Source of the DNA: Calorimonas adulescens
GTDB taxonomy: Bacteria; Bacillota; Thermoanaerobacteria; Thermoanaerobacterales; UBA4877
Length of the DNA: 64,000 bases
Assembly: GCF_008274215.1 (NCBI RefSeq)
Contig: NZ_VTPS01000014.1
Coordinates: 1-64,000, forward strand
Direction of reading: 5' to 3'
A program made the translations under genes and the position numbers. This document shows positions 1 to 64,000 of this stretch, piece by piece (positions within the stretch are counted from its first letter, which is position 1; each line of letters starts with the position of its first letter). A model generated the notes under the pieces. That model worked only from the letters and a program-made list of their open reading frames with translations, had not been told where the DNA came from and searched no databases.

Positions 1-69
1 AACAAGTTGCATGCAAAGATACAAAATGAACGCATCGGAAAACCGCTTCACGAGCTAAAAACAGCCTAA
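1..69 (+). CDS. C-terminal end of an unidentified protein (truncated by window start)
   Basis: Frame 1 is open from the window edge for 22 codons and ends with TAA at 67-69. The last residues read GKPLHELKTA. A structured region with a T-rich 3' end follows at 116-176, fitting the end of a plus-strand gene. The visible part is too short to name a family, and it could be chance coding. Confidence 0.35.
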   Translation, partial: NKLHAKIQNERIGKPLHELKTA

Positions 70-115
70 TATATTCAAAAAAAGCCCTACCATAGGGGGC
101 TTATTTAAGTATACC

Positions 116-176
116 CAAAAACAGCTAACCGGGGGGAAAGCCCATGTTCCCTTTAAAATTTTGAAGCTGTTTTTTA
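116..176 (+). terminator. Probable terminator of the upstream plus-strand gene
   Basis: Outer arms AACAGCT and AGCTGTT enclose a loop with its own GGGAA/TTCCC pairing, followed by a T-rich run. The long structured loop is unusual for a simple terminator, but I recognise no known riboswitch in it. Confidence 0.45.
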
Positions 177-193
177 TTTTTTATCCAAAAAAG

Positions 194-235
194 GGGAGTG
201 CCGCTAACACTTAAATAGTGTTTTGCGACACTCCC
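194..235 (-). terminator. Rho-independent terminator of the peptide-binding protein gene
   Basis: GGGAGTG and CGC on one side pair with GCG and CACTCCC on the other, with an inner AACACT/AGTGTT stem. On the minus strand it is followed by TTTTTT. It lies directly after the stop codon at 241. Confidence 0.8.
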
Positions 236-240
236 TTTCA

Positions 241-1884
241 TCACTTCCAGTATGCATACCTGAAAAATTTAAACTCCAATGGGGTGGCAATATAGCCCGT
301 CAGTCCTGGCTTTACAACCAAATTTTCAGAGTAGAAATATATAGGCCCTACAGGAAATTCTTTCATAAGGAGTGCATCAGCCTTGTGCATGGCATCCATT
401 CTGACCTTCTCGTCAGACTGGGTCCTGGCAATATTGACATAATCATCGTATTCCTTGTTGCTCCAGTGCGGATTATTGTTCGCACTTCCTGTCGACAGAA
501 GTTCAAGCATACCAAGAGGATCTATATAATCGGCAATATATCCATCCCTGGCTATATCAAAATCTCCCTGCCTTCTCGTGTCAAGAAATACATTCCATTC
601 CTCCTGTTTTAATTCAATATCTATACCAAGGTTTTGCTTCCACATCTGCTGTATAGCCTCAGCTATCTGTTTGTGCGTTTCACTGGTGTTAAATGTATAT
701 GTGAGCTTTGGGAACCCCTTGCCATCCGGATAACCCGCTTCCTTTAATAGCTCCCTTGCCTTTTCTACGTTGGCTTTTGTTGTATCATAGAAGTCCCCGC
801 CAACTTTCCTGAAGTCCTGAGATGGATCAACATCAGGGAGGCCATAGGGTACAAATGCACCGGCAGGAACTTCGCCGCCCTTTGTTATGTTTTCCACTAT
901 CGCCTTTCTGTCAATAGCCAGCGTCAGAGCTTCCCTCACCCTCGGGTCATCTAAGGGTTTTTTGTTTACATTATAGCTCAAATAATAGGTACCAATGGTA
1001 GGTACAGATATCAAATAGCCCTCATCCTTCAGCCTGGATAGTTCTTGAGCCGGTGGGTTGTCCATAAGGTCTACCTGACCTGACTCAAAGGCAGAAAGGG
1101 CAGTGTTTTCATCAGCTATTTCAGTGAAAATCAGCTTATTGAGTTTTACATTTTGCGCATCCCAGTAGTTAGGATTTTTTACAAATTCGATAGTGTCATT
1201 ATGCACCCATTTGACCATCTGAAATGGTCCATTGCCAATATAGGTCTCAGGATGCATGGCCCATCCCTCAGGGTCTTTCTCTACCATATCCTGTCTTACA
1301 GGTACAAGCTCATGCCTCGAAAATATCTGGAGTATATATGCAGTAGGAGCCTTCAGGGTGACCTGCAGCGTCTTGTCATCTAAGGCTTTTATACCCACAT
1401 CATCCCAGCTTGCTTTTCCGTTATAGTATTCTTCTGCATTCTTTACATAGAAAAGGTTATACGCATAGTGTGCCCCCACACTGGGGTCCAATGTTCTCTT
1501 CCATGAATACACAAAGTCATTAGCAGTCACCGGCTTGCCGTCATACCATTTTGCATTTTGCCTTATATGGAATGTCCATATAAGTCCATCTTGAGATACA
1601 TCCCATTTCTCAGCTATGGCAGGTTCTATGACATTTTTCTCATTATGTCTTACCAGTGCCTCAAAGTTGTTATATATCACCTGATCACCGGGAATCTCGC
1701 TGCAAAATGCAGGATCCACACTCTGTGGCTCTGCACCAAGGTTGTATACAAGCGTATCCTTTACCTGCTCCGTCTGCTGAGTCTCCTGTGGTTTTTTCTC
1801 AGGTGCCTGTTGGTTTGCAGAACATCCTGCCACAAGGGTTATGGAAAGAATTGTTACAATCAGAAATATAAAAATCCTCCTCAT
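241..1884 (-). CDS. Peptide ABC transporter substrate-binding lipoprotein (OppA/DppA family)
   Basis: Extracytoplasmic solute-binding protein (SBP family 5) that captures oligopeptides or dipeptides and delivers them to an ABC permease. The 547-residue length is normal for the family. A type II signal peptide with lipobox LVAGC (Cys about residue 21) precedes a low-complexity Gln/Lys/Thr linker, then the SBP_bac_5 fold with the family-typical stretch AEKWDVSQDGLIWTFHIR near residues 90-107. The ATG has a GGAGGGG Shine-Dalgarno site at good spacing. No permease or ATPase genes adjoin. The gene lies 25 nt downstream of the isoaspartyl dipeptidase gene and is probably co-transcribed with it, suggesting uptake and cleavage of (iso)aspartyl peptides. 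Substrate range is inferred. Confidence 0.9.
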   Translation of the reverse strand: MRRIFIFLIVTILSITLVAGCSANQQAPEKKPQETQQTEQVKDTLVYNLGAEPQSVDPAFCSEIPGDQVIYNNFEALVRHNEKNVIEPAIAEKWDVSQDGLIWTFHIRQNAKWYDGKPVTANDFVYSWKRTLDPSVGAHYAYNLFYVKNAEEYYNGKASWDDVGIKALDDKTLQVTLKAPTAYILQIFSRHELVPVRQDMVEKDPEGWAMHPETYIGNGPFQMVKWVHNDTIEFVKNPNYWDAQNVKLNKLIFTEIADENTALSAFESGQVDLMDNPPAQELSRLKDEGYLISVPTIGTYYLSYNVNKKPLDDPRVREALTLAIDRKAIVENITKGGEVPAGAFVPYGLPDVDPSQDFRKVGGDFYDTTKANVEKARELLKEAGYPDGKGFPKLTYTFNTSETHKQIAEAIQQMWKQNLGIDIELKQEEWNVFLDTRRQGDFDIARDGYIADYIDPLGMLELLSTGSANNNPHWSNKEYDDYVNIARTQSDEKVRMDAMHKADALLMKEFPVGPIYFYSENLVVKPGLTGYIATPLEFKFFRYAYWK

Positions 1885-1909
1885 TAAATTTACCCCTCCT
1901 TGTTACCAT

Positions 1910-3073
1910 CTATTCAAATGTACCTTTAACTACGGCCTGGCCATTTTCCACCATCAGCCTGCCTCTTGCAAATACCATCTCAATACCCATGCTGTCATCC
2001 AAAACTACAATATCAGCATCAGAACCTGCCGATATGCTCCCCTTTTCAGGGTATACCCTCAGCCTCTTCGCCACATTGGCTGTTATTATTGAGACTGCTT
2101 CTGACATATTCATGCCATCCCTCACCATGCATATAAACTCCTCATAGAGCGTATGACAGTCCGCCACCATGAGCCCTTTTACCTCTCTCTTTTCATTGAA
2201 GAGAGGCATACTTCCGTTCCCGTCAGAGCTCATAGTGATATTCTCCAATGGTATACCGTTCTCAAGATATGTCCTCACTGCTTCTGACGGCTTTACCGAT
2301 CCGTCTGCGTCAGTTTTTGGTGATACTCCTGAAGTGATGTCAATATATCCGCCAATCCTCCCCCAACCTATACCACACTCCAGCAGAGTCCTGCTCCTGT
2401 TCATATGAGTTGGAACAAACTGCGTTACAGGTATCTCTGTATCCTCCACTATCTCAAACAGCATGGATAATGCCCTCTCACCGCTGCCTACATGCAAATG
2501 CACTATGCCGGCCTTACCTGAGAGCATACCTCCTACTCTGGCCTCTGCCGCAATCCGTTTTAACTCCTCTATAGTAGGTTGGGAGGAACGATGATCGGAT
2601 ATGGCAATCTCACCTGCCCCTATCACTTTGTCGATCAGGATGATATCACTCCTGATACTGCCCGTTATTGTGCATGTAGGTACCTGATAGCATCCCGTAT
2701 AGATATATGAGGTAAGCCCTTCTGACTCAAGACCCCTTGCCTTAGCCAGAAGGCTTTCCATATGTCTTGTAATCCCATCAGTACCCAGGAGCCCGGCCAC
2801 AGTGGTTATGCCGGAGGTGGTGAGATCGGACAGCATTATCTCTGGTGTCCTGGATGCATAGCCTGCCTCTCCGCCTCCCCCTATTATATGCACATGCTGA
2901 TCTATGAACCCAGGCAGGGCCGTCTTACCGTTCAAGTTATATTCTTCAATCTCCAGCCCTGTAATGTTTATATCTTTTTCCACCAAAGCTATCCTCTCAC
3001 CTGCTATGAGTATATCTCTAATACCTAAATCTTCCGGGGCAAAAACATGGGCATTCTTTAGCAGTTTGAACAT
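1910..3073 (-). CDS. iadA: Isoaspartyl dipeptidase (beta-aspartyl dipeptidase, metallo-type)
   Basis: Amidohydrolase-superfamily enzyme that hydrolyses beta-linked isoaspartyl dipeptides left by proteolysis of damaged proteins. The 387-residue length matches the family. The metal motif DQHVH lies near residue 58, followed by the family-typical GGGGEAG loop. YTGCYQVP, HLHVGSGERAL, PTHMNRSR and SSDGNGS contain further expected metal and substrate residues. The C-terminus has the usual beta-sandwich segment with SDADIVVLDD. It is upstream of the peptide-binding protein gene and downstream of a sigma-54 activator gene; a -24/-12 promoter lies 146 nt upstream of the start, so induction by that activator is likely (inference). 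Confidence 0.95.
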   Translation of the reverse strand: MFKLLKNAHVFAPEDLGIRDILIAGERIALVEKDINITGLEIEEYNLNGKTALPGFIDQHVHIIGGGGEAGYASRTPEIMLSDLTTSGITTVAGLLGTDGITRHMESLLAKARGLESEGLTSYIYTGCYQVPTCTITGSIRSDIILIDKVIGAGEIAISDHRSSQPTIEELKRIAAEARVGGMLSGKAGIVHLHVGSGERALSMLFEIVEDTEIPVTQFVPTHMNRSRTLLECGIGWGRIGGYIDITSGVSPKTDADGSVKPSEAVRTYLENGIPLENITMSSDGNGSMPLFNEKREVKGLMVADCHTLYEEFICMVRDGMNMSEAVSIITANVAKRLRVYPEKGSISAGSDADIVVLDDSMGIEMVFARGRLMVENGQAVVKGTFE

Positions 3074-3218
3074 AATTATGCGCCCTTTCTATGCCAGAAT
3101 TCTCCTGGTGAAATGCTAAAGATAAAGCTATAAAAGCACCTGTACCTGCAAGTTTTACAATATCGTCAGACTATGTCAACAGCAGTACCCCCCCCTTTCT
3201 AAGCTACCTATCACTATA

Positions 3219-3234
3219 AGCAAATTTCATGCCA
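3219..3234 (-). promoter_or_regulatory. Candidate sigma-54 (-24/-12) promoter for iadA
   Basis: The minus strand reads TGGCATGAAATTTGCT, matching TGGCAC-N5-TTGCW with one mismatch and keeping the invariant GG and GC at the correct spacing. It is oriented toward iadA and sits in the intergenic gap next to a gene for a sigma-54 activator. Confidence 0.7.
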
Positions 3235-3259
3235 AACCAAACCGCCTTAAATCCGGCAA

Positions 3260-3297
3260 AGTAATGGGGTGAAATCATATTTATTTCATCCCATTAC
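3260..3297. promoter_or_regulatory. Inverted repeat upstream of iadA, possible activator site or weak terminator
   Basis: Arms GTAATGGGGTGAAAT and ATTTCATCCCATTAC pair at 14 of 15 positions around a 7-8 nt loop. It overlaps the 3' end of the activator gene and is centred about 70 nt upstream of the predicted iadA start site. A good T-run is missing on the minus strand, so a sigma-54 enhancer role is plausible, though it could also stop transcription of the activator gene. Confidence 0.5.
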
Positions 3298-5245
3298 TGT
3301 TGTCAGTCAAATATTTTATTCCCTTTTCAGTTATCTCTGTACCCTCTATGCCCCTCTTTATTTCTATAAGGCCCAGGTCTCTAAGTCTCTTCATTATATG
3401 TCTTAACCTGTATTCGCTTATGTAGACCCCGCTGTCCGATAGTTCTTTAAACAGGGTCCGCCTGCCCATTGGCTTTTCTCTTAGAAGGTTCAAGACACGG
3501 ATAGAATCCGTATAGATATCTTCTCTGCTCAATATCCTGTCAATTTCCGTCTTCTCTGTATGAACCGGACGCATATATTGCGGCAGGTCGTCTATCTCAA
3601 CAAGGTCATCCTCTTTTACTGTACAGAGATACTCTACCACGTTCTCCAGTTCCCTGACATTACCCGGCCATGGATATTCTTCAATAAGTTTCATGGCCTC
3701 TCTGCTGATCCTGAGATGCCTGCCACGTTTTATCATGAAATGTCTTATTAACGGGAAAATATCTTCAACTCTTTCCCTCAATGGGGGTATCCTGATAAGG
3801 AGAACATTCAACCTGTAATAAAGGTCCTCCCTGAACTTTCCTGCCTCTATCAGCTTTACAAGTTCCCTGTTGGTGGCTGCTATCACCCTTACATCGATGG
3901 GTATGACCTTTAAGCCTCCCACCCTCCGTATCTGTTTTTCCTGGAGTACACGCAGCAGTCTTGCCTGCAGTTCCAGCGGTGCATCTCCTATTTCATCCAG
4001 GAAAATTGTGCCGCCATGAGCTTCTTCAAAAAGGCCTATTTTCCCTCCCCTCTTAGCTCCTGTGAAGGCACCCTCCTCATACCCAAAAAGTTCACTTTCC
4101 AGAAGATTTGAAGGTATGGAGGCAAAATTAACAGCTACAAAGGGCATATTTTTCCTCTCTGACATATTGTGTATTGCCTGGGCCACAAGTTCTTTGCCTG
4201 TGCCCGACTCCCCCAGGATCAATACAGTGGAGTCACTCTTAGCTATTTTCTCCGCCAACTTTACTGTATTTGTCATACTCCTGCTCTCGGTAACTATATC
4301 ACGTACCGTATACTTAGCTATATTGCCGTGTTCTGCAAGCTTCAGGCGCAGCTTCCTCTCCATTTCCCTTATCTCTGACACATCCTTTAAGGCATACAGG
4401 GTCATTTCCCCCAAACGCTTTGAGCTTATCACGACCTCCCTGCCATTAAAGTTATACACCCCTCCGTCAAGCAAACCACCTCTAATGCCCAATCTCGCCA
4501 TTATTGTTTGTAGAGGCATACTCTTAAGATCTATATCTCCAATAAACCTCTTCGCCACAGGGTTTAATAACTCTATATAGCCATTATTACCTGTCACCAT
4601 TATGCCTTCATCAATCGTATTTAAGACAGCCTCCAGCTGCAGCGAGTTATAGGTAGCCTCTCTTGTTATCTCCACTATATCCTTTATATATTTTACGGAA
4701 ACCATATTGCTCTTTATATTTAAAAGGTTAAAGCGCTGAAGCAATTCATATATGGTGGATATGTCAAGCGTCCTTACACCTATATCTATAAAGGACCTTA
4801 TACCCTCGGGTACAAGCTGCGGTTCACCAGGTGTCACCACATAGTCAAAGCCCTCGCTTATTTGACGGCCTGGCCAGTATGGTATAAAACTAAGGTAATC
4901 AAAACCCAAATTTTTTAATAGCTCTATGGTCTCCATTGTTGACGCCTCAAGGTCATTGACCAAAAGTACTCTGCTTCCAGGTGGTACGGCAAAGAGCCTG
5001 CTTAGCTCCTTGTAGTTTATCGATCTCCTTGCCACAATAATGGGGGTACCTTCCTCTATATGACCTATAACAGCATTATAAACAGCATCGCTACTTATAA
5101 GTATAAGGTCGTCACACAATGAATCAGGTATGCCCCCCTCTACTGATAAGCCCTTTATCTCGATGGAATCTCCAATAAAATCCCTTAGCTGCCTTATCAG
5201 TATTTTCAATGTGTTTTCCCCCTGGCTTAACACAGTAACCCCCAT
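3281..5245 (-). CDS. Sigma-54-dependent transcriptional activator, PrpR-type N-terminus, winged-helix C-terminus
   Basis: 654-residue activator of sigma-54 RNA polymerase. The N-terminal ~200 residues resemble the PrpR ligand-binding domain, with the repeated Rossmann-like features of that family. A PAS-like domain follows (about 205-300). The AAA+ module carries Walker A GESGTGKE, the sigma-54 contact loop GAFTGA and Walker [12 protein letters not shown]. After the AAA+ domain the DNA-binding end is not an evident Fis-type helix-turn-helix; the last ~75 residues look like a winged helix ([20 protein letters not shown]). I place the start at 5245, where GGAGG lies 7-8 nt upstream, rather than an ATG 30 nt earlier. 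It follows prsA by 39 nt. Likely target is the iadA/peptide-binding operon just downstream. Confidence 0.9.
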
Positions 5246-5284
5246 AAAAACCTCCTTGTTTAGAAAGGCTACCATTATGGTAGC

Positions 5285-6271
5285 CTACATATTCTCAGGA
5301 TACTTCTTTATATCAGCACTGGTCTTCCAATCCTCAATCAACTGGCTGAACTTTTCATCCCTTTTATTGGAAAGCACAAGGTCTTTAATCTCAGCCTTTA
5401 CCTCGTCAAATGGCTTTACCGGATATACCTTTTTATCAGAAACCTTTATAATATGATAACCATCGTTTGCCTTTATGAGGCTGGATATCTCGCCAGGCTG
5501 CAAAGCAAAAGCAGCTATGCTTATCTCTGTGGGCTGTTCGTAATAGGTAAACTCCCCAAGGCTTCCTCCATTATCCTTTGTAGCCTCGTCTTCCGAATAC
5601 TGTTTGGCCAGAGCGGCAAAGTCCTCCCCAGCTTTTGCCTTTTTAAGCACCTCTTCCGCTTTTGCCTTATCTGTTATGAGTATATGGGCAGCAGTCACCG
5701 TGTCGGGCTGGGTCTTGTAATCCGCCTGGTGCTGGTTGAAATACTGTCTTACCTCTTCATCGGTCACCTTGACGTCTGCTGTGGTCTTTTCCCACAGCTT
5801 GTACTGAAGGAGCTGTACCCGCATCAGGCTCGTATAAAACTCTTCAGATACCTTCTGGCTGTCCAGGTATTCCTTGAACTTTTCATCACCACCAAAGGCA
5901 CTTTTAACTGAATCGATGTGGGACTTCAGCTCATCCTGAAATTCCTTGGAATTGACATCTATATTATTCTTCTTGGCTTGCTGGTTTAATATTGTCTCAT
6001 ATATCATCTCATCTAAGACATTCTCTTTTAATATATCTATCATCTTCTTGCCCTGAGACTCTGTCTCCCAATATTTCTCATCCACATTGGGTTGTGCCTC
6101 ATAGGACTTCTTATAGTTATTAAGTGTCTCATCAAAGGCAGACTTCTTTATATCCTCTCCATTTACTGTTGCAACAACCTTGTCCTGCGGCTTGCTGGAG
6201 CATGCAGCCAACCCCATAACCAAGACAAACACAAGACCTAATAAAAGTATCTTTTTTTTCAATCCCACCAC
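5285..6271 (-). CDS. prsA: Peptidyl-prolyl isomerase foldase lipoprotein (PrsA family)
   Basis: Membrane-anchored extracytoplasmic foldase that assists secreted proteins after Sec export. The signal peptide ends in lipobox GLAAC, the N-terminal SurA-like chaperone region spans about residues 30-185, and a parvulin (PPIC rotamase) domain follows near 190-285 with AAHILI and NGGSLGEF. The 328-residue length is typical. Upstream in-frame starts are GTG 6271, GTG 6268 and TTG 6262; GGGGAG lies 8 nt before the TTG, so the real start may be 6262. It is the last gene of a pth-mfd-prsA run, 31 nt after mfd, and is followed by the sigma-54 activator. Confidence 0.92.
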   Translation of the reverse strand: MVGLKKKILLLGLVFVLVMGLAACSSKPQDKVVATVNGEDIKKSAFDETLNNYKKSYEAQPNVDEKYWETESQGKKMIDILKENVLDEMIYETILNQQAKKNNIDVNSKEFQDELKSHIDSVKSAFGGDEKFKEYLDSQKVSEEFYTSLMRVQLLQYKLWEKTTADVKVTDEEVRQYFNQHQADYKTQPDTVTAAHILITDKAKAEEVLKKAKAGEDFAALAKQYSEDEATKDNGGSLGEFTYYEQPTEISIAAFALQPGEISSLIKANDGYHIIKVSDKKVYPVKPFDEVKAEIKDLVLSNKRDEKFSQLIEDWKTSADIKKYPENM

Positions 6272-6302
6272 TCCCCATTAGTAATGACTCTATTATACAC
6301 CA

Positions 6303-9300
6303 TCACACTGCAACCTTCAAATCCTCTATTTCTTTTAATACCTTTAAGAAATCCTCCAGTCTGCTCAAAACCTCATCTTCACGCCTGCTTTTTAATTTCA
6401 AGGTAAAATATGGGGGTTCCGTAGCTGAATAAAGAACGTCCATGCATTTCGCCATCACCTTGCTTATATACTCAATATCTGACCCTTTTTCCTCCGAAAT
6501 CCTCACTATGATGCTGTCGCCTTTCTGTTCTATGGATGGTATCTTAAGTAGCCTGGCAATAGACTTCATATATGCAATTTTTATGAGGTTTAAAACGGGT
6601 CCAGGTATATCCCCAAACCTGTCTATAAGCTCCTCCTGTATATCTATCACATCCTCTGGGGACTCTATAGATGCCATCTTTTTATACATCTCTATACGGA
6701 GTGCCTCCTCTCCTATATATTCATCGTCTATATAGGCATTTACATCAAGATCTATAGTAGTATCCACCTCTCTGCCTACCTTTTCTCCCTTGAGTTTCCT
6801 TATGGCCTCTTCCATCATCTTAAAGTACAGGTCATAACCAACAGCCATCATATGCCCATGCTGCTCAGGCCCCAACAGGTTTCCCGCACCCCTTATCTCT
6901 AAGTCCCTCATGGCCAATTTAAATCCTGATCCAAACTCTGTAAACTCTCTTATGGCCTTGAGCCTTTTCTCAGCCTCTTCTGAAAGCACCTTATCCTTAT
7001 CATAAGTAAAATAGGCATAGGCCAACCTGTTGGAACGGCCTACCCTGCCTCTCAACTGGTAGAGTTGGGCCAGGCCCATCCTGTCTGCATCCTTTATGAT
7101 AATTGTATTTACATTCTGTATGTCAAGTCCCGTCTCAATAATAGTGGTACAGACCAGAACGTCGTACTCCCTGTTATAAAAGGCCTTCATCACTTTCTCC
7201 AGTTCCCTCTCAGACATCTTTCCATGGGCCACACATACCCTGGCCTCCGGCACGAGGTTTCTGAGCCGCTCTGCCATTTTGGCTATGTCATAAACCCTGT
7301 TGTATAGAAAGTATACCTGTCCTCCCCTCCCAATCTCCTTTAATATGGCATCTCTGACCACCTCATCATTATACTCCAGCACGTACGTCTGCACGGGATA
7401 CCGTTCCTCTGGAGGGGTCTCAATTATACTCATATCCCTAAGGCCAATCAAAGACATGTGCATCGTCCTCGGTATGGGCGTGGCAGACAGGGTAAGCACA
7501 TCCACATTTTTGGCTATCTTCTTAAGAAGCTCCTTATGTTTTACCCCAAACCTCTGCTCTTCATCTATAATGAGAAGCCCCAGGTCTTTAAACCTTATAT
7601 CCTTCTGTAAAAGCCTGTGGGTACCTATGACGATGTCCACATCTCCAGTCCTTAACCTTTCCAATGTCTCTTTCTGCTGTTCTGGCGTCCGGAATCTGCT
7701 GAGCATATCGATAGAGACAGGAAAGTCTTTAAACCTCTCCACAAAGTTGTTGTACTGCTGTTCAGCTAAGATGGTGGTAGGACACAGGTACGCCACCTGT
7801 TTTCCATCCATCACCGCCTTGAAGGCCGCCCTTATCGCCACCTCTGTCTTTCCGTAGCCCACATCACCACAGAGGAGCCTATCCATGGGACGTGGCTTTT
7901 CCATGTCAGCCTTTACCTCTTCTATTGAGCGCAGTTGGTCAGGCGTCTCCTCATAGGGAAACCTCTCTTCAAACTCCTTCTGCCACGGTGTATCTTTGGA
8001 AAAGGCATAACCTTCTATAGTCTGGCGCACTGCATACAGCTCGACAAGTTCCTTTGCCATCTCCTCAATGCCTTTTTTGGCCCTGTCCCGCGTCTTCTGC
8101 CATTCTCCGCCACTCAGTCTGTTTACCTTGGGAGCCCTGCCCTCCTCACCCACATATTTCTGCACCAGGTCCATCTGTTCAACAGGTACATACAGTTTAT
8201 CCGACCCCGCATACTCCAGGTTCAGATAGTCCCTCGTCACACCGTCCACCTTCATTGTAACTATCCCAAGGAACCTGCCTATACCATGATTTTCATGCAC
8301 CACATAGTCCCCCGGCTTTAAATCTGAAAGTTCCAGTTTCCTGCTCTGCTGCCTCCTTGAGGGCAAGACCCTCTGCCTGGCCACCCCAAAAAGCTCTACG
8401 TCTGATACCAGAGCAAAGCCTGCCCCAGGTATCTCAAACCCCTCTGAAACACTTCCGGGCACAATGTTTATCTCATTTGCCACTATGCCATCCATATCTT
8501 CAGCATAATAGGAAAAGATGCCAAATTCATTAAGGCTCTTTGTAAGTGCGTGTCCCCTGTCGCTATTACCCGAGAGCAATACTACCGTATATGCCTTTTT
8601 CCTCCACCCCATAACCTCATCCCTGATAAGTTCAGGCCTGCCGTGAAATGGGTGCATACCCTTTACAATAAAGTCTACATTAACCTCTGGTTTTATTACA
8701 GAACTTCTGCGGAAAACTGATGATGTTATAAGTATCCTCTTTTCTGCAGAAGATAGGATTCCATTCATCGTCATCATCAGGTTGGCCTGGCCTGGGAGTA
8801 CCTCACCCTTTCCCAAAAGCTCGGTCAATGTCTCGCCAAAACCTCTATGCTCCAGCTCCGCCTTTTCAGACAGTCTGGAGGGTTCTATAAGGATTACAAT
8901 GGCATCATCGGACAAATAATCCACAAGGCTATAAAATTCACTGTAAAAGTAAGGCATGTACTGCTCCATACCCTCAAAATAGGTGCCCAGGTTGAAGTTT
9001 ATAAGCCTCTCCTCTATCTTCTTCCTAAGCCTATCCTGTACATTGGGAAGCTTCAGTCTTCCCATCTGTGAGGAAAGGTCATATGACATCTCTTTATAAG
9101 CCCTCTTAAAATCCTCAGGCCCGGCTATTATCTCCCTAGCCGGTGTTAAGTACACCTCTCTCATCTCATCAGTAGACCTCTGGGTAAGAGGGTCAAAGTA
9201 CCTTATGGAGTCCACCTCAACATCGAAAAACTCTATCCTCACTGCCTCTTTAGTATCCATCGGAAAAATGTCTATTATGTCACCCCTTACAGCAAACTGC

Positions 9301-9806
9301 CCTCTCCCTTCCACCAGAGACTCCCTCTCATACCCGAGGTATACAAGCCGATCAATCAGCTCATACATATCCATGGAATCGCCAACAGAAATATGCATTA
9401 CAGACTTCAAAAACACTTCCGGAGGCATTATCCTTTGCAGCAGTGACTCAATAGATGTACACAGCACCACATCTTCCCCTTTTACGATGTGGCTTAAAGT
9501 CTCCAGCCTCTTTGCTGTTATGTCCATACTGCTGGCCACCACGGAGTAAAAAATAAGATCTCTTTTTGGAAACATGTATACCGTGTTTTTTAAATAAAAA
9601 AGGAGATCCTCATAGATTTTTCTCATTTCGTTCTCATTCTCAGTTACTACAAGGACCTGCCTTTTGTATTCATTATTTAAAGCAGCTATCAATGGCACGG
9701 TCTGTGCAGGGGTAAGGCCTGAAACAGCTATAGGGCTTTCCCCTGATTTGATGGCATCCCTTAACCTCTCGTAGGAAGACAACCGCAAAAATGGATTAAA
9801 TGCCAA
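6303..9806 (-). CDS. mfd: Transcription-repair coupling factor Mfd
   Basis: Cytoplasmic ATP-dependent translocase that displaces RNA polymerase stalled at DNA damage and recruits UvrA. The 1167 residues show the expected order: UvrB-like N-terminal region, CarD-type RNA-polymerase-interacting domain (around 495-560, KPGDYVVHENHGIGRFLG), RecG-like helicase domains with Walker A GDVGYGKTEVA and DEEQ box, SATPIPRTMHMS, QLRGRVGRS, and the C-terminal TRCF domain. The start appears to be TTG, 12 nt after the pth stop, preceded by GGGGTGG. Translational coupling to pth is likely. Confidence 0.97.
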   Translation of the reverse strand: MAFNPFLRLSSYERLRDAIKSGESPIAVSGLTPAQTVPLIAALNNEYKRQVLVVTENENEMRKIYEDLLFYLKNTVYMFPKRDLIFYSVVASSMDITAKRLETLSHIVKGEDVVLCTSIESLLQRIMPPEVFLKSVMHISVGDSMDMYELIDRLVYLGYERESLVEGRGQFAVRGDIIDIFPMDTKEAVRIEFFDVEVDSIRYFDPLTQRSTDEMREVYLTPAREIIAGPEDFKRAYKEMSYDLSSQMGRLKLPNVQDRLRKKIEERLINFNLGTYFEGMEQYMPYFYSEFYSLVDYLSDDAIVILIEPSRLSEKAELEHRGFGETLTELLGKGEVLPGQANLMMTMNGILSSAEKRILITSSVFRRSSVIKPEVNVDFIVKGMHPFHGRPELIRDEVMGWRKKAYTVVLLSGNSDRGHALTKSLNEFGIFSYYAEDMDGIVANEINIVPGSVSEGFEIPGAGFALVSDVELFGVARQRVLPSRRQQSRKLELSDLKPGDYVVHENHGIGRFLGIVTMKVDGVTRDYLNLEYAGSDKLYVPVEQMDLVQKYVGEEGRAPKVNRLSGGEWQKTRDRAKKGIEEMAKELVELYAVRQTIEGYAFSKDTPWQKEFEERFPYEETPDQLRSIEEVKADMEKPRPMDRLLCGDVGYGKTEVAIRAAFKAVMDGKQVAYLCPTTILAEQQYNNFVERFKDFPVSIDMLSRFRTPEQQKETLERLRTGDVDIVIGTHRLLQKDIRFKDLGLLIIDEEQRFGVKHKELLKKIAKNVDVLTLSATPIPRTMHMSLIGLRDMSIIETPPEERYPVQTYVLEYNDEVVRDAILKEIGRGGQVYFLYNRVYDIAKMAERLRNLVPEARVCVAHGKMSERELEKVMKAFYNREYDVLVCTTIIETGLDIQNVNTIIIKDADRMGLAQLYQLRGRVGRSNRLAYAYFTYDKDKVLSEEAEKRLKAIREFTEFGSGFKLAMRDLEIRGAGNLLGPEQHGHMMAVGYDLYFKMMEEAIRKLKGEKVGREVDTTIDLDVNAYIDDEYIGEEALRIEMYKKMASIESPEDVIDIQEELIDRFGDIPGPVLNLIKIAYMKSIARLLKIPSIEQKGDSIIVRISEEKGSDIEYISKVMAKCMDVLYSATEPPYFTLKLKSRREDEVLSRLEDFLKVLKEIEDLKVAV

Positions 9807-9818
9807 ATTACCACCCCG

Positions 9819-10373
9819 CTAATCTGGATTGTATCGGTTCATGGCCGTATCAATACCCTCTTTTATTATACACTCTATGGCATCTGCCGCTTTTTTTATG
9901 CTCACCCTCATCACTGCCAATTCTTCTTCAGTAAACCTGCCCAGCACATGGGATACCAAATCCGTCTCTGGAGAACCAATTCCAACTCTTACCCGTTGAA
10001 ATTCCTCACTTTTTATATTATATATTATGGACTTCATTCCATTATGTCCCCCATCACTGCCCTTCCTTCTTATGCGCACCTTGCCCAACGGCAGGTTTAT
10101 ATCATCGTAGACCACAATAAGGTCCTGAGGAGTAAGCTTATAAAAGTTCAATATATCAAGTACACAGTGTCCTGAACTGTTTACATATGTCACAGGCTTT
10201 ACCAGCAAAACCTTTTCACTGCCTATAACGGCTTCGCCGATAAGTCCCTTAAACTTTTCCCTAAAACCAGCATTATATCTATTGACCAGTTCATCTACAA
10301 CCATAAAGCCTGTATTATGCCTTGTCATTGCATACTCTCTGCCGGGGTTTCCTATCCCTACAACGACTCTCAT
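9819..10373 (-). CDS. pth: Peptidyl-tRNA hydrolase
   Basis: Recycles peptidyl-tRNA released from stalled ribosomes by hydrolysing the ester bond. 184 residues. Conserved GNPG, the catalytic histidine in MTRHNTGF, YDDINLPLG and GGHNGMKS are all present. Start chosen at 10373 because GGAGGTGG lies 5-6 nt upstream; an upstream extension of 10 codons has no such support. First gene of the pth-mfd-prsA run. Confidence 0.96.
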   Translation of the reverse strand: MRVVVGIGNPGREYAMTRHNTGFMVVDELVNRYNAGFREKFKGLIGEAVIGSEKVLLVKPVTYVNSSGHCVLDILNFYKLTPQDLIVVYDDINLPLGKVRIRRKGSDGGHNGMKSIIYNIKSEEFQRVRVGIGSPETDLVSHVLGRFTEEELAVMRVSIKKAADAIECIIKEGIDTAMNRYNPD

Positions 10374-10403
10374 CAATCCACCTCCGTATATATAATTATA
10401 CAC

Positions 10404-10745
10404 CAGAAGTCAAGATATTTAATCACAGTTTATCTCTCCATTTTAACAAGATGCAGTCACACATAACCATAACAAAAAAAGTTTTTATTTATCCTGATAT
10501 CAATAGTTGAATTCTCCTTCATGACTTCCTTTACCTGTACGGTAATTCAAAGGGAGGTGTCACCAAACATAATCTGGATAGGTGTCTTTACAGCTTGGGA
10601 GTGGCAGCTCTTATCTATGATAATGGTCAAAGATGGAGACGTAAAAATAACTGATAGCGCAAATAAAGATTTTTGCGTTGTCATCCCTATGTACTATGCA
10701 TACATAATTTTTCAGATAAGTCAAGTTGCTTGATTACAAAAAAAA
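10404..10745. other. Intergenic region with no convincing gene
   Basis: About 340 nt between pth and the small membrane protein terminator. A plus-strand frame at 10521-10733 (70 codons) contains a GGGAGGTG sequence inside it rather than before its start, and its product matches no family I recognise. I see no riboswitch here. It could be a gene remnant. Confidence 0.4.
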
Positions 10746-10768
10746 AGAGAACAGGTTACCTGCCCTCT
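10746..10768 (-). terminator. Rho-independent terminator of the small membrane protein gene
   Basis: 11-bp stem (two G-U pairs) made of AGAGGGCAGGT and ACCTGTTCTCT on the minus strand, followed by nine T residues. Confidence 0.85.
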
Positions 10769-10780
10769 ATTTTTGGCATG

Positions 10781-10918
10781 TTATGCCAGCATACCCGCAC
10801 TGCGGATTATTATAATAACATCTGCCAGCAAATTACTTAAAGGCAACAAATTGAGAAAAAATCCTGCGCCGACAAGAAGTGTTAGGACAATCAAACCCGT
10901 AATACCTTTTTTCCCCAT
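10781..10918 (-). CDS. Small hydrophobic single-span membrane protein (45 aa)
   Basis: A 45-codon gene with a good Shine-Dalgarno sequence (AAGGGAAGGTG, 5 nt before ATG) and a strong terminator immediately downstream, which is why I call it real despite its size. The product starts MGKKG, has a hydrophobic segment at residues 6-37 and ends SAGMLA. It has no recognised family. Monocistronic and convergent with nothing; function unknown. Confidence 0.7.
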   Translation of the reverse strand: MGKKGITGLIVLTLLVGAGFFLNLLPLSNLLADVIIIIRSAGMLA

Positions 10919-11100
10919 ATTATCACCTTCCCTTCTTGAACTCATAATATATCACAAGTGTATATTTGTCAATGCTTTTTTATAAAATTTTGATTAATAA
11001 TAATAATTTGAATGTGACTCAGCCCTATGACTTGAAAACTTGAATCGCGCTCATCTTTTTTTATATTCATATTTATTGTATAATTTATCCAAAGGGGGGA

Positions 11101-12222
11101 TTGACTATAAATAAGAAAATTTTGGGTGAAAGGGTCAAGCGTATCCGTGAAGAGAATGGGCTCACGCAGAAGGATATAAGCGAGGGTCTTTCTTCGGGAT
11201 ACATAAGCAAGCTGGAAAAAGGAGAGGTTAATCCGTCTATAGAAAAGCTTGAGATAATTGCTCAACGTCTCAACATCACTCTGAGTCAGCTTTTTAATTT
11301 TGAGACAGGACCCTCTCATTGTGAAGGCAACAACCTTCTTGACCTATTTGTAAGCACTCTGATAAGTTATATCTCATCAGACTACAACCTGGCTGAAAAG
11401 TATATAGAGAGCCTAATTGAGGAGGCAACATCATATGCACAGTCGTATACCACTGATTTTATCTACCTGTTGGCCGGCGTTATTTTATTTAATCTAAAAA
11501 AGTACGATAAGGCCATTGAAAGGTTGAATCATGTAGTAGGCAGTAATGACAGCATGGTGCAGAAGATAAAGATATTTTATCTCGCCAAGTCATACTGGTA
11601 TGCCGGCAATTTAGGAAAAGCCTCTTTGCTTTTTAAAAAATTAATCAATGACCCCTATTCATTTGAAAATGAGTTTTTTATGATAACTCCAAACGCCTTA
11701 TTTGATTTTGCATCTTCCCTGCTCGCTGTGAAAAATTACTATGCAGCTAAATTTTACGCGCTTAAATATGTAGAAATTTGCAATCAAATTAATTACTCAT
11801 ATAGGAAAATAGATGCCTTTGATCTTATAGGCCTTGCAGACATGTATACGGGAAGCCATCTAGAGGCTATCAATTATTTCCATAAATTCCTGAGAGGATG
11901 TCTCATTTTTGAGGATAGGGGAGGCCTGGCCCTGGTCTACAACCACCTTGCCGAGACCTATTATCTGATGGGCGATATGGATAGGGCATTGAAATATTAC
12001 AGGCGCAGTTATGAGTTCTATAAAAAATTGAACAATAATACCTTTATGGCTTACAACCTGAACAGCATAGCCAGGATATATCTGAAACTCAATCGTCCAA
12101 ACGAGGCATTGGGTTATGCAAAGACTGCACTGGAGGTATTAAACCATCAAGACTGTCAGGAAGAAGAAAAGATAAAGATGCTGATAAGAGAGATAGAAAC
12201 GGCAGACAAGAGAAGTCGCTGA
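11101..12222 (+). CDS. XRE-family helix-turn-helix regulator with TPR domain
   Basis: 373 residues. The N-terminal ~65 residues form a Cro/CI-type HTH (GLTQKDISEGLSSGYISKLEKG). The rest is a series of tetratricopeptide repeats (for example YNHLAETYYLMGDMDRALKYY and YNLNSIARIYLKLNRPNEAL), as in PlcR/Rgg-like and Rap-like regulators that often bind small peptides; no peptide gene is evident beside it. The start is TTG directly after AAAGGGGGGA. A TATAAT at 11079-11084 may be its -10. Targets are unknown; it is upstream of, but separated by a riboswitch promoter from, the folate transporter gene. Confidence 0.85.
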   Translation: MTINKKILGERVKRIREENGLTQKDISEGLSSGYISKLEKGEVNPSIEKLEIIAQRLNITLSQLFNFETGPSHCEGNNLLDLFVSTLISYISSDYNLAEKYIESLIEEATSYAQSYTTDFIYLLAGVILFNLKKYDKAIERLNHVVGSNDSMVQKIKIFYLAKSYWYAGNLGKASLLFKKLINDPYSFENEFFMITPNALFDFASSLLAVKNYYAAKFYALKYVEICNQINYSYRKIDAFDLIGLADMYTGSHLEAINYFHKFLRGCLIFEDRGGLALVYNHLAETYYLMGDMDRALKYYRRSYEFYKKLNNNTFMAYNLNSIARIYLKLNRPNEALGYAKTALEVLNHQDCQEEEKIKMLIREIETADKRSR

Positions 12223-12273
12223 GTCATAATTGTTAATATATAATCAATTATAGAAACTGTAGCTGTATTCTGG

Positions 12274-12279
12274 TATAAT
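12274..12279 (+). promoter_or_regulatory. Extended -10 promoter of the riboswitch-folT unit
   Basis: TATAAT preceded by TGG, with a weak -35 (TAGAAA at 12251-12256), 10 nt before the aptamer. Confidence 0.55.
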
Positions 12280-12288
12280 TAAAAAAGA

Positions 12289-12384
12289 GGCAGAGTAGGC
12301 ATCACGCGTCAAGTGTCAGGAGATGGGATGTTGCTCCTGAACGAAAGGTTTCGCCCTGCGGTGTTGATGCCGCATTCCGCTGCC
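12289..12384 (+). ncRNA. Tetrahydrofolate (THF, folT-type) riboswitch aptamer
   Basis: Recognised by the conserved cores GAGTAGGCATCACGCGTCAAG and GGGATGTTGCTCC followed by GATGCCGCATTCCGCTGCC, with P1 formed by GGCAG and CTGCC. It lies immediately before a folT-like ECF substrate-binding gene, the usual location. Binds reduced folates and turns the transporter off. Confidence 0.93.
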
Positions 12385-12450
12385 ACATTAAGAGACTCCT
12401 TTCTCTTTAGTGTGGCAACGAAAATTGCCTACAGCTAAAGAGAAAGGAGG
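12381..12450 (+). promoter_or_regulatory. Translational expression platform: anti-SD / SD helix with competing hairpin
   Basis: 15 nt at 12396-12410 (CTCCTTTCTCTTTAG) are perfectly complementary to 12435-12449, which contains the AAAGGAG Shine-Dalgarno site. The same strand also sits in a hairpin whose arms are TGCCACA (12381-12387) and TGTGGCA (12411-12417). The TGCC of that hairpin is shared with aptamer P1, so ligand binding should free the anti-SD to close the ribosome site. Confidence 0.8.
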
Positions 12451-12457
12451 TGTCAGA

Positions 12458-12991
12458 ATGAACCGAAGTGCTCTCTCGGCAAAGGGCATTACCTATGCCG
12501 GGTTATTTATAGCCTTGAGCATTGTCCTTACAAGGACCATGAGCTTTATGATAACTGTAGCTGGTATACAGGGAGTGAGGATAGGTTTCGGCGGAATACC
12601 TATAATTCTATCCGGCATTGTCCTGGGGCCTGGCCTTGGTGCCCTTGTAGGAGCCGCATCAGATGTCATAGGGTATATGCTCTTTCCAAACGGGCCATTC
12701 TTTCCCGGTTTCACATTAACAGCAGCTTTATCAGGTGCATTGCCTGCGATATTCCTGGGACTTATCGACAGAAATAAGAGCTATCAATTTACAAAAATCA
12801 TCATTGCCGTAGCAATCTCAGACATAATAACATCGCTCTTTTTGGATACCACCTGGCTTGTCATCATGTATCACAGAGCCATATCGGTGCTCCTCCCTGC
12901 AAGGATAACAGCCAGGATGATCATGATACCGGTAAATTCCTATCTTATATACTCGCTGGTAAGATATATACCAGGTCTTAAAACAAGATAG
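12458..12991 (+). CDS. folT: Folate ECF transporter S component (FolT family)
   Basis: 177-residue integral membrane substrate-binding subunit of an energy-coupling-factor transporter, working with shared EcfA/A'/T subunits encoded elsewhere. Five to six hydrophobic segments; family-like GVRIGFGGIPIILSGIVLGP and GALVGAASDVIGYML. The start is the ATG with AAAGGAGGTG 5 nt upstream. The folate assignment rests mainly on the THF riboswitch in its leader. Followed by a strong bidirectional terminator. Confidence 0.92.
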   Translation: MNRSALSAKGITYAGLFIALSIVLTRTMSFMITVAGIQGVRIGFGGIPIILSGIVLGPGLGALVGAASDVIGYMLFPNGPFFPGFTLTAALSGALPAIFLGLIDRNKSYQFTKIIIAVAISDIITSLFLDTTWLVIMYHRAISVLLPARITARMIMIPVNSYLIYSLVRYIPGLKTR

Positions 12992-13080
12992 GCAAAATTA
13001 TATAAGGGCAAGTAGCCTCCCCTTTTTCATGACTTTTATCCGATGTTTAGCAGATTATAAATCATATCCAAACGCAAAGC

Positions 13081-13115
13081 AACCCCACTTTTTATGTGTA
13101 TAAAAAGTGGGGTTT
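13081..13115. terminator. Bidirectional terminator between folT and htrA
   Basis: Arms AACCCCACTTTTTAT and ATAAAAAGTGGGGTT with a 4-5 nt loop; the two genes converge here. Confidence 0.85.
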
Positions 13116-13156
13116 GTCATCGATCTGAGCACTGCCTTAAAGAGATGCTTCTAAAA

Positions 13157-14329
13157 TTAACTTCCTATTGAGGATGCCAGTTTAACCTTCATGTTCATGC
13201 TTTTACCATTTCTTACCACGGTTACTGTTATGGTATCGCCAACCTTATGCTGGTATATAATTTGCTGAAGTTCATCCAGGGTCGTCACATTCTTACCATC
13301 TACAGCCGTTATCACATCACCCGGCATTATACCAGCAGTCTCAGCAGGCCCACCGGGCTGTACCTGCGCTACATATAGCCCCACAGGCAGGTTGTATATT
13401 TTGGCATCGTCAGAGCTTATCTCCTGCACTGCCACACCCATTAATGGCCTCTCTACGTATCCATTTTTGATAAGCTGGTTTATTATTGGTTTAGCGTCGT
13501 TTATGGGTATTGCAAACCCCATACCCTCTACCGGATTGCCTGAGGGCGTACCAAATCCAAAGATATCAAAAGGATTACTGCTCCCACCAGTCGATACCAG
13601 TTTTACACTTGTTATACCTATAACCTCACCCTTGCTGTTTACTAAAGGGCCGCCGCTGTTACCTGGGTTTATAGCAGCATCTGTCTGTATAAGCTTGAGC
13701 TTGGTATCGCCCACATTCAAAACCCTGTTTATGCCGCTTATTATCCCTGCCGTCACTGTACCTGCATACTGTTCACCCAGAGGATTACCTATGGCTATGG
13801 CCAATTGACCTACTTTAATTTTATCTGAATCACCAAATGTAGCTACAGGAAGGTTTGTCTCATCTATTTTCAAAACCGCAAGATCCGTCTTGGAGTCAGT
13901 ACCTATCAACTTCGCCACAACCTTCTTGCCATTGGTAAGGCCCACCTCAATCCTCTTAGCCCCTTCTACAACATGGTTGTTTGTGACTATATAGCCATTC
14001 TTATCAAATATGACACCAGTGCCACTTCCTTGTTCTACATATTTTATTTGAAAATTGCTGTTCACCAATGCCATATTGCTTACACTGACCACGGCCGGAC
14101 TTACCTTCTCAGCCACACTGGATATAAGGTCAGAAACAGAGTCTTCCGGTATAGTGACATCGGTGGCAGCCACAGCAGAGTCATAATTCCTGGGCACTGC
14201 ATAGGTAACTATAAGGCCGCCCAGCATTGCGGACACTATGGCAACTACTATGATGACTGTCCAGGGAAACCTGTCTTTTCTCTTCACCTCATTATCTACA
14301 ACCTTGAATATATCATCATTATTGTCCAT
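13157..14329 (-). CDS. htrA: HtrA/DegP-like serine protease, membrane anchored
   Basis: Extracytoplasmic quality-control protease. The 390-residue protein has a short cytoplasmic tail, one membrane anchor (about residues 23-45), a trypsin-like S1C domain with the catalytic triad in NNHVVEG, TDLAVLKI and NPGNSGGPL, and a C-terminal PDZ domain (VGLYVAQVQPGGPAETAGI). Start chosen at 14329 for GGAGGTGATATT before ATG. Upstream lie PhoP-type repeats, and a PhoP/PhoR-like pair is encoded 1.6 kb away, so control by that system is plausible. Confidence 0.95.
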   Translation of the reverse strand: MDNNDDIFKVVDNEVKRKDRFPWTVIIVVAIVSAMLGGLIVTYAVPRNYDSAVAATDVTIPEDSVSDLISSVAEKVSPAVVSVSNMALVNSNFQIKYVEQGSGTGVIFDKNGYIVTNNHVVEGAKRIEVGLTNGKKVVAKLIGTDSKTDLAVLKIDETNLPVATFGDSDKIKVGQLAIAIGNPLGEQYAGTVTAGIISGINRVLNVGDTKLKLIQTDAAINPGNSGGPLVNSKGEVIGITSVKLVSTGGSSNPFDIFGFGTPSGNPVEGMGFAIPINDAKPIINQLIKNGYVERPLMGVAVQEISSDDAKIYNLPVGLYVAQVQPGGPAETAGIMPGDVITAVDGKNVTTLDELQQIIYQHKVGDTITVTVVRNGKSMNMKVKLASSIGS

Positions 14330-14437
14330 AATATCACCTCCAGAGTTTTTAAAAGGAGGGGGGCAAAGCCCCCAGGGGGATAGCATAGTGTTGACCTACG
14401 CTTCAATTATTATTGTAACAGTTAATTTTTAAGAAGT
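14330..14437 (-). promoter_or_regulatory. htrA leader and candidate promoter
   Basis: On the minus strand a -10-like TACAAT lies at 14417-14412, exactly 20 nt downstream of the nearest TTAACA repeat. The 5' leader contains a short GGGGGCTTTGCCCCC hairpin (14358-14373) just before the Shine-Dalgarno sequence. Confidence 0.5.
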
Positions 14438-14465
14438 TGTTAACAAAGTGTTAAATAAATGTAAC
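14438..14465 (-). promoter_or_regulatory. PhoP/WalR-type tandem repeat operator upstream of htrA
   Basis: On the plus strand TGTTAA-N5-TGTTAA-N5-TGTAAC (11-bp period), the classic layout for OmpR-family regulators such as PhoP and WalR. A further TGTAAC lies at 14414-14419. The same spacing relative to the -10 is seen upstream of the secreted TPR gene at 30322. Confidence 0.6.
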
Positions 14466-14607
14466 AAAAAGGAGGTGGCAAACCCTACCCCATTGATAAA
14501 ACTGTTTTATCGTCAAGATTGAACTGCTTTAAGAGGTACCCATACATGATTGGCATATGTGACTTTATCAATTTGTTTCATTAAACAAGTAGAATGCAAA
14601 ATGGTTT

Positions 14608-14635
14608 TTGTTTACAAAGTTAACTGTGATATAAT
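14608..14635 (+). promoter_or_regulatory. Sigma-A type promoter of the aldo/keto reductase gene
   Basis: TTGTTT and TATAAT separated by 16 nt, 34 nt before the ATG at 14670. Confidence 0.55.
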
Positions 14636-14669
14636 AAATTAAAACACTTAATAAAGGAGAGAGGTTGTT

Positions 14670-15803
14670 ATGCAATACAGACAGCTTGGCAAACTAAATG
14701 TAGCACTATCTGCTTTGGGATTTGGTTTAATGAGGCTTCCTGTAATTGATAATGATAACAGCAAAATAGATGAGGCTGAAGCGATAAGGATGATAAGGTA
14801 TGCCATTGATAATGGTGTGAATTATATTGATACAGCATGGCCGTATCATGGAGGCAACAGTGAAATAGTGGCAGGTAAAGCTTTAAAAGATGGCTATAGA
14901 GAAAAGACTTTTCTTGCGACAAAACTTCCTACCTGGTTAATAAATGCGGAAGAAGACTTGGACAAATATTTAAATGAGCAGCTTAAAAAGCTTCAGACAG
15001 ACCATATTGATTTTTATCTCTTACATTCTTTAGATAAAAGCAGATGGGAGAACATGAAAAGAGTTGATGCCTTAAGCTGGGCAGAGAAGAAAAAGCAAGA
15101 GGGAAAAATAAGATACATAGGATTTTCTTTTCACGATAAGTATCTCGTATTCAAAGAAATTATAGACTATTATGACAAATGGGATTTCTGTCAAATACAA
15201 TATAACTATATGGACATAGATATACAGGCAGGAGAAAAGGGACTAAGATATGCTGCCTCAAAAGGTTTAGGGGTTGTCATAATGGAGCCTATAAGGGGAG
15301 GTAGACTTGCTAATCCTCCAAAAGCTGTGATGGATATATGGAATTCCGCAAAAGTAAAACGCACTCCTGCAGAATGGGCGCTTCAATGGCTGTGGAATCA
15401 GCCAGAAGTTTCTGTTGTATTAAGTGGTATGAGCACCTTTGAACAGCTAAAAGAAAATATAGAAAATGCAAAAAGGTCAGGAGTAAATACCCTTACAGAA
15501 GAGGAACTTGAGATTGTAAATAGAGTTAGAGACAAATACAAAGAGCTTTCCCCAATTGCTTGCACAGGGTGTAACTACTGTATGCCCTGTCCAAATGGAG
15601 TAAATATACCGAGAAACTTTGAACTTTACAATGAGGCTCATATGCATAACACTTATGAAGCCAACCGCAAGAATTATGAAAACTTAAATGATGCAAAAGC
15701 AAGTTTCTGTATTGAATGTGGTACCTGTGAGAGCGCATGTCCACAGCATCTTACAATAATTGATTATCTTAAAGAAGTTGCAGATTATTTTGAGATGGCA
15801 TAA
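14670..15803 (+). CDS. Aldo/keto reductase with C-terminal 4Fe-4S ferredoxin domain
   Basis: 377-residue cytoplasmic oxidoreductase. The N-terminal ~280 residues form an AKR TIM barrel (QYRQLGKLNVALSALGFG, YIDTAWPYHGG, DFYLLHSL). The C-terminus carries two cysteine clusters (CTGCNYCMPCPNG and CIECGTCESACPQHL), typical of the clostridial Fe-S AKR subfamily whose substrates are mostly unknown. AAAGGAGAGAGG precedes the ATG. Monocistronic, convergent with the phoR-like gene. Confidence 0.93.
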   Translation: MQYRQLGKLNVALSALGFGLMRLPVIDNDNSKIDEAEAIRMIRYAIDNGVNYIDTAWPYHGGNSEIVAGKALKDGYREKTFLATKLPTWLINAEEDLDKYLNEQLKKLQTDHIDFYLLHSLDKSRWENMKRVDALSWAEKKKQEGKIRYIGFSFHDKYLVFKEIIDYYDKWDFCQIQYNYMDIDIQAGEKGLRYAASKGLGVVIMEPIRGGRLANPPKAVMDIWNSAKVKRTPAEWALQWLWNQPEVSVVLSGMSTFEQLKENIENAKRSGVNTLTEEELEIVNRVRDKYKELSPIACTGCNYCMPCPNGVNIPRNFELYNEAHMHNTYEANRKNYENLNDAKASFCIECGTCESACPQHLTIIDYLKEVADYFEMA

Positions 15804-15809
15804 TGAAAA

Positions 15810-15845
15810 AATGAGAAGGAGTTTTACATTTTGCTCCTTCTCATT
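15810..15845 (-). terminator. Terminator of the two-component operon
   Basis: 12-bp stem AATGAGAAGGAG / CTCCTTCTCATT, with a six-T run on the minus-strand side. It lies about 70 nt after the histidine kinase stop and just past the aldo/keto reductase stop, so it may also slow readthrough from that gene. Confidence 0.75.
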
Positions 15846-15916
15846 TCAGATTGTAACGTCAAGTTAAACTTTAAAACATATCTAAGGGGTTGTATCCTGA
15901 TGTCTTAAAGTAGCAA

Positions 15917-17323
15917 TTATGCTGCTTTAAGTGTAAAGACAAATTCTGTACCTTCACCCACCTTGCTCCTCACTTCTATAGTCTCGCCGTGCTGGTCTAT
16001 TATAGACTTAACTATGGACAGGCCCAGTCCACTTGATGTGTCAGTACGGGCCTTGTCCCCCTTATAAAACCTTTCAAATATATAGGGAAGGTCTTCTTCC
16101 TTTATGCCAACCCCATTATCCTTAACCGATACATAGGCCTTGCCGTCTCTCTTAAATGTCTTTATCCATACAGTGCCGCCTTCCTTAGAATATTTTATGG
16201 CATTATCCATAAGGTTATATACAACCTGCTCAATCCTGTTCCTATCTGCACATACCTTTAGGCTATCATTTTCAAATTCAGGAACAAAATCTACATTCTT
16301 TTCATTGAGCCTATACTCTAATTTAATCACTGTAATTCTCACAACCTCATTTATATCAAACTCCGATAGATTTAAAGGTATCTGCCCTGACTGTATCTGG
16401 GTAAGGTCAAGGAGGTCATTTATCAATGTCGTCAGCCTCTTAGACTCCTGAAGCACAATATTTAAATACTTTTCCCTGTCTTTTTCCTCTATAGTGCCAT
16501 CGAGTATACCTGTTATATAACCCCTTATTGATGTCAGTGGAGACCGCAGTTCATGAGAGACGTTTGCCACAAAGCTCCTCCTCATCTCCTCCAGGTTCCT
16601 CAAATCTCTGGCCATAAGGTTAAACGCATGTGCCAGCTCCCCTATTTCATCATCCCTATTTTCATTAAGCTCCACATCAAAGTCACCTGAGGATATTCTC
16701 GATACAGCCTTGCTCATCTCCACTAACGGTACTGACATCCTGCTTGAGGCATAATATATTGGTAAACCAGCAATAAATACAGAAATGATTGCAGAAATTA
16801 TAGCCAAGTGAAAAGCACCCATCATAGTACGATTTATCTCATATATTGGGGCATGCATAAATATGGCCCCCGTTATCTTTTCCTCCGTAGTTATAGGTAT
16901 GCCCACTGTAAGCATAGGAGTTGGAAACCTGCCGCCAAAATACCCCTTTTTAACAACGGTCTGACCCTTCAGCACATTTTTTATTTCATCCTCTGTAAGC
17001 CTTATGCCTCCAAACCTTTCTCCAATAGGCCCCGTTTCTGTGAAGATTACCCCTCTGGAGTCAACAACCCATATCCTGGCATTTGTTGAACGGTCTATGG
17101 TTTGAAGCTCATAGGTAAGGGTTTCACTGTCTATTATATGCTTGCTGTAATCATTTAAAATTATGTTTATTTCCCTTGCCCTGTCCAGGAGCATGGTCTC
17201 AGTCTGATTATAGAAATAATTCTGTAAAAGTTGATAAAACATGGCTGCCAATATGGTTATAGTAAGGAGGAGTATAACCATATAGGTACTTAGTAACTGA
17301 TAAAACAGCCTGCCTCTCCTCAT
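15917..17323 (-). CDS. Sensor histidine kinase (PhoR/WalK-like)
   Basis: 468-residue membrane kinase: N-terminal membrane span, extracytoplasmic domain (about 35-165), second span, HAMP (about 190-240), HisKA with the phosphoacceptor in VANVSHELRSPLTSI, and an HATPase domain with N and G boxes (NLMDNAIKYS, DNGVGI, GLGLSIV). Its ATG overlaps the response regulator stop by 4 nt (ATGA). The sensed signal cannot be told. No phosphate transporter genes adjoin, so a cell-envelope role like that of WalK or CssS is as likely as phosphate sensing. Confidence 0.92.
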   Translation of the reverse strand: MRRGRLFYQLLSTYMVILLLTITILAAMFYQLLQNYFYNQTETMLLDRAREINIILNDYSKHIIDSETLTYELQTIDRSTNARIWVVDSRGVIFTETGPIGERFGGIRLTEDEIKNVLKGQTVVKKGYFGGRFPTPMLTVGIPITTEEKITGAIFMHAPIYEINRTMMGAFHLAIISAIISVFIAGLPIYYASSRMSVPLVEMSKAVSRISSGDFDVELNENRDDEIGELAHAFNLMARDLRNLEEMRRSFVANVSHELRSPLTSIRGYITGILDGTIEEKDREKYLNIVLQESKRLTTLINDLLDLTQIQSGQIPLNLSEFDINEVVRITVIKLEYRLNEKNVDFVPEFENDSLKVCADRNRIEQVVYNLMDNAIKYSKEGGTVWIKTFKRDGKAYVSVKDNGVGIKEEDLPYIFERFYKGDKARTDTSSGLGLSIVKSIIDQHGETIEVRSKVGEGTEFVFTLKAA

Positions 17324-17991
17324 GGCTTCACCTCAAACTTGTACCCCACACCCCATACAGTCTTCAGGGCATATACTTTCGTATCCGGTATCTTTTCTCT
17401 AAGCCTTTTCACATGAACATCCACCGTTCTGGAATCCCCATAAAACCCATAGCCCCAAACAGTATCCAGAAGCTGCTCTCTTGTAAATACCTGATTGGGG
17501 TGTGTCGCAAGGAAATATAACAGTTCCAGTTCTTTTGGAGCAACCTTAACCTCTTCACCATCCACCAACAATCTGTACTGGGTTTTGTTCACCATAATAC
17601 CAGGGTATGACACCACCTCTTCACTGTCCTTGGGCTCATATCTCCTGAGGACCGCCTTCACCCTGGCCACCAGTTCCTTGGGTTCAAAAGGCTTCACTAT
17701 GTAGTCATCAGCACCACTCTCAAGACCTGTAATCTTATCAAACGTCTCTCCTTTAGCGGTCAGCATGATTATGGGGACATCGGATATACTCCTCACCTCC
17801 CTGCAGAAGGACATGCCGTCAAGACCTGGCAGCATCAGGTCCAGTACGATTAAGTCAGGTGCGGCAGCTTTAAAATCCCTTAATGCCTCAGCGCCATCCA
17901 CCTCCTTAATTATCTCGAATCCCTCCTTCTCCAGGTATATGGAGACCAATTCCAATATATTCTTATCGTCGTCTACCACCATAATCCTCAT
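17320..17991 (-). CDS. OmpR/PhoB-family response regulator
   Basis: 223-residue DNA-binding regulator. Receiver domain with MVVDDDKN, phospho-acceptor Asp in DLIVLDLMLPGLDG, and IIMLTAKGE; C-terminal winged helix with SDSRTVDVHVKRLREK-like recognition region (residues about 190-210). Start placed at 17991 with AGGGGG upstream, not at an in-frame TTG seven codons earlier. Partner of the overlapping kinase. Candidate regulator of htrA and the secreted TPR gene through TTAACA repeats. Confidence 0.93.
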   Translation of the reverse strand: MRIMVVDDDKNILELVSIYLEKEGFEIIKEVDGAEALRDFKAAAPDLIVLDLMLPGLDGMSFCREVRSISDVPIIMLTAKGETFDKITGLESGADDYIVKPFEPKELVARVKAVLRRYEPKDSEEVVSYPGIMVNKTQYRLLVDGEEVKVAPKELELLYFLATHPNQVFTREQLLDTVWGYGFYGDSRTVDVHVKRLREKIPDTKVYALKTVWGVGYKFEVKP

Positions 17992-18143
17992 AATATTTCC
18001 CCCTGCTATCAATCTTTTCCCTGATTTAAATATTATAATTATACCACCGTTCTATGCAAAATTGTATTCCTTGTGATAATCCTATAAAGTACGTCAGGAA
18101 TATCCTTGCCATATATATTTTGATAAAGAAATGTCTATTCAAA

Positions 18144-18164
18144 AAGGCGGCATTTTGCCGCCTT
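18144..18164 (-). terminator. Terminator of the spoVG-glmU-prs run
   Basis: AAGGCGGC / GCCGCCTT hairpin with T-rich tail on the minus strand, 8 nt after the prs stop. Confidence 0.85.
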
Positions 18165-18171
18165 ATATACT

Positions 18172-19122
18172 TTAGTCAAATAATGTGCTTACTGACATGT
18201 GCTCATATATCCTTCTTATGGCCTCTGAAAACAGCGGAGCCACGCTGACAACCTCTATCTTGGGTATAAGCTTGTCCTCCGTAAGAGGTATGGTGTCTGT
18301 AATTAGTATTTCCTTTATAGGTGATTCATCCAATTTTTTTATAGCCGGGCCAGACAATACCGCATGAGTACAACATGCATATACCTCTTTTGCCCCTTCA
18401 TCTATAAGGGCCTGTGCTCCAAGAGTTATTGTGCCCCCGGTGTCTATAAGGTCATCTACCAGTATGGCTATCTTCCCCTTGACATCACCTATTATATTCA
18501 TAACCTCGGCCACATTGGCCCTGGGACGACGTTTGTCTATTATAGCCAGGGGTGCGTTGAGCTTTTCTGCAAAGTTTCTGGCCCTGCCCACGCTTCCATG
18601 GTCCGGGGATACCACCACAATATCCTTGGAACAGAAACCCTTATCTATGTAGTACTGTGCCAGGGTTGGTATCCCGGTAAGATGGTCTACCGGTATGTCA
18701 AAATAGCCCTGTATCTGTCCGGCATGCAGATCCATGGTCAACGCCCTGTCTATACCGGACACTGTAAGAAGATTGGCAACCAGTTTTGCCGTTATTGGAT
18801 CTCTCGCCCTCGCTTTTCTGTCCTGCCTCGCATAGCCGTAATAGGGTATAACTGCTGTTATGCTTCCTGCTGAAGCCCTCTTGAATGCATCCACCATTAT
18901 AAGAAGCTCCATGAGGTTATTGTTGACCGGATCACAGGTGGACTGTATTACAAAGACATCGGCCCCTCTGACACTCTCATCTATCTTTACACTTATCTCA
19001 CCATCACTGAATGTGGATACCTCCGCAGCGCCTAATGGAAGCCCCAGCAGTTTTGCCACGTCTTCGGCAAATTTTCTGTTAGAGTTTCCAGCAAATATCT
19101 TGATTACTCCATCCCCGCGCAA
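18172..19122 (-). CDS. prs: Ribose-phosphate pyrophosphokinase (PRPP synthetase)
   Basis: Makes PRPP from ribose 5-phosphate and ATP for purine, pyrimidine, histidine and NAD synthesis. 316 residues, class I. Key motifs: [17 protein letters not shown], the PRPP-binding loop [10 protein letters not shown], and the catalytic flexible loop DKRRP. A TTG start at 19122 with AGGGGG 7 nt upstream is favoured. Lies 11 nt downstream of glmU, the usual Firmicute order. Confidence 0.97.
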
Positions 19123-19133
19123 GATTAAACCCC

Positions 19134-20495
19134 CTATTCCTTAAATTTTTTGATGACCCATCCCTCAATATTGGTCTGCCTGCATCTTGCTATACCAAGG
19201 GCCTTTTGTGGCACCTTCTCCGTAATTGTGGAACCTGCAGCAACGAAAGCGCCTTCTTCTATCTCTACGGGTGCAATAAGGTTTACATTGCAACCTATAA
19301 AGGCTCTATCAGCAACCCTTGTCCTGTGTTTTACCCTCCCATCATAATTAACTGTGATTGCCCCACAGCTAAAGTTCACGCCAGAGCCAATATCAGCATC
19401 ACCCACATAGGCCAGGTGCGGGACCTTGGTACCATCTCCTATATTGGAGTTCTTTACCTCCACAAAGTCTCCTATCTTTACCCTGTCCCCTATATTGGAA
19501 TTTGGCCTCAGATAAGCAAATGGCCCAACATTTGTATTATCGCCTATGGTACTTTCTATTACAACTGAATAACTTATGTTTGTCCCTTTACCTATTCTGC
19601 TGGAGATGATCCTGGTATATGGCCCTATAACGCAGTCCTCGCCTATGATAGATGATCCCTCTATTACAGTCCCTGGGTATATGACCACATCCTTTCCTAT
19701 TTTAGCCATCCCGGAGATATAGGTATGATCAGGGTCCATAATGGTGACCCCGTCCCTCATCAATTTTTTTAATATGGCATCGTTCATGCGTTTTTCCATC
19801 TCTGCAAGCTGTACCCTGTCATTTATACCGGAAAGCTCGTCTGCGTTGCCCATAAGGGCTCCTATCCTGCCGTTTTCATTTTTAATGATGGCAATGGTAT
19901 CTGTAAGATAATATTCCCCCTGGTCGTTGTGGTTATTAATCTTTTCTAAAGCGTTTTTAAGATATTTGAGTTCAAAACAATAGACAGCTGAATTTATCTC
20001 CTTTATCTTCCTTATATCCTCAGAAGCATCCCTGTCCTCCACAATAGAAAGCACATTCCCATCATTGTCCCTCACAATACGTCCATACCCCGATGGGTCC
20101 TCCATTATGCAGGAGAGGATCGTAGCCGCATAGTGTCCCTCTCTATGATACTCAAGCAGTGAGGCCAGCGTTTCTTTTTTTATAAGGGGGACATCCCCCG
20201 GCAGTACCATGATTGTACCCTCATCAGGAAATAAATCCATGGAAACCTTTGCAGCATGCCCTGAACCAAGCTGTTCTTCCTGTATGCAAAACCTTACCCT
20301 TTCACCTAAATATTCCATAATCTCCTGACGCTTAGAGCCTACCACCACAACAACATTTTTTGTAATACCCGTAACAGCCTCAACACAATAATCTATAATA
20401 GGTTTTCCATTTAGAACATGCATCACTTTTGCATGTTTTGACTTCATCCTCTTACCCTGACCTGCTGCCAGGATAAGGGCATATACATCTCTCAT
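19134..20495 (-). CDS. glmU: Bifunctional UDP-GlcNAc pyrophosphorylase / glucosamine-1-P acetyltransferase
   Basis: Makes UDP-GlcNAc for peptidoglycan. 453 residues. N-terminal uridylyltransferase domain with [21 protein letters not shown]-terminal left-handed beta-helix of hexapeptide repeats ([14 protein letters not shown] and following) and the acetyltransferase end. GGGAG precedes the ATG. Between spoVG and prs. Confidence 0.97.
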
Positions 20496-20588
20496 AAAAA
20501 TCTCCCTTCATCTATGTATACAGTAGACCCAAAAATATTATAATATATATAGTGTAAATCTGCAAAGTCTAATTGATAAAATTAAAAC

Positions 20589-20610
20589 AGCGAGGACTTC
20601 TGTCCCCGCT
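20589..20610 (-). terminator. Terminator of spoVG
   Basis: AGCGGGGAC / GTCCTCGCT stem on the minus strand followed by a T-rich run. Confidence 0.75.
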
Positions 20611-20625
20611 CCTAAATAATAATAG

Positions 20626-20904
20626 CTATTCGACTTCTTGAACCTCTTGAGAAGCCACTTTTTCAAACTCGCTAAGAATAGCATCCTGTATCTTAGCTCT
20701 GGTCTCTGAATTTATTGGGTGAGCTATATCTTTATACTCTCCCTCGGGTGTCTTTCTGCTGGGCATGGCAATAAAGAGGCCGTTATTACCTTCGATTACC
20801 TTTATATCATGTACAACAAATTCATTGTCAAAGGTAACGGATACTACTGCCCTCATTCTTCCCTCGTTGGTAACCTTCCTCACCCTTACGTCAGTGACTT
20901 TCAT
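20626..20904 (-). CDS. spoVG: SpoVG RNA-binding regulator
   Basis: 92-residue regulator linked to sporulation septation and many developmental genes. Typical [11 protein letters not shown] start, [23 protein letters not shown] core, and acidic C-terminus. GGAAGGTGG precedes the ATG. A near-perfect sigma-H promoter lies about 55 nt upstream, as in Bacillus subtilis. Confidence 0.97.
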
Positions 20905-20959
20905 GAGTTCACCACCTTCCGTCAGTTATCTTATCGTAATATATATGTTTCATAGTTAT

Positions 20960-20988
20960 ATATTCGATATAAATACTATAAATCCTTC
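20960..20988 (-). promoter_or_regulatory. Sigma-H type promoter of spoVG
   Basis: Minus strand reads GAAGGATTT, 11 nt, then ATCGAATAT, which fits the sigma-H consensus RnAGGAWWW-N11-12-RnnGAATWW at every position. Confidence 0.75.
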
Positions 20989-21010
20989 AAGAAGCTAAAA
21001 ATTTTCTGAA

Positions 21011-21832
21011 TTATAATCTCTCCCAGTTGCCACATTTAAGCTCTACAGTACCTTTTTCCTCATCTATGTCAACCAGTTCAATGAGAGAGACATAGTCATC
21101 CACCAGTTTTGTCTTCGGCTCTCTTGTCGCAATAACCACGCCTATGCCAAGAACCTCCGCATTGAATTCCTTCATGAGATTCATCATGCCTCTGGCTGTA
21201 CCGCCGCCTTTCATAAAGTCATCTATGATTACCACTTTGGAGTTGGGCTCCATGGACCTTTTAGATAGGGACATGGTACGTATATTTTTCGTCGACCCGG
21301 AAATATAATTTATGCTGACAGAGGACCCCTCCGTAACCCTGTTATCATGTTTGCATATGACAAGAGGCACACCAAGGGCTCTTGCAGTCATAAACGCAGG
21401 TGGTATCCCCTTTGTCTCCACTGTCACTATATAGTCTGGCTTTTTGCTGGCAAAGCATGAAGCAAGCACCTCACCTATCTCAGAGCATATAGAGGGGGTA
21501 TACAAGATATCTGCTGTATATAGAAAACCCCCAGGTATTATTCTTTCCACTTTTGACAAATTTATACATAATCCATCAATGAATTCTCTGTATTTGCTTT
21601 TATCTTTTCGAGGGATATACCGTATGCCACCCGCCGCCCCGGTGACGGTCTCCAGTTCCCCTAAACCCAAGTTTTTAAATACATTATCTATTGTATCTAA
21701 ATCTTCGCTTATTGAAGATTTGGCCGCATTAAGCATTTCCATAAAATATGAAAGGTTAAATAACCTGTTTGGGCTATCTGTCAGCATCCTGACAATAGCT
21801 GCTACTCTCTCACTTTTTTTATATTCGCTCAT
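21011..21832 (-). CDS. purR: Purine operon repressor (PurR, Bacillus type)
   Basis: 273-residue repressor with an N-terminal winged helix (KSSISEDLDTIDNVF) and a C-terminal phosphoribosyltransferase-like PRPP sensor domain (VIIDDFMKGGGTARGM). PRPP relieves repression; prs, encoded in the same cluster, makes that PRPP. Start set at 21832 with GGAGGGTGAAA upstream and agreement with the known N-terminus of the family. Confidence 0.94.
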   Translation of the reverse strand: MSEYKKSERVAAIVRMLTDSPNRLFNLSYFMEMLNAAKSSISEDLDTIDNVFKNLGLGELETVTGAAGGIRYIPRKDKSKYREFIDGLCINLSKVERIIPGGFLYTADILYTPSICSEIGEVLASCFASKKPDYIVTVETKGIPPAFMTARALGVPLVICKHDNRVTEGSSVSINYISGSTKNIRTMSLSKRSMEPNSKVVIIDDFMKGGGTARGMMNLMKEFNAEVLGIGVVIATREPKTKLVDDYVSLIELVDIDEEKGTVELKCGNWERL

Positions 21833-21977
21833 TTTCACCCTCCAATCAATGTAGACTATCATATTTTCCTGCATTATAATATAATAATCTTGTAGTATTT
21901 CCTTATTCAAGAATAGCTGTTAGAATAAATGGCAAAGATTATGATAGAAGTCATATAAATCTTCTGGGAGTGATAAT

Positions 21978-23396
21978 ATGGAACTAAGCCAATTTAAGAA
22001 TATACATTTTGTGGGTATAGGTGGCATCAGCATGAGCGGCCTGGCCATACTTTTAAAGTCAAAAGGCCACAAGGTATCAGGTTCTGACCTGAAGGCCTCA
22101 AACCTTACTGAAAAACTGATTGGCCATGGCATTACCGTACATATAGGTCATCAGCCAGAAAATATAGCAGGTAGCGACCTGATAGTGTACACTGCAGCTG
22201 TAAAGCAGGATAACCCGGAACTTGTCAGAGCAAAAGAGCTTGGGATACCAATTATAGACCGGGCCACCTTGCTTGGTGAGATAATGCTCAATTACCCCAG
22301 GTCGATAGCTGTAGCCGGAAGCCATGGAAAGACGACCACCACATCCCTCATATCTGTGGTCCTTACAAGAGCAGGATTGGACCCTACCGTCTTGGTGGGG
22401 GGAGAAGTTGATATTCTTGGCGGAAATGTCCGTGTTGGAAACAGCCCCTACATGGTGGCCGAATCTTGCGAGTATCAGGATAGCTTTTTAAAATTCCACC
22501 CTTATATAGGCGTAGTGCTAAATATAGAGTGGGACCATGTGGACTACTTCAAGCATATTGAATCCATAATCCACTCATTTATCGAGTTTGCCAAACTCCT
22601 GCCACCCGATGGGTATCTTGTGGTATGTGGTGACAATGCAGCCTCTACCCTATTATCTTATGTCAATTGTAATACATTGACCTTTGGATTGCAATCAAAA
22701 AACGATTGGAAGGCGGATAATATCTCCTTTGATGAAAGCGGATGTTCATCTTTTGATGTGATCTATAAAGACGAAAGAATAGGGCATATGAAACTTAGCA
22801 TTCCGGGCGAACATAACATATACAATGCACTGGCAGCAACTGCGGTGTGTTTTGCTGTTGGAGTCCCCATAGAGGTCATTGAAGCAAACATTGATGAGTT
22901 TACAGGGACCCATAGGAGGTTCGAGGTAAAGGGCAGGGTGGATGGTGCCACTGTAATAGATGACTACGGGCACCATCCCTCAGAGATAAAGGCAACACTA
23001 AAGACAGCAAAAAATTATCCTCACAACCGGATATGGTGCATATTCCAGCCACATACGTATACCAGGACGTATGCCCTGTTAAATGAATTTGCTGAGTCTT
23101 TTTACGATGCTGATTATGTCATAGTCACAGACATATATGCTGCCAGAGAAAAGGATAACGGCCTTGTAAAACCTCAAGACCTGGTAGAAAAGTTGGCTGC
23201 TAACGGGGTTGATGCTTTATATATGAAGAAATTCGAGGATATAGCCTCTTATCTTCTGGATAATATAAAAGAGGGTGACCTGGTAATCACTCAAGGCGCC
23301 GGTGATATTACAAAATTGGGTGATATGCTGTTAAACAAAAAAGGAGCATCTTACAACATACACAATAGCAGCAAGAGCTATGGGCCAGTAGTCTGA
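21978..23396 (+). CDS. murC: UDP-N-acetylmuramate-L-alanine ligase
   Basis: Adds L-alanine to UDP-MurNAc in peptidoglycan synthesis. 472 residues: N-terminal Rossmann domain (HFVGIGGISMSGLA), central ATPase with SHGKTTTTSLIS, and C-terminal domain. GGGAG lies 8 nt before ATG. Divergent from purR. Its 3' end overlaps the convergent CPBP gene by 66 nt. Confidence 0.96.
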   Translation: MELSQFKNIHFVGIGGISMSGLAILLKSKGHKVSGSDLKASNLTEKLIGHGITVHIGHQPENIAGSDLIVYTAAVKQDNPELVRAKELGIPIIDRATLLGEIMLNYPRSIAVAGSHGKTTTTSLISVVLTRAGLDPTVLVGGEVDILGGNVRVGNSPYMVAESCEYQDSFLKFHPYIGVVLNIEWDHVDYFKHIESIIHSFIEFAKLLPPDGYLVVCGDNAASTLLSYVNCNTLTFGLQSKNDWKADNISFDESGCSSFDVIYKDERIGHMKLSIPGEHNIYNALAATAVCFAVGVPIEVIEANIDEFTGTHRRFEVKGRVDGATVIDDYGHHPSEIKATLKTAKNYPHNRIWCIFQPHTYTRTYALLNEFAESFYDADYVIVTDIYAAREKDNGLVKPQDLVEKLAANGVDALYMKKFEDIASYLLDNIKEGDLVITQGAGDITKLGDMLLNKKGASYNIHNSSKSYGPVV

Positions 23397-24218
23397 TAAC
23401 TCCTCCGCAGTTCCATCAATCTGTACATCTGCCCTCATAATGTTTGCAGTGCGCTTATTGAAACCCCTGAGGAGAAACAGAAACAGTATTATAAATGGGA
23501 TGACGATAACCACCCATGCCAGCAGCACTTCTGGCGTCACTACGGCCTGGCCGGCTTCCACAGGAGGTAACTCTCCCCCGAGCATCGTTGTCACAAGGTA
23601 GAGGATGATGAGGGCCAGGCCATTATTGGTAAAGTGGGCTATCATTCCGGCAAAGATCGAGTCAGTCCTGTATACCATGTATGCCAGGATAATCCCCAAA
23701 AACCATATGCTAAAAAAATTGGTGGGGTTAAGATGCAATATGGCAAACAAGAAGCCGGACATTATTATGGCAAAAGTCTCTCCCTTTCTTTCATAGACCC
23801 TGAATATGACACCTCTCATGAGAATCTCCTCGCAGAAAGCGGCCAGGCCAGCCACTATCAAAAGCCCTACAACCAGGTCCACCGCACTTTTAGGAGGAGG
23901 CAGAGGCTGTGGAGGTATATTAATTATTTTGGATAAAAGGAACGTACTTACTATGCCAATAAACTCGGCTATAAACCAGCCCGAGATCATTATACCTACG
24001 ACATATGGAACAAGAGAAAACTTCAGTCCTCTGAATCTAATAAATTCAGCAGGTTTCGCATTGGATATAAATAGAAAGACAAGACTTGGGATAAGCACCA
24101 GTCCAACCTCTGTTATAATAAGTCCATACATCAGATTCCAGCTTTGTACCAGATAACCCACAGTCATAAAGAGCAAAAGGACAATCAAATAAAAAATATT
24201 TACCTTCTTGATGCTCAT
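23331..24218 (-). CDS. CPBP-family intramembrane glutamic-type protease (CAAX protease/bacteriocin-processing family)
   Basis: 295 residues with about eight membrane spans. Conserved family motifs are present: FCEEILMRG (motif 1), AILHLN (motif 2) and MIAHFTNN (motif 3). The family cleaves prenylated or other membrane-linked substrates; in bacteria roles include bacteriocin immunity and stress signalling. No bacteriocin gene adjoins. The C-terminal ~20 residues are read from DNA that also encodes the end of murC on the other strand. A candidate RNA gene lies upstream on the same strand. Confidence 0.9.
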   Translation of the reverse strand: MSIKKVNIFYLIVLLLFMTVGYLVQSWNLMYGLIITEVGLVLIPSLVFLFISNAKPAEFIRFRGLKFSLVPYVVGIMISGWFIAEFIGIVSTFLLSKIINIPPQPLPPPKSAVDLVVGLLIVAGLAAFCEEILMRGVIFRVYERKGETFAIIMSGFLFAILHLNPTNFFSIWFLGIILAYMVYRTDSIFAGMIAHFTNNGLALIILYLVTTMLGGELPPVEAGQAVVTPEVLLAWVVIVIPFIILFLFLLRGFNKRTANIMRADVQIDGTAEELSDYWPIALAAIVYVVRCSFFV

Positions 24219-24261
24219 GTATCCATCCCTTTCTATACCTGTATGCTTTATTTAATTATAA

Positions 24262-24436
24262 CAGAAAACAACTGCAAAGAGGCCCTCAGGAGGTCTCTCA
24301 ATGTAGATATTTTTTGCCTTCGTTATCCTTACAGCCATGAGTAAATCTGCCCTGTCCGATTTTTCCCGGGCAGCAGACAGGAGGCACCAAGATCTTTCCT
24401 GCTGTACCTTTACCTTCTGCGGTAAGATCCTGCTAC
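24262..24436 (-). ncRNA. Candidate structured RNA gene of unknown family
   Basis: No protein gene fits here, but the minus strand folds into consecutive local stems: CTTACC/GGTAAAG (24426-24408), GGTAC/GTGCC enclosing CAGGA/TCTTG (24408-24383), CCTGTC/GACAGG (24381-24351) with an alternative CTGCCC/GGGCAG, TTAC/GTAA (24344-24329), and a GAGACC/GGGCCTC hairpin near 24276-24298 that may end it. A consensus promoter lies just upstream. It could instead be a long 5' leader of the CPBP gene. I do not recognise the family with confidence; raiA/HOLDH-type and 6S RNA models are candidates to compare. Confidence 0.5.
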
Positions 24437-24441
24437 CATTA

Positions 24442-24469
24442 ATAATATCTTCACAAACCCTCCTGTCAA
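24442..24469 (-). promoter_or_regulatory. Consensus sigma-A promoter upstream of the candidate RNA
   Basis: TTGACA (24469-24464), 16-nt spacer, TATTAT (24447-24442) on the minus strand. Transcription would begin near 24434. Confidence 0.65.
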
Positions 24470-24571
24470 CCCTACTGACTCCATGCTCAACAGGTTATGC
24501 AGCAGATTCAACTTGTAAAAATATCACATCATTCATATAATTAGAATAGAAACAGGAAAGGAGGCACTGTT

Positions 24572-25807
24572 TTGAGTAAAAAAAGGATCAGTCTGACAAC
24601 CAGGATTTTTATAGGACTTATTTTGGGTATTATCGTCGGTATCTTTTTTATGAGAGCTCCAAACATAGCCACCACCTATATTCAGCCCTTCGGTACCCTA
24701 TTCCTGAACCTTATTAAAATGATAATAGTCCCATTAGTATTGAGCTCTCTCGTGGTAGGTGCTGCCAGCGTGGGTGATGTAGCAAAGCTTGGCAGAATAG
24801 GTATAAAGACCATAGTATATTTTCTTGTCACTACTGCTTTTGCCGTACTCATCGGATTGTTGCTGGGTAATATATTCCAGCCCGGTATCGGACTTTCATT
24901 GCCCACCGGGACAGAGGTAAGACCCGGGGAAGTGCCATCCATAGTTACCACATTGCTAAACATAGTACCTACTAATGCCGTGGACGCCATGGTCAAGGCC
25001 AATATGCTTCAGATTATAGTATTTGCAATTTTTCTCGGCATTGGCATTACACTGGCCGGCGAAAAGGGTAAGCCTCTGTATGAAGTTTTTGACAGCTTGG
25101 CCGAGGTGATGTATAAGATTACTGCCATCATTATGGAGTATGCACCTATTGGTATCTTTGCACTGATGGTACCTGTAGTTGCCACCAATGGTCCAGCAGT
25201 CCTTATACCGCTTTTAAAGGTTATATTGGCTGTATATGCCGGGTGTATCATACATGCAGTAATAGTCTACGGATTCTCAGTTCAGGTGTTTGCCAGGATG
25301 AACCCCATACACTTTTTCAGGGGAATATCTGAGGCTGCCATGGTAGCATTTACCACCTGTTCAAGCTCTGGCACTCTTCCTGTCACCATGAGGAACACTG
25401 AAGATAACCTGGGCGTATCCCGTTCCATAACATCCTTTGTGCTCCCATTGGGAGCCACCATCAACATGGACGGCACAGCCCTCTATCAGGGTGTGTGCGC
25501 CCTGTTTGTGGCTCAGGTGTACGGGATCGAACTCTCGATAGCCCAGCAGATAACCATAATTTTAAGCGCCACATTAGCCTCAATCGGTACCGCCGGCGTA
25601 CCCGGTGCTGGATTTATAATGCTAACCATGGTACTCCAGTCAGTAGGATTGCCACTGGAAGCCAGTGCTCTGATAGCGGGCATAGACAGAATCCTCGATA
25701 TGATAAGGACTTGCATAAACATTATTGGCGATGCTTCCTGTTCAGTTGTTGTAGCTGCTACTGAAGGAGAACTCAAAGATACCAGAAAATACACTCCCCG
25801 TACATAG
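24572..25807 (+). CDS. Dicarboxylate/amino acid:cation symporter (DAACS family, GltP/GltT-like)
   Basis: 411-residue inner-membrane transporter coupling H+ or Na+ to uptake of glutamate, aspartate or C4-dicarboxylates. Family signatures in order: two re-entrant hairpins with TTCSSSGTLPVTM and ASIGTAGVPGAG, the NMDGTALYQG motif, and DRILDMIRTCINIIGDAS. TTG start with AAAGGAGG 7 nt upstream. Monocistronic, with its own terminator. Confidence 0.93.
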   Translation: MSKKRISLTTRIFIGLILGIIVGIFFMRAPNIATTYIQPFGTLFLNLIKMIIVPLVLSSLVVGAASVGDVAKLGRIGIKTIVYFLVTTAFAVLIGLLLGNIFQPGIGLSLPTGTEVRPGEVPSIVTTLLNIVPTNAVDAMVKANMLQIIVFAIFLGIGITLAGEKGKPLYEVFDSLAEVMYKITAIIMEYAPIGIFALMVPVVATNGPAVLIPLLKVILAVYAGCIIHAVIVYGFSVQVFARMNPIHFFRGISEAAMVAFTTCSSSGTLPVTMRNTEDNLGVSRSITSFVLPLGATINMDGTALYQGVCALFVAQVYGIELSIAQQITIILSATLASIGTAGVPGAGFIMLTMVLQSVGLPLEASALIAGIDRILDMIRTCINIIGDASCSVVVAATEGELKDTRKYTPRT

Positions 25808-25911
25808 TAAAATTCCGGTATAAAGGGGTCACATCATAGGGAAGTTTTTAGATTATTAATTTTAAACTGTTTGGCTCATCCGGTAAAGAGTTTATATTAA
25901 GAATTTCAGTA

Positions 25912-25956
25912 AAAAACAGACACAAAGTACATAATTTGTATTTTGTGTCTGTTTTT
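25912..25956. terminator. Bidirectional terminator after the symporter gene
   Basis: AAAAACAGACACAAA / TTTGTGTCTGTTTTT stem with poly-T on both sides. Confidence 0.8.
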
Positions 25957-26040
25957 ATATAAAATGGTGTTAGTATAAAATTGTAGACCACTCCATTCTG
26001 TACCTCTAACGTAACATGTATAACTGCATGGAGATGAAAA

Positions 26041-26058
26041 GGGTGCCTTATGGCACCC
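26041..26058 (-). terminator. Terminator of sugar ABC operon 1
   Basis: GGGTGCC-ATAA-GGCACCC followed by TTTTC on the minus strand, downstream of the permease stop. Confidence 0.8.
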
Positions 26059-26076
26059 TGAAATAGAAGGGGAGTA

Positions 26077-27240
26077 TTAACCTCGCTTTTTTGTTGCTAT
26101 ATCTACCCATACGGCAATAACCAGTACGAGACCCTTAACTATTGTTAATACAGAGTAGTCAATATTCATAAGACTCATGCCGTTGTCTATACTGGCCATA
26201 ACCAGGGCGCCAATTATGGCTCCCGGCACAGTACCCTCACCACCCAGGGTACTGGCACCACCAATGATAGAAGAGGCTATAGCGTCCATTTCAAAGCCAG
26301 TCCCCGCACTGGTAGTTGCTGCATCTAACCTTGAAGTCAGTATTATGCCCGCCATGGCTGATAAAAATCCCATTATCAGAAATATGGTCATATTAGTCTT
26401 TTTTATATTTATGCCTGAGTATACTGTGGCCTCTTTGTTACCGCCTATGGCATAGACATATCTCCCAAACGTGGTATTATTGGCTACAAATGTCAGTATC
26501 ATGACCAGTACTGCAGTAATAATTACCGGTATAGGTATTCCTTCGTATGAAACCATAACCCCAATAAATACTGCTATAAGGATCAGTACACCAATAACCT
26601 TCATTAGTTCCTGATACCACCCTGCAACAGGCAGGCCGTACTTTATCCTAGAATTCCGGTTGTTTAATTCAAATAATACATAAAGTATCCCTGCAGCTAT
26701 TCCAAGCATGATGCTGTATAGAGGCGGTATATACCCCTGCCCAATAAAACGAAAGTCCGCCTTCATAGGTGAAATCGTCACACCCTTAGTTATGAGGAGT
26801 ATGCCTCCCCTGAAGACAAGCATGGAACTCAGTGTGGTAATAAAGGCTGGAACACCCCTGTAGGCTATCCAGAAGCCCTGCCATGCACCAATGGCCAGGC
26901 CTACCAGTATGGTTACAACTATGACCGGCACAGTATCCCAGCGGTAAGTCACCTGCAGTATTGCAGCTATTGCCCCTGTAAATCCTGCCACAGAACCTAC
27001 GGAGAGGTCTATGTGGCCCGCCACAATCACCAGTACCATACCCACAGCTAACGTGGCTGTAATAGCCATCTGCCTGAAGAGCATAGAAAGGTTTCTTGGT
27101 GTCAAAAAGCTACCATCTGTAAGAAATGTAAATACAATCCAGATAGCCAATAAGGCAATAATCATTGTATAAGACCTTACATCAAGCCTGAATTGCCTTT
27201 TCAGTTTTTCCGTCCTATCATGCTTCATATTTTCAACCAT
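26077..27240 (-). CDS. Sugar ABC transporter permease, XylH/MglC type (copy 1)
   Basis: 387-residue membrane permease of a BPD_transp_2 pentose/hexose importer, with about ten spans. Typical GHIDLSVGSVAGFTGA, FITTLSSMLVFRG, YAIGGNKEATVYSGI, SRLDAATTSAGTG and GGASTLGGEGTVPGAIIGALVM. Start chosen at 27240, one nt after the ATPase stop, with GGAGGTC from the end of that gene as ribosome site. Forms a system with the next two genes. Clearly paralogous to 33183-34364. Confidence 0.93.
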   Translation of the reverse strand: MVENMKHDRTEKLKRQFRLDVRSYTMIIALLAIWIVFTFLTDGSFLTPRNLSMLFRQMAITATLAVGMVLVIVAGHIDLSVGSVAGFTGAIAAILQVTYRWDTVPVIVVTILVGLAIGAWQGFWIAYRGVPAFITTLSSMLVFRGGILLITKGVTISPMKADFRFIGQGYIPPLYSIMLGIAAGILYVLFELNNRNSRIKYGLPVAGWYQELMKVIGVLILIAVFIGVMVSYEGIPIPVIITAVLVMILTFVANNTTFGRYVYAIGGNKEATVYSGINIKKTNMTIFLIMGFLSAMAGIILTSRLDAATTSAGTGFEMDAIASSIIGGASTLGGEGTVPGAIIGALVMASIDNGMSLMNIDYSVLTIVKGLVLVIAVWVDIATKKRG

Positions 27241-27241
27241 A

Positions 27242-28759
27242 TCAATGACCTCCAGTAGCACAGTACATTATTTTTTCCTGATCCGCTTCATCTATATTAA
27301 ACTCACCATTTATTTTCCCCTCATGTAATACATATATCCTGTCACTCATACCCAAGATTTCCGGTAGCTCAGAGGAGATCATTATGACACATACACCCAT
27401 ATCCACCAGATCATTCATAATGTTGTATATCTCATACTTGGCACCGACGTCTATTCCCCTCGTAGGTTCATCCAGTATCAGGATTTTAGGATCGGACATG
27501 AGCCATTTAGCCAGAACTACCTTCTGCTGATTGCCACCGCTCAAGTTTGCTACCTTTTGGGCCAGTGTAGGCGTCTTAATCCCAAGCTCCCTAACATATT
27601 TATCAGCATACTTCACCTTTTCGTTATTATTTATAACCCCATTCCTTGATATCAACCTGTAGTTCGGTAGTGCTATATTTTCCTGTACATCCATAAGCAA
27701 TACAAGTCCATATCTTTTCCTGTCCTCCGAAAGATAGGCAAGGCCATTCTTTATGGCCTCCTGTGGGCTTCTTATCGAGACCAATTTGCTGTTTATATAT
27801 ATCTCCCCTTCACTCCTACCTGGATATGCACCAAATATGCTGGAGGCAAGCTCTGTCCTCCCTGCACCCATAAGACCTGCAAACCCCAGTATCTCGCCTT
27901 TTCTGGCAATGAAACTGACATTGTCTATGATTTTTTTGTCCGGTATCTCCGGGTCGTATAGTGTGTAGTTCTTTACCTCAAGCACCACATCCCCGGGGGT
28001 ATGTTTCACCCTGGGAAACCTCTGAGTAAGTTCCCTGCCCACCATAAGGGAGATAATCTTATTTTCATCTATGTTCGAGACCTTTTCAGTCTCTATCGTT
28101 TTGCCATCTCGAAGTATTGTTATAGAATCAGCAATCTCATATATCTCATCTATTTTGTGAGAAATATATATACAGGTAACGCCATTGTTCTTAAGGTTTC
28201 TTAGAATCTCAAACAGCCTTTCCGTCTCAGCCTCTGTAAGCGCTGATGTTGGTTCGTCCAGAATGAGTATCCTGGCGTTCTTGGATATAGCCTTGGCTAT
28301 TTCAACCATCTGTTGAAGTCCTATGCCAAGGTTCATTACCCTTTCATAGGGGTTTATATCTAATTTCAGCTCTTTAAGTATTCTTGTGGTATCTGCATAG
28401 ACCTTCATCCAGTCTATTACACCATTCTTTACAGGTTCCTCACCTAAGAAGATGTTCTCTCCAACCGTCATATATTTTACCAGTGTGAGCTCCTGATATA
28501 TTATGGCTATCCCTTCTTTTTCACTCTCTTTTATATTATGAAACTGTTTGACCTTGCCATCGATTATAATGTCTCCTTCGTAAGTCCCATATGGATAGGC
28601 GCCGCTCAATATCTTCATCAAGGTTGACTTGCCTGCCCCATTCTCACCGCATAGAGCATGGATTTCACCTTTTTTTACCCGAAGAGAAACATCGTCCAGC
28701 GCCCTGACACCGGGAAACTCTTTGGTTATATTCCTCATTTCCAGAATATATTCGCTCAT
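27242..28759 (-). CDS. Sugar ABC transporter ATP-binding protein, XylG/MglA type (copy 1)
   Basis: 505 residues with two fused ABC domains, as usual for this carbohydrate class. First domain: Walker A GENGAGKST, signature-like LGIGLQQMVEIAKA, Walker B LILDEPT. The second has the usual degenerate Walker A (GLMGAGRTE) and intact LSGGNQQKVVLAKW and LILDEPTRGIDVG. GAGGG precedes ATG. Energises import with the adjacent permease and binding protein. Confidence 0.95.
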   Translation of the reverse strand: MSEYILEMRNITKEFPGVRALDDVSLRVKKGEIHALCGENGAGKSTLMKILSGAYPYGTYEGDIIIDGKVKQFHNIKESEKEGIAIIYQELTLVKYMTVGENIFLGEEPVKNGVIDWMKVYADTTRILKELKLDINPYERVMNLGIGLQQMVEIAKAISKNARILILDEPTSALTEAETERLFEILRNLKNNGVTCIYISHKIDEIYEIADSITILRDGKTIETEKVSNIDENKIISLMVGRELTQRFPRVKHTPGDVVLEVKNYTLYDPEIPDKKIIDNVSFIARKGEILGFAGLMGAGRTELASSIFGAYPGRSEGEIYINSKLVSIRSPQEAIKNGLAYLSEDRKRYGLVLLMDVQENIALPNYRLISRNGVINNNEKVKYADKYVRELGIKTPTLAQKVANLSGGNQQKVVLAKWLMSDPKILILDEPTRGIDVGAKYEIYNIMNDLVDMGVCVIMISSELPEILGMSDRIYVLHEGKINGEFNIDEADQEKIMYCATGGH

Positions 28760-28789
28760 AATATCCCTCGCTTTTAAATTGGAAAAAGG

Positions 28790-28811
28790 GGGGCAGGTTA
28801 AAACCCGCCCC
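28790..28811 (-). terminator. Intra-operon terminator/attenuator between binding protein and ATPase genes
   Basis: 10-bp GC-rich stem (GGGGCGGGTT with AACCTGCCCC, one G-U) followed by TTTTT on the minus strand. Such sites let the binding protein be made in excess over the membrane complex. Confidence 0.7.
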
Positions 28812-28819
28812 TTATTATA

Positions 28820-29914
28820 CTAATTGCTATAGACCTGGTCCTTTGTGAACCAGCCACTGTCTATAAGCTCACTGTCTACATTGTCCTTGGTGATCACTAC
28901 AGGGTCGAGCAGTATTGACGGTACATCCATTTTCCCGTTGTTTACGGTCTTGTTGGCTTCAGAAAGGTCTTTTACCTCTTTGCCCTGTGCCAGTGCTACC
29001 GCAACCTCTGCAGACTTTTCAGCAAGTTTCCTGACGTCCTTGAATATGGTCATGGATTGAGTTCCTGCCACTATCCTCTTTATTGCTGCCAGTTCTGCAT
29101 CCTGTCCTGTGATCGGTACCTTTCCGGCCAGGCCCTGCGCTGCTAAAGCCTGGATAATACCGCCTGCTGTACCGTCGTTAGGGGCAAGCACAGCCTGGAC
29201 ATTGTTCTTATTAGCCGTCAGGGCATTTTCTGCAAGTTTTAATGCCTCATTGGGGTCCCAATCCTTTATGGCCTGATCGAATACTATCTTTATATCGCCC
29301 TTATCTGCCAGGGGCTGGATATACTTCATAGCACCCTTCTTGAAAAGTGTTGCATTGTTGTCAGTCGGTGCACCGGCAAACACAAAGTAGTTGCCCTTTG
29401 GCACCAGGTTGGTTATAAACTCACCCTGCATCTCTCCTACCCTCTCATTGTCGAAGGAGAGGTAAATATCCACATCGGCATTTCTAATGAGCCTGTCATA
29501 GGATATCACCTTTATGCCTGCCTTGTGGGCCTCTTCCACCAGTGCTGCGGCAGAATCAGCATTCTGCGGGTCTAAGACCAGTATATCTATTCCCTGTGTG
29601 ATAAGGTTTTCCACCTGGCTGTTCTGTACGTTCTCGTCATTGTTTGCAGCCTGTACAAGGACCTCTGCTCCCAGTGACTCCGCCTTTGCCACAAAGGCGT
29701 CCCTATCCCTCTGATACCTCTCCTCTCTTAAGGTTGGCAGAGAGAAACCTATCTTTATCTTCTTAGCAGTTTCTGTATTACTGCTTGAATTAGGCTGTGT
29801 CTCCGTAGAGGAATTAGATTGTGTATTTGTGTTAGAGCCACCACAACCGGCAACCAGTGAAACGGTCATTATAAGCACCAATAATAAAACCAACGCCCTT
29901 TTTACCTTTGACAT
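28820..29914 (-). CDS. Sugar ABC transporter substrate-binding lipoprotein, XylF type (copy 1)
   Basis: 364-residue periplasmic-binding-protein type 1 (Peripla_BP_4) lipoprotein with lipobox SLVAGC. Motifs typical of D-xylose-binding proteins: FSLPTLREERYQRDR, VISYDRLIRNADVDIYLSFDN, APNDGTAGGIIQAL and VPITGQDAE. Start set at 29914 with AAGGAGG upstream. Xylose is the best guess by family resemblance, but sugar specificity is inferred. Preceded by a sigma-54 promoter. Confidence 0.92.
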   Translation of the reverse strand: MSKVKRALVLLLVLIMTVSLVAGCGGSNTNTQSNSSTETQPNSSSNTETAKKIKIGFSLPTLREERYQRDRDAFVAKAESLGAEVLVQAANNDENVQNSQVENLITQGIDILVLDPQNADSAAALVEEAHKAGIKVISYDRLIRNADVDIYLSFDNERVGEMQGEFITNLVPKGNYFVFAGAPTDNNATLFKKGAMKYIQPLADKGDIKIVFDQAIKDWDPNEALKLAENALTANKNNVQAVLAPNDGTAGGIIQALAAQGLAGKVPITGQDAELAAIKRIVAGTQSMTIFKDVRKLAEKSAEVAVALAQGKEVKDLSEANKTVNNGKMDVPSILLDPVVITKDNVDSELIDSGWFTKDQVYSN

Positions 29915-29975
29915 ACTATACCTCCTTAATTGGTTTAATTTAATTTCCTGCAATCAGGAATACGTTATTATACAT

Positions 29976-29991
29976 AGCAAAAGCCGTGCCA
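29976..29991 (-). promoter_or_regulatory. Sigma-54 (-24/-12) promoter of sugar ABC operon 1
   Basis: Minus strand reads TGGCACGGCTTTTGCT, a full match to TGGCAC-N5-TTGCW. It lies 62 nt upstream of the binding-protein start and points to it. A TATAAT is also present on the same strand at about 29973-29968, so a sigma-A promoter cannot be excluded. Confidence 0.75.
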
Positions 29992-29996
29992 CAATG

Positions 29997-30056
29997 TGTC
30001 TCAATGGTGTAGCAGATATTTGCGGGAAATGTGTCTCAAATGTCTGCTTTAAGACA
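29997..30056. promoter_or_regulatory. Cluster of TGTCTYAA half-sites, candidate sigma-54 activator site
   Basis: TGTCTCAA at 29997-30004 and 30032-30039, and TTAAGACA (the reverse form) at 30049-30056. The latter two make a dyad with a 9-nt spacer centred about 80 nt upstream of the predicted start site, a normal enhancer position. Confidence 0.55.
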
Positions 30057-30254
30057 GATGATTATTTCTATGCTATAGGTCCATGACTATTTTCAGCCAG
30101 GTCTGAAACTAAAAACTCACCATCATTTCCGTTTAGAGGGCCTCTTCATATAAATCCCACAGCAGATATCACCCCTACCCTGTACCTGTTCTTTAAGGTT
30201 GCCACATAAAAATAATTTTGTGACGGAAGCCGTTTCTGCTATTAGCGTTAATTT
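30057..30254. other. Remainder of the divergent intergenic region, no gene seen
   Basis: Nothing beyond weak AT-rich stretches is evident between the activator-like site and the operator of the plus-strand gene. Confidence 0.4.
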
Positions 30255-30297
30255 TTAACCATTTGTTAACTTTTTATTTGATATTCAGTAGTATAAT
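30255..30297 (+). promoter_or_regulatory. PhoP/WalR-type repeats and -10 upstream of the secreted TPR gene
   Basis: TTAACC-N5-TTAACT (11-bp period), then exactly 20 nt, then TATAAT at 30292-30297. The htrA upstream region has the same arrangement, TTAACA-N5-TTAACA-N20-TACAAT. Confidence 0.6.
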
Positions 30298-30321
30298 TGG
30301 TACTGGAGGCGATAGCTTATT

Positions 30322-31887
30322 ATGAAAAAGATCACAATATCAATCATTTTACTCTTTATGCTTGTCCTTTCCCCCTTATTCCCGACTTTTGCTGCCGACC
30401 AACATTTTGACACCCTTAAAGCTTTAAACGAGGCAAAGACTCTCGATGAAGCCTATAAAGCCCTGTCACATTATACAGTTGACGAGTTCATGGACTTTTA
30501 CTGGAAAATAGACAACGATTTATCAAAAGAGGCCATCATAGAAAGGGTGTTTAGCTCAGGGCAAAAAGATAAGGCTAAGGATTTACTGCACAACATTGCA
30601 TCCAATGATAAACCCAAGTTTTCCCAGTTTGCATACATAAAACTATACCTCCTCGGTGAAAGGGATTCCCTTAAAGGCCTGATTGACAGCACAAATCAGT
30701 TCGGCACCTTCAGGTATGAGACGACTCCTTTCCCATGGGACATATTGAAGGATGCTTTAAACCGGTATCCTGATAGCTTCCTCGCAAATGGAGTAAGGGA
30801 ATATGAAAATATAACCGGTAAACCCTATTTCATGATAGACCTTATGAATTCATTAAAATGGTCTTTTTACACCTATGGCAACAGGTCATACAACCCTGAT
30901 ATGGAGATAACTATGCTACTTGACTTTCTCAATAAATATTCTGCCCATCCAGCAGCTGATGATGCAGCATACAGGCTTGGGAGAAACTATGAGATAAGGG
31001 GTAACTACCCGCTCGCTTTGAAGTATCTATACAGTGCCACCACACTGCCTGACGGCGACAATATACGCTACGACGCTGAGGGCAGACTAAAGTACGTACT
31101 GGATGTAAAAATGAGCGTTGATGACCTTCAAAGCGCTTTAAACAGCAACGCTGTGCCTGAAGAAATAAAGCCGATGATTGAATACACTAAGGCCGTTAAA
31201 ACTGCAAGAGATGGCAAATTTGCCACGGCCAGTGAACTTCTTGACAGATTTATCAGCAAATATAATAACAAAGATATAGCCACCATTAACCGCAAAGTTT
31301 CCGACATATATGAGGATAACTTCTGGGAAAACGTAAAGATACAGTCAGATCAGTATAAGTTACTGGCAAATTACAGAGAAAAGGGCGATAATGACTCTCT
31401 ATACTCTATGGCTTCCTTTATTTATCACAATGAAAGTGTATTTTATAACCACATATGGAATGGAGAAAGGCAGACATATATGTGGTTAGGGCATATTAAT
31501 GAGGTAGTGCCTGAAGAAAAGGATGTATACACAGAATATTTCATGTCGTTTAACAACTATGGCCAGGCCCTGTCCATCTTTGATGTCTTAAAAAGCAAAG
31601 ACCCCACACCCCAGCTTAGAGAAAAGGTAGACTACAGTATAGCCTTATGCTATTCCCATCTAATGAATTACAGTCAAGAGGTACAGCTTCTCGGCCTGTA
31701 TGATAAATACAAAGAAAATACTATTAAATCATTTGAATACTTTGTAGACGAATATCCCCACAGCACCATGGCAGATGACGCCCTGTATGCCCTGGGCTTC
31801 ATAACAGGTAATAATTCATACTTTACCCGTATATTGCAAGAATATCCTGACGGTGATATGATAAACAAAATACAGGCAGGTAGTTGA
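30322..31887 (+). CDS. Secreted protein with TPR-like helical repeats, function unknown
   Basis: 521 residues with a Sec signal peptide (hydrophobic residues 5-24, likely cut after TFA). No catalytic domain is recognised. Several segments look like TPR/YbgF-type helical pairs (AADDAAYRLGRNYEIRGNYP, STMADDALYALGFITGN). GGAGGCG lies 11-12 nt before ATG, slightly far. A strong terminator follows. The upstream repeats match those of htrA, suggesting an envelope-stress or envelope-maintenance role; this is inference. Confidence 0.75.
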   Translation: MKKITISIILLFMLVLSPLFPTFAADQHFDTLKALNEAKTLDEAYKALSHYTVDEFMDFYWKIDNDLSKEAIIERVFSSGQKDKAKDLLHNIASNDKPKFSQFAYIKLYLLGERDSLKGLIDSTNQFGTFRYETTPFPWDILKDALNRYPDSFLANGVREYENITGKPYFMIDLMNSLKWSFYTYGNRSYNPDMEITMLLDFLNKYSAHPAADDAAYRLGRNYEIRGNYPLALKYLYSATTLPDGDNIRYDAEGRLKYVLDVKMSVDDLQSALNSNAVPEEIKPMIEYTKAVKTARDGKFATASELLDRFISKYNNKDIATINRKVSDIYEDNFWENVKIQSDQYKLLANYREKGDNDSLYSMASFIYHNESVFYNHIWNGERQTYMWLGHINEVVPEEKDVYTEYFMSFNNYGQALSIFDVLKSKDPTPQLREKVDYSIALCYSHLMNYSQEVQLLGLYDKYKENTIKSFEYFVDEYPHSTMADDALYALGFITGNNSYFTRILQEYPDGDMINKIQAGS

Positions 31888-31943
31888 GCTGGGGATCCAA
31901 AAGGCAATAAAATGATTTGTAAAGGAGATAACTAAATTATATC

Positions 31944-31973
31944 AAAAGTCCCGGCTTAATCCCCGGGACTTTT
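31944..31973. terminator. Bidirectional terminator between TPR gene and xylR
   Basis: AAAAGTCCCGG / CCGGGACTTTT stem; the two genes converge on it. Confidence 0.85.
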
Positions 31974-31977
31974 ATGA

Positions 31978-33171
31978 TTAAATTTGAGGCGATGCAAACA
32001 GCTTTGAAATCACAAGAGATACTGCCCCTATAGCACATGAATACATGCCAAGTTTAGAAAGCCTTATCTTTATATCATAGTAGCTGGAAATAAATGATCT
32101 CTCATTTACAATATTTTTAACCTCTTCCAAGACTATATCTCCGCCAAGCGAAAGTGTATTACCTATTATAACCAGATCCGGATTAAATGTATTTACAACA
32201 TTCACCACACCTATGCCCAGATTTTTACTAACCTCTCTTAAAGCCCTAACGGCAATCTGGTCATTTTTTCTTACATTTTCCATAACGTCGAATACTGATA
32301 AATCCTCAATGTCTTTGTACTGAACCGCCTTATTTTCTGATGCTATATCCTTTAAATAACTAAACAGCGCTTTTTCTGAGGCATAGTTCTCCCAGCATCC
32401 AATGTTACCACACCTACAATCATGATCATTAAAATTAACGGTCATATGGCCCATCTCTCCTGCAAAACCATTAGACCCCCTATAGAGTTCATCATTAATG
32501 ATAATTCCTGTACCAATACCTATACCTGCACTCACGTATACTAAATTTGTAACCTTGCTACCTGCCCCAAACCATTTTTCACCAATAGCTCCTGCATTTG
32601 CCTCATTGTCTATATAAGTCGTTATGCCAAACCTTTCTTCTATAATAGCCTTTAACTTAATATTCTCCCACCGTAAGTTTGGTGCCATGAGCACAATACC
32701 ATTTTTAAAGTCAACAATGCCCGGTACTCCAATTCCTATTCCCAGTATCCCTTTTAATGTTTTTGTGGACGCAGAAATCGCCTCTTGTATCAGGGTTATC
32801 AGTTTATCAATTATCTCTTTCTCTGTCTCATTAGCTTTAAGTTTTATACGTCTTTGCCATATAATGTTGGCAGATAAGTCTGTCAATATTATGAGTATAT
32901 AGTTTACCCCGAGGTCAATACCTATTATATGCCCAACATTGTTGTTTATATTCAACAGTATGGGTTTTCTGCCGCCTTTTGAAATTCCCGGTCCCTTTTC
33001 TACAACAAACCCTTCCGTGATAAGTTCATCTACCAGAGAAGAAACAGTGGACTTATTGAGCCCTGTAATGTTAGAAATCTCTGCCCGTGATATATTATGC
33101 TTTTTTCTTATTACATTTAATACAATTGACTTATTTAGCTGCTTTACAAGAAGCTGATCACCTGTAACCAT
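31978..33171 (-). CDS. xylR: ROK-family transcriptional repressor (XylR-like)
   Basis: 397 residues: N-terminal winged helix (NISRAEISNITGLNKSTVSSLVDELI) and a ROK sugar-kinase-like domain with GIDLGVN, the zinc motif CRCGNIGCWE and a GIGIGTGIIIND-type loop. Such proteins repress xylose genes until xylose binds. AAAGGTGAATAA precedes ATG. Last gene of the isomerase-xylulokinase-ABC operon; a XylR-type operator is found at the head of that operon. Confidence 0.92.
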   Translation of the reverse strand: MVTGDQLLVKQLNKSIVLNVIRKKHNISRAEISNITGLNKSTVSSLVDELITEGFVVEKGPGISKGGRKPILLNINNNVGHIIGIDLGVNYILIILTDLSANIIWQRRIKLKANETEKEIIDKLITLIQEAISASTKTLKGILGIGIGVPGIVDFKNGIVLMAPNLRWENIKLKAIIEERFGITTYIDNEANAGAIGEKWFGAGSKVTNLVYVSAGIGIGTGIIINDELYRGSNGFAGEMGHMTVNFNDHDCRCGNIGCWENYASEKALFSYLKDIASENKAVQYKDIEDLSVFDVMENVRKNDQIAVRALREVSKNLGIGVVNVVNTFNPDLVIIGNTLSLGGDIVLEEVKNIVNERSFISSYYDIKIRLSKLGMYSCAIGAVSLVISKLFASPQI

Positions 33172-33182
33172 TTATTCACCTT

Positions 33183-34364
33183 TCATTCCTTGTTTTTTGC
33201 CTCCATGTCTATCCATACCGCTATCAAAAGTATAAGACCTTTAACCACATATTGCCAGAATGGAGCGGCATTCAACATGCTCATCCCATTATCAATGCTT
33301 GCCATTACCAGGGCACCTATTATGGCACCGCTCACCGTTCCAATTCCGCCCATAAGGCTGGCACCGCCAATTACACATGCTGCGATTGCATCAAGCTCTG
33401 CATTCTGACCCGCAGCCACAGAAGCAGCATTCAGTCTTGATGTAAGAAGTACACCCGAGGTTGCTGCCATTAAACCATTAATTGCAAAAATTATGAGCGT
33501 AATCCTCTTTGCGTCTATTCCCGAAAGTATTGCTGCCTCCACATTGCCACCAATTGCGTAGACCCTCCTGCCAAATACTGTCTTATTCAATACATAGGTA
33601 AAAATTAATGCCAATACCACAAGTATAAATACTGGTACGGGAACACCCTCATACATATTTAAAACCAAAATAAAAACAAACACTATGACGGAAAAACCAA
33701 GTAGCTTCAGCACATCAATCATTAACGGTGGCATATCAAGATTATGTTTCATCTTGGCTTTTCTATTGTTTATCATATTAAAAATAAGCGCAATTACTGC
33801 AATGGCTCCCAAGATATACCCGCTTACAGTTGTAAAATACGCCTGGCCAAGAAACCGAAAATCCGGGCTTAGAGGTGCTATAGTCAGCCCCCTGCTTATC
33901 CCAATAAGTATACCTCTAAAAATCAACTGACCGGCAAGCGTCACAATAAAAGCCGGGACCCTCCTGTATGCTACCCAATAGCCATTCCAAAGTCCAAATA
34001 ATAATCCGATAACCAGAGTTATCAATATGGAAATAATTCCACTTACATTATACCAGACATTGAGAATAGCAGCAATACCACCTAATAAGCCCATCATAGA
34101 CCCTACAGACAGGTCTATCTGCCCGGCAATTATTACAAAAATCATACCCGTTGCAAGTATTCCTGTTATAGCCATCTGCCTGAAAAGATTTGAAAGGTTC
34201 CTTGGGGTTAAAAAAGACCCATGCGTTGTAGCAGAAAAGATTATCCATATTGCTAATAGTGCAATCACCATAGCATAGGTTTTAATATCCAATTTAAAAC
34301 CAAGCCTGTTATCCTCATTAATATTCTTTACCTTCTTTTCATTATTGAGCAATTTAACTTGCAC
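33183..34364 (-). CDS. xylH: Sugar ABC transporter permease, XylH type (copy 2)
   Basis: 393-residue paralogue of the permease at 26077-27240, with the same motifs (GQIDLSVGSMMGLLGG, AYRRVPAFIVTLAGQLIFRG, YAIGGNVEAAILSGI, GGASLMGGIGTVSGAIIGALVM). It overlaps the ATPase gene by 11 nt. The start is uncertain: GTG at 34364 overlaps its own ribosome site, and an in-frame TTG four codons later is possible. Confidence 0.93.
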   Translation of the reverse strand: MQVKLLNNEKKVKNINEDNRLGFKLDIKTYAMVIALLAIWIIFSATTHGSFLTPRNLSNLFRQMAITGILATGMIFVIIAGQIDLSVGSMMGLLGGIAAILNVWYNVSGIISILITLVIGLLFGLWNGYWVAYRRVPAFIVTLAGQLIFRGILIGISRGLTIAPLSPDFRFLGQAYFTTVSGYILGAIAVIALIFNMINNRKAKMKHNLDMPPLMIDVLKLLGFSVIVFVFILVLNMYEGVPVPVFILVVLALIFTYVLNKTVFGRRVYAIGGNVEAAILSGIDAKRITLIIFAINGLMAATSGVLLTSRLNAASVAAGQNAELDAIAACVIGGASLMGGIGTVSGAIIGALVMASIDNGMSMLNAAPFWQYVVKGLILLIAVWIDMEAKNKE

Positions 34365-35877
34365 CCCCTATTGCACTTTTCATGATCATCTCTTGCGTTA
34401 CATTTTCATTTACAAATTCACCTGTAATTTTACCTTCATGCATAACCAGTATCCTGTCGCTTATCCCTATGATTTCTGGCAGCTCTGAAGAAACCATTAT
34501 TATGGATATACCTGATTTTACCAGTTCAAACATTAGCCTGTATATTTCATATTTAGCTCCAACATCAATACCTCTTGTCGGTTCGTCAAGGATCAATATC
34601 TTTGGGTCGGCTAATAATGTTTTTGCCAGAACGACTTTTTGTTGATTCCCTCCGCTCAGTTTATTAACCGAGAAATTAAAATCAACCGCCTTGATCCTCA
34701 GTTTATTAATATATTTTCTTGTGTTAACAATCTCTTCAACCTCATTAATTTTACCGAGAAGCGTCCTATAGTTATCCAAAGTAGCCAATGTTATATTTTC
34801 TTTTACGCTCATGGACCTGACCAATCCCTGCCGCTTTCTATCCTCGGGTACCATTAAAATACCATTTCTCATGGCATCAACAGGACCCTGGATTTTAACA
34901 GGCCTACCTTCCAGATATATTTCACCTGAAAACCTTCCTGGATAAGACCCAAATATACTGGATACCAATTCTGTCCTACCTGCACCAATTAAACCTGCTA
35001 TACCGAGTATCTCGCCTTTCCTTAGTGTAAAGTTTACACTATCAACAATTTTTTTGTTTATGTGTGTTATATCATAGACATTGAAGTTCATAACCTTTAG
35101 TATTTCTTCGCCTATTATGTGTTCTTCTCTGAAAAAAAGGTCGGTTATCTCTCTACCAACCATCATCCTTATTATTTCTTCCTCTGTAATGTCTTCTATT
35201 TCAGCAGAGCCCACAGTATTTCCATCTCTTAGTACTGTTACACTGTCAGCTATTTTAAAAATTTCATCCAGTTTATGAGAAATATATATACAGGTTACCC
35301 CGTTGATTTTAAGTTGGCGCAAAATGCCCATTAATATTTCTACCTCAGGGTCAGTCAAAGAGGCGGTTGGTTCATCGAGAATCAGTAAACTTGTTTTCCT
35401 TGATAAAGCCTTTGCAATTTCGACCATCTGCTGCTGACCTATCCCAAGATTTTTTATTTTTGTATATGGATTTATATTAAGGCCGAGCTCATTTAACAGT
35501 GAAAGAGTTTTGTCATACATCTCGTTAAAATTTATAATCCCACTATTATTGGGTTCGTTACCAACAAAAATATTTTCTGCAACTGAGAGTTCCTTAATTA
35601 AAGCAAGCTCTTGATGTATAATTGCAATACCATATTTCTCAGCATCCCTTATGCTGCGCAAGATCAATTTCTCACCGTTATAAATTATTTCACCGCTGTA
35701 CGAACCATATGGGTATATGCCGTTCAATATTTTCATCAGGGTAGATTTGCCAGCACCATTTTCGCCGCAAAGGGCATGTATCTCTCCTTTCTTTACCTTA
35801 AGACAGACATTATTAAGAGCCCTTACCCCAGAAAATTCTTTTGATATATTTTTCATTTCCAGTATATATCCACTCAA
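34354..35877 (-). CDS. xylG: Xylose ABC transporter ATP-binding protein, XylG type (copy 2)
   Basis: 507 residues, two ABC domains like copy 1 (GENGAGKST; GIGQQQMVEIAKA; LSGGNQQKVVLAKT; LILDEPTRGIDVG). I place the start at TTG 35877: AAGGTGG lies 8 nt upstream and the product then begins SGYILEMKNISKEF in register with SEYILEMRNITKEF of the paralogue. GTG codons four codons earlier overlap the ribosome site. Confidence 0.94.
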   Translation of the reverse strand: MSGYILEMKNISKEFSGVRALNNVCLKVKKGEIHALCGENGAGKSTLMKILNGIYPYGSYSGEIIYNGEKLILRSIRDAEKYGIAIIHQELALIKELSVAENIFVGNEPNNSGIINFNEMYDKTLSLLNELGLNINPYTKIKNLGIGQQQMVEIAKALSRKTSLLILDEPTASLTDPEVEILMGILRQLKINGVTCIYISHKLDEIFKIADSVTVLRDGNTVGSAEIEDITEEEIIRMMVGREITDLFFREEHIIGEEILKVMNFNVYDITHINKKIVDSVNFTLRKGEILGIAGLIGAGRTELVSSIFGSYPGRFSGEIYLEGRPVKIQGPVDAMRNGILMVPEDRKRQGLVRSMSVKENITLATLDNYRTLLGKINEVEEIVNTRKYINKLRIKAVDFNFSVNKLSGGNQQKVVLAKTLLADPKILILDEPTRGIDVGAKYEIYRLMFELVKSGISIIMVSSELPEIIGISDRILVMHEGKITGEFVNENVTQEMIMKSAIGGAS

Positions 35878-35934
35878 TGCATTCACCACCTTTTTAAGAA
35901 GGGGGAATGAATCTAAACATTCCCCCTTATTTGC

Positions 35935-37059
35935 TTATTGTTTTGGCCACTGCTCCCTGGGAACGTTTTTGTAAACATCTTCTAATTTCTGAAAACCATC
36001 CTTTATTACCGTATCAACCATGTTGTCCTTATCTACAGCAACAGGCGTCAAGAGAATTGATGGGACATCAATCTTTCCATTGTTTACTGAACCATTTGTT
36101 TCTATCGTTTCTCCCTTTGCCATGGCAACCGCTGCCTCCGCAGCTCTTGTAGCCAGTTGTTTTATTGGTTTATATACGGTCATTGTCTGTTTGCCCTCAA
36201 CTATTCTCTGACATGCAGCAAGGTCTGCATCCTGTCCAGAAACAGCTACTTTACCGTCTAATTTTTGTGCAGCAAGCGCTTGAATTGTTCCCCCTGCGGT
36301 GCTATCATTAGAAGCGACAATCGCATCAATTTTATTGTTAGTGGCTGTCAGGGCATTTTCCACAATTTTCAATGCTTCCTCTGGCAGCCAGTCTTTTACC
36401 CACTGGTCTCCTACAACCTTTATATCTCCTTTATCAATCAGTGGCTGTAAAATGTTCATCTGCCCTTGCCTCAATAACTTGGCATTGTTATCTGTTGGCG
36501 AACCACCCAGCAGGAAGTAATTGCCTTTTGGTACCTGCTTAACTATTGCATCTGCCTGCAGTTCTCCTACTTTAACATTATCAAAGGAAATATAGTAATC
36601 AACATCCGAATTGGTTATAAGTCTATCATATGCCAACACCTTTACCCCTGCCTTATGTGCCTCCTCTACTATAGGAGCCATAGCATCGCCATTATGCGGA
36701 ATTATCACCAAAACCTTTACACCCTGAGAAATTAAATTCTCTGCCTGTGAAAACTGTGTTGCATCGTCGCCATTAGCGGACTGTACCAATACCTCTGCCC
36801 CAAGCTCATTTGCCTTTTGAACGAAAAGATCCCTATCGTGTTGCCACCTTTCCAACCTCAAGTCATCCATGCTAAGACCTATTTTTATTTTTTCCGGCTC
36901 TGTTGTGTTTGAATTGTTTTGGCTTTGCGTCTGATCCTGTGTTGAATTATTGTTACTATTCTCTTGGTTTGCTGTTGTAGTACACCCTGTTACTGAAAAA
37001 ATAAAGAGTGAAGCCAACAAAACTGTAAGCAAAACTCTTGATAAGGTTTTCCTCAACAT
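35935..37059 (-). CDS. xylF: Xylose ABC transporter substrate-binding lipoprotein, XylF type (copy 2)
   Basis: 374-residue lipoprotein (lipobox SVTGC) of the Peripla_BP_4 family, paralogous to 28820-29914: LSMDDLRLERWQHDR, VLAYDRLITNSDVDYYISFDN, ASNDSTAGGTIQAL, AVSGQDAD. AAGGGG precedes the ATG. Sits between xylulokinase and the ATPase gene, making xylose the likely substrate. Confidence 0.94.
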   Translation of the reverse strand: MLRKTLSRVLLTVLLASLFIFSVTGCTTTANQENSNNNSTQDQTQSQNNSNTTEPEKIKIGLSMDDLRLERWQHDRDLFVQKANELGAEVLVQSANGDDATQFSQAENLISQGVKVLVIIPHNGDAMAPIVEEAHKAGVKVLAYDRLITNSDVDYYISFDNVKVGELQADAIVKQVPKGNYFLLGGSPTDNNAKLLRQGQMNILQPLIDKGDIKVVGDQWVKDWLPEEALKIVENALTATNNKIDAIVASNDSTAGGTIQALAAQKLDGKVAVSGQDADLAACQRIVEGKQTMTVYKPIKQLATRAAEAAVAMAKGETIETNGSVNNGKIDVPSILLTPVAVDKDNMVDTVIKDGFQKLEDVYKNVPREQWPKQ

Positions 37060-37144
37060 TTTTACACCCCTTCTAACATTTAATTTTTATTACTTTGTGT
37101 CAGTTCTCTGCTGTCTTATATTTCCCTCATTTCAATCCCTCCCT

Positions 37145-38632
37145 TCAACATAGGTTAGAAATTTCATAAAAAGTGTCTTTAAGCTTTGCATACATACCTT
37201 TATAAATATTATATATTTTGTTATAAATGTTGACGTTTTCATCACAGGGAGAAACGGTTTCAGAAATATTTATTGTCCTTTTGCACCCTTCTTCAACTGT
37301 ATCATAAAACCCATATCCAACCGCAGATAAAATTGCCGCACCATATGAGGGACCCTCAGATGAGCTTAACACACTTACATCTGTTTCAAAAACATCAGCA
37401 ATTATTTGCCTCCACAGTTTACTGTTGGAGCCACCACCGCTTAATCTAACCTCTCTGATCGGAATGTCAAGGCTCCTGATTATTTCCATGGAATCCATCA
37501 ATCCAAAAGCAACACCTTCCATTATAGCCCTTGTTAAATGTCCTCTGCCATGGATCATATTTAGACCCATAAAACATCCCTTTGCATAGGGGTCACTGTA
37601 TGGAGTCCTTTCACCCATAAGATAAGGTAAAAAAATTAATCCATCACTGCCAGCTTCAACTTTTTCTGCCTCACCAATTAGATCTTCAAATGTATGAGGT
37701 TCGTTATTTTCAACCCACCATTTCAAGCATGAAGCCGCAGAAAGCATAACCCCCATTACATGCCACTTCCCGTTGGCATGGCAAAATGTATGCAGCCTAT
37801 TCATCTCATCGACAGAATACCCGTCCTGGCATGCAAATACTACGCCAGACGTTCCAAGTGACACAGATATAATTCCCTCTTTTACCGTGCCGGTGCCAAC
37901 TGCTCCACAGGCCTGATCACCACCACCAGCAACCACCAATGTACCTGTTTTAAGTCCGGTCTCTTCTGCGGCTTCTTTAGTTACATACCCTGCTATCTCC
38001 ATGGATTCATAAGCATGTGGCAGCCAAGATTCTGGTATGTCCAATATTTCCAGCATATCTTTTGACCATTTCCTGTCTTTCACGTCAAATAAAAGAGTAC
38101 CTGATGCATCTGATACATCGGTAGAAAATTCCCCCGTAAGTTTATATTTAACAAAGTCTTTCGGGAGAAGGATATGTTTTATCTTTCTGTAGATCTCCAT
38201 TTCGTTATTTCTCACCCATAGTATTTTTGGCGCAGTAAATCCAGTGATGGCTTTATTCCCCGTCAATTCCGATAACCTTTCTTTTCCTACGCAATCCGTA
38301 ATATATTCACACTCATGTTCAGTCCTTTGATCATTCCAGAGGATAGCAGGCCTTAAAATAACGTTTTCCGAATCTAAAAGCACCAGTCCATGCATCTGTC
38401 CTGTAACACCAATGGCTTTTATTTCATCCGATGATATGTCTGTCTTTGATAATACTTCTCGTATACCCGATTTAGTACGCTCCCACCAGTCATCCGGGTT
38501 TTGCTCTGCCCACCCTGGTTTGGGGTAAAATATAAGATATGTTTTTGAAACATCAGCCTTTATATTACCATCCTCATCCATGACGATTATCTTGACTGAA
38601 GAAGTCCCAATATCAATTCCCATGAAGTACAT
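37145..38632 (-). CDS. xylB: Xylulokinase
   Basis: FGGY-family sugar kinase phosphorylating D-xylulose. 495 residues. MGIDIGTSSVKIIVMD N-terminal ATP loop, TGQMHGLVLLD and ILWNDQRT of xylulokinases, GGGDQACGAVGTG, and C-terminal LSGGGSNSKLWRQIIADVF. Lies 8 nt downstream of the isomerase gene. Confidence 0.95.
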   Translation of the reverse strand: MYFMGIDIGTSSVKIIVMDEDGNIKADVSKTYLIFYPKPGWAEQNPDDWWERTKSGIREVLSKTDISSDEIKAIGVTGQMHGLVLLDSENVILRPAILWNDQRTEHECEYITDCVGKERLSELTGNKAITGFTAPKILWVRNNEMEIYRKIKHILLPKDFVKYKLTGEFSTDVSDASGTLLFDVKDRKWSKDMLEILDIPESWLPHAYESMEIAGYVTKEAAEETGLKTGTLVVAGGGDQACGAVGTGTVKEGIISVSLGTSGVVFACQDGYSVDEMNRLHTFCHANGKWHVMGVMLSAASCLKWWVENNEPHTFEDLIGEAEKVEAGSDGLIFLPYLMGERTPYSDPYAKGCFMGLNMIHGRGHLTRAIMEGVAFGLMDSMEIIRSLDIPIREVRLSGGGSNSKLWRQIIADVFETDVSVLSSSEGPSYGAAILSAVGYGFYDTVEEGCKRTINISETVSPCDENVNIYNKIYNIYKGMYAKLKDTFYEISNLC

Positions 38633-38640
38633 AATATCAC

Positions 38641-39669
38641 CTATATCTTTGCACCCAGGGCTTTATAGACCTCTCTATAAGCCTTAACTGCATCCTTGTG
38701 CTTTTTGGCCTCATAGAGTCTATCTGTATCAATCTTGGATGCCAGATCGTATATAAACTCCCAGTGAATAACGCTTTCCTTCACTGCCTCAATTTGGTCT
38801 TCTGTGTATGGGAATAGGTCATATCCTATCCTTTCGCCATTTTTACCATAGCCAACTAACTGGAGTTCTTTAGCCAACTCTAAGGTCTCCATAAAGCACA
38901 ATGCCCCCACCATGTTGTCATCATCAAAAGAACCCCATCCACTGTTGGCATGCTGGTGTCCAAGCTTATTTTCCATAGCAAGTATTCTGGCATATTCAGC
39001 AAGATTTTCTCCATTCATGATTAGATGCTGCCAGTCCATATTAACCTTCAGGCTGGTTGTATCTATCCCTTTTTCTTTCACTTTATTTATAACATACAGC
39101 ACCATCCCGATATTTCTCATAGCTATCTTCATCGCAGGTTCACTGTTTTTATGTTCAAGAAATATAGTAACGCCCTTTTGGTTTGCATGTTCTGTTAATT
39201 CTGCAATGGCGTCAATAAAGTCATTCCACATCTTCTCATAATCAGTTTGAAACGGATAGTTATAACCCTCACCGCCTGGCCATATTATAAAGTTTGCGTT
39301 CAGTGAAGCAGCAAGGTCTATACCATCCTTTGCCACATCTATAGCCTCATGCCGAATATCAGGATCAGGATTTATGAATGATCCAAGGGCATATCTTGCA
39401 TTTACATGATGTCCCAAGGCAATACAGTATATATCCTTGCCATTCCCATAAACTATGTCCTTTATAGCTTCGACATTTTTCTCATTGATCTCGTTGGGAT
39501 AATGATACTCAAGACCGTCTATATAATCCTCTAACCCCTTTACCACCCTTTCGGTTTTTGCTTCCATTGACTCTTCCACTACCTCTGTGTGGTAGCCTCC
39601 AGGGACAAACCTGGTAGCGACCGGCCCAAACGCCCAAATGCCAACACTATTTTTTAACTTTCTTTCCAT
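38641..39669 (-). CDS. Xylose-isomerase-like TIM-barrel sugar isomerase (noncanonical)
   Basis: 342-residue AP-endonuclease-2/xylose-isomerase-like TIM barrel. It is much shorter than classical XylA (about 390 or 440 residues) and lacks clear classical signatures. Candidate metal and substrate residues are visible in WPGGEGYNYPFQTDYEK, IFLEHKNSEPA, NMDWQHLIMNGEN and LGHQHANSGWGSFDDDN. Being first in an operon with xylulokinase and a xylose ABC system, it probably converts D-xylose to D-xylulose. Another aldopentose specificity is possible. GGAGGTG precedes the ATG. Confidence 0.8.
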   Translation of the reverse strand: MERKLKNSVGIWAFGPVATRFVPGGYHTEVVEESMEAKTERVVKGLEDYIDGLEYHYPNEINEKNVEAIKDIVYGNGKDIYCIALGHHVNARYALGSFINPDPDIRHEAIDVAKDGIDLAASLNANFIIWPGGEGYNYPFQTDYEKMWNDFIDAIAELTEHANQKGVTIFLEHKNSEPAMKIAMRNIGMVLYVINKVKEKGIDTTSLKVNMDWQHLIMNGENLAEYARILAMENKLGHQHANSGWGSFDDDNMVGALCFMETLELAKELQLVGYGKNGERIGYDLFPYTEDQIEAVKESVIHWEFIYDLASKIDTDRLYEAKKHKDAVKAYREVYKALGAKI

Positions 39670-39682
39670 ACAGGCACCTCCA

Positions 39683-39716
39683 TTAGTTTATTGTCTCAAC
39701 AAACTTACATTATATT
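39683..39716 (-). promoter_or_regulatory. XylR-type operator and -10 region of the xylose operon
   Basis: An imperfect palindrome with half-sites TTAGTTTATTG (39683-39693) and CAACAAACTTA (39697-39707) lies just downstream of a minus-strand TATAAT (39716-39711), where a bound ROK repressor would block transcription. It resembles AGTTTGTT-type XylR boxes of Firmicutes. Confidence 0.65.
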
Positions 39717-39755
39717 ATATTCTCCATAGAATTAAAAAATCCTTCTTCAAAATAA

Positions 39756-39783
39756 AAAATTCCCGGGATTATCCCGGGAATTT
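39756..39783 (-). terminator. 28-nt hairpin, identical to the copy at 44960-44987
   Basis: Perfect stem around ATTCCCGGG / CCCGGGAAT. The minus strand is followed by TTTTTT, so it can terminate transcription arriving from the right. No intact minus-strand gene now ends here. Confidence 0.7.
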
Positions 39784-39878
39784 CAGGATGAGGGCATATG
39801 CCCGGAGGCTCCGGGAACTTGTAGTCCTTGCTCTTATGCAAATATTCTTCAGTATCCTCTACATGGAAAATCATCTGC

Positions 39879-39940
39879 ATAAAATTAATGCTAAACCAAC
39901 GTGAGAATTATTTCTCACATTACTTTAGCATTAATTTTAT
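39879..39940. repeat. 62-nt two-level palindrome
   Basis: Outer arms of 17 nt (39879-39895 and 39924-39940) are perfectly complementary. Inside them GTGAGAA and TTCTCAC (39901-39917 region) form a second stem. It may be a miniature mobile element, an IS end or a strong hairpin RNA. Confidence 0.7.
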
Positions 39941-39985
39941 CACAGGATTATTTAATCTGAAAAATTTTGATAGTTTTGGACCAAT

Positions 39986-40614
39986 TTATTTTGAGAAATA
40001 ACATATAGGTTTTTTGTTTGCATCAGTGCCCAGTATCACGGTTTTCATTCTATCAGTAAGGGTTATATCGATTACCCCACCGAAGTATTCAAAACCATGA
40101 GTCAAACAGCGTATAAAAGTATTGACATCTGAGCGGTTTGTAAATTCTATATATATATTGCCCTGGAGTAGCCAAGTACCATAACAAATACATAAAGTTT
40201 ACGTATTTCCCCTATTTCTTCTTCAATGTAAGTGTATTCACTCCAGTCGACCTGCGTCTGCTGCCCAGGCTTGGTTTCATAACGGCATACAGCGATAGCT
40301 TGTTTTGGAGGTCTAAATTCCCTCACATAGTCCCTTAGGATGGTACGGCCACCACCATAGCCTTCTTTTTGGATTCTTTCATAGATAACTTCACAGTTAA
40401 ATATACCTTGGCCTATCAGTTCTTTGATAATATCTTTGTATGGGTCTAACTTTGACCCTTTCTTAGGATGTGGTCTTTCTTCCGGTATATCATTTGTCCT
40501 GAGGTATTTTCTCATTGTATTTCTCGGATGTCCTGTTTCTTTTGCAATTGCACGAATGCTCTTGCCTTCTGCTTTTAATTCGTGTAACATGATAATAGAT
40601 CCACTCTTTATCAT
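39986..40614 (-). pseudogene. istA: IS21-family istA transposase, frameshifted and truncated
   Basis: The N-terminal HTH (AIAKETGHPRNTMRKYL) and the first catalytic Asp segment (TQVDWSEY) are intact, but the frame closes near 40146 and homology continues in another frame (IEFTNRSDVNTFIRCL, DITLTDRMKTVILG) up to 39986. The remainder and istB are missing. Confidence 0.85.
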
Positions 40615-40841
40615 ATATTCCCCTCCGATCTTTTGTGATATATCAGAGGGGTATTTCGCCAGGGGTGGGTCAATTCCCTCTCGTTACTTCTAGATCAATT
40701 ATATACCGTTAGTGACCAGTAAAATATTGTAGTAGAATGTATCCCTCACTTCGCTGGTATTCATTCATTACCTTGAAATATTCATTCTCAGCAGGCTGTA
40801 ATGCGCTTTTATATTCCTAGAAATACTATGTTTGAGGTACT
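40615..40841. mobile_element. IS21 terminal region and other transposase debris
   Basis: A hairpin CCCCTC/GAGGGG (40621-40652) and the sequence TTGACCCACCCCTGGCG on the minus strand look like the left end of the IS21 element. A further minus-strand fragment reads ENEYFKVMNEYQRSEGYI before a stop near 40713, probably the tail of an unidentified transposase. Confidence 0.5.
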
Positions 40842-42203
40842 TTATCTGTCAAAGTCGGGGTTAAAAGTGCTCTGATCTGTTAGAACTATAATACCCTTTA
40901 TTGTCTTAATGTATTTCAAGAAATAACCCAATCCTAATAGAAAATAAGATAACCCTAACACCAAATATATTCCATATAATCCATAACCTGTATATTCAGT
41001 AATACTCCAAAGAATAAGGGCTGATATTGAGGAAACAATTAAGGAATAAATAAAAACCCACTTTTCTTGATCAATCCCTTGCAAACAATATTTGTATATC
41101 TGATTAATTACATTAAATAACTGAGGAAAAACTGCTACAGTTATATAATCACTCGACATCAAAATCAGCTTACTGTTATCTGTAATTAGTGTAAATACTG
41201 CCATGGGAAACAAGATTAATATTAGACCTATAATTAAGACGAAAATGTATGAGCAAACACTTGCTATTATTGGTAGGCTTTTCATTTTTCCGGTGTTGTT
41301 CTTTGCATATTCCTGTGCTGTTAGTGTGAGCGCTGCACCTGAATATGCATATACTGGTAATAATAAAATACTATTAATTGAATCTATTAAATTATAGGTT
41401 GCCACTTCATAAACTCCAAGTTTTGCTACTAATGCTGTAATTATCATTATAAACAACGAAGACTCAATGAAATCTTGTCCGAATAATGGCAAATATAATT
41501 TAATAAGGTTTCTACTCACTGTTTTTGATATTGAAAAGCTATAGCTAAAGTCAGTATGCTTCAAAAAACCTATTATATAAATCACTATACTGCTCAACAA
41601 TCCAACTACGGAACCTATGGCAGCTCCTTTAACTCCAAGCCTTGGAAAACCAAATTTACCAAATACTAAAATATAATCTAAAGCAAGATTAACTATTATC
41701 GCAGTTATAGTACCATACATAAACATGGTTGTTCTTTTTAGATTTTTAAAGTACGCAGAAAAAATAAAAATTATCAAATTTAATTCTAAGCTAAAACCTG
41801 CTATATTCATATAGTCACAAGCATATGTCAATGTACTTCCTTCCAGATTATAAAACTTTTGAAAAATCGTTCTCCCAAATATAATTCCAAGGATACCAAA
41901 TGCAAAACCGATAACAATACTCAGGGACAATGATGTATTGAATATCTGTGAATATTTATCCCTATCACGCTTTGCAAATGACTTTGCAAAGATAATATTA
42001 AATGCCATAGATAGCATGCCAAATGTTCCAGTTAGCACATATAGTAAAGAAGAAACTATACCCACTGCAGCAAAGCCTTCTACTGATGTTCTTCCTATTA
42101 TAGCTTTATCTGTAATAGTAAAAATTGTCTCAATCGCAAATGTAGATATTACAGGTATTGCCATTCTATTTATTATTGATATGTCTTCTTTATTTACAGT
42201 CAT
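40842..42203 (-). CDS. MATE-family multidrug/metabolite efflux protein
   Basis: 453 residues and about 12 membrane spans. MATE features include the two homologous halves with PVISTFAIETIFTITDKAIIG and LPLFGQDFIESSLFIMII. It overlaps the preceding PqqD-like gene by 14 nt, so the two are translationally coupled and it may export a product made by the neighbours. Base composition is clearly more AT-rich than surrounding housekeeping genes, pointing to transfer. Confidence 0.88.
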   Translation of the reverse strand: MTVNKEDISIINRMAIPVISTFAIETIFTITDKAIIGRTSVEGFAAVGIVSSLLYVLTGTFGMLSMAFNIIFAKSFAKRDRDKYSQIFNTSLSLSIVIGFAFGILGIIFGRTIFQKFYNLEGSTLTYACDYMNIAGFSLELNLIIFIFSAYFKNLKRTTMFMYGTITAIIVNLALDYILVFGKFGFPRLGVKGAAIGSVVGLLSSIVIYIIGFLKHTDFSYSFSISKTVSRNLIKLYLPLFGQDFIESSLFIMIITALVAKLGVYEVATYNLIDSINSILLLPVYAYSGAALTLTAQEYAKNNTGKMKSLPIIASVCSYIFVLIIGLILILFPMAVFTLITDNSKLILMSSDYITVAVFPQLFNVINQIYKYCLQGIDQEKWVFIYSLIVSSISALILWSITEYTGYGLYGIYLVLGLSYFLLGLGYFLKYIKTIKGIIVLTDQSTFNPDFDR

Positions 42204-42504
42204 TTTTTTCTTCTAACTCCACGAGAATCCTCTGAAGAACATTTTCAGAAATAATCTCTAATTTTTGTAATGTTAGAAATAAATCTCTAATATCTTTCTT
42301 TAATTCTATCAGCCCTACATCATATTCAATCATAATATCTGATAATATTGTTGAAACAGATATACCATCATTTATTTCTTTTAAAATAAAAGCAGAAATT
42401 TGATCGACCGAATAAACTCCGCCATTAGTAGATATTAGCCCAGTTTCATCTTCTTCTATCCTCATTGAAAACGGAACACCTAAGTTTTCAACTTTTATCA
42501 TCAT
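42190..42504 (-). CDS. PqqD-like RiPP recognition element (RRE) protein
   Basis: 104 residues. The order of strands and helices (STNGGVYSVDQISAFILKEI, then VSTILSDIMIEYDVG and LKKDIRDLFLTL) matches PqqD/RRE winged-helix domains, which hold leader peptides for modifying enzymes. Its 5' end overlaps the SPASM gene by 17 nt and its 3' end overlaps the MATE gene. Confidence 0.75.
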   Translation of the reverse strand: MMIKVENLGVPFSMRIEEDETGLISTNGGVYSVDQISAFILKEINDGISVSTILSDIMIEYDVGLIELKKDIRDLFLTLQKLEIISENVLQRILVELEEKNDCK

Positions 42505-42922
42505 TTAGTATCAACTCCTTCTTACATATTGGGCATCTCTCATCCGAAGACATTAAGTCATTATGAAATGAAAATGCACATGCTCTACATCCTGCTTTAC
42601 ATGTTAACAGTAATTTACAATTTTTACAATTCCCCAACACATCTTGCAAATTAATCTCTCTTAATTTTTTAAAGACAGTTGATTCATTCCATATCTCATA
42701 TAAAGGCTCTTCTTTTAGATTACCTGCCTTTAATTCGGTATAAGTGGCCATCATACTACAGCCATAAACATTTCCAAAATCATCTATATAAAAATTATCT
42801 TTTCCTGCTGTACAACCAAATTCAGTTTCATTTAGTGTACTAACTAAATTAGTTGAAATCCAAAGATTTATATCTTCAATCATTTCAGCCTCATATAGCG
42901 GTTTTTTGTATGCCTTTTTCAT
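42488..42922 (-). CDS. SPASM-domain protein lacking a radical-SAM core, with a RiPP-leader-like N-terminus
   Basis: 144 residues. From about residue 33 it matches the Cys-rich SPASM (auxiliary Fe-S) domain of radical SAM peptide maturases: FGCTAGKDNFYIDDFGNVYGC, then CKNCKLLLTCKAGCRAC and CPICKK. The upstream radical SAM barrel with CxxxCxxC is absent. The first ~20 residues (MKKAYKKPLYEAEMIEDI) resemble YxxPxL-type leaders of RiPP precursors. The start has a proper AAAGGGGG ribosome site, so this short form is apparently expressed. It could be a deletion fusion of a precursor gene with the end of its maturase gene, or a genuine stand-alone SPASM protein. Confidence 0.75.
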   Translation of the reverse strand: MKKAYKKPLYEAEMIEDINLWISTNLVSTLNETEFGCTAGKDNFYIDDFGNVYGCSMMATYTELKAGNLKEEPLYEIWNESTVFKKLREINLQDVLGNCKNCKLLLTCKAGCRACAFSFHNDLMSSDERCPICKKELILNDDKS

Positions 42923-42954
42923 TAAATTTTCCCCCTTTCATTAAAAGTAGTGTC

Positions 42955-42968
42955 AAATCGGCCGATTT
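42955..42968. promoter_or_regulatory. 14-bp perfect palindrome upstream of the SPASM gene
   Basis: AAATCGGCCGATTT lies between a TATAAA-like -10 (about 42990-42985, minus strand) and the ribosome site, where a repressor could bind. Confidence 0.45.
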
Positions 42969-43606
42969 TTGCTTATTTTAATTTATACCATGGTAAAGCT
43001 TTAAATTTAGCCCTGCATAATTGACTTAGAAGTTAAGTATTGTTTAAATATTATCTTGCAATCTCGCGGAAATGATGTATCTAATTATTGAATAGATTTA
43101 ATTATCCTAAATAGGAATTTAGCATAGTTACCAGATCTGTTCAATATTCAAATATGATTAAATTGTATTATATAAACCCGTATATCTTCTGTATTCTTTA
43201 TTTTTCTTTATTTTTTATATATTTATAAATCTTATATTTTACATAATCAAAGTATAATTATACTATAAATCCAGCTATTTTGTAGATAAGCTTTTATTCA
43301 TAAAAATGGAATAGATGATATATCCAAGGTTAAATCCATTACCAGGCTGAAGAGATTCAATAAGACGCTGAACCTATTCTCGCTCCGCTGCTTCTTTGAA
43401 AAGACAGATGAGGATAACAGGTAAGAAGTCAAAGAGAAGAGATATGTGCCAGAACATCAATAATAGACCATGACAAGATTATAGCTGGAAGTGATTATTA
43501 CGGGCGGCACGGTTTTGATTGCCGTTGTTGATTTACAATAAATATTGACCCCTCAAAATAAAAAACATATATTCTCCTTAGCATAATATAAGGGGAGGAG
43601 AAAGGG
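42969..43606. other. AT-rich region with decayed transposase fragments, no intact gene
   Basis: Very AT-rich to about 43320. A plus-strand fragment (43326-43424) reads ITRLKRFNKTLNLFSLRCFF before a stop, and another ends GSDYYGRHGFDCRC near 43530; both look like tails of lost transposases. A TTGACCCCTC at 43550 may start an IS21 end. Confidence 0.45.
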
Positions 43607-43702
43607 TTGATCAATATAGAGCAATGGTATACGATACGAAATCTGTATTTCAAGGGCTATGGTAAAAAGACTATTGCCAGAATGTTGTTTATGTTACACT
43701 AA
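43607..43702 (+). pseudogene. istA: N-terminal stub of an IS21 istA transposase
   Basis: TTG start preceded by GGGGAGGAGAAAGGG. The product begins INIEQWYTIRNLYFKGYGKK and breaks off in the HTH after about 27 codons. A second, independent IS21 remnant. Confidence 0.65.
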
Positions 43703-43748
43703 ACCCAGTATTTCAGTTGAAAAATCCTCCACTTTAAGATAGAATTTT

Positions 43749-43772
43749 CCTCATGTAATAAACTACATGAGG
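43749..43772. repeat. Hairpin upstream of the broken transposase
   Basis: CCTCATGTA / TACATGAGG, 9-bp perfect stem with 6-nt loop, probably part of an IS end or leader. Confidence 0.55.
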
Positions 43773-43794
43773 GAGTGATGGAGTTGATATCGTT

Positions 43795-44322
43795 ATGGTT
43801 AATTCTCCTTCTGATAATCCTGTTTCAGAGAGGTACCGTAAGCTTAAGGTTGATGCTATGCCTATAGTTGAAAAGCGACAGTTGTATGATTATAGGCAGC
43901 TACTGAATGAGTATTTTTAAGAACACGATAAACCCATTAAACCTGTTAATAGAAGAAGCAAGTTCTTACCTCCTGATTCTGTTGTGTGCCCTATTTGTGG
44001 CGTTCCTTATGAGTATATATATGACAACGCTGGTGGTAGAGGTCAACTTGGTTGTAAGGTAGGCAGGTCTACTTTTTACCCTGATAAAACTTATTTGGAA
44101 AAGCTTACGCTTAAGTATCCTCATTGTGGTAAGCCTCTTCAGAAAAAGCGTGACCGTCAACAGTTCTTTGTTTATACTTGTGTTAATAAGCGTTGCCCTT
44201 TTTATGTCTATAACATTACTTCTATGTCTAAGGACGAGAAGGCTGATTTTGAGAGAAATTCTTACAAATATAAGCTGCATTATTATCGGGTGCTTGCTGA
44301 CCCCTCAAGAGAATTGGACTAA
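43795..44322 (+). pseudogene. Transposase N-terminal half with internal stop, interrupted by an IS3 element
   Basis: The reading frame runs MVNSPSDNPVSERYRKLKVD, meets TAA at 43918, and continues in frame with a zinc-binding-like region (CPICGVPYEYIYDNAGGRGQ, CPFYVYN) to about 44305. There it runs into the terminal sequence of an IS3 element. I cannot name the IS family. Confidence 0.7.
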
Positions 44323-44366
44323 AACGCATAACATGATAAAATTTCTCTTGAAGGGGTTCTAAAGCA

Positions 44367-44645
44367 ATGGCAGCCCATAAAAACTTTACCATTGAAGAAA
44401 AGCTTGCTATATTAGCAGAAGCAGAAAGTTCCTCTACTGCTAAGATTCCTGTATGTAGAAAATATGGTATATCAAAAGCTACTCTCGACTATTGGAGAAA
44501 ACAATTTTTAAATAGTAAAGAACATCCAGAAGATGAACTGGCAAAACTTAGAAAAGAAAATGTTATGCTTCGTTCTATAATAGTGGATAAAGACCTTGAA
44601 ATAGCATATCTTAAAGAATTATTAAAAAAAACGAGCCAACGTTAA
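44367..44645 (+). CDS. IS3-family transposase OrfA
   Basis: 92-residue HTH protein (FTIEEKLAILAEAESSST, KYGISKATLDYWRKQF) with a C-terminal leucine-zipper-like helix (LRKENVMLRSIIVDKDLEIAYL), the normal OrfA layout. It ends at an A8 slippery run where -1 frameshifting would produce OrfAB. Confidence 0.85.
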   Translation: MAAHKNFTIEEKLAILAEAESSSTAKIPVCRKYGISKATLDYWRKQFLNSKEHPEDELAKLRKENVMLRSIIVDKDLEIAYLKELLKKTSQR

Positions 44646-44812
44646 GTGACAAGATTGAAATAATTGAAGCTTTTAGGGTCAGGAGCATAAATTTAGACTT
44701 CCTTCTTGAAATTGCAGGGGTTTCAAAAAGTACATTTTTCTATAAAACCCTTGAAAAAGATGGTATTACAAATAGAGGAGAAGGGGTACCTGGCTTTTCA
44801 CTATGTAAATGA
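44620..44812 (+). pseudogene. IS3 orfB remnant
   Basis: The -1 frame after the A8 run reads DKIEIIEAFRVRSINLDFLL and SKSTFFYK, typical of OrfB N-termini, then stops after GVPGFSLCK. The DDE catalytic core is deleted. Confidence 0.65.
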
Positions 44813-44904
44813 TAAAATATAATTGACAGTAATTGATAAATAAGATTTTACAAAATAACCTGAACGATTTCCTCGAGTATATAAAAGAGATTACTACATA
44901 TATC

Positions 44905-44930
44905 AAAAATTCCCGGGGTTAACACGGGAT
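44905..44930. repeat. Degenerate copy of the AAAATTCCCGGG hairpin
   Basis: AAAATTCCCGGGG followed by a mutated right arm (ACACGGGAT), 55 nt from the intact copy at 44960. Confidence 0.5.
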
Positions 44931-44959
44931 ATGATAGAAAAGATAAAAAGCGGGTGATT

Positions 44960-44987
44960 AAAATTCCCGGGATTATCCCGGGAATTT
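44960..44987 (-). terminator. Terminator of the glycerate kinase gene, identical to 39756-39783
   Basis: The 5' arm encodes the last residues and stop of the kinase. Same 28 nt as the copy on the other side of the island. Confidence 0.75.
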
Positions 44988-46112
44988 TAATTTCGCTATT
45001 AATCTTCCTATATCCTCTGCCCTATCTCTAATTAGTTCATACCCCCTATCCATTGCTTCTTTGAGACTCATGGGTCTGCTTGTTATACTGAACAAGGCCG
45101 TCACACCTGCATCATACAGTTCTTTATAACTCTCTCCAAGCCCGCCTGATATTATTACCACTGGTTTGCCGTATCTCTTCCCTATCTTTGCTATGCCTGC
45201 TGGTGCTTTCCCAAACCTGGCCGTTTGAAAATCCGTATTGCCCTCTCCTGTAATAACTATATCCGCATCTTTTATCAGATCTTCCAGATGGGTTGCCTCT
45301 ATGACCACATCAATGCCCCTCTTTATATCTGCATTCAGAAAGGCCTTAAATGCAAAGCCAAGGCCACCTGCTGCGCCAGCGCCGGGATAGTCCCTGTAAT
45401 CTCGACCAATTGCATTTGCACTGAGGTCAGCAAAATGGGAAAGGTTTCTATCCAGTAAAGCTACCATCTCTTTTGTGGCACCCTTTTGCGGGCCGTATAC
45501 AGCAGATGCGCCCCTCTCGCCGCAGAGCGGGTTATCCACGTCGCAGGCGACCGTAAAGTGGCACTTAGCTATCCTTTTATCCAATCCTGAAATATCTATG
45601 GATGCAGCCCTACCAAGTTCGCCTCCACCAAACCCAATCTCATTGCCAGACTCATCTGTTATCCTTACACCCAAAGCCTGAAGCATACCTGCTCCGCAAT
45701 CGTTGGTGGCACTTCCCCCTATTCCTATAATAAAGTTCTTGCATCCCCTATCCAATGCATCTTTTATAAGCTCCCCGGTCCCGTATGTGGTGGTCACAAG
45801 AGGATTCCTCCTATCTTCAGCTACCATACTGAGCCCCGACGCTGCTGCCATCTCTATAACGCATGTACCATCCTTAAGTATCCCGTAAAAGCTCTTCTGT
45901 CTGTCTCCCAGTGGGGCTGTTACTGTAACCTCTACAAGTTCTCCACCCACAGCAGACAGGAAGGCATCCACAGTCCCTTCTCCTCCATCAGCTATGGGTA
46001 TTTTTACTATATCAAAACTTCCGGATCTTTTAAGTCCCTCTTCTATGGCGTTGCATACCTGTTTTGATGTAAGGCTCCCCTTATATGAATCCGGTGAAAT
46101 GATGACCCTCAT
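44973..46112 (-). CDS. Glycerate 2-kinase (GarK/GlxK family)
   Basis: 379 residues. Family motifs: SPDSYKGSLTS at the N-terminus, PIADGGEGTVDAFL, GIGGSATNDCGAGMLQALG and ITGEGNTDFQTARFGKAP. Phosphorylates D-glycerate (2-kinase type) for glycolysis. Weak ribosome site (GAAGG very near ATG). The GntP-family transporter at 50412 might bring in its substrate; that link is inference. Confidence 0.93.
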   Translation of the reverse strand: MRVIISPDSYKGSLTSKQVCNAIEEGLKRSGSFDIVKIPIADGGEGTVDAFLSAVGGELVEVTVTAPLGDRQKSFYGILKDGTCVIEMAAASGLSMVAEDRRNPLVTTTYGTGELIKDALDRGCKNFIIGIGGSATNDCGAGMLQALGVRITDESGNEIGFGGGELGRAASIDISGLDKRIAKCHFTVACDVDNPLCGERGASAVYGPQKGATKEMVALLDRNLSHFADLSANAIGRDYRDYPGAGAAGGLGFAFKAFLNADIKRGIDVVIEATHLEDLIKDADIVITGEGNTDFQTARFGKAPAGIAKIGKRYGKPVVIISGGLGESYKELYDAGVTALFSITSRPMSLKEAMDRGYELIRDRAEDIGRLIAKLKFPG

Positions 46113-46196
46113 AACCTTCTATGCCGCCTTCCTATAGTCTATTTCTGATACCTTTACTATTCGACACTACAATAAAAAATCCTTCATAAAAAATAA

Positions 46197-46217
46197 GGAT
46201 AGGCTGTTTACCTATCC
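46197..46217 (-). terminator. Terminator of the TrxR-like gene
   Basis: GGATAGG / CCTATCC stem with a TTATTTTTT tail on the minus strand. Confidence 0.75.
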
Positions 46218-46226
46218 CTATAAACT

Positions 46227-47471
46227 CTAACTGATGCTTATTTCATTTGATATGAGTGCCTCTAAATCATCTTTTACGTGGTCAATGTCATATTCATATT
46301 TTATAATATCGCCATTTTTTATAAGCACCACACATGGACTCTTTTCGCACTTAAGCCTTTTTAATGGCATGTTGGACTTATAAATATCTAATCGGCAGAG
46401 TTTTATCCTACCCTCAAACTTTTTTTCCAGCCTTTCAAGATTAATGAGATATTCTCTGTCACTACTTTCCACTGCATTATATACATATGCCATCACCGGT
46501 ATATTCTGGCCAAATACCTCTTTTTCAAAGTAATCGGTCTCTTCAATATATTTTTCCACCATAACACCCGCTGTTGCACCATCACCTACAGATGTCGCCA
46601 CCTGCCTTAAAAATTTATCCCTTACATCCCCCACGGCATAAATCCCTTCTACATTTGTCTCCATGAGTTCATTTGTCTTTATATAGCCTTTGTCAGTCAT
46701 ATCGATTATTCCCTTGAAGATTTCCGTATTGGGAACATAGCCTATAAAAAGAAAACACCCATCGACCTTTACAGGTATCAGTTCTCCTGTCTTTAGATTT
46801 TTGAGTACAACCTTATCAAGTCGTTCTTCTCCTTCAAAAGAGTCTACCACCGTATTCCAGTAAAATTTCATCTTTCCATTTTTCAATGCCTTCTCCTGGG
46901 CCACCTTATTTGCGTCCATTATCCCTTCATCATGTATAACCGATACATTTACCTGTCTGGCAAACTTTGTAAGGAACATACCCTCCTCTATGGCTGCGTC
47001 CCCACTGCCTATGACCATGACATCCTTATCTGTATAGTATGCTGCATCACATGTGGCACAGAATGAAATTCCCTTGTCATAAAGATACTTTTCCTCGTTT
47101 CTGGCCCCCGTAAGCCTTGGTTTCCCGCCAGTAGCGATCACAACTGCTTTAGCGTAATAATCGGTCCTGAATGTTGATACAACCTTATATCTATCCTCCA
47201 ACCTCAATTCTCTCACATCGGTCAATTTTATGTCTACACCAAATTTTTTAACCTGCTTGTCAAAGAGTTTCATAAGGTCATTCCCACTTATGGATTCAGG
47301 AAACCCTGGATAGTTTTCTATTTCACTGGTATAGGTGGCCAGGCCTCCCATAAGTGATTTTTCAATAAGCAGGGTTTTCAGTCTTGCCCTGCCGCAGTAT
47401 ATGGCAGACGTCATGCCAGCCGGGCCGCCTCCGATAACCACCACATCATAAAATTCCTTCTTTTTCTCCAT
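46227..47471 (-). CDS. Thioredoxin-reductase-like flavoprotein with a C-terminal thioredoxin-fold domain lacking CXXC
   Basis: 414 residues. The first ~310 form a TrxR/AhpF-like module: FAD motif GGGPAG, redox pair FCATCDAAY, NAD(P)H motif GSGDAAIEEG and the second FAD motif YAVGDVRD. The last ~100 residues look like a thioredoxin fold (VMAYVYNAVES, KLCRLDIYKSN, SPCVVLIKNGD), but no CXXC is present where the active site should be. Last gene of the YeeE-TusA operon behind a hairpin, so it may reduce a sulfur or persulfide carrier made by that system. Confidence 0.85.
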   Translation of the reverse strand: MEKKKEFYDVVVIGGGPAGMTSAIYCGRARLKTLLIEKSLMGGLATYTSEIENYPGFPESISGNDLMKLFDKQVKKFGVDIKLTDVRELRLEDRYKVVSTFRTDYYAKAVVIATGGKPRLTGARNEEKYLYDKGISFCATCDAAYYTDKDVMVIGSGDAAIEEGMFLTKFARQVNVSVIHDEGIMDANKVAQEKALKNGKMKFYWNTVVDSFEGEERLDKVVLKNLKTGELIPVKVDGCFLFIGYVPNTEIFKGIIDMTDKGYIKTNELMETNVEGIYAVGDVRDKFLRQVATSVGDGATAGVMVEKYIEETDYFEKEVFGQNIPVMAYVYNAVESSDREYLINLERLEKKFEGRIKLCRLDIYKSNMPLKRLKCEKSPCVVLIKNGDIIKYEYDIDHVKDDLEALISNEISIS

Positions 47472-47501
47472 GTATTACACCCCCACAAAATATTAAAAAG
47501 G

Positions 47502-47523
47502 AAAGGTGGATATCCCACCTTTA
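47502..47523 (-). terminator. Attenuator-like hairpin between YeeE C-half and TrxR-like genes
   Basis: AAAGGTGG / CCACCTTT followed by CCTTTTT on the minus strand; overlaps the yeeE stop codon. Confidence 0.6.
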
Positions 47524-48057
47524 AGTCATAAAATAGCGGACAAGCAGTTTACTTCCTATCCATGCTCCTAAGAATATAAAAACAGCGTATATCCATCCAT
47601 GTAAAGACATTGAGGCTACCCCGCTAAAGAAGGCACCTATATTACATCCAAATGCAATCCTTGCACCATAACCCATAAGCAAACCACCCAACGCCGCTGC
47701 AATAACCTGCTTATATGATTTCAACTTTTTGATTTTAAACTGTGATGCCAGAAGCGTAGCCAATAGTGCGCCCAGAATAATACCTATATTCTGAACAGAA
47801 CCCGTGTTGGTAAATGCTGACTGGCTAAGTGCTTTAGCGTTTGCTTCTATCTGGAAGAAGTCCCACCCGGACACATCTGCTCCAAACAACTTTGATATCC
47901 AGGCACCCCAATATGCAAATGTTGTTGTAATACCCCATGCTTTCCCTGATATTGCAAGCATTGCAGTATTGAGTATCGCCAGAAGAATTGCACCGGTCCA
48001 ATATGACCATGCATCCTTAAATATCTTTTTATACAAAGGTGAGTTTGTAAAATTCAT
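47521..48057 (-). CDS. YeeE/YedE family transporter, C-terminal half protein
   Basis: 178-residue membrane protein with about five spans. It carries the second-half signature of YeeE/YedE (GGLLMGYGARIAFGCNIGAFFSGVAS, shown here by its key Gly-Cys residues at about 128-145). Members import thiosulfate or other sulfur/selenium species together with TusA-like proteins. The usual single protein is about 350-400 residues; here the other half is encoded separately two genes upstream. Confidence 0.88.
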   Translation of the reverse strand: MNFTNSPLYKKIFKDAWSYWTGAILLAILNTAMLAISGKAWGITTTFAYWGAWISKLFGADVSGWDFFQIEANAKALSQSAFTNTGSVQNIGIILGALLATLLASQFKIKKLKSYKQVIAAALGGLLMGYGARIAFGCNIGAFFSGVASMSLHGWIYAVFIFLGAWIGSKLLVRYFMT

Positions 48058-48078
48058 GTTACCACACCCTTCTAAATA

Positions 48079-48306
48079 TTATTTAGTTTTCTCTATATAT
48101 ATCTCCCATTCCCCATCGTCAACTTCCTCTATCTCTACATTATATCCGACTTTCCTGGCCCACTCCGGGACGTTTTTCATAGCACAACTGTGGTCTATTT
48201 CCACAATAAGCGTATCACCAACCTTAAGTTGCTCCATCTTCTTTTGTGTTTTAATCAATGGTACAGGACAAGCCTCTCCAAGACAATCCAATCTGTATTC
48301 TGCCAT
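48079..48306 (-). CDS. TusA-family sulfur carrier protein (copy 1)
   Basis: 75 residues with the diagnostic CPVP motif (LGEACPVPLIKTQKKM), whose cysteine carries persulfide. Encoded between the two halves of a YeeE transporter, the arrangement expected of TsuA/TsuB-like thiosulfate uptake. Confidence 0.92.
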   Translation of the reverse strand: MAEYRLDCLGEACPVPLIKTQKKMEQLKVGDTLIVEIDHSCAMKNVPEWARKVGYNVEIEEVDDGEWEIYIEKTK

Positions 48307-48310
48307 AAAT

Positions 48311-48967
48311 TTATTCCTCCTCAGAACCTAATTTTTTATTTTCATACCATTCAGCAACAGCAAAGAGTATTGCTAATACTATAAGTTGGCCAAAGAATGC
48401 CGGTGCCCAACCAAATATGTTGGGTAAAAAAACTGCAGGCGATTTGGAGAAGAATACCTTTGACCACCAACCATAATCATGGGCACCCCACATTGAACCA
48501 ATTATGAAAAATACTAATGCTATCCATTGCTGTACAAAACCCTCACCAACCCTCATCAGGGTGCCAGAGGCACATCCTCCTGCTATAACCATTCCAACGC
48601 CAAACATGGTAGCCCCTATAGCTGTAAAAATACCTGCAGGAGCAATATTGCCTGGTATAGGAAGCCCTTTGGATACAGCACTGTATTGAATTGCAGCAAA
48701 CCCCATAGTGGCCAGCATCAAGGCAACAATGACGGCTCTTGTGAGTGATGTACTTCCTGTCAGTACAGGGTCTCTCATCGCAGCTGTAAAACAAAACCTT
48801 GCTTTTTGAAGCACAAACCCAAAGGAAATGCCAAAAATCCAGTAAATGCTTAGCATTGGTGAAATGCCTGCCAGCACGATACCTATCACCACAAGAACAA
48901 TTAGCAACCCTATACCTGCTGGCACCTGGTTTTTCTTCTTTCTTTTGGGTTTTTTTACATCCTCCAT
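48311..48967 (-). CDS. YeeE/YedE family transporter, N-terminal half protein
   Basis: 218 residues, about five spans. The first-half signatures FGFVLQKARFCFTAAMRDP and GMVIAGGCASGTLMRVGEG are present. GGAGGGC precedes ATG. First gene of the operon 48967-46227, divergent from the LysR gene. Confidence 0.9.
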   Translation of the reverse strand: MEDVKKPKRKKKNQVPAGIGLLIVLVVIGIVLAGISPMLSIYWIFGISFGFVLQKARFCFTAAMRDPVLTGSTSLTRAVIVALMLATMGFAAIQYSAVSKGLPIPGNIAPAGIFTAIGATMFGVGMVIAGGCASGTLMRVGEGFVQQWIALVFFIIGSMWGAHDYGWWSKVFFSKSPAVFLPNIFGWAPAFFGQLIVLAILFAVAEWYENKKLGSEEE

Positions 48968-49018
48968 TTCGCGCCCTCCTTTTTGTTATTTTTTTATCAT
49001 TTTAGAGTCTATCTATCC

Positions 49019-49035
49019 TTCGATATAATTGTATC
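49019..49035. promoter_or_regulatory. Palindromic site 1 in the yeeE-lysR intergenic region
   Basis: TTCGATATAATTGTATC, containing a near-perfect GATA...TATC dyad. Shares its first 11 nt with site 2. Confidence 0.45.
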
Positions 49036-49106
49036 ATGGGGATTGGTATAATTGTTATAAATTTAACTAATACTGCATAAGCATATCTTATAGCAAGACA
49101 GTTATG

Positions 49107-49128
49107 TTCGATATAATAGATACGTATC
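49107..49128. promoter_or_regulatory. Palindromic site 2 in the yeeE-lysR intergenic region
   Basis: TTCGATATAAT at 49107-49117 followed by GATACGTATC, a perfect 10-bp dyad at 49119-49128. Probable LysR-type operator. Confidence 0.45.
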
Positions 49129-49256
49129 ATTATTTATTACAGTGGCATTATATATGCTATTGCCAATAAAATTGAAGTTTTGCTTAAACCTAAAATAATA
49201 TATAATATTTTTAGGATTGATATGTCATTATCATATCATGGATTGGGGGTATAAAT

Positions 49257-50150
49257 ATGGACCTTGCCAGCCTCCAGGCTTTTTATAAAACCGTATATTA
49301 TAGAAGTATATCTACCGCTGCAAAAGAACTTTACCTCTCTCAACCTGCCATAAGCATGCAGATAAAATCCCTGGAGCAGGAACTTAATACAAAACTATTG
49401 GAACGTAGCAACAAGGGTGCAAAACCTACTGAGGCCGGTAATATAGTGTATGAATACGCTCAGAAAATACTGGAACTCTATGAACACATGAACAAAGACC
49501 TTGAGTCATTAATAAACACGCGAAGGAATATATCCGTGATATCCTGCCCATCTTTTGGCCACTATTCTCTGCCCTGTAGTCTTTATGAATTCAAAAGAAG
49601 ATTCAAGGGGATTGACTTTGATATAGAATATGCATTTACAGATGATGTAATAAAAAATATTGAGAAGGGCGTGTATGATATAGGCTTTATAGAGGGAGAA
49701 TGCACCAATGAAAATATAGACTGCATGACGCTGGGTGCTTCACGGATGTATTTTGTAGCTAATCCGGAAATTGTAAAGAGTAATATACTCAGTAAAAAAG
49801 AAATAACACAGTACAGTCTTTTTATAATAGATAAAAAATGTTATCTTCGTAAAATCATTGAAAATGTTTTTTCCTCACATGCCCTTGACATCTATTCTTT
49901 TAGTATTCATATGGAGTCCTCTTCATTTGAGGCGATTAAATCATCTGTACTCGCAGGTGAGGGAATATCTATAATGCCGTATCTATCAATTAAAAAAGAG
50001 CTCTACAACAAGAGCCTAATAATTCTTGAGGTTGAAGATATGGTTTTTAAGTACCATTATTCACTGATATATAACAAAAAGATTACTGACCCACTGAAGT
50101 TAAACTTTATTAATTTCATTAAAGAGCATGGCAAAAAAAGTTTTTGTTAG
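49257..50150 (+). CDS. LysR-family transcriptional regulator
   Basis: 297 residues. N-terminal winged HTH (LASLQAFYKTVYYRSISTAA, LSQPAISMQIKSLEQEL) and a co-inducer-binding domain. GGGGG precedes ATG. Transcribed away from the yeeE operon and in tandem with a second tusA gene, so it probably controls sulfur uptake in response to a sulfur metabolite, as CysB/CysL-type regulators do. Confidence 0.92.
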   Translation: MDLASLQAFYKTVYYRSISTAAKELYLSQPAISMQIKSLEQELNTKLLERSNKGAKPTEAGNIVYEYAQKILELYEHMNKDLESLINTRRNISVISCPSFGHYSLPCSLYEFKRRFKGIDFDIEYAFTDDVIKNIEKGVYDIGFIEGECTNENIDCMTLGASRMYFVANPEIVKSNILSKKEITQYSLFIIDKKCYLRKIIENVFSSHALDIYSFSIHMESSSFEAIKSSVLAGEGISIMPYLSIKKELYNKSLIILEVEDMVFKYHYSLIYNKKITDPLKLNFINFIKEHGKKSFC

Positions 50151-50159
50151 GTGAGAGAT

Positions 50160-50381
50160 ATGAGATATGATATTGATTGCTTTGGTGAAATGTGTCCTGT
50201 CCCTATGCTAAAGCTCAAAGGCATTTTAAAAGACCTCAAGGATGGTGATTCTATCAAACTTGTCACCGACCACAGTTGTGTCCTGAGCAGCATATCCGAT
50301 TACTTGAAACATAGAAGGCTGAAAGTCGAGATAGAGGAAGTCATAAACGGCGTGTGGGAAATATACATTGAAAAGAGGTGA
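50160..50381 (+). CDS. TusA-family sulfur carrier protein (copy 2)
   Basis: 73 residues with CPVP in FGEMCPVPMLKLKG, about half identical to copy 1 by eye and ending WEIYIEKR like it. Start at 50160 with AGGTGA 5 nt or so upstream; a GTG at 50151 is possible. Co-transcribed with the LysR gene. Confidence 0.9.
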   Translation: MRYDIDCFGEMCPVPMLKLKGILKDLKDGDSIKLVTDHSCVLSSISDYLKHRRLKVEIEEVINGVWEIYIEKR

Positions 50382-50404
50382 TGGGCTCAAAAGTCCACCA
50401 CCTC
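50375..50404. terminator. Bidirectional terminator between tusA copy 2 and the GntP gene
   Basis: GAGGTG-TGG / CCA-CACCTC stem; T-runs on both sides. Confidence 0.75.
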
Positions 50405-50411
50405 ACTGTTT

Positions 50412-51797
50412 TTATCCTATTATAAAGAACAATATCAGCGTAACCGCTATGGTTGTCAGACCTTCTAAGAGTGTCGCCATGGTCTGTGCCTTATATGCAT
50501 CAGTTACCTTCATACCAGAGAACTGGCTGACCACCCAGAAATAGCTGTCATTGACATGAGATACTGTCATGGCACCTGCACCTATAGCCATAACGGCTAA
50601 TGCCAGGTCAACCGGAGACACAATACCAAGCTGAGGGAGCATTGGAGCCATCATACTGGATGTGGTGACCAGTGCAACCGTAGATGAACCCTGGGCAGTC
50701 TTTAAAAGCGCTGAGATTATGAAGAGGAGTATTAAAGCCATTGCTCCTGTCATAACCCCACCTGTGGCAAAGGACTTGATGTAATCAGCCATAGGGGTAT
50801 TGGATAATACTGTACCCAGTGCCCCGCCGGCGCCTGTAATCAATAGTATGTTAACTGAGTCCTTCATGCCCTGGCCAATCCAACCGGTAACAGTCTCTTC
50901 TGAAAGGTTTGGCATAAGCAGGAAGGAAAGCAGGACACCAACCATTAAAGCATTTACAGGCGTTCCCAAGAAGATTATAAGCTGGCTTCCAAGGCCGGTG
51001 TATTTTGTAAAATTCACTATTGAGGATAACGCAATAAGTATTATAGGCACTACGATAGGGGCAAAGGACAGCCATGCGTTGGGAAGATTTTTATATTGCT
51101 TCTTAAGTTCGTCATAGTTTAAGCTTTCTTTTTCTCCCTCTATCTCTATAGTCTTGCCTACTCTACCTGCCCACCATAGCCCAACCAAGGCAGCAGGTAT
51201 AGCTACAACAAGACCAATAAGTATTACAAGTCCTAAGTCTGCTCCCACATTGCCTGCTGCTGCTATTGGCCCTGGTGTAGGTGGAACTAATGTATGGGTA
51301 GCATAGAGACCGGTGGATAGTGCTACAGCCATGGTGGCAAGGGGTACACCAGCTCGCTTGGCCAGTGCCTTATTTAAAGGTGTAAGGATTACAAAACCAG
51401 AGTCACAGAACACCGGTATGCTGGTTATGTAGCCAATTATAGTCATGGCTAACGCTGAGCGTTTTTCACCAACTACACCCAGTATGGTATCTGCCATCTT
51501 AAGTGCAGCACCTGATTTTTCAATGACTGTTCCTATAATTGTACCAAAAACTATTACAAGGCCTATACTGGTCATCAGGTTGCCAAAACCGCTGGAAATA
51601 ATGGTACCTATATACTTGAGAGGCATACCCGATAGAAAAGCCACACCATAGGCAGCAAAGAGTAATGACAAAAACGGGTGCAGCTTTAATTTTGACGTAG
51701 AATAGATTATAAAAACGATTGCAAGAATGAGAAAGACAAGCAGCAATGGTCCATGCACCATTCCTTCTTTCATCTGTGCAATCTGTTCTGCAGTCAT
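50412..51797 (-). CDS. GntP-family gluconate/glycerate:H+ symporter
   Basis: 461 residues, about 12-14 spans. Typical GntP segments: VFCDSGFVILTPLNKALAKR, TGLYATHTLVPPTPGPIAAAG, KTAQGSSTVALVTTSSMMAP and SHVNDSYFWVVSQF. GGAAGGAG precedes ATG. Substrate may be gluconate or, given the glycerate kinase gene nearby, D-glycerate. Confidence 0.93.
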   Translation of the reverse strand: MTAEQIAQMKEGMVHGPLLLVFLILAIVFIIYSTSKLKLHPFLSLLFAAYGVAFLSGMPLKYIGTIISSGFGNLMTSIGLVIVFGTIIGTVIEKSGAALKMADTILGVVGEKRSALAMTIIGYITSIPVFCDSGFVILTPLNKALAKRAGVPLATMAVALSTGLYATHTLVPPTPGPIAAAGNVGADLGLVILIGLVVAIPAALVGLWWAGRVGKTIEIEGEKESLNYDELKKQYKNLPNAWLSFAPIVVPIILIALSSIVNFTKYTGLGSQLIIFLGTPVNALMVGVLLSFLLMPNLSEETVTGWIGQGMKDSVNILLITGAGGALGTVLSNTPMADYIKSFATGGVMTGAMALILLFIISALLKTAQGSSTVALVTTSSMMAPMLPQLGIVSPVDLALAVMAIGAGAMTVSHVNDSYFWVVSQFSGMKVTDAYKAQTMATLLEGLTTIAVTLILFFIIG

Positions 51798-51908
51798 ATA
51801 ACCACTCCTTCCTATAGGTTTGAACTACATCATAATTATACATCAGGATATCATGCATTAGAACAGGTCAATGAAAATATAAATATTACCGGAAAGGATG
51901 GGATAATT

Positions 51909-52193
51909 ATGTATCTTTTCATGATGATTGTCATAGGCTTGCTGATATTTCTCGTCATACACCCGTTTATAAACAGAAACGCAGGAAAAAACTATACAGA
52001 TAGATTGACAAAGATTTACGGTGGGTTTGCCGGCCCTCTGATTGTATCCATAGCCGGTTCATGGTTTGGCGACACCCTCTTTAAAGGCATTGAGCCTGAG
52101 GTACACAGCTTTAGTATTACAGGCGCTATTATAGGATCTGTCGCCCTTCTCTGTATATGGGATTATGTCTTAATAAGGGCTGGTAAAAAGTAG
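51909..52193 (+). CDS. Small membrane protein of unknown function (94 aa)
   Basis: Three hydrophobic segments (about 3-18, 35-50, 70-88) separated by short polar loops. It vaguely resembles the GlsB/YeaQ/YmgE group in size and glycine pattern, but I would not assign it. AAAGGATGGG precedes ATG. Confidence 0.65.
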   Translation: MYLFMMIVIGLLIFLVIHPFINRNAGKNYTDRLTKIYGGFAGPLIVSIAGSWFGDTLFKGIEPEVHSFSITGAIIGSVALLCIWDYVLIRAGKK

Positions 52194-52281
52194 AGGCGAC
52201 ACTGAGGCCATATTTTTTTAACCTCCTCGATATATCTTTCATATATTATATGGAAAGCTATATCTAAGGAGGTTGTTATAT

Positions 52282-53145
52282 ATGCCAGTACTCGTAATCC
52301 AGCCAGCCATAAAAGACGCAGCTTTAGAAACGGGTTACCCCAATACCAATACAGGTAATGATCCTACCATGTGGGTTGGAAGATATTATGATGGTTCGGC
52401 ATACCGTGATCTAATACAGTTTGACCTTTCCGGTCTAACTAACTGTGCAAATATAACCAGTGCCACACTAAGCCTGTATGTGAATGAGGTTACAAATGCT
52501 ACGGTATCAGCCTTTGTGACACCATACAGGGTTACCCAGAACTGGGCTGAAAACCTGGTGACATGGAACACAGCCCCCGCTTATGACCCATTTGCACACG
52601 GTGGCACAACACAGTTAAGGAATATAGGCTGGTACCAGTGGGATATTACAAACCTTGTGTCTAACTGGTTTAACGGTGTATATCCCAACTATGGTATGCT
52701 CCTCAGGACGCCCGAGACCACAGATTTTGAAACCAAGAGGTTTATTACCTCAGAGGAGGATGCAAACCCAGACCTGAGGCCATACCTAACAGTGACCTAC
52801 ACCTGCAGAGAAGAGCTCATAATCCCTGCAAGACAGTTTAACGAGGTAAGTGAAACAGTAACCACCGGCAATACCCTGGCCTACACCACATCCAGGGATA
52901 TATCTACTGTAAGCAGGGTAACCTATTTTATATCAAACACCGGGGCAAATCCTGCAATTGTAAATATCCAGCTTTCTGCAGATAACGTTAGATGGGATAC
53001 GGTTACAGGTGACATTACGGTAGCTGCCGGAGAGACGGTAAGCCTCATCATTGATCGGTTGTCCCACTATTCAAGGATTGCCTACAGGTCGGGTACACCG
53101 GGTGTACCAACCACTTTAGTTATATGGTTAGAGACTCAGGTATAG
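52282..53145 (+). CDS. DNRLRE-domain protein, possible spore or surface protein
   Basis: 287 residues and no signal peptide. The N-terminal ~165 residues form a DNRLRE-type beta-sandwich (KDAALETGYPNTNTGNDPTM, DLIQFDLSGL, TWNTAPAYDP, ITNLVSNWFNG, RPYLTVTY). The C-terminal ~110 residues form a second all-beta domain (ISTVSRVTYFISNTG, VNIQLSADNVRW, YRSGTPG) like those on many Firmicute spore/phage-like surface proteins. AAGGAGG lies 9 nt before ATG. Missing signal suggests assembly on the spore coat or export by another route. Confidence 0.82.
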   Translation: MPVLVIQPAIKDAALETGYPNTNTGNDPTMWVGRYYDGSAYRDLIQFDLSGLTNCANITSATLSLYVNEVTNATVSAFVTPYRVTQNWAENLVTWNTAPAYDPFAHGGTTQLRNIGWYQWDITNLVSNWFNGVYPNYGMLLRTPETTDFETKRFITSEEDANPDLRPYLTVTYTCREELIIPARQFNEVSETVTTGNTLAYTTSRDISTVSRVTYFISNTGANPAIVNIQLSADNVRWDTVTGDITVAAGETVSLIIDRLSHYSRIAYRSGTPGVPTTLVIWLETQV

Positions 53146-53165
53146 GGGTGGAAAATTTCCATCCC
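53145..53165 (+). terminator. Terminator of the DNRLRE gene
   Basis: GGGTGGAAA / TTTCCATCCC hairpin (one unpaired base) followed by TTTATTT. Confidence 0.65.
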
Positions 53166-53218
53166 TTTATTTCACTTTCCACAATTTCCACTTGCCAATC
53201 TACATGGTTTCGTCAATC

Positions 53219-53271
53219 TTATCCACAGGGTTTTCAACAATATTCACAGGGTTATCCACAGGATATTCACT
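53219..53271 (+). promoter_or_regulatory. Cluster of four DnaA-box-like sequences
   Basis: TTATCCACA at 53219-53227 and 53252-53260 (perfect), ATATTCACA at 53240-53248 (one mismatch) and ATATTCACT at 53263-53271 (two mismatches), all in one direction, just upstream of the aspartate kinase promoter. Confidence 0.65.
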
Positions 53272-53328
53272 TTTTTTCTATGCTATGATAAAATATTAAT
53301 CACAGTTTATAGTTATAAGGTGATTATC

Positions 53329-54546
53329 ATGGATAATATTATAGTGCAAAAGTATGGCGGGACATCTGTTGCAACACCGGAAAGAATTAAGAATGTGGCA
53401 GGCAGGATTATAAACCTCAAGAGAGCAGGTAAGAACATTGTGGTTGTAGTCTCAGCTATGGGGGATTCTACTGACGACCTTATTGACCTGGCCCATCAGA
53501 TAACTCCAGATCCGCCCAGCCGTGAGCTGGACATGCTCCTTTCCACGGGGGAACAGGTCTCCATTGCCCTGCTGGCTATGGCCATCGAGTCCATGGGGGA
53601 GGACGTGATATCACTTACAGCTGCCCAGGTTGGTATACATACTGACAATATTCACACTAGGGCAAGGATTGTAGACATTGATACTGAAAGGATCTTAGCG
53701 GAATTAAAAAGAGGGCGTATAGTTATTGTGGCAGGCTTTCAGGGGGTAAACGAATTTAACGATATTACCACCCTCGGTAGAGGCGGCTCTGACACCACAG
53801 CTGTAGCCTTAGCCTCTGTACTTAAGGCTGAGATGTGTGAAATACTTACAGACGTAGAAGGCGTATATACCTCCGACCCCAGGATTGTCTTTAACGCAAA
53901 AAAACTGGACACCATCACCTATGAGGAGATGCTTGAGCTGGCAACCTTAGGTGCCAAGGTATTGCATCCAAGGTCGGTAGAACTGGCCTGGCAGTATGAT
54001 GTGCCTCTAATGGTAAGGTCAAGTTTTAATGAAAAGGAGGGGACCATTGTGACAAACATGAAACTGGAAAATGAGAGGGTAGTCTCGGGGGTTGCCTGCG
54101 ACAAAAATGTGGCCAAGGCCTCGGTCTATGGGATTCCATCAAGGCCTGGCGTAGCTTACAGGATTTTCTCTGCACTGGCAGATAAGGGCATAGATGTTGA
54201 TATGATAGTCCAGAACATGACCAGAGAGGGAAAGACAGATATATCGTTTACCATAGCAAAGGAAAACCTGGGTGAAACCAGGGAAGTATTAAAAAAGGTC
54301 AGTGAGGAGCTGGGGTCTGATGGCGTAAACTTTGAAGACGGCCTGGCCAAGGTCTCCATCGTAGGTGCAGGCATGATAAATCATCCAGGAGTGGCAGCCA
54401 AAATGTTTGAGGCACTTTATGAGCTCGACATAAACATAGAACTCATCACCACATCGGATATCAAGGTGTCCTGTCTTGTAAGGGAGGATAGGGCAGAAGA
54501 AGCAGTTAGAAAGCTGCATAGCGTCTTTGAATTGGAAAACATATAA
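53329..54546 (+). CDS. lysC: Aspartate kinase
   Basis: First enzyme of the aspartate pathway to lysine, threonine and methionine. 405 residues: kinase domain (VQKYGGTSVATPERI, STGEQVSIALLAMA, GFQGVNEFNDITTLGRGGSDTTAVALA) and two C-terminal ACT domains for feedback control (GRPGVAYRIFSAL-like SRPGVAYRIFSAL, SIVGAGMINHPGVAAKMFEAL). Start at 53329 (AAGGTGATTATC upstream); the GTG three codons earlier overlaps that site. Which end product inhibits it cannot be read from sequence. Confidence 0.95.
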   Translation: MDNIIVQKYGGTSVATPERIKNVAGRIINLKRAGKNIVVVVSAMGDSTDDLIDLAHQITPDPPSRELDMLLSTGEQVSIALLAMAIESMGEDVISLTAAQVGIHTDNIHTRARIVDIDTERILAELKRGRIVIVAGFQGVNEFNDITTLGRGGSDTTAVALASVLKAEMCEILTDVEGVYTSDPRIVFNAKKLDTITYEEMLELATLGAKVLHPRSVELAWQYDVPLMVRSSFNEKEGTIVTNMKLENERVVSGVACDKNVAKASVYGIPSRPGVAYRIFSALADKGIDVDMIVQNMTREGKTDISFTIAKENLGETREVLKKVSEELGSDGVNFEDGLAKVSIVGAGMINHPGVAAKMFEALYELDINIELITTSDIKVSCLVREDRAEEAVRKLHSVFELENI

Positions 54547-54715
54547 GTTTATAGGCTGCCGGCATTGGGCAGCCTTTAGTACGATTTGTGTCTGCGCTCC
54601 ACCGGGTACGCCTCCATTCGGCGTCCTTGCCTGCTGCCTCGGCTTCGTTTGTCATCTCATTAAGAGTATCATAGACTCGTTTTACGGCTGCCTTGGATGT
54701 TATATGCCATGCCAT
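54506..54715 (-). CDS. Possible small coupled protein (69 aa), doubtful
   Basis: Its ATG overlaps the stop of the ADP-ribosylglycohydrolase-glycosylase gene (TGATG). The product starts MAWHITSKAAVKRVYDTLNE and is charged. The frame runs through the aspartate kinase terminator and into that gene's 3' end, which makes the last third unlikely. No family recognised. Confidence 0.2.
   Translation of the reverse strand: MAWHITSKAAVKRVYDTLNEMTNEAEAAGKDAEWRRTRWSADTNRTKGCPMPAAYKLICFPIQRRYAAF
54553..54575 (+). terminator. Terminator of aspartate kinase
   Basis: AGGCTGCC / GGCAGCCT stem followed by TTT. Confidence 0.65.
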
Positions 54716-56148
54716 CAGTTCAACAGCTTAATTATTTTATTAAGCTCCTTAAAATACCCCAATCTATCCTCCCACTTTACCCCTGTCCTGCCGCTGGTGG
54801 ATGGAACCACATAGTCTATTATGCCTGGTACAGCACTGGTTTTCTGAAGCCCATAGTCCACCTCAGTAAGCCCCATCAGCTTTTTATATATTCCTTTGCC
54901 GTTATAGCAGGCTACCTTCGGCCGGTACTGGTTTAAAATTCTCAAAAGCCTCTTCTTTCCTCTCTCATACATATCGTCTGTTATCTCTGCAGCCTCTCTT
55001 GTGCAGTATTTCACTATATCTGTAAGCCCGTAACCATATTCTGCCATACGCCAGTCATCCTCATAGGTCAATGGCTCGGGAAGTATACCGCTCTCATAGA
55101 GCACTCTCCAGAATCTGTTTGTATTTGAGGCATAAAAGTGGCCTTTTTTTGCAGACTCCAGCCCTGGGTTATAGCCTACAAAGATGACCTTGAGGTTGTA
55201 GTCCAATACATCAGGCACTGGCTTATATGGGTTTAGGCTCAAGTCATAGAGGGTATCGGCAAGACTCCTTATATACCCTGAGTCTTTCAAACTTGAAATC
55301 CATTTGTCCGGTATAGCATATATCCCGTTATATGCACCTGAAAATGCACCCACTATGGATGCAATGGTATCTGAGTCACCTCCCATATTGACAGCCATCA
55401 ATACAGCATCCTTAAAGCTTTTTCTGTACCTTAAAAATATATACAGGGAAGCTCCCAATGTGCCCACAGAGTATCCTGAAATATTAAACTGCTTTATGGC
55501 TTTACCTTCGTCAATACCGCCCTTGATTATGGAATCTACCTTCTTTATTTCTTCTATTATTTCCTCATTTCTTGCAAACTTTAGCACATATCCTATAAGC
55601 TCATCAGGGTCTCTGCCATCTAAAAGATAGTCTATGGTAAGAGATGTTATGACGGCTGCCTCTACGGCCCGTTCATCACGGTGGGTCATGATGCTGTGGA
55701 CCCTTGTGGCTCGAATTATCCTGTCTGGGTCGCCATGATAGAATAAAGCCACGGGTGCTGTCCTCATAGCGGCCCCATTCCCTGCGCTGTCGCTACCTGC
55801 CCTGTCCCACGGTACACCCCTCTCCATGTTCTTTATGCCCGTCATGCACCCGAGGCCAGGCCCTATAAGCTTACCATCAAGTTTAACAAACCTCCCTGAT
55901 ACCGTGTACTGCTCCACATAACCGGCCTCTATTATAGCCTCTGCTAAGGCAATGGTCATCTGAGTGTCATCCGTATACTGTCCCCTTAAAAGCCCCGAGT
56001 TCAACCCCGCTTTTGCATTCACCATGTCCTCTATGTGTCCATATGTCCTTTCTATCTCATCTACCCCCATAAGTTCTACAGGCATCCCCAATGCATCTCC
56101 AATGGCCAGGCCGACCAGACACCCTTCATATCTATCAATCATCCGCAA
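54715..56148 (-). CDS. Fusion of ADP-ribosylglycohydrolase with a MUG/TDG-type DNA glycosylase
   Basis: 477 residues in one frame. Residues 1-305 are a DraG/ARH-family ADP-ribosylglycohydrolase: LVGLAIGDALGMPVE, YTDDTQ (58-63), GNGAAMRTAPVALF and GGDSDT (256-261) provide the acidic residues that hold two Mg ions. Residues ~311-477 match mismatch-specific uracil/thymine DNA glycosylases: VIFVGYNPGLESAKKG with the catalytic-motif Asn at 327, NRFWRVLYESGI, YGLTDIV, and a divergent second motif VPSTSGRTG (448-456). Start: TTG 56148 with AGGAGG 6 nt upstream, or ATG 56142. No DarT-like toxin or other ADP-ribosyltransferase is visible in the window. Function is probably removal of ADP-ribose or ADP-ribosylated bases, by inference. 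Confidence 0.88.
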   Translation of the reverse strand: MRMIDRYEGCLVGLAIGDALGMPVELMGVDEIERTYGHIEDMVNAKAGLNSGLLRGQYTDDTQMTIALAEAIIEAGYVEQYTVSGRFVKLDGKLIGPGLGCMTGIKNMERGVPWDRAGSDSAGNGAAMRTAPVALFYHGDPDRIIRATRVHSIMTHRDERAVEAAVITSLTIDYLLDGRDPDELIGYVLKFARNEEIIEEIKKVDSIIKGGIDEGKAIKQFNISGYSVGTLGASLYIFLRYRKSFKDAVLMAVNMGGDSDTIASIVGAFSGAYNGIYAIPDKWISSLKDSGYIRSLADTLYDLSLNPYKPVPDVLDYNLKVIFVGYNPGLESAKKGHFYASNTNRFWRVLYESGILPEPLTYEDDWRMAEYGYGLTDIVKYCTREAAEITDDMYERGKKRLLRILNQYRPKVACYNGKGIYKKLMGLTEVDYGLQKTSAVPGIIDYVVPSTSGRTGVKWEDRLGYFKELNKIIKLLN

Positions 56149-56393
56149 TCAAATCCTCCTAATATTTTTTATTAAAAGTGCGTAGAACACCTTTGCAGCA
56201 CCACAGATATTTTACCATATTCGTTATATGCAGCAATGATGTCTACCGGTCTTTTCCCAAGAATCCTGCAGATTATTTTAAGGCTCATATGAGGATACAC
56301 AGCAAATACAGGTAAATTTTTAAATAAATCTACAGGGTGCCCTTCCTATCCTGGACCAATAAGTGTTAAAATGGAAATAAAGGAGGCGTACAT
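56149..56393. other. Divergent intergenic region, no gene or RNA recognised
   Basis: 245 nt containing the promoters for the glycohydrolase and patatin genes; no clear consensus could be placed. Confidence 0.4.
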
Positions 56394-57173
56394 ATGAAAA
56401 TAGGATTAGCCCTTGGCGGTGGTGCTGCCAGGGGATATGCTCACATAGGTGTACTAAAGGCTCTTGAAAGACATGGAATAAAACCAGATTGCGTGGCAGG
56501 ATGCAGTATGGGGGCATTGCTTGGGGCTATATACTGCAGCGGTATATCCGCATCTGTTTTAGAACAACTGGCGATAAACATCAGCCCCAGGCAATGGATG
56601 GATATTTCCCTTTCCAGGACCGGCATAATGTCCGGCAAAAAATTAGAGTCCCTCATCTACACACTGACTGGCGGAAAAAACATAGAGGACTTGCCCATAC
56701 CTTTTATAGCTGTAGCCACTGATGTCATGACATCCAGTCCCTACATATTTAAAGATGGCCCCATACATACTGCCGTAAGGGCCAGTACAGCCATACCGGG
56801 AATATTTGAGCCTGTATCCCTCGGGGATAGAATCCTGGTTGATGGTGGTTTTGTGGATAATGTACCGGTAGACCTCCTGGATGAGATGGAGGTTGACCTG
56901 ACCATTGCAGTAGACGTTGGCTTTTCATTCACCAACTCAAAACCAACCAATCTATTTGAGATAATACTGTTGTCCATAGACACCATGCAAAAGAAACTGC
57001 ATGAGTTAAACCCCATTAAGGCTGACCTGATAATAAAACCTGATGTAAGCGCCATAAGGCCAAACCAATTTGAGAAGGCAGCGGACTGTATAAAGATAGG
57101 TGAAGAGACCACGGAAGATTTCCTTTCTAAAGTCGACCCCGCCGTGTTTTCTCTTCTTGAAAAGAACCAATAA
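56394..57173 (+). CDS. Patatin-like phospholipase (RssA/NTE family)
   Basis: 259 residues. Oxyanion-hole GGGAARG near the N-terminus, nucleophile elbow GCSMG (Ser about 38) and catalytic Asp in VDGGFVDN make the Ser-Asp dyad complete. AAAGGAGG precedes ATG. Cytoplasmic lipid acyl hydrolase; physiological substrate unknown. Its last 47 nt overlap the convergent aminotransferase gene. Confidence 0.93.
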   Translation: MKIGLALGGGAARGYAHIGVLKALERHGIKPDCVAGCSMGALLGAIYCSGISASVLEQLAINISPRQWMDISLSRTGIMSGKKLESLIYTLTGGKNIEDLPIPFIAVATDVMTSSPYIFKDGPIHTAVRASTAIPGIFEPVSLGDRILVDGGFVDNVPVDLLDEMEVDLTIAVDVGFSFTNSKPTNLFEIILLSIDTMQKKLHELNPIKADLIIKPDVSAIRPNQFEKAADCIKIGEETTEDFLSKVDPAVFSLLEKNQ

Positions 57174-58302
57174 GTCCAGCAGCCTCTTCTAATATCCCCA
57201 CATCCTTGGTCAGGGAAACCCTGGCATATCCTTCTCCACCCCTCCCAAACCCTATACCTGGCGCAACAATCACACCCTTTGAGTCCAGAAGCTCAGCGGC
57301 ATACGTCATGCTGCTAGCATCATCCGGTATCTTGTACCACACGTAAATAGTCCCCCCAGGGTTGAAAAATTCTACTCCATGACTCTTCAAAACCCCTGTA
57401 AAGACCTCCTTTCTGTCCTGGTATATACTTACCACCTTCTGTATCTCCTCATATGGACTTTTCAGTGCACTTACGGCGGCCTCCTGGACAGGTAAAAACA
57501 CACCCGCAAAATACTGCACTGTAAGACTCTCAACCGCCTTGACAAGTTCCCTGTTTCCCACCACAAATCCTACCCTCCAGCCGGCCATACTGTATATCTT
57601 AGACAGTGAAAACAGTTCAACTCCTATGTCCTTTGCCCCGTCCACCTCGAGGAAGCTGGGACTCCTTTTATTATCAAAGGTAATAGGCCCATAGGCAATA
57701 TCGCTTACAACTACAAGTCCACGTCTCTGTGTAAACCCCTTTATTTCCTTAAATACCTCAATATCCGCCACAGCAGAGATTGGGTTGGACGGATAGTTGA
57801 CAAAAATCAATCGGGCGTTTTTTGATATTTCATATTTTATTTTACCTAGGTCCGGCAGATAGTCTTTATCCAGCGGATACGGAACATCTATACCACCTGC
57901 CAGCCTTATACCGCTTATATAGTCTGGATATCCAGGATCTGGCACAAGAGCCGCATCACCGGCGTCAAGAATTGCCTGAGAGACCATGTGTATACCCGTC
58001 TTTGTGCCCGGTACTAAAGCTACCTCATCCTCCTCAAGTGACACACCATGATTCAACCAGTAATAGTCTATAACTGCTCTCTTGAGAGAAGGTATGGCAA
58101 GAAAGGGTGGATAGGTATGAACCTCGTTCCTTTTTAATTCATCTATCATCTTTTGTATTATATGGCCGGGAGGTGTAAGGTCAGGGCTGCCCTTGCCCAG
58201 GTCTATGACCCTCAACCCTGCCTCACGCTTTTTCATGGCCTGGCCATCCAAAAATGTGAATATATTATCCGGAACAGCATCAAACCTTTTAGACAATTTC
58301 AC
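57127..58302 (-). CDS. PLP-dependent class I/II aminotransferase
   Basis: 391 residues. Fold-type I aminotransferase with VPGTKTGIHMVSQAI, DPGYPDY, FVNYPSNPISA, the PLP lysine in SLSKIYSMAGWRVGF and the Arg of GYARVSL. Resembles LL-diaminopimelate/aspartate-type enzymes, but its S-box operon with metQ and a hydroxycarboxylate-dehydrogenase-like gene suggests methionine or its keto acid as substrate. GTG start two nt after the upstream stop, GAGGTG upstream. Confidence 0.9.
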   Translation of the reverse strand: MKLSKRFDAVPDNIFTFLDGQAMKKREAGLRVIDLGKGSPDLTPPGHIIQKMIDELKRNEVHTYPPFLAIPSLKRAVIDYYWLNHGVSLEEDEVALVPGTKTGIHMVSQAILDAGDAALVPDPGYPDYISGIRLAGGIDVPYPLDKDYLPDLGKIKYEISKNARLIFVNYPSNPISAVADIEVFKEIKGFTQRRGLVVVSDIAYGPITFDNKRSPSFLEVDGAKDIGVELFSLSKIYSMAGWRVGFVVGNRELVKAVESLTVQYFAGVFLPVQEAAVSALKSPYEEIQKVVSIYQDRKEVFTGVLKSHGVEFFNPGGTIYVWYKIPDDASSMTYAAELLDSKGVIVAPGIGFGRGGEGYARVSLTKDVGILEEAAGLIGSFQEEKTRRGRL

Positions 58303-58304
58303 AA

Positions 58305-59411
58305 TTAAACACCTCTTATCAAAGCGGTTGCCTTCCTATCTGCTTCAATGATTGCCCTCACCACATCCTCCGGTGTCACCTCAAAATACATATTATGCGT
58401 AGACTCCTGAGGCGCGCAGGCCCTCCGGGCAACCTTCTCTAACCTATCATTCTCTATGCCCTCCAGATTCAACATACTGAGGGTAACCGGCTGGTCTATG
58501 GAGTGGAGGAAGTTTGTTACCCTCTCAAATTCAGTGTCAGGATAGTTTTCCAGGCATAACTGTACCAGTGTGGAAAAAGCAATCTTCTCTCCGTGATTGA
58601 ACCCATGAACCTCGGGAAGGATTGTAAAGCCGTTATGTATAGCATGAGCGGCAGCAATCCTGCAGTTATCACTCCCGAGTCCTCCCACCATGCCACTCAA
58701 GGCAATGATGGCATCTATGGTCTTTTCCACGGCCTCACTTACCCTGTTTCCCTTTACATCCTCATATGCTTGCCTTCCATATTCAAAAAGTGTCTCCGTG
58801 CACAGATCAGCCATACTCAGGGCAGCCCGTGTTGGTACATTTATATACTTCCCCTTTGATGAAGCCGCAGCCTCATATCCCTTCACCAGGGTATCAGATA
58901 TACCTGCTGCAAAGTATCTGGCCGGCGACTCGGCTATCACCTTGGTATCGACCAGCACGAGAGATGGGCTGTCCCTGAACACAGTATACCTTAAAAACTC
59001 GTGTTCATCATTGTATATCACAGACAGCGGAGTCCATGAGGCACAGGTGGCAGCAATGGTAGGTATGGTTACAAGGCGTACCCCTATTTTATTTGCGGCT
59101 GCTTTAGCCGTATCTATGGCCTTTCCACCACCAACGCCAATTATCACATCTCGGTTGTTTTCAGCAGCTATCGTTCCGACCCTGTCAATCTCATCCTGTG
59201 TAACCTCACCCTTGAATTCAGTAACAATGTAGTCTATATTATTCTTTGTAAGGGATGCTGTGAGACTATCAGATGTCACCGAGAGGGCTGTATGTCCCCC
59301 AACAACCAGCGCTCTCTTCCCAAAGTCCTTTATATAGTCTCCTGCATCCTTTATAATGCCTGCATACTGTATATACCTGTTTGGTGAACCCATAACCAAA
59401 TGCATCATCAT
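58305..59411 (-). CDS. Iron-alcohol-dehydrogenase-family oxidoreductase (GldA/HcxA-like)
   Basis: 368 residues. NAD-binding GVGGGKAIDTAKAAAN, PTIAATCASWTPLSV, metal-binding region with AAGISDTLVKGYEA, AHAIHNGF and HGFNHGEKIAF. Closest known pattern is glycerol dehydrogenase and E. coli HcxA/YbdH, which reduces 2-oxo acids and is encoded beside the methionine aminotransferase gene ybdL. The third ATG (59405) is best spaced from GGGGG and may be the true start. Confidence 0.9.
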   Translation of the reverse strand: MMMHLVMGSPNRYIQYAGIIKDAGDYIKDFGKRALVVGGHTALSVTSDSLTASLTKNNIDYIVTEFKGEVTQDEIDRVGTIAAENNRDVIIGVGGGKAIDTAKAAANKIGVRLVTIPTIAATCASWTPLSVIYNDEHEFLRYTVFRDSPSLVLVDTKVIAESPARYFAAGISDTLVKGYEAAASSKGKYINVPTRAALSMADLCTETLFEYGRQAYEDVKGNRVSEAVEKTIDAIIALSGMVGGLGSDNCRIAAAHAIHNGFTILPEVHGFNHGEKIAFSTLVQLCLENYPDTEFERVTNFLHSIDQPVTLSMLNLEGIENDRLEKVARRACAPQESTHNMYFEVTPEDVVRAIIEADRKATALIRGV

Positions 59412-59416
59412 TCCCC

Positions 59417-60256
59417 CTATTCTTCCACCATAACTACTGAGCCCTGGTACTTCTTATCAACAAATTCCTTTATCCTGGGATCATGATACGCCTCCAAAAG
59501 CTTTTTGAAAACCTCCTTATCTGCATCCTCTTTCCTCACAGCTATAACATTGGCATATGGTGAATTCGGCCCCTCAATAAATATAGAATCCTTTACGGGG
59601 TTGAAACCCATCTCAACTGCATAGTTGGTGTTTATGGCTGCTGCGTCTACATCCTCCAGAGACCTCACCGTCTGTGCCGCATCAATTTCCACTATCTTGA
59701 TATTCTTGGGATTTTCCACAATATCTAAAGGTGTAGCGGTAAGCCCTGCATCATCCTTAAGCTTTATCACCCCCGCCGACTGAAGCAAAAGAAGAGCCCT
59801 GCCCTCGTTGGTGGCATCATTGGGCACAGATACAGTGCCGTTTTCCGGAAGGTCTTTCATGTCTTTTATCTTGTTAGAATATATGCCCATGGGAAATATC
59901 ATAGTCTTACCTATCGTTGTAAGATTTGTTATGTTTCTCTCCTTAACAAAGTCATCAAAAAACGGCTGATGCTGGAAACTATTGGCATCCAGAGCCCCCT
60001 CTGATAACTGTATATTAGGCTGTACGTAATCTGTAAATGTAACTATCTCCACATCAATGCCCTCATCTTTCAATATCTCTTTAACCTGCTCCAATACCTC
60101 CTCATGGGGCCCTGCGGTAACACCTACCTTTATTTTAGTTACATCTCCATCATGAGTTCCCTGAGCACTGCTGCTTTGAGTAGTGCTTCCACATGCTGCA
60201 AGACTTAACACCAGTAAAACTGAAACCAATAATACAATAAGCTTTTTCAATTTCAT
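59417..60256 (-). CDS. metQ: Methionine ABC transporter substrate-binding lipoprotein (MetQ/NlpA family)
   Basis: 279 residues. Lipobox SLAAC; family motifs KIKVGVTAGPHEEVLEQ, FTDYVQPNIQLSEGALDAN, FQHQPF, VSVPNDATNEGRALLLLQ and AINTNYAVEMG. metN and metI are not adjacent. The ATG at 60256 touches GGAGGG, so the TTG two codons later (60250) with 6-nt spacing is the likelier start. First gene after the S-box riboswitch. Confidence 0.92.
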   Translation of the reverse strand: MKLKKLIVLLVSVLLVLSLAACGSTTQSSSAQGTHDGDVTKIKVGVTAGPHEEVLEQVKEILKDEGIDVEIVTFTDYVQPNIQLSEGALDANSFQHQPFFDDFVKERNITNLTTIGKTMIFPMGIYSNKIKDMKDLPENGTVSVPNDATNEGRALLLLQSAGVIKLKDDAGLTATPLDIVENPKNIKIVEIDAAQTVRSLEDVDAAAINTNYAVEMGFNPVKDSIFIEGPNSPYANVIAVRKEDADKEVFKKLLEAYHDPRIKEFVDKKYQGSVVMVEE

Positions 60257-60393
60257 CCCTCCATTTAATGCTTTCCTGCTGCTAATAAGCCAGATAACAT
60301 GTCGCCAACATCCACCCTTCTGTATCTAACCGTGATACTCTATCGTTGCATCATATTAAATTTTTAAGTACTTCTCACCTCCATTCTAAGTAT
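60257..60393 (-). other. Leader between SAM riboswitch terminator and metQ
   Basis: 137 nt with no further recognised regulatory RNA. Confidence 0.4.
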
Positions 60394-60425
60394 AAAAAAA
60401 CTTCTCCTGGAAAATCAGAAGAAGT
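60394..60425 (-). terminator. Riboswitch-controlled terminator
   Basis: ACTTCT-CTG / CAG-AGAAGT stem and seven T residues on the minus strand, directly downstream of the aptamer. Confidence 0.85.
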
Positions 60426-60434
60426 CACCTTCCC

Positions 60435-60540
60435 CTTATCTCCCAGAACACATTAAAGTTCTGCAGGATTTGGCACCTTCCCACAAAGGGGGTTGCCGGG
60501 TTTCATCGGGCCAGTCCCTCCACCACTCTCGATAAGAGTC
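60435..60540 (-). ncRNA. SAM-I (S-box) riboswitch aptamer
   Basis: Minus strand shows CTTATCGAGAGTGGTGGAGG, ACTGGCCCGATGAAACCCGG and CAACC, the hallmark S-box core, with P1 made by CTTATC (60536-60531) and GATAAG (60440-60435). High SAM favours the terminator and turns off metQ, the oxidoreductase and aminotransferase genes. Confidence 0.95.
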
Positions 60541-60652
60541 TTATCTTTATTAAGTTAGTTCTTATATTACCACGCTAAAACAAGGGTGTCAATAGTCAAA
60601 TTTTTAGAGTAGTGATTGAAGCCCCCTCTGGAATCGAAATGGTTCTACTTTC

Positions 60653-60778
60653 TCACGTATACTCCAGCACTGGCTTTTCCATTTGATTTTGCCCATTTGT
60701 CTCCTGAGTACCATTCCCCTGCGAGTTATTCCCATATCCCTTGCCTGCCTCTCTGCTTCTCTGTCTGGCATCAGGCAT
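60653..60778 (-). CDS. Small ORF or gene remnant (41 aa) after the helical-repeat gene
   Basis: Reads MPDARQRSREAGKGYGNNSQ and ends KPVLEYT. The Gln/Asn/Gly-rich composition looks like a C-terminal tail that has lost its gene, possibly a sister of the adjacent repeat protein. No ribosome site of note. Confidence 0.3.
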   Translation of the reverse strand: MPDARQRSREAGKGYGNNSQGNGTQETNGQNQMEKPVLEYT

Positions 60779-60819
60779 CTGAATCAATTTAAGAACTACT
60801 TGAATCTATTGAAACCCAT

Positions 60820-61965
60820 TTAATTTGAGGTGTTCTTTTCTACATTTGGAAACAGCGCTTTCACAACGGCCTGAGCCTGATCCTGAGTGAGTGTCCCATC
60901 GTCAACAAGTTTTTGTAAAGGAGTCACAGACGTCCCATCCTCAGGTTTGGTATCTTTCTTGCTTTCAAGATAAGCCTTGCGCTCTTCCTCCGTCATATTT
61001 TTTATCTTCTCCATCTCTGCCTTGCGGGTTTCCTCCTGTTCATTTAAATACGCCAATATCTTCTCTTTTTGATCCTGCGTAATAGTCCCTGCAGACACAA
61101 GGCTGTCCAGTTGTTTTTCGATTTCTTCCTGTCTTGCAGCCTGAGCCTGCTCCATCTTTGCCTCCATTTGTTCTTGCAGATATTTACTTATGGCATCGGC
61201 CTCCTCCTGTGTGAGGATACCCGCTTCAACCAGTCCCTTCATAGGATCCAGCTTTGTTCCGGAATTGGAGTCCCTTTGGCTTTCAAGATAAGCCTTGCGC
61301 TCTTCCTCCGTCATGTCTTTTATCTTTTCCATCTCTGCCTTGCGGGCTTCTTCTTGATTATTATAGTACTCAATTATCTTTTCTTCCTGTTCCTGCGTTA
61401 TCAGCCCCGCACTCACGAGATTATCCAGCTCTTCTTTTTGCTGTTGCTGGCGCTGCGTTTCAGCCTGCTTTTCAATATATGCCTTAATACTGTCTACCTG
61501 TTCTTGAGTCAAGATTCCCTCATCAACAGCCTCTGACCAAAAGTCACTTTTAGTGTCTGTTTCTGAACTCTTTTTGTTCTCAAGGTATGCCTTACGTTCT
61601 TCTTCCGTCATATTTTGAAGCTTTTCCATTTCTGTCTTTCTTTCGGCATCCTTTTCATCCATGAAGGAGGTTAATTTATCAGCAGTTTCCTGGGTTATAA
61701 TCCCCTGCTCCACAAGGTCTTTCGTAAGTTCATCAATATTGTACTGGCCACCAGCTCTATCGCCGCGACCTGCTGGATCAAAAAGACCAAATCCCGCTTG
61801 CCCGCCTTTCCTGCCGGGCGCCATCTCTCCTGCCTGTTCTGTTACTGGTTTTTGACCGTCTGAATTACCGGTACTGTTGCTGTCTGCAAACACTATACTA
61901 CCCGTTGTCAACAGCATTCCTCCAATCAAGGCAGAACTGACAAATGTTTTAACTTTTTTGTTCAT
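60820..61965 (-). CDS. Secreted protein of repeated GxITQEQ helical units
   Basis: 381 residues with a Sec signal peptide (cut near FADS, residue 27). After a Gly/Arg-rich linker come six related units, each beginning with a short helix-turn GxITQEQ motif (SHOCT-like): about 77-128, 143-178, 180-230, 242-285, 286-337 and 350-372. Units 1, 3 and 5 also share a nearly identical RKAEMEKIKxMTEEERKAYL segment, visible as DNA repeats too. Highly charged, alpha-helical, no Cys. GAAAGGAGAGG precedes ATG. Divergent from a two-component system that may sense or control it. Function unknown. Confidence 0.8.
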   Translation of the reverse strand: MNKKVKTFVSSALIGGMLLTTGSIVFADSNSTGNSDGQKPVTEQAGEMAPGRKGGQAGFGLFDPAGRGDRAGGQYNIDELTKDLVEQGIITQETADKLTSFMDEKDAERKTEMEKLQNMTEEERKAYLENKKSSETDTKSDFWSEAVDEGILTQEQVDSIKAYIEKQAETQRQQQQKEELDNLVSAGLITQEQEEKIIEYYNNQEEARKAEMEKIKDMTEEERKAYLESQRDSNSGTKLDPMKGLVEAGILTQEEADAISKYLQEQMEAKMEQAQAARQEEIEKQLDSLVSAGTITQDQKEKILAYLNEQEETRKAEMEKIKNMTEEERKAYLESKKDTKPEDGTSVTPLQKLVDDGTLTQDQAQAVVKALFPNVEKNTSN

Positions 61966-62225
61966 AAAACCTCTCCTTTCAAAAAAAATTTTTTTCGACT
62001 TAACAAGTTTATTGTAAACCTATTTTGTTACGAAAAAATTACGGCAGTGTCACAACACTGTATAAATTTTGTTAAAAAATTGTGAACGCTATATGGCTTA
62101 AAAGTGACCAGCCTGCTCTGAAAAGCAATCCTGAGGATACTCCATGGATCAGTAGACCGTGAAAATAAATGGTGATATAATTCTTTTGGACAAAGTCCTT
62201 CAATGAGCAGTAAAAGTGCACTGGG
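61966..62225. promoter_or_regulatory. Divergent promoter region between repeat protein and two-component genes
   Basis: Contains a perfect palindrome CAGTGT-CACA-ACACTG (62045-62060) and TGTTAA-N5-TGTGAA (62070-62086), an OmpR-family type repeat. A TACAAT on the minus strand near 62016 may be the -10 of the repeat protein gene. Confidence 0.45.
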
Positions 62226-62915
62226 GTGTTGGTTTTGGAAAAGAAGACCATATTAATAGTTGACGACGAATTAAAAATAAGGATACTTTTACGAGATTTC
62301 CTTGAAAGGGAGGGCTATACTGTGATTGAGTCCCCTGATGGGAAACATGCCCTCGAAACGTTTCATAGTTGTGGCGCAAACATAGACCTTATCATTCTGG
62401 ATGTAATGCTCCCAGAATATGATGGCTGGACGGTCTGCAGAGAAATCAGAAGTGTGTCACAGGTACCGATAATAATGCTAACCGCAAAAGGTGAGGATTT
62501 TGATGAAGTCCATGGGTTTGAGATCGGGGCCGACGATTACGTAAGAAAGCCCATAAAACCAACAACTTTAATGGCAAGAATAAATGCTCTTTTCCGCAGG
62601 ATAGACAGAGAGGCAACTAAAAATAATGTATTAACCTTTGATGGCATTGAAATAGACGATGTTTCCCATGTGGTGAAAGTGGATAATGAGGAAGTGTCTT
62701 TGAGCCCAAAGGAATACTCCCTTTTGCTGATTTTGGCTAAGAATAAAGGCAAAATAGTATCCCGTGAACAGTTGCTCAATCAGGTTTGGGGATATAACTA
62801 TTACGACGGACTGAGAACAGTGGACAGCCATATCTACAGATTGAGAATGAAACTTGGTAAACGAGCAAATGCCATCACTACTATCAGAGGTTTTGGATAT
62901 AGGTTTGAGGGTTGA
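62226..62915 (+). CDS. OmpR-family response regulator
   Basis: 229 residues. Receiver domain with IVDDELKIR, phospho-Asp in DLIILDVMLPEYDG, IIMLTAKGEDF; C-terminal winged helix with DGLRTVDSHIYRLRMKLG and RGFGYRFEG. GGGGTG sits 6 nt before a TTG at 62235, which may be the real start. Two nt before the histidine kinase gene. Candidate targets are itself and the divergent repeat-protein gene. Confidence 0.92.
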   Translation: MLVLEKKTILIVDDELKIRILLRDFLEREGYTVIESPDGKHALETFHSCGANIDLIILDVMLPEYDGWTVCREIRSVSQVPIIMLTAKGEDFDEVHGFEIGADDYVRKPIKPTTLMARINALFRRIDREATKNNVLTFDGIEIDDVSHVVKVDNEEVSLSPKEYSLLLILAKNKGKIVSREQLLNQVWGYNYYDGLRTVDSHIYRLRMKLGKRANAITTIRGFGYRFEG

Positions 62916-62917
62916 TT

Positions 62918-64000
62918 ATGAATCTATCAATAAGATTTAAATTATTTATATATATGACCGTAAATATCATCCTGTTCGCCATTCTATTATACGGTTCAAA
63001 CACTTTTTTTGCTGAGAAATACTACATAAGCCAGAAAGAACATCTGCTCGTCCAGACTGGTCAAAAACTTTTAAAACTTGTGGACGGAAAGACAACGCCT
63101 GAAGATTTTAATGATGAAAACCTGATTTATGAAATCAATACTCTGGAAAAGAGCATTGGCGGAAGCATCTTTATCGGAACATCGGATGGTACCTTATTTT
63201 ATCCTGTTCAAAATGGCCGTAATGTCCCGCCGAGGCCGGGTTTTCCCATTAACCCCTTTTACGCTCCCGACAAAGAGCAGAATCCGCCCGGGGGGCTGGA
63301 TTTAATGATCCTAGACCAGCACAAAACCAGAGTGAAAAAGTGGGAGCGCTATGACGATAAGTCATTTTTTATAATCACCCAGGACCCCAATTTTAAAATA
63401 GACACCTTAAGATATCAGATTCAACTGGATAGTGGCTTAATACTTCTTGTGTGGGTACCCATGGCCGAGATAACTGAAAGCGCTTCGATTTCCAACGATT
63501 TTACGGCAATTGTCGGATTAATCACCGTAATGATTACCGGCATCTGGGCACTGTTTATTTCTGGCAAATTTACACATCCAATTACAGAGATGAACAAAAT
63601 TACAAAGAAAATGGCTGAATTAGATTTTTCCCAGACCTTAAAAATTGATGGGGAGGATGAAATCGGCCAGCTTTCACGCAGTATAAATCACCTTTCACAT
63701 AAGCTCAGCGAAGCAATCAGGGAGTTAAATGACAGAAACAGGCGGCTTGAAGAGGATATCGAACGCGAACGAAAACTGGATAAAATGAGACGGGAGTTTA
63801 TATCAAGCGTTTCCCATGAGCTGAAGACACCAGTCTTTTTAATCCAAGGATATGCGGAGGGCCTGAAGGCAGGCATCGCCGATGACAAAAAAAAGAGAGA
63901 CTTTTACTGCGATGTGATCATGGAGGAGGCTGAAAAGATGGACACACTGGTTAAAGACCTGCTGACCCTCTCCCAGATAGAATCAGGCATGTTTCCTGTA
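62918..64000 (+). CDS. Sensor histidine kinase, cut by window end
   Basis: 361 codons visible. N-terminal span (about 7-28), extracytoplasmic sensor of ~160 residues including a Pro-rich stretch (VPPRPGFPINPFYAP), second span (about 198-215), HAMP with DEIGQLSRSINHLSHKL, and HisKA with phosphoacceptor His in SSVSHELKTPVFLI. The ATPase domain lies beyond the window. GAGGG precedes ATG; follows the regulator gene by 2 nt. Confidence 0.9.
   Translation, partial: MNLSIRFKLFIYMTVNIILFAILLYGSNTFFAEKYYISQKEHLLVQTGQKLLKLVDGKTTPEDFNDENLIYEINTLEKSIGGSIFIGTSDGTLFYPVQNGRNVPPRPGFPINPFYAPDKEQNPPGGLDLMILDQHKTRVKKWERYDDKSFFIITQDPNFKIDTLRYQIQLDSGLILLVWVPMAEITESASISNDFTAIVGLITVMITGIWALFISGKFTHPITEMNKITKKMAELDFSQTLKIDGEDEIGQLSRSINHLSHKLSEAIRELNDRNRRLEEDIERERKLDKMRREFISSVSHELKTPVFLIQGYAEGLKAGIADDKKKRDFYCDVIMEEAEKMDTLVKDLLTLSQIESGMFPV

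Follow-up and report, generated by a model that had tools for sequence, protein, structure and literature searches.

Three overlapping genes of Calorimonas adulescens (assembly GCF_008274215.1, contig NZ_VTPS01000014.1) encode a short protein with a SPASM domain, a PqqD-like RRE and a MATE exporter. They lie on the minus strand at positions 40842-42922 of the stretch of 64,000 nt analyzed here, which we call the window. Why should a SPASM domain stand next to an RRE and an exporter apart from a radical SAM core? A sequence-only reading of the window had proposed either a deletion fusing a precursor gene to the end of its maturase gene or a stand-alone SPASM protein of a new kind, serving as substrate or partner. 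We consider the block to be an in-frame deletion remnant of a WGK-like radical SAM RiPP operon, with a probability of roughly 0.85; the shortened gene is real and, most likely, no more than a remnant in ordinary decay.

Gene identities and relation to the tryglysin operon

The three genes follow each other in the order SPASM, RRE and MATE, with end-to-start overlaps of 17 nt and 14 nt (Table 1), and their coordinates, order and identities agree with the sequence-only reading. All three products exceed the Pfam cut-offs for their families: the SPASM protein scores 41.6 bits over residues 37-103 (PF13186, cut-off 21.5), the RRE 32.4 bits (PF05402, PqqD type, cut-off 23.4) and the exporter 110 bits (MatE). 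The SPASM protein also reaches 52.3 bits with TIGR04085 (cut-off 27). As had been claimed, it is preceded by a good ribosome site, AAAGGGGG, separated by 8 nt from the ATG.

Table 1. Features of the three-gene block and its flanks in the window.
Feature	Position	Strand	Basis or remark
SPASM-only ORF, 144 aa	42488..42922	-	Pfam SPASM; last third of a radical SAM/SPASM maturase of WgkB-like type; origin of 5' end uncertain
PqqD-like RRE, 104 aa, WgkC-like	42190..42504	-	PF05402; best NCBIfam model WgkC
MATE exporter, 453 aa, WgkD-like	40842..42203	-	WgkD model; MatE
Ribosome site AAAGGGGG of SPASM ORF, approximate place	42928..42939	-	GAAAGGGGGAAAATTTA preceding ATG
Block common to MAG Yes75-04, 99% DNA identity	41504..43169	-	There, one end inside the MATE gene, upstream end is the contig end
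IS21-like transposase fragment, flank	40147..40614	-	Weak rve integrase-core match at C-terminus; IstA-like N-terminus by eye
Transposase helix-turn-helix ORF, other flank	44367..44645	+	PF01527, 39.3 bits

Both the AT-richness of the block and the IS debris around it, noticed earlier, were found again: GC is about 0.28-0.31 in the three genes versus 0.37-0.50 in adjoining genes, transposase sequences lie on both flanks, and parts of the flank at 42923-44760 recur elsewhere in the genome. Scans of the locus for promoters and terminators gave matches at chance level only. Three imperfect palindromes of 67-89 bp, which match themselves inverted, were observed at 39869-39949, 25891-25979 and 44940-45006 of the window; possible identities are terminators or small mobile elements.

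The top NCBIfam models of the three proteins all belong to the tryglysin (WGK) system, a RaS-RiPP operon of Streptococcus mutans and S. ferus, for which the published order runs from the precursor through the radical SAM enzyme and the RRE to the transporter (PMC8092268). The block has the order B-C-D of wgkABCD, that is, maturase, RRE and MATE exporter, but its scores are far under the cut-offs: 97.9 bits for WgkB (cut-off 650), 23.5 bits for WgkC (cut-off 110) and 317.3 bits for WgkD (cut-off 510). Since every curated WGK cut-off was missed, we use the term WGK-like for the block and do not count it among the tryglysin systems. The comparison with streptococcal WgkB was made through its NCBIfam model, where residues 12-130 of the SPASM protein align with positions 243-361 of 367, the C-terminal third alone. 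Unlike wgkABCD, the block has no radical SAM core, no precursor was found with it, and no Rgg/SHP regulator was recognized alongside. It also resembles the PqqE/PqqD-type radical SAM/SPASM maturases with an RRE in its seven-cysteine SPASM domain, its PqqD-like RRE and a best PDB fold match to PqqE, but differs from them in having no AdoMet-binding barrel. The block suggests that this clostridial lineage once had a WGK-like radical SAM RiPP operon, beyond the streptococci in which the system was described.

The absent radical SAM core and the first 22 residues

That the SPASM domain stands without its radical SAM core was confirmed: both the CxxxCxxC site and the barrel (PF04055) are absent from the protein, and no radical SAM remnant was found in any frame of 42923-44400, the roughly 1.5 kb upstream of the gene. 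Further WgkB-model matches in the C. adulescens genome fall in separate open frames that are longer. On the same strand upstream to position 43600 we found neither a short ORF with WGK, as expected of a WgkA-type precursor, nor a convincing precursor ORF of any other kind. The remnant would be unable to make a modified peptide alone because the AdoMet-binding CxxxCxxC site is missing.

We propose that an ancestral operon encoded a precursor, a WgkB-like radical SAM/SPASM maturase, a WgkC-like RRE and a WgkD-like MATE exporter. An in-frame deletion would have taken out the barrel with the catalytic radical SAM site, and with it the precursor gene if one adjoined, so that a start codon preceded by a good ribosome site came to stand before the C-terminal SPASM part of the maturase. 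The 5' piece may then be either the first 7-10 residues of the maturase itself or the start of a precursor leader. The three best models, the gene order, the confinement of the WgkB match to the C-terminal third and the lack of an upstream core remnant all argue for such a deletion, as do the full-length frames of nearly all listed relatives and the truncated exporter of a second copy (see below). Against it stand the undamaged SPASM part and the good ribosome site, and the deletion is deduced from these comparisons with no close intact ancestor found. Of the two alternatives in the earlier proposal, the first, in which a deletion left a 5' piece in front of the maturase end, is the best supported explanation, but this piece need not be a precursor leader and may be the N-terminus of the maturase itself. 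A deletion internal to the maturase gene requires no leader at all.

The supposed YxxPxL leader motif reads YKKPLY, with no leucine at position 6, and the strict motif is therefore missing. Residues 1-35 alone match no NCBIfam model, precursor families included, so this part is recognizable neither as WgkB nor as a precursor of any known family. The WgkB score is 97.9 bits for the full protein, 95.5 bits from residue 22 and 90.4 bits from residue 36, so that residues 1-21 add about 2.4 bits. The opening MKKAYKKPL resembles MNMLYYRAPL, with which a related radical SAM enzyme of full length begins. The sequence PLYEAEMIEDINLW resembles the linkers of three enzymes from one other genome (G183), PLLELGYSLNEIEYIW, PLKELGMEQELKEIW and PLLDRIEDAYHPRLW, in which the pattern PLxE...LW of residues 8-21 recurs directly before the SPASM domain. 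The same N-terminus is also like RiPP leaders in a general way. Residues 1-22 thus resemble the N-terminus of the enzyme and its pre-SPASM linker about equally well.

Statistical comparisons did not separate an origin in a leader from one in an enzyme. When residues 1-35 were aligned pairwise against linkers, a precursor and the N-termini of enzymes, most results were not significant; the one low value, p 0.005 with the N-terminus from locus L055, is one of 14 comparisons and is not taken as proof. Pattern shuffles gave 0.0002 for PLxE...LW, 0.002 for M..Y..PL and 0.006 for YxxP-x-hydrophobic, values which are merely suggestive because the patterns were set up after the sequences had been seen.

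A true wgkA-like leader as the 5' piece, left by a deletion that began within the precursor gene and reached into that of the maturase, as in the earlier proposal, has somewhat less than an even chance. The MKK-rich start with Y-x-x-P, the acidic residues that follow, the good ribosome site and the almost negligible contribution of residues 1-21 to the WgkB score speak for it, as does the likewise MKK-type start, MKKW..P, of a 27-aa candidate precursor that precedes a WgkB-like enzyme in G183. The imperfect motif, the lack of a precursor model match and the presence of similar Y-x-x-P-L and PLxE...LW sequences in enzymes speak against it. If the piece is a leader, residues 1-20 may still serve the RRE as its binding site on the SPASM protein. 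Because this origin is a sub-case of the deletion remnant, its probability overlaps with that of the main reading.

A second copy, relatives and a possible function

The same block was found in MAG Yes75-04 (JASEJQ010000003.1), which belongs to the same family but another genus and encodes a 144-aa protein of 100% amino acid identity. The common block is 1666 bp long with 99.0% DNA identity, and the homologous neighboring DNA of Yes75-04 is 76-82% identical. By inspection, five of the 16 differences between the copies come from a fold-back at the Yes75-04 contig end; within the genes we count two silent changes in SPASM, two changed codons in the RRE, and one changed and two silent codons in MATE. 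Two silent and zero amino acid changes in SPASM would also fit selection, but these counts are too small for a selection test. The flanks on the exporter side differ, and the Yes75-04 MATE frame is homologous only up to residue 232 or so; the exporter is broken there, and the operon is eroding in this host.

Since the short gene is common to both copies, the deletion must be older than the two, and their 99% DNA identity traces them to one event. We infer that the broken block was shared horizontally between the two genera and that erosion followed, which suggests that a broken form of a WGK-like operon can pass between genera. The contig end itself (positions 1-40 of the Yes75-04 locus) folds back on the sequence at window positions 43142-43169, about 240 bp upstream, and is possibly an assembly artefact.

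Close intact operons were looked for with the SPASM protein in the family, order, class and a phylum sample, with the WgkB and WgkD models, the RRE and a four-row SPASM profile, and in genome contigs, viral contigs and plasmids, and none was found. One WgkB-model search at E 1e-60 used too strict a threshold, as its control was without a match too, and carries no weight here. With the four-row profile in 299 genomes, nearly all listed matches outside C. adulescens and Yes75-04 sit in frames of at least 328 aa; the exceptions are fragments themselves, one frame of 227 aa left over from a split gene and one of 155 aa that opens where its contig starts, and no independent family of short forms was seen. 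Complete enzymes resembling the maturase end were found, the closest at 36-40% identity, but a close intact ancestor with the same C-terminus was not. The phylum samples were even draws and non-exhaustive, and absence from them is not proof. A solitary MATE in another genome (G014:C8:213850-215121) scores 414 bits with WgkD, above the MATE of the block, to which it is 36% identical; it was rejected as part of an intact operon since no recognizable maturase or RRE adjoins it.

The domain itself appears well preserved. All seven SPASM cysteines are present (residues 37, 55, 99, 102, 108, 112 and 130), and of the columns that at least 90% of 33 relatives conserve, the protein keeps 12 of 12, where intact relatives lose 0-3. 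AlphaFold predicts residues 40-90 or so with high confidence and the part up to about 130 with fair to good confidence, while residues 1-33 have pLDDT below 50; the best PDB match of the predicted structure is PqqE. The RRE model, with a mean pLDDT of 56, was too poor for use. A SPASM domain free of visible damage, without a stop, fits a recent deletion as well as it fits continued use.

In a rival reading, the SPASM-only protein works on its own as a partner, either as an Fe-S helper of a radical SAM enzyme encoded elsewhere or as a substrate of the RRE. We regard this as improbable, in spite of the intact cysteines and conserved columns, the confident fold, the frame kept in two genera and the operon-like overlaps. 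The identity of the two copies points to a single event, no diverged short homolog was detected in 37 class genomes or about 400 phylum genomes, and the RRE was found only in C. adulescens and Yes75-04 among 398 genomes. The new stand-alone substrate or partner of the earlier proposal thus gained no positive support: no short family was seen in the genomes searched, neither a precursor nor an adjoining radical SAM partner was found, and the Yes75-04 exporter is broken. In the literature covered, which lacks most subscription journals, no stand-alone SPASM partner of this kind is described. A slightly more remote prospect is that the short gene yields a working SPASM Fe-S protein tagged with a leader, which the RRE would hold and selection would have kept after the deletion; its role would be that of a decoy substrate or of a helper to some radical SAM enzyme encoded elsewhere. 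Should the short protein have a function, it would show in nature a SPASM domain at work without its radical SAM core.

A misjoin in assembly or sequencing is very improbable: both assemblies are fragmented and the Yes75-04 contig ends in its fold-back near the block, but the identical junction recurs in a second, separate genome, distinguished by SNPs and by its exporter-side flank, and the short gene is therefore not an assembly accident of one genome.

Related loci in other genomes

A comparable decay was observed in genome G026 (C1, about position 1804587), where a related radical SAM/SPASM gene is split by a transposase ORF and a 99-aa SPASM fragment is left. By analogy, this insertion may serve as an example of how such remnants arise, and it is in line with the deletion remnant that we prefer for C. 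adulescens.

The C. adulescens genome encodes a second PqqD-like protein of 115 aa (contig C11, 38081-38248), with no radical SAM gene within its 3-kb locus; it adjoins a 192-aa protein of unknown function.

The G183 locus mentioned above (C1:3300000-3312000, locus positions 4184-10495) is RiPP-like and contains two WgkB-like radical SAM/SPASM enzymes, an RRE, a probable B12-type radical SAM protein and an MFS-like transporter, together with the candidate 27-aa precursor MKKWIVPKADFVSGRWLKWDKDSVVEE. The SPASM part of one of the enzymes is 36% identical to the SPASM protein of the block. The RRE gene lies between the two enzyme genes and the short MKK-type candidate precursor before the first; unlike the block, the locus has complete enzymes, and its transporter is MFS instead of MATE.
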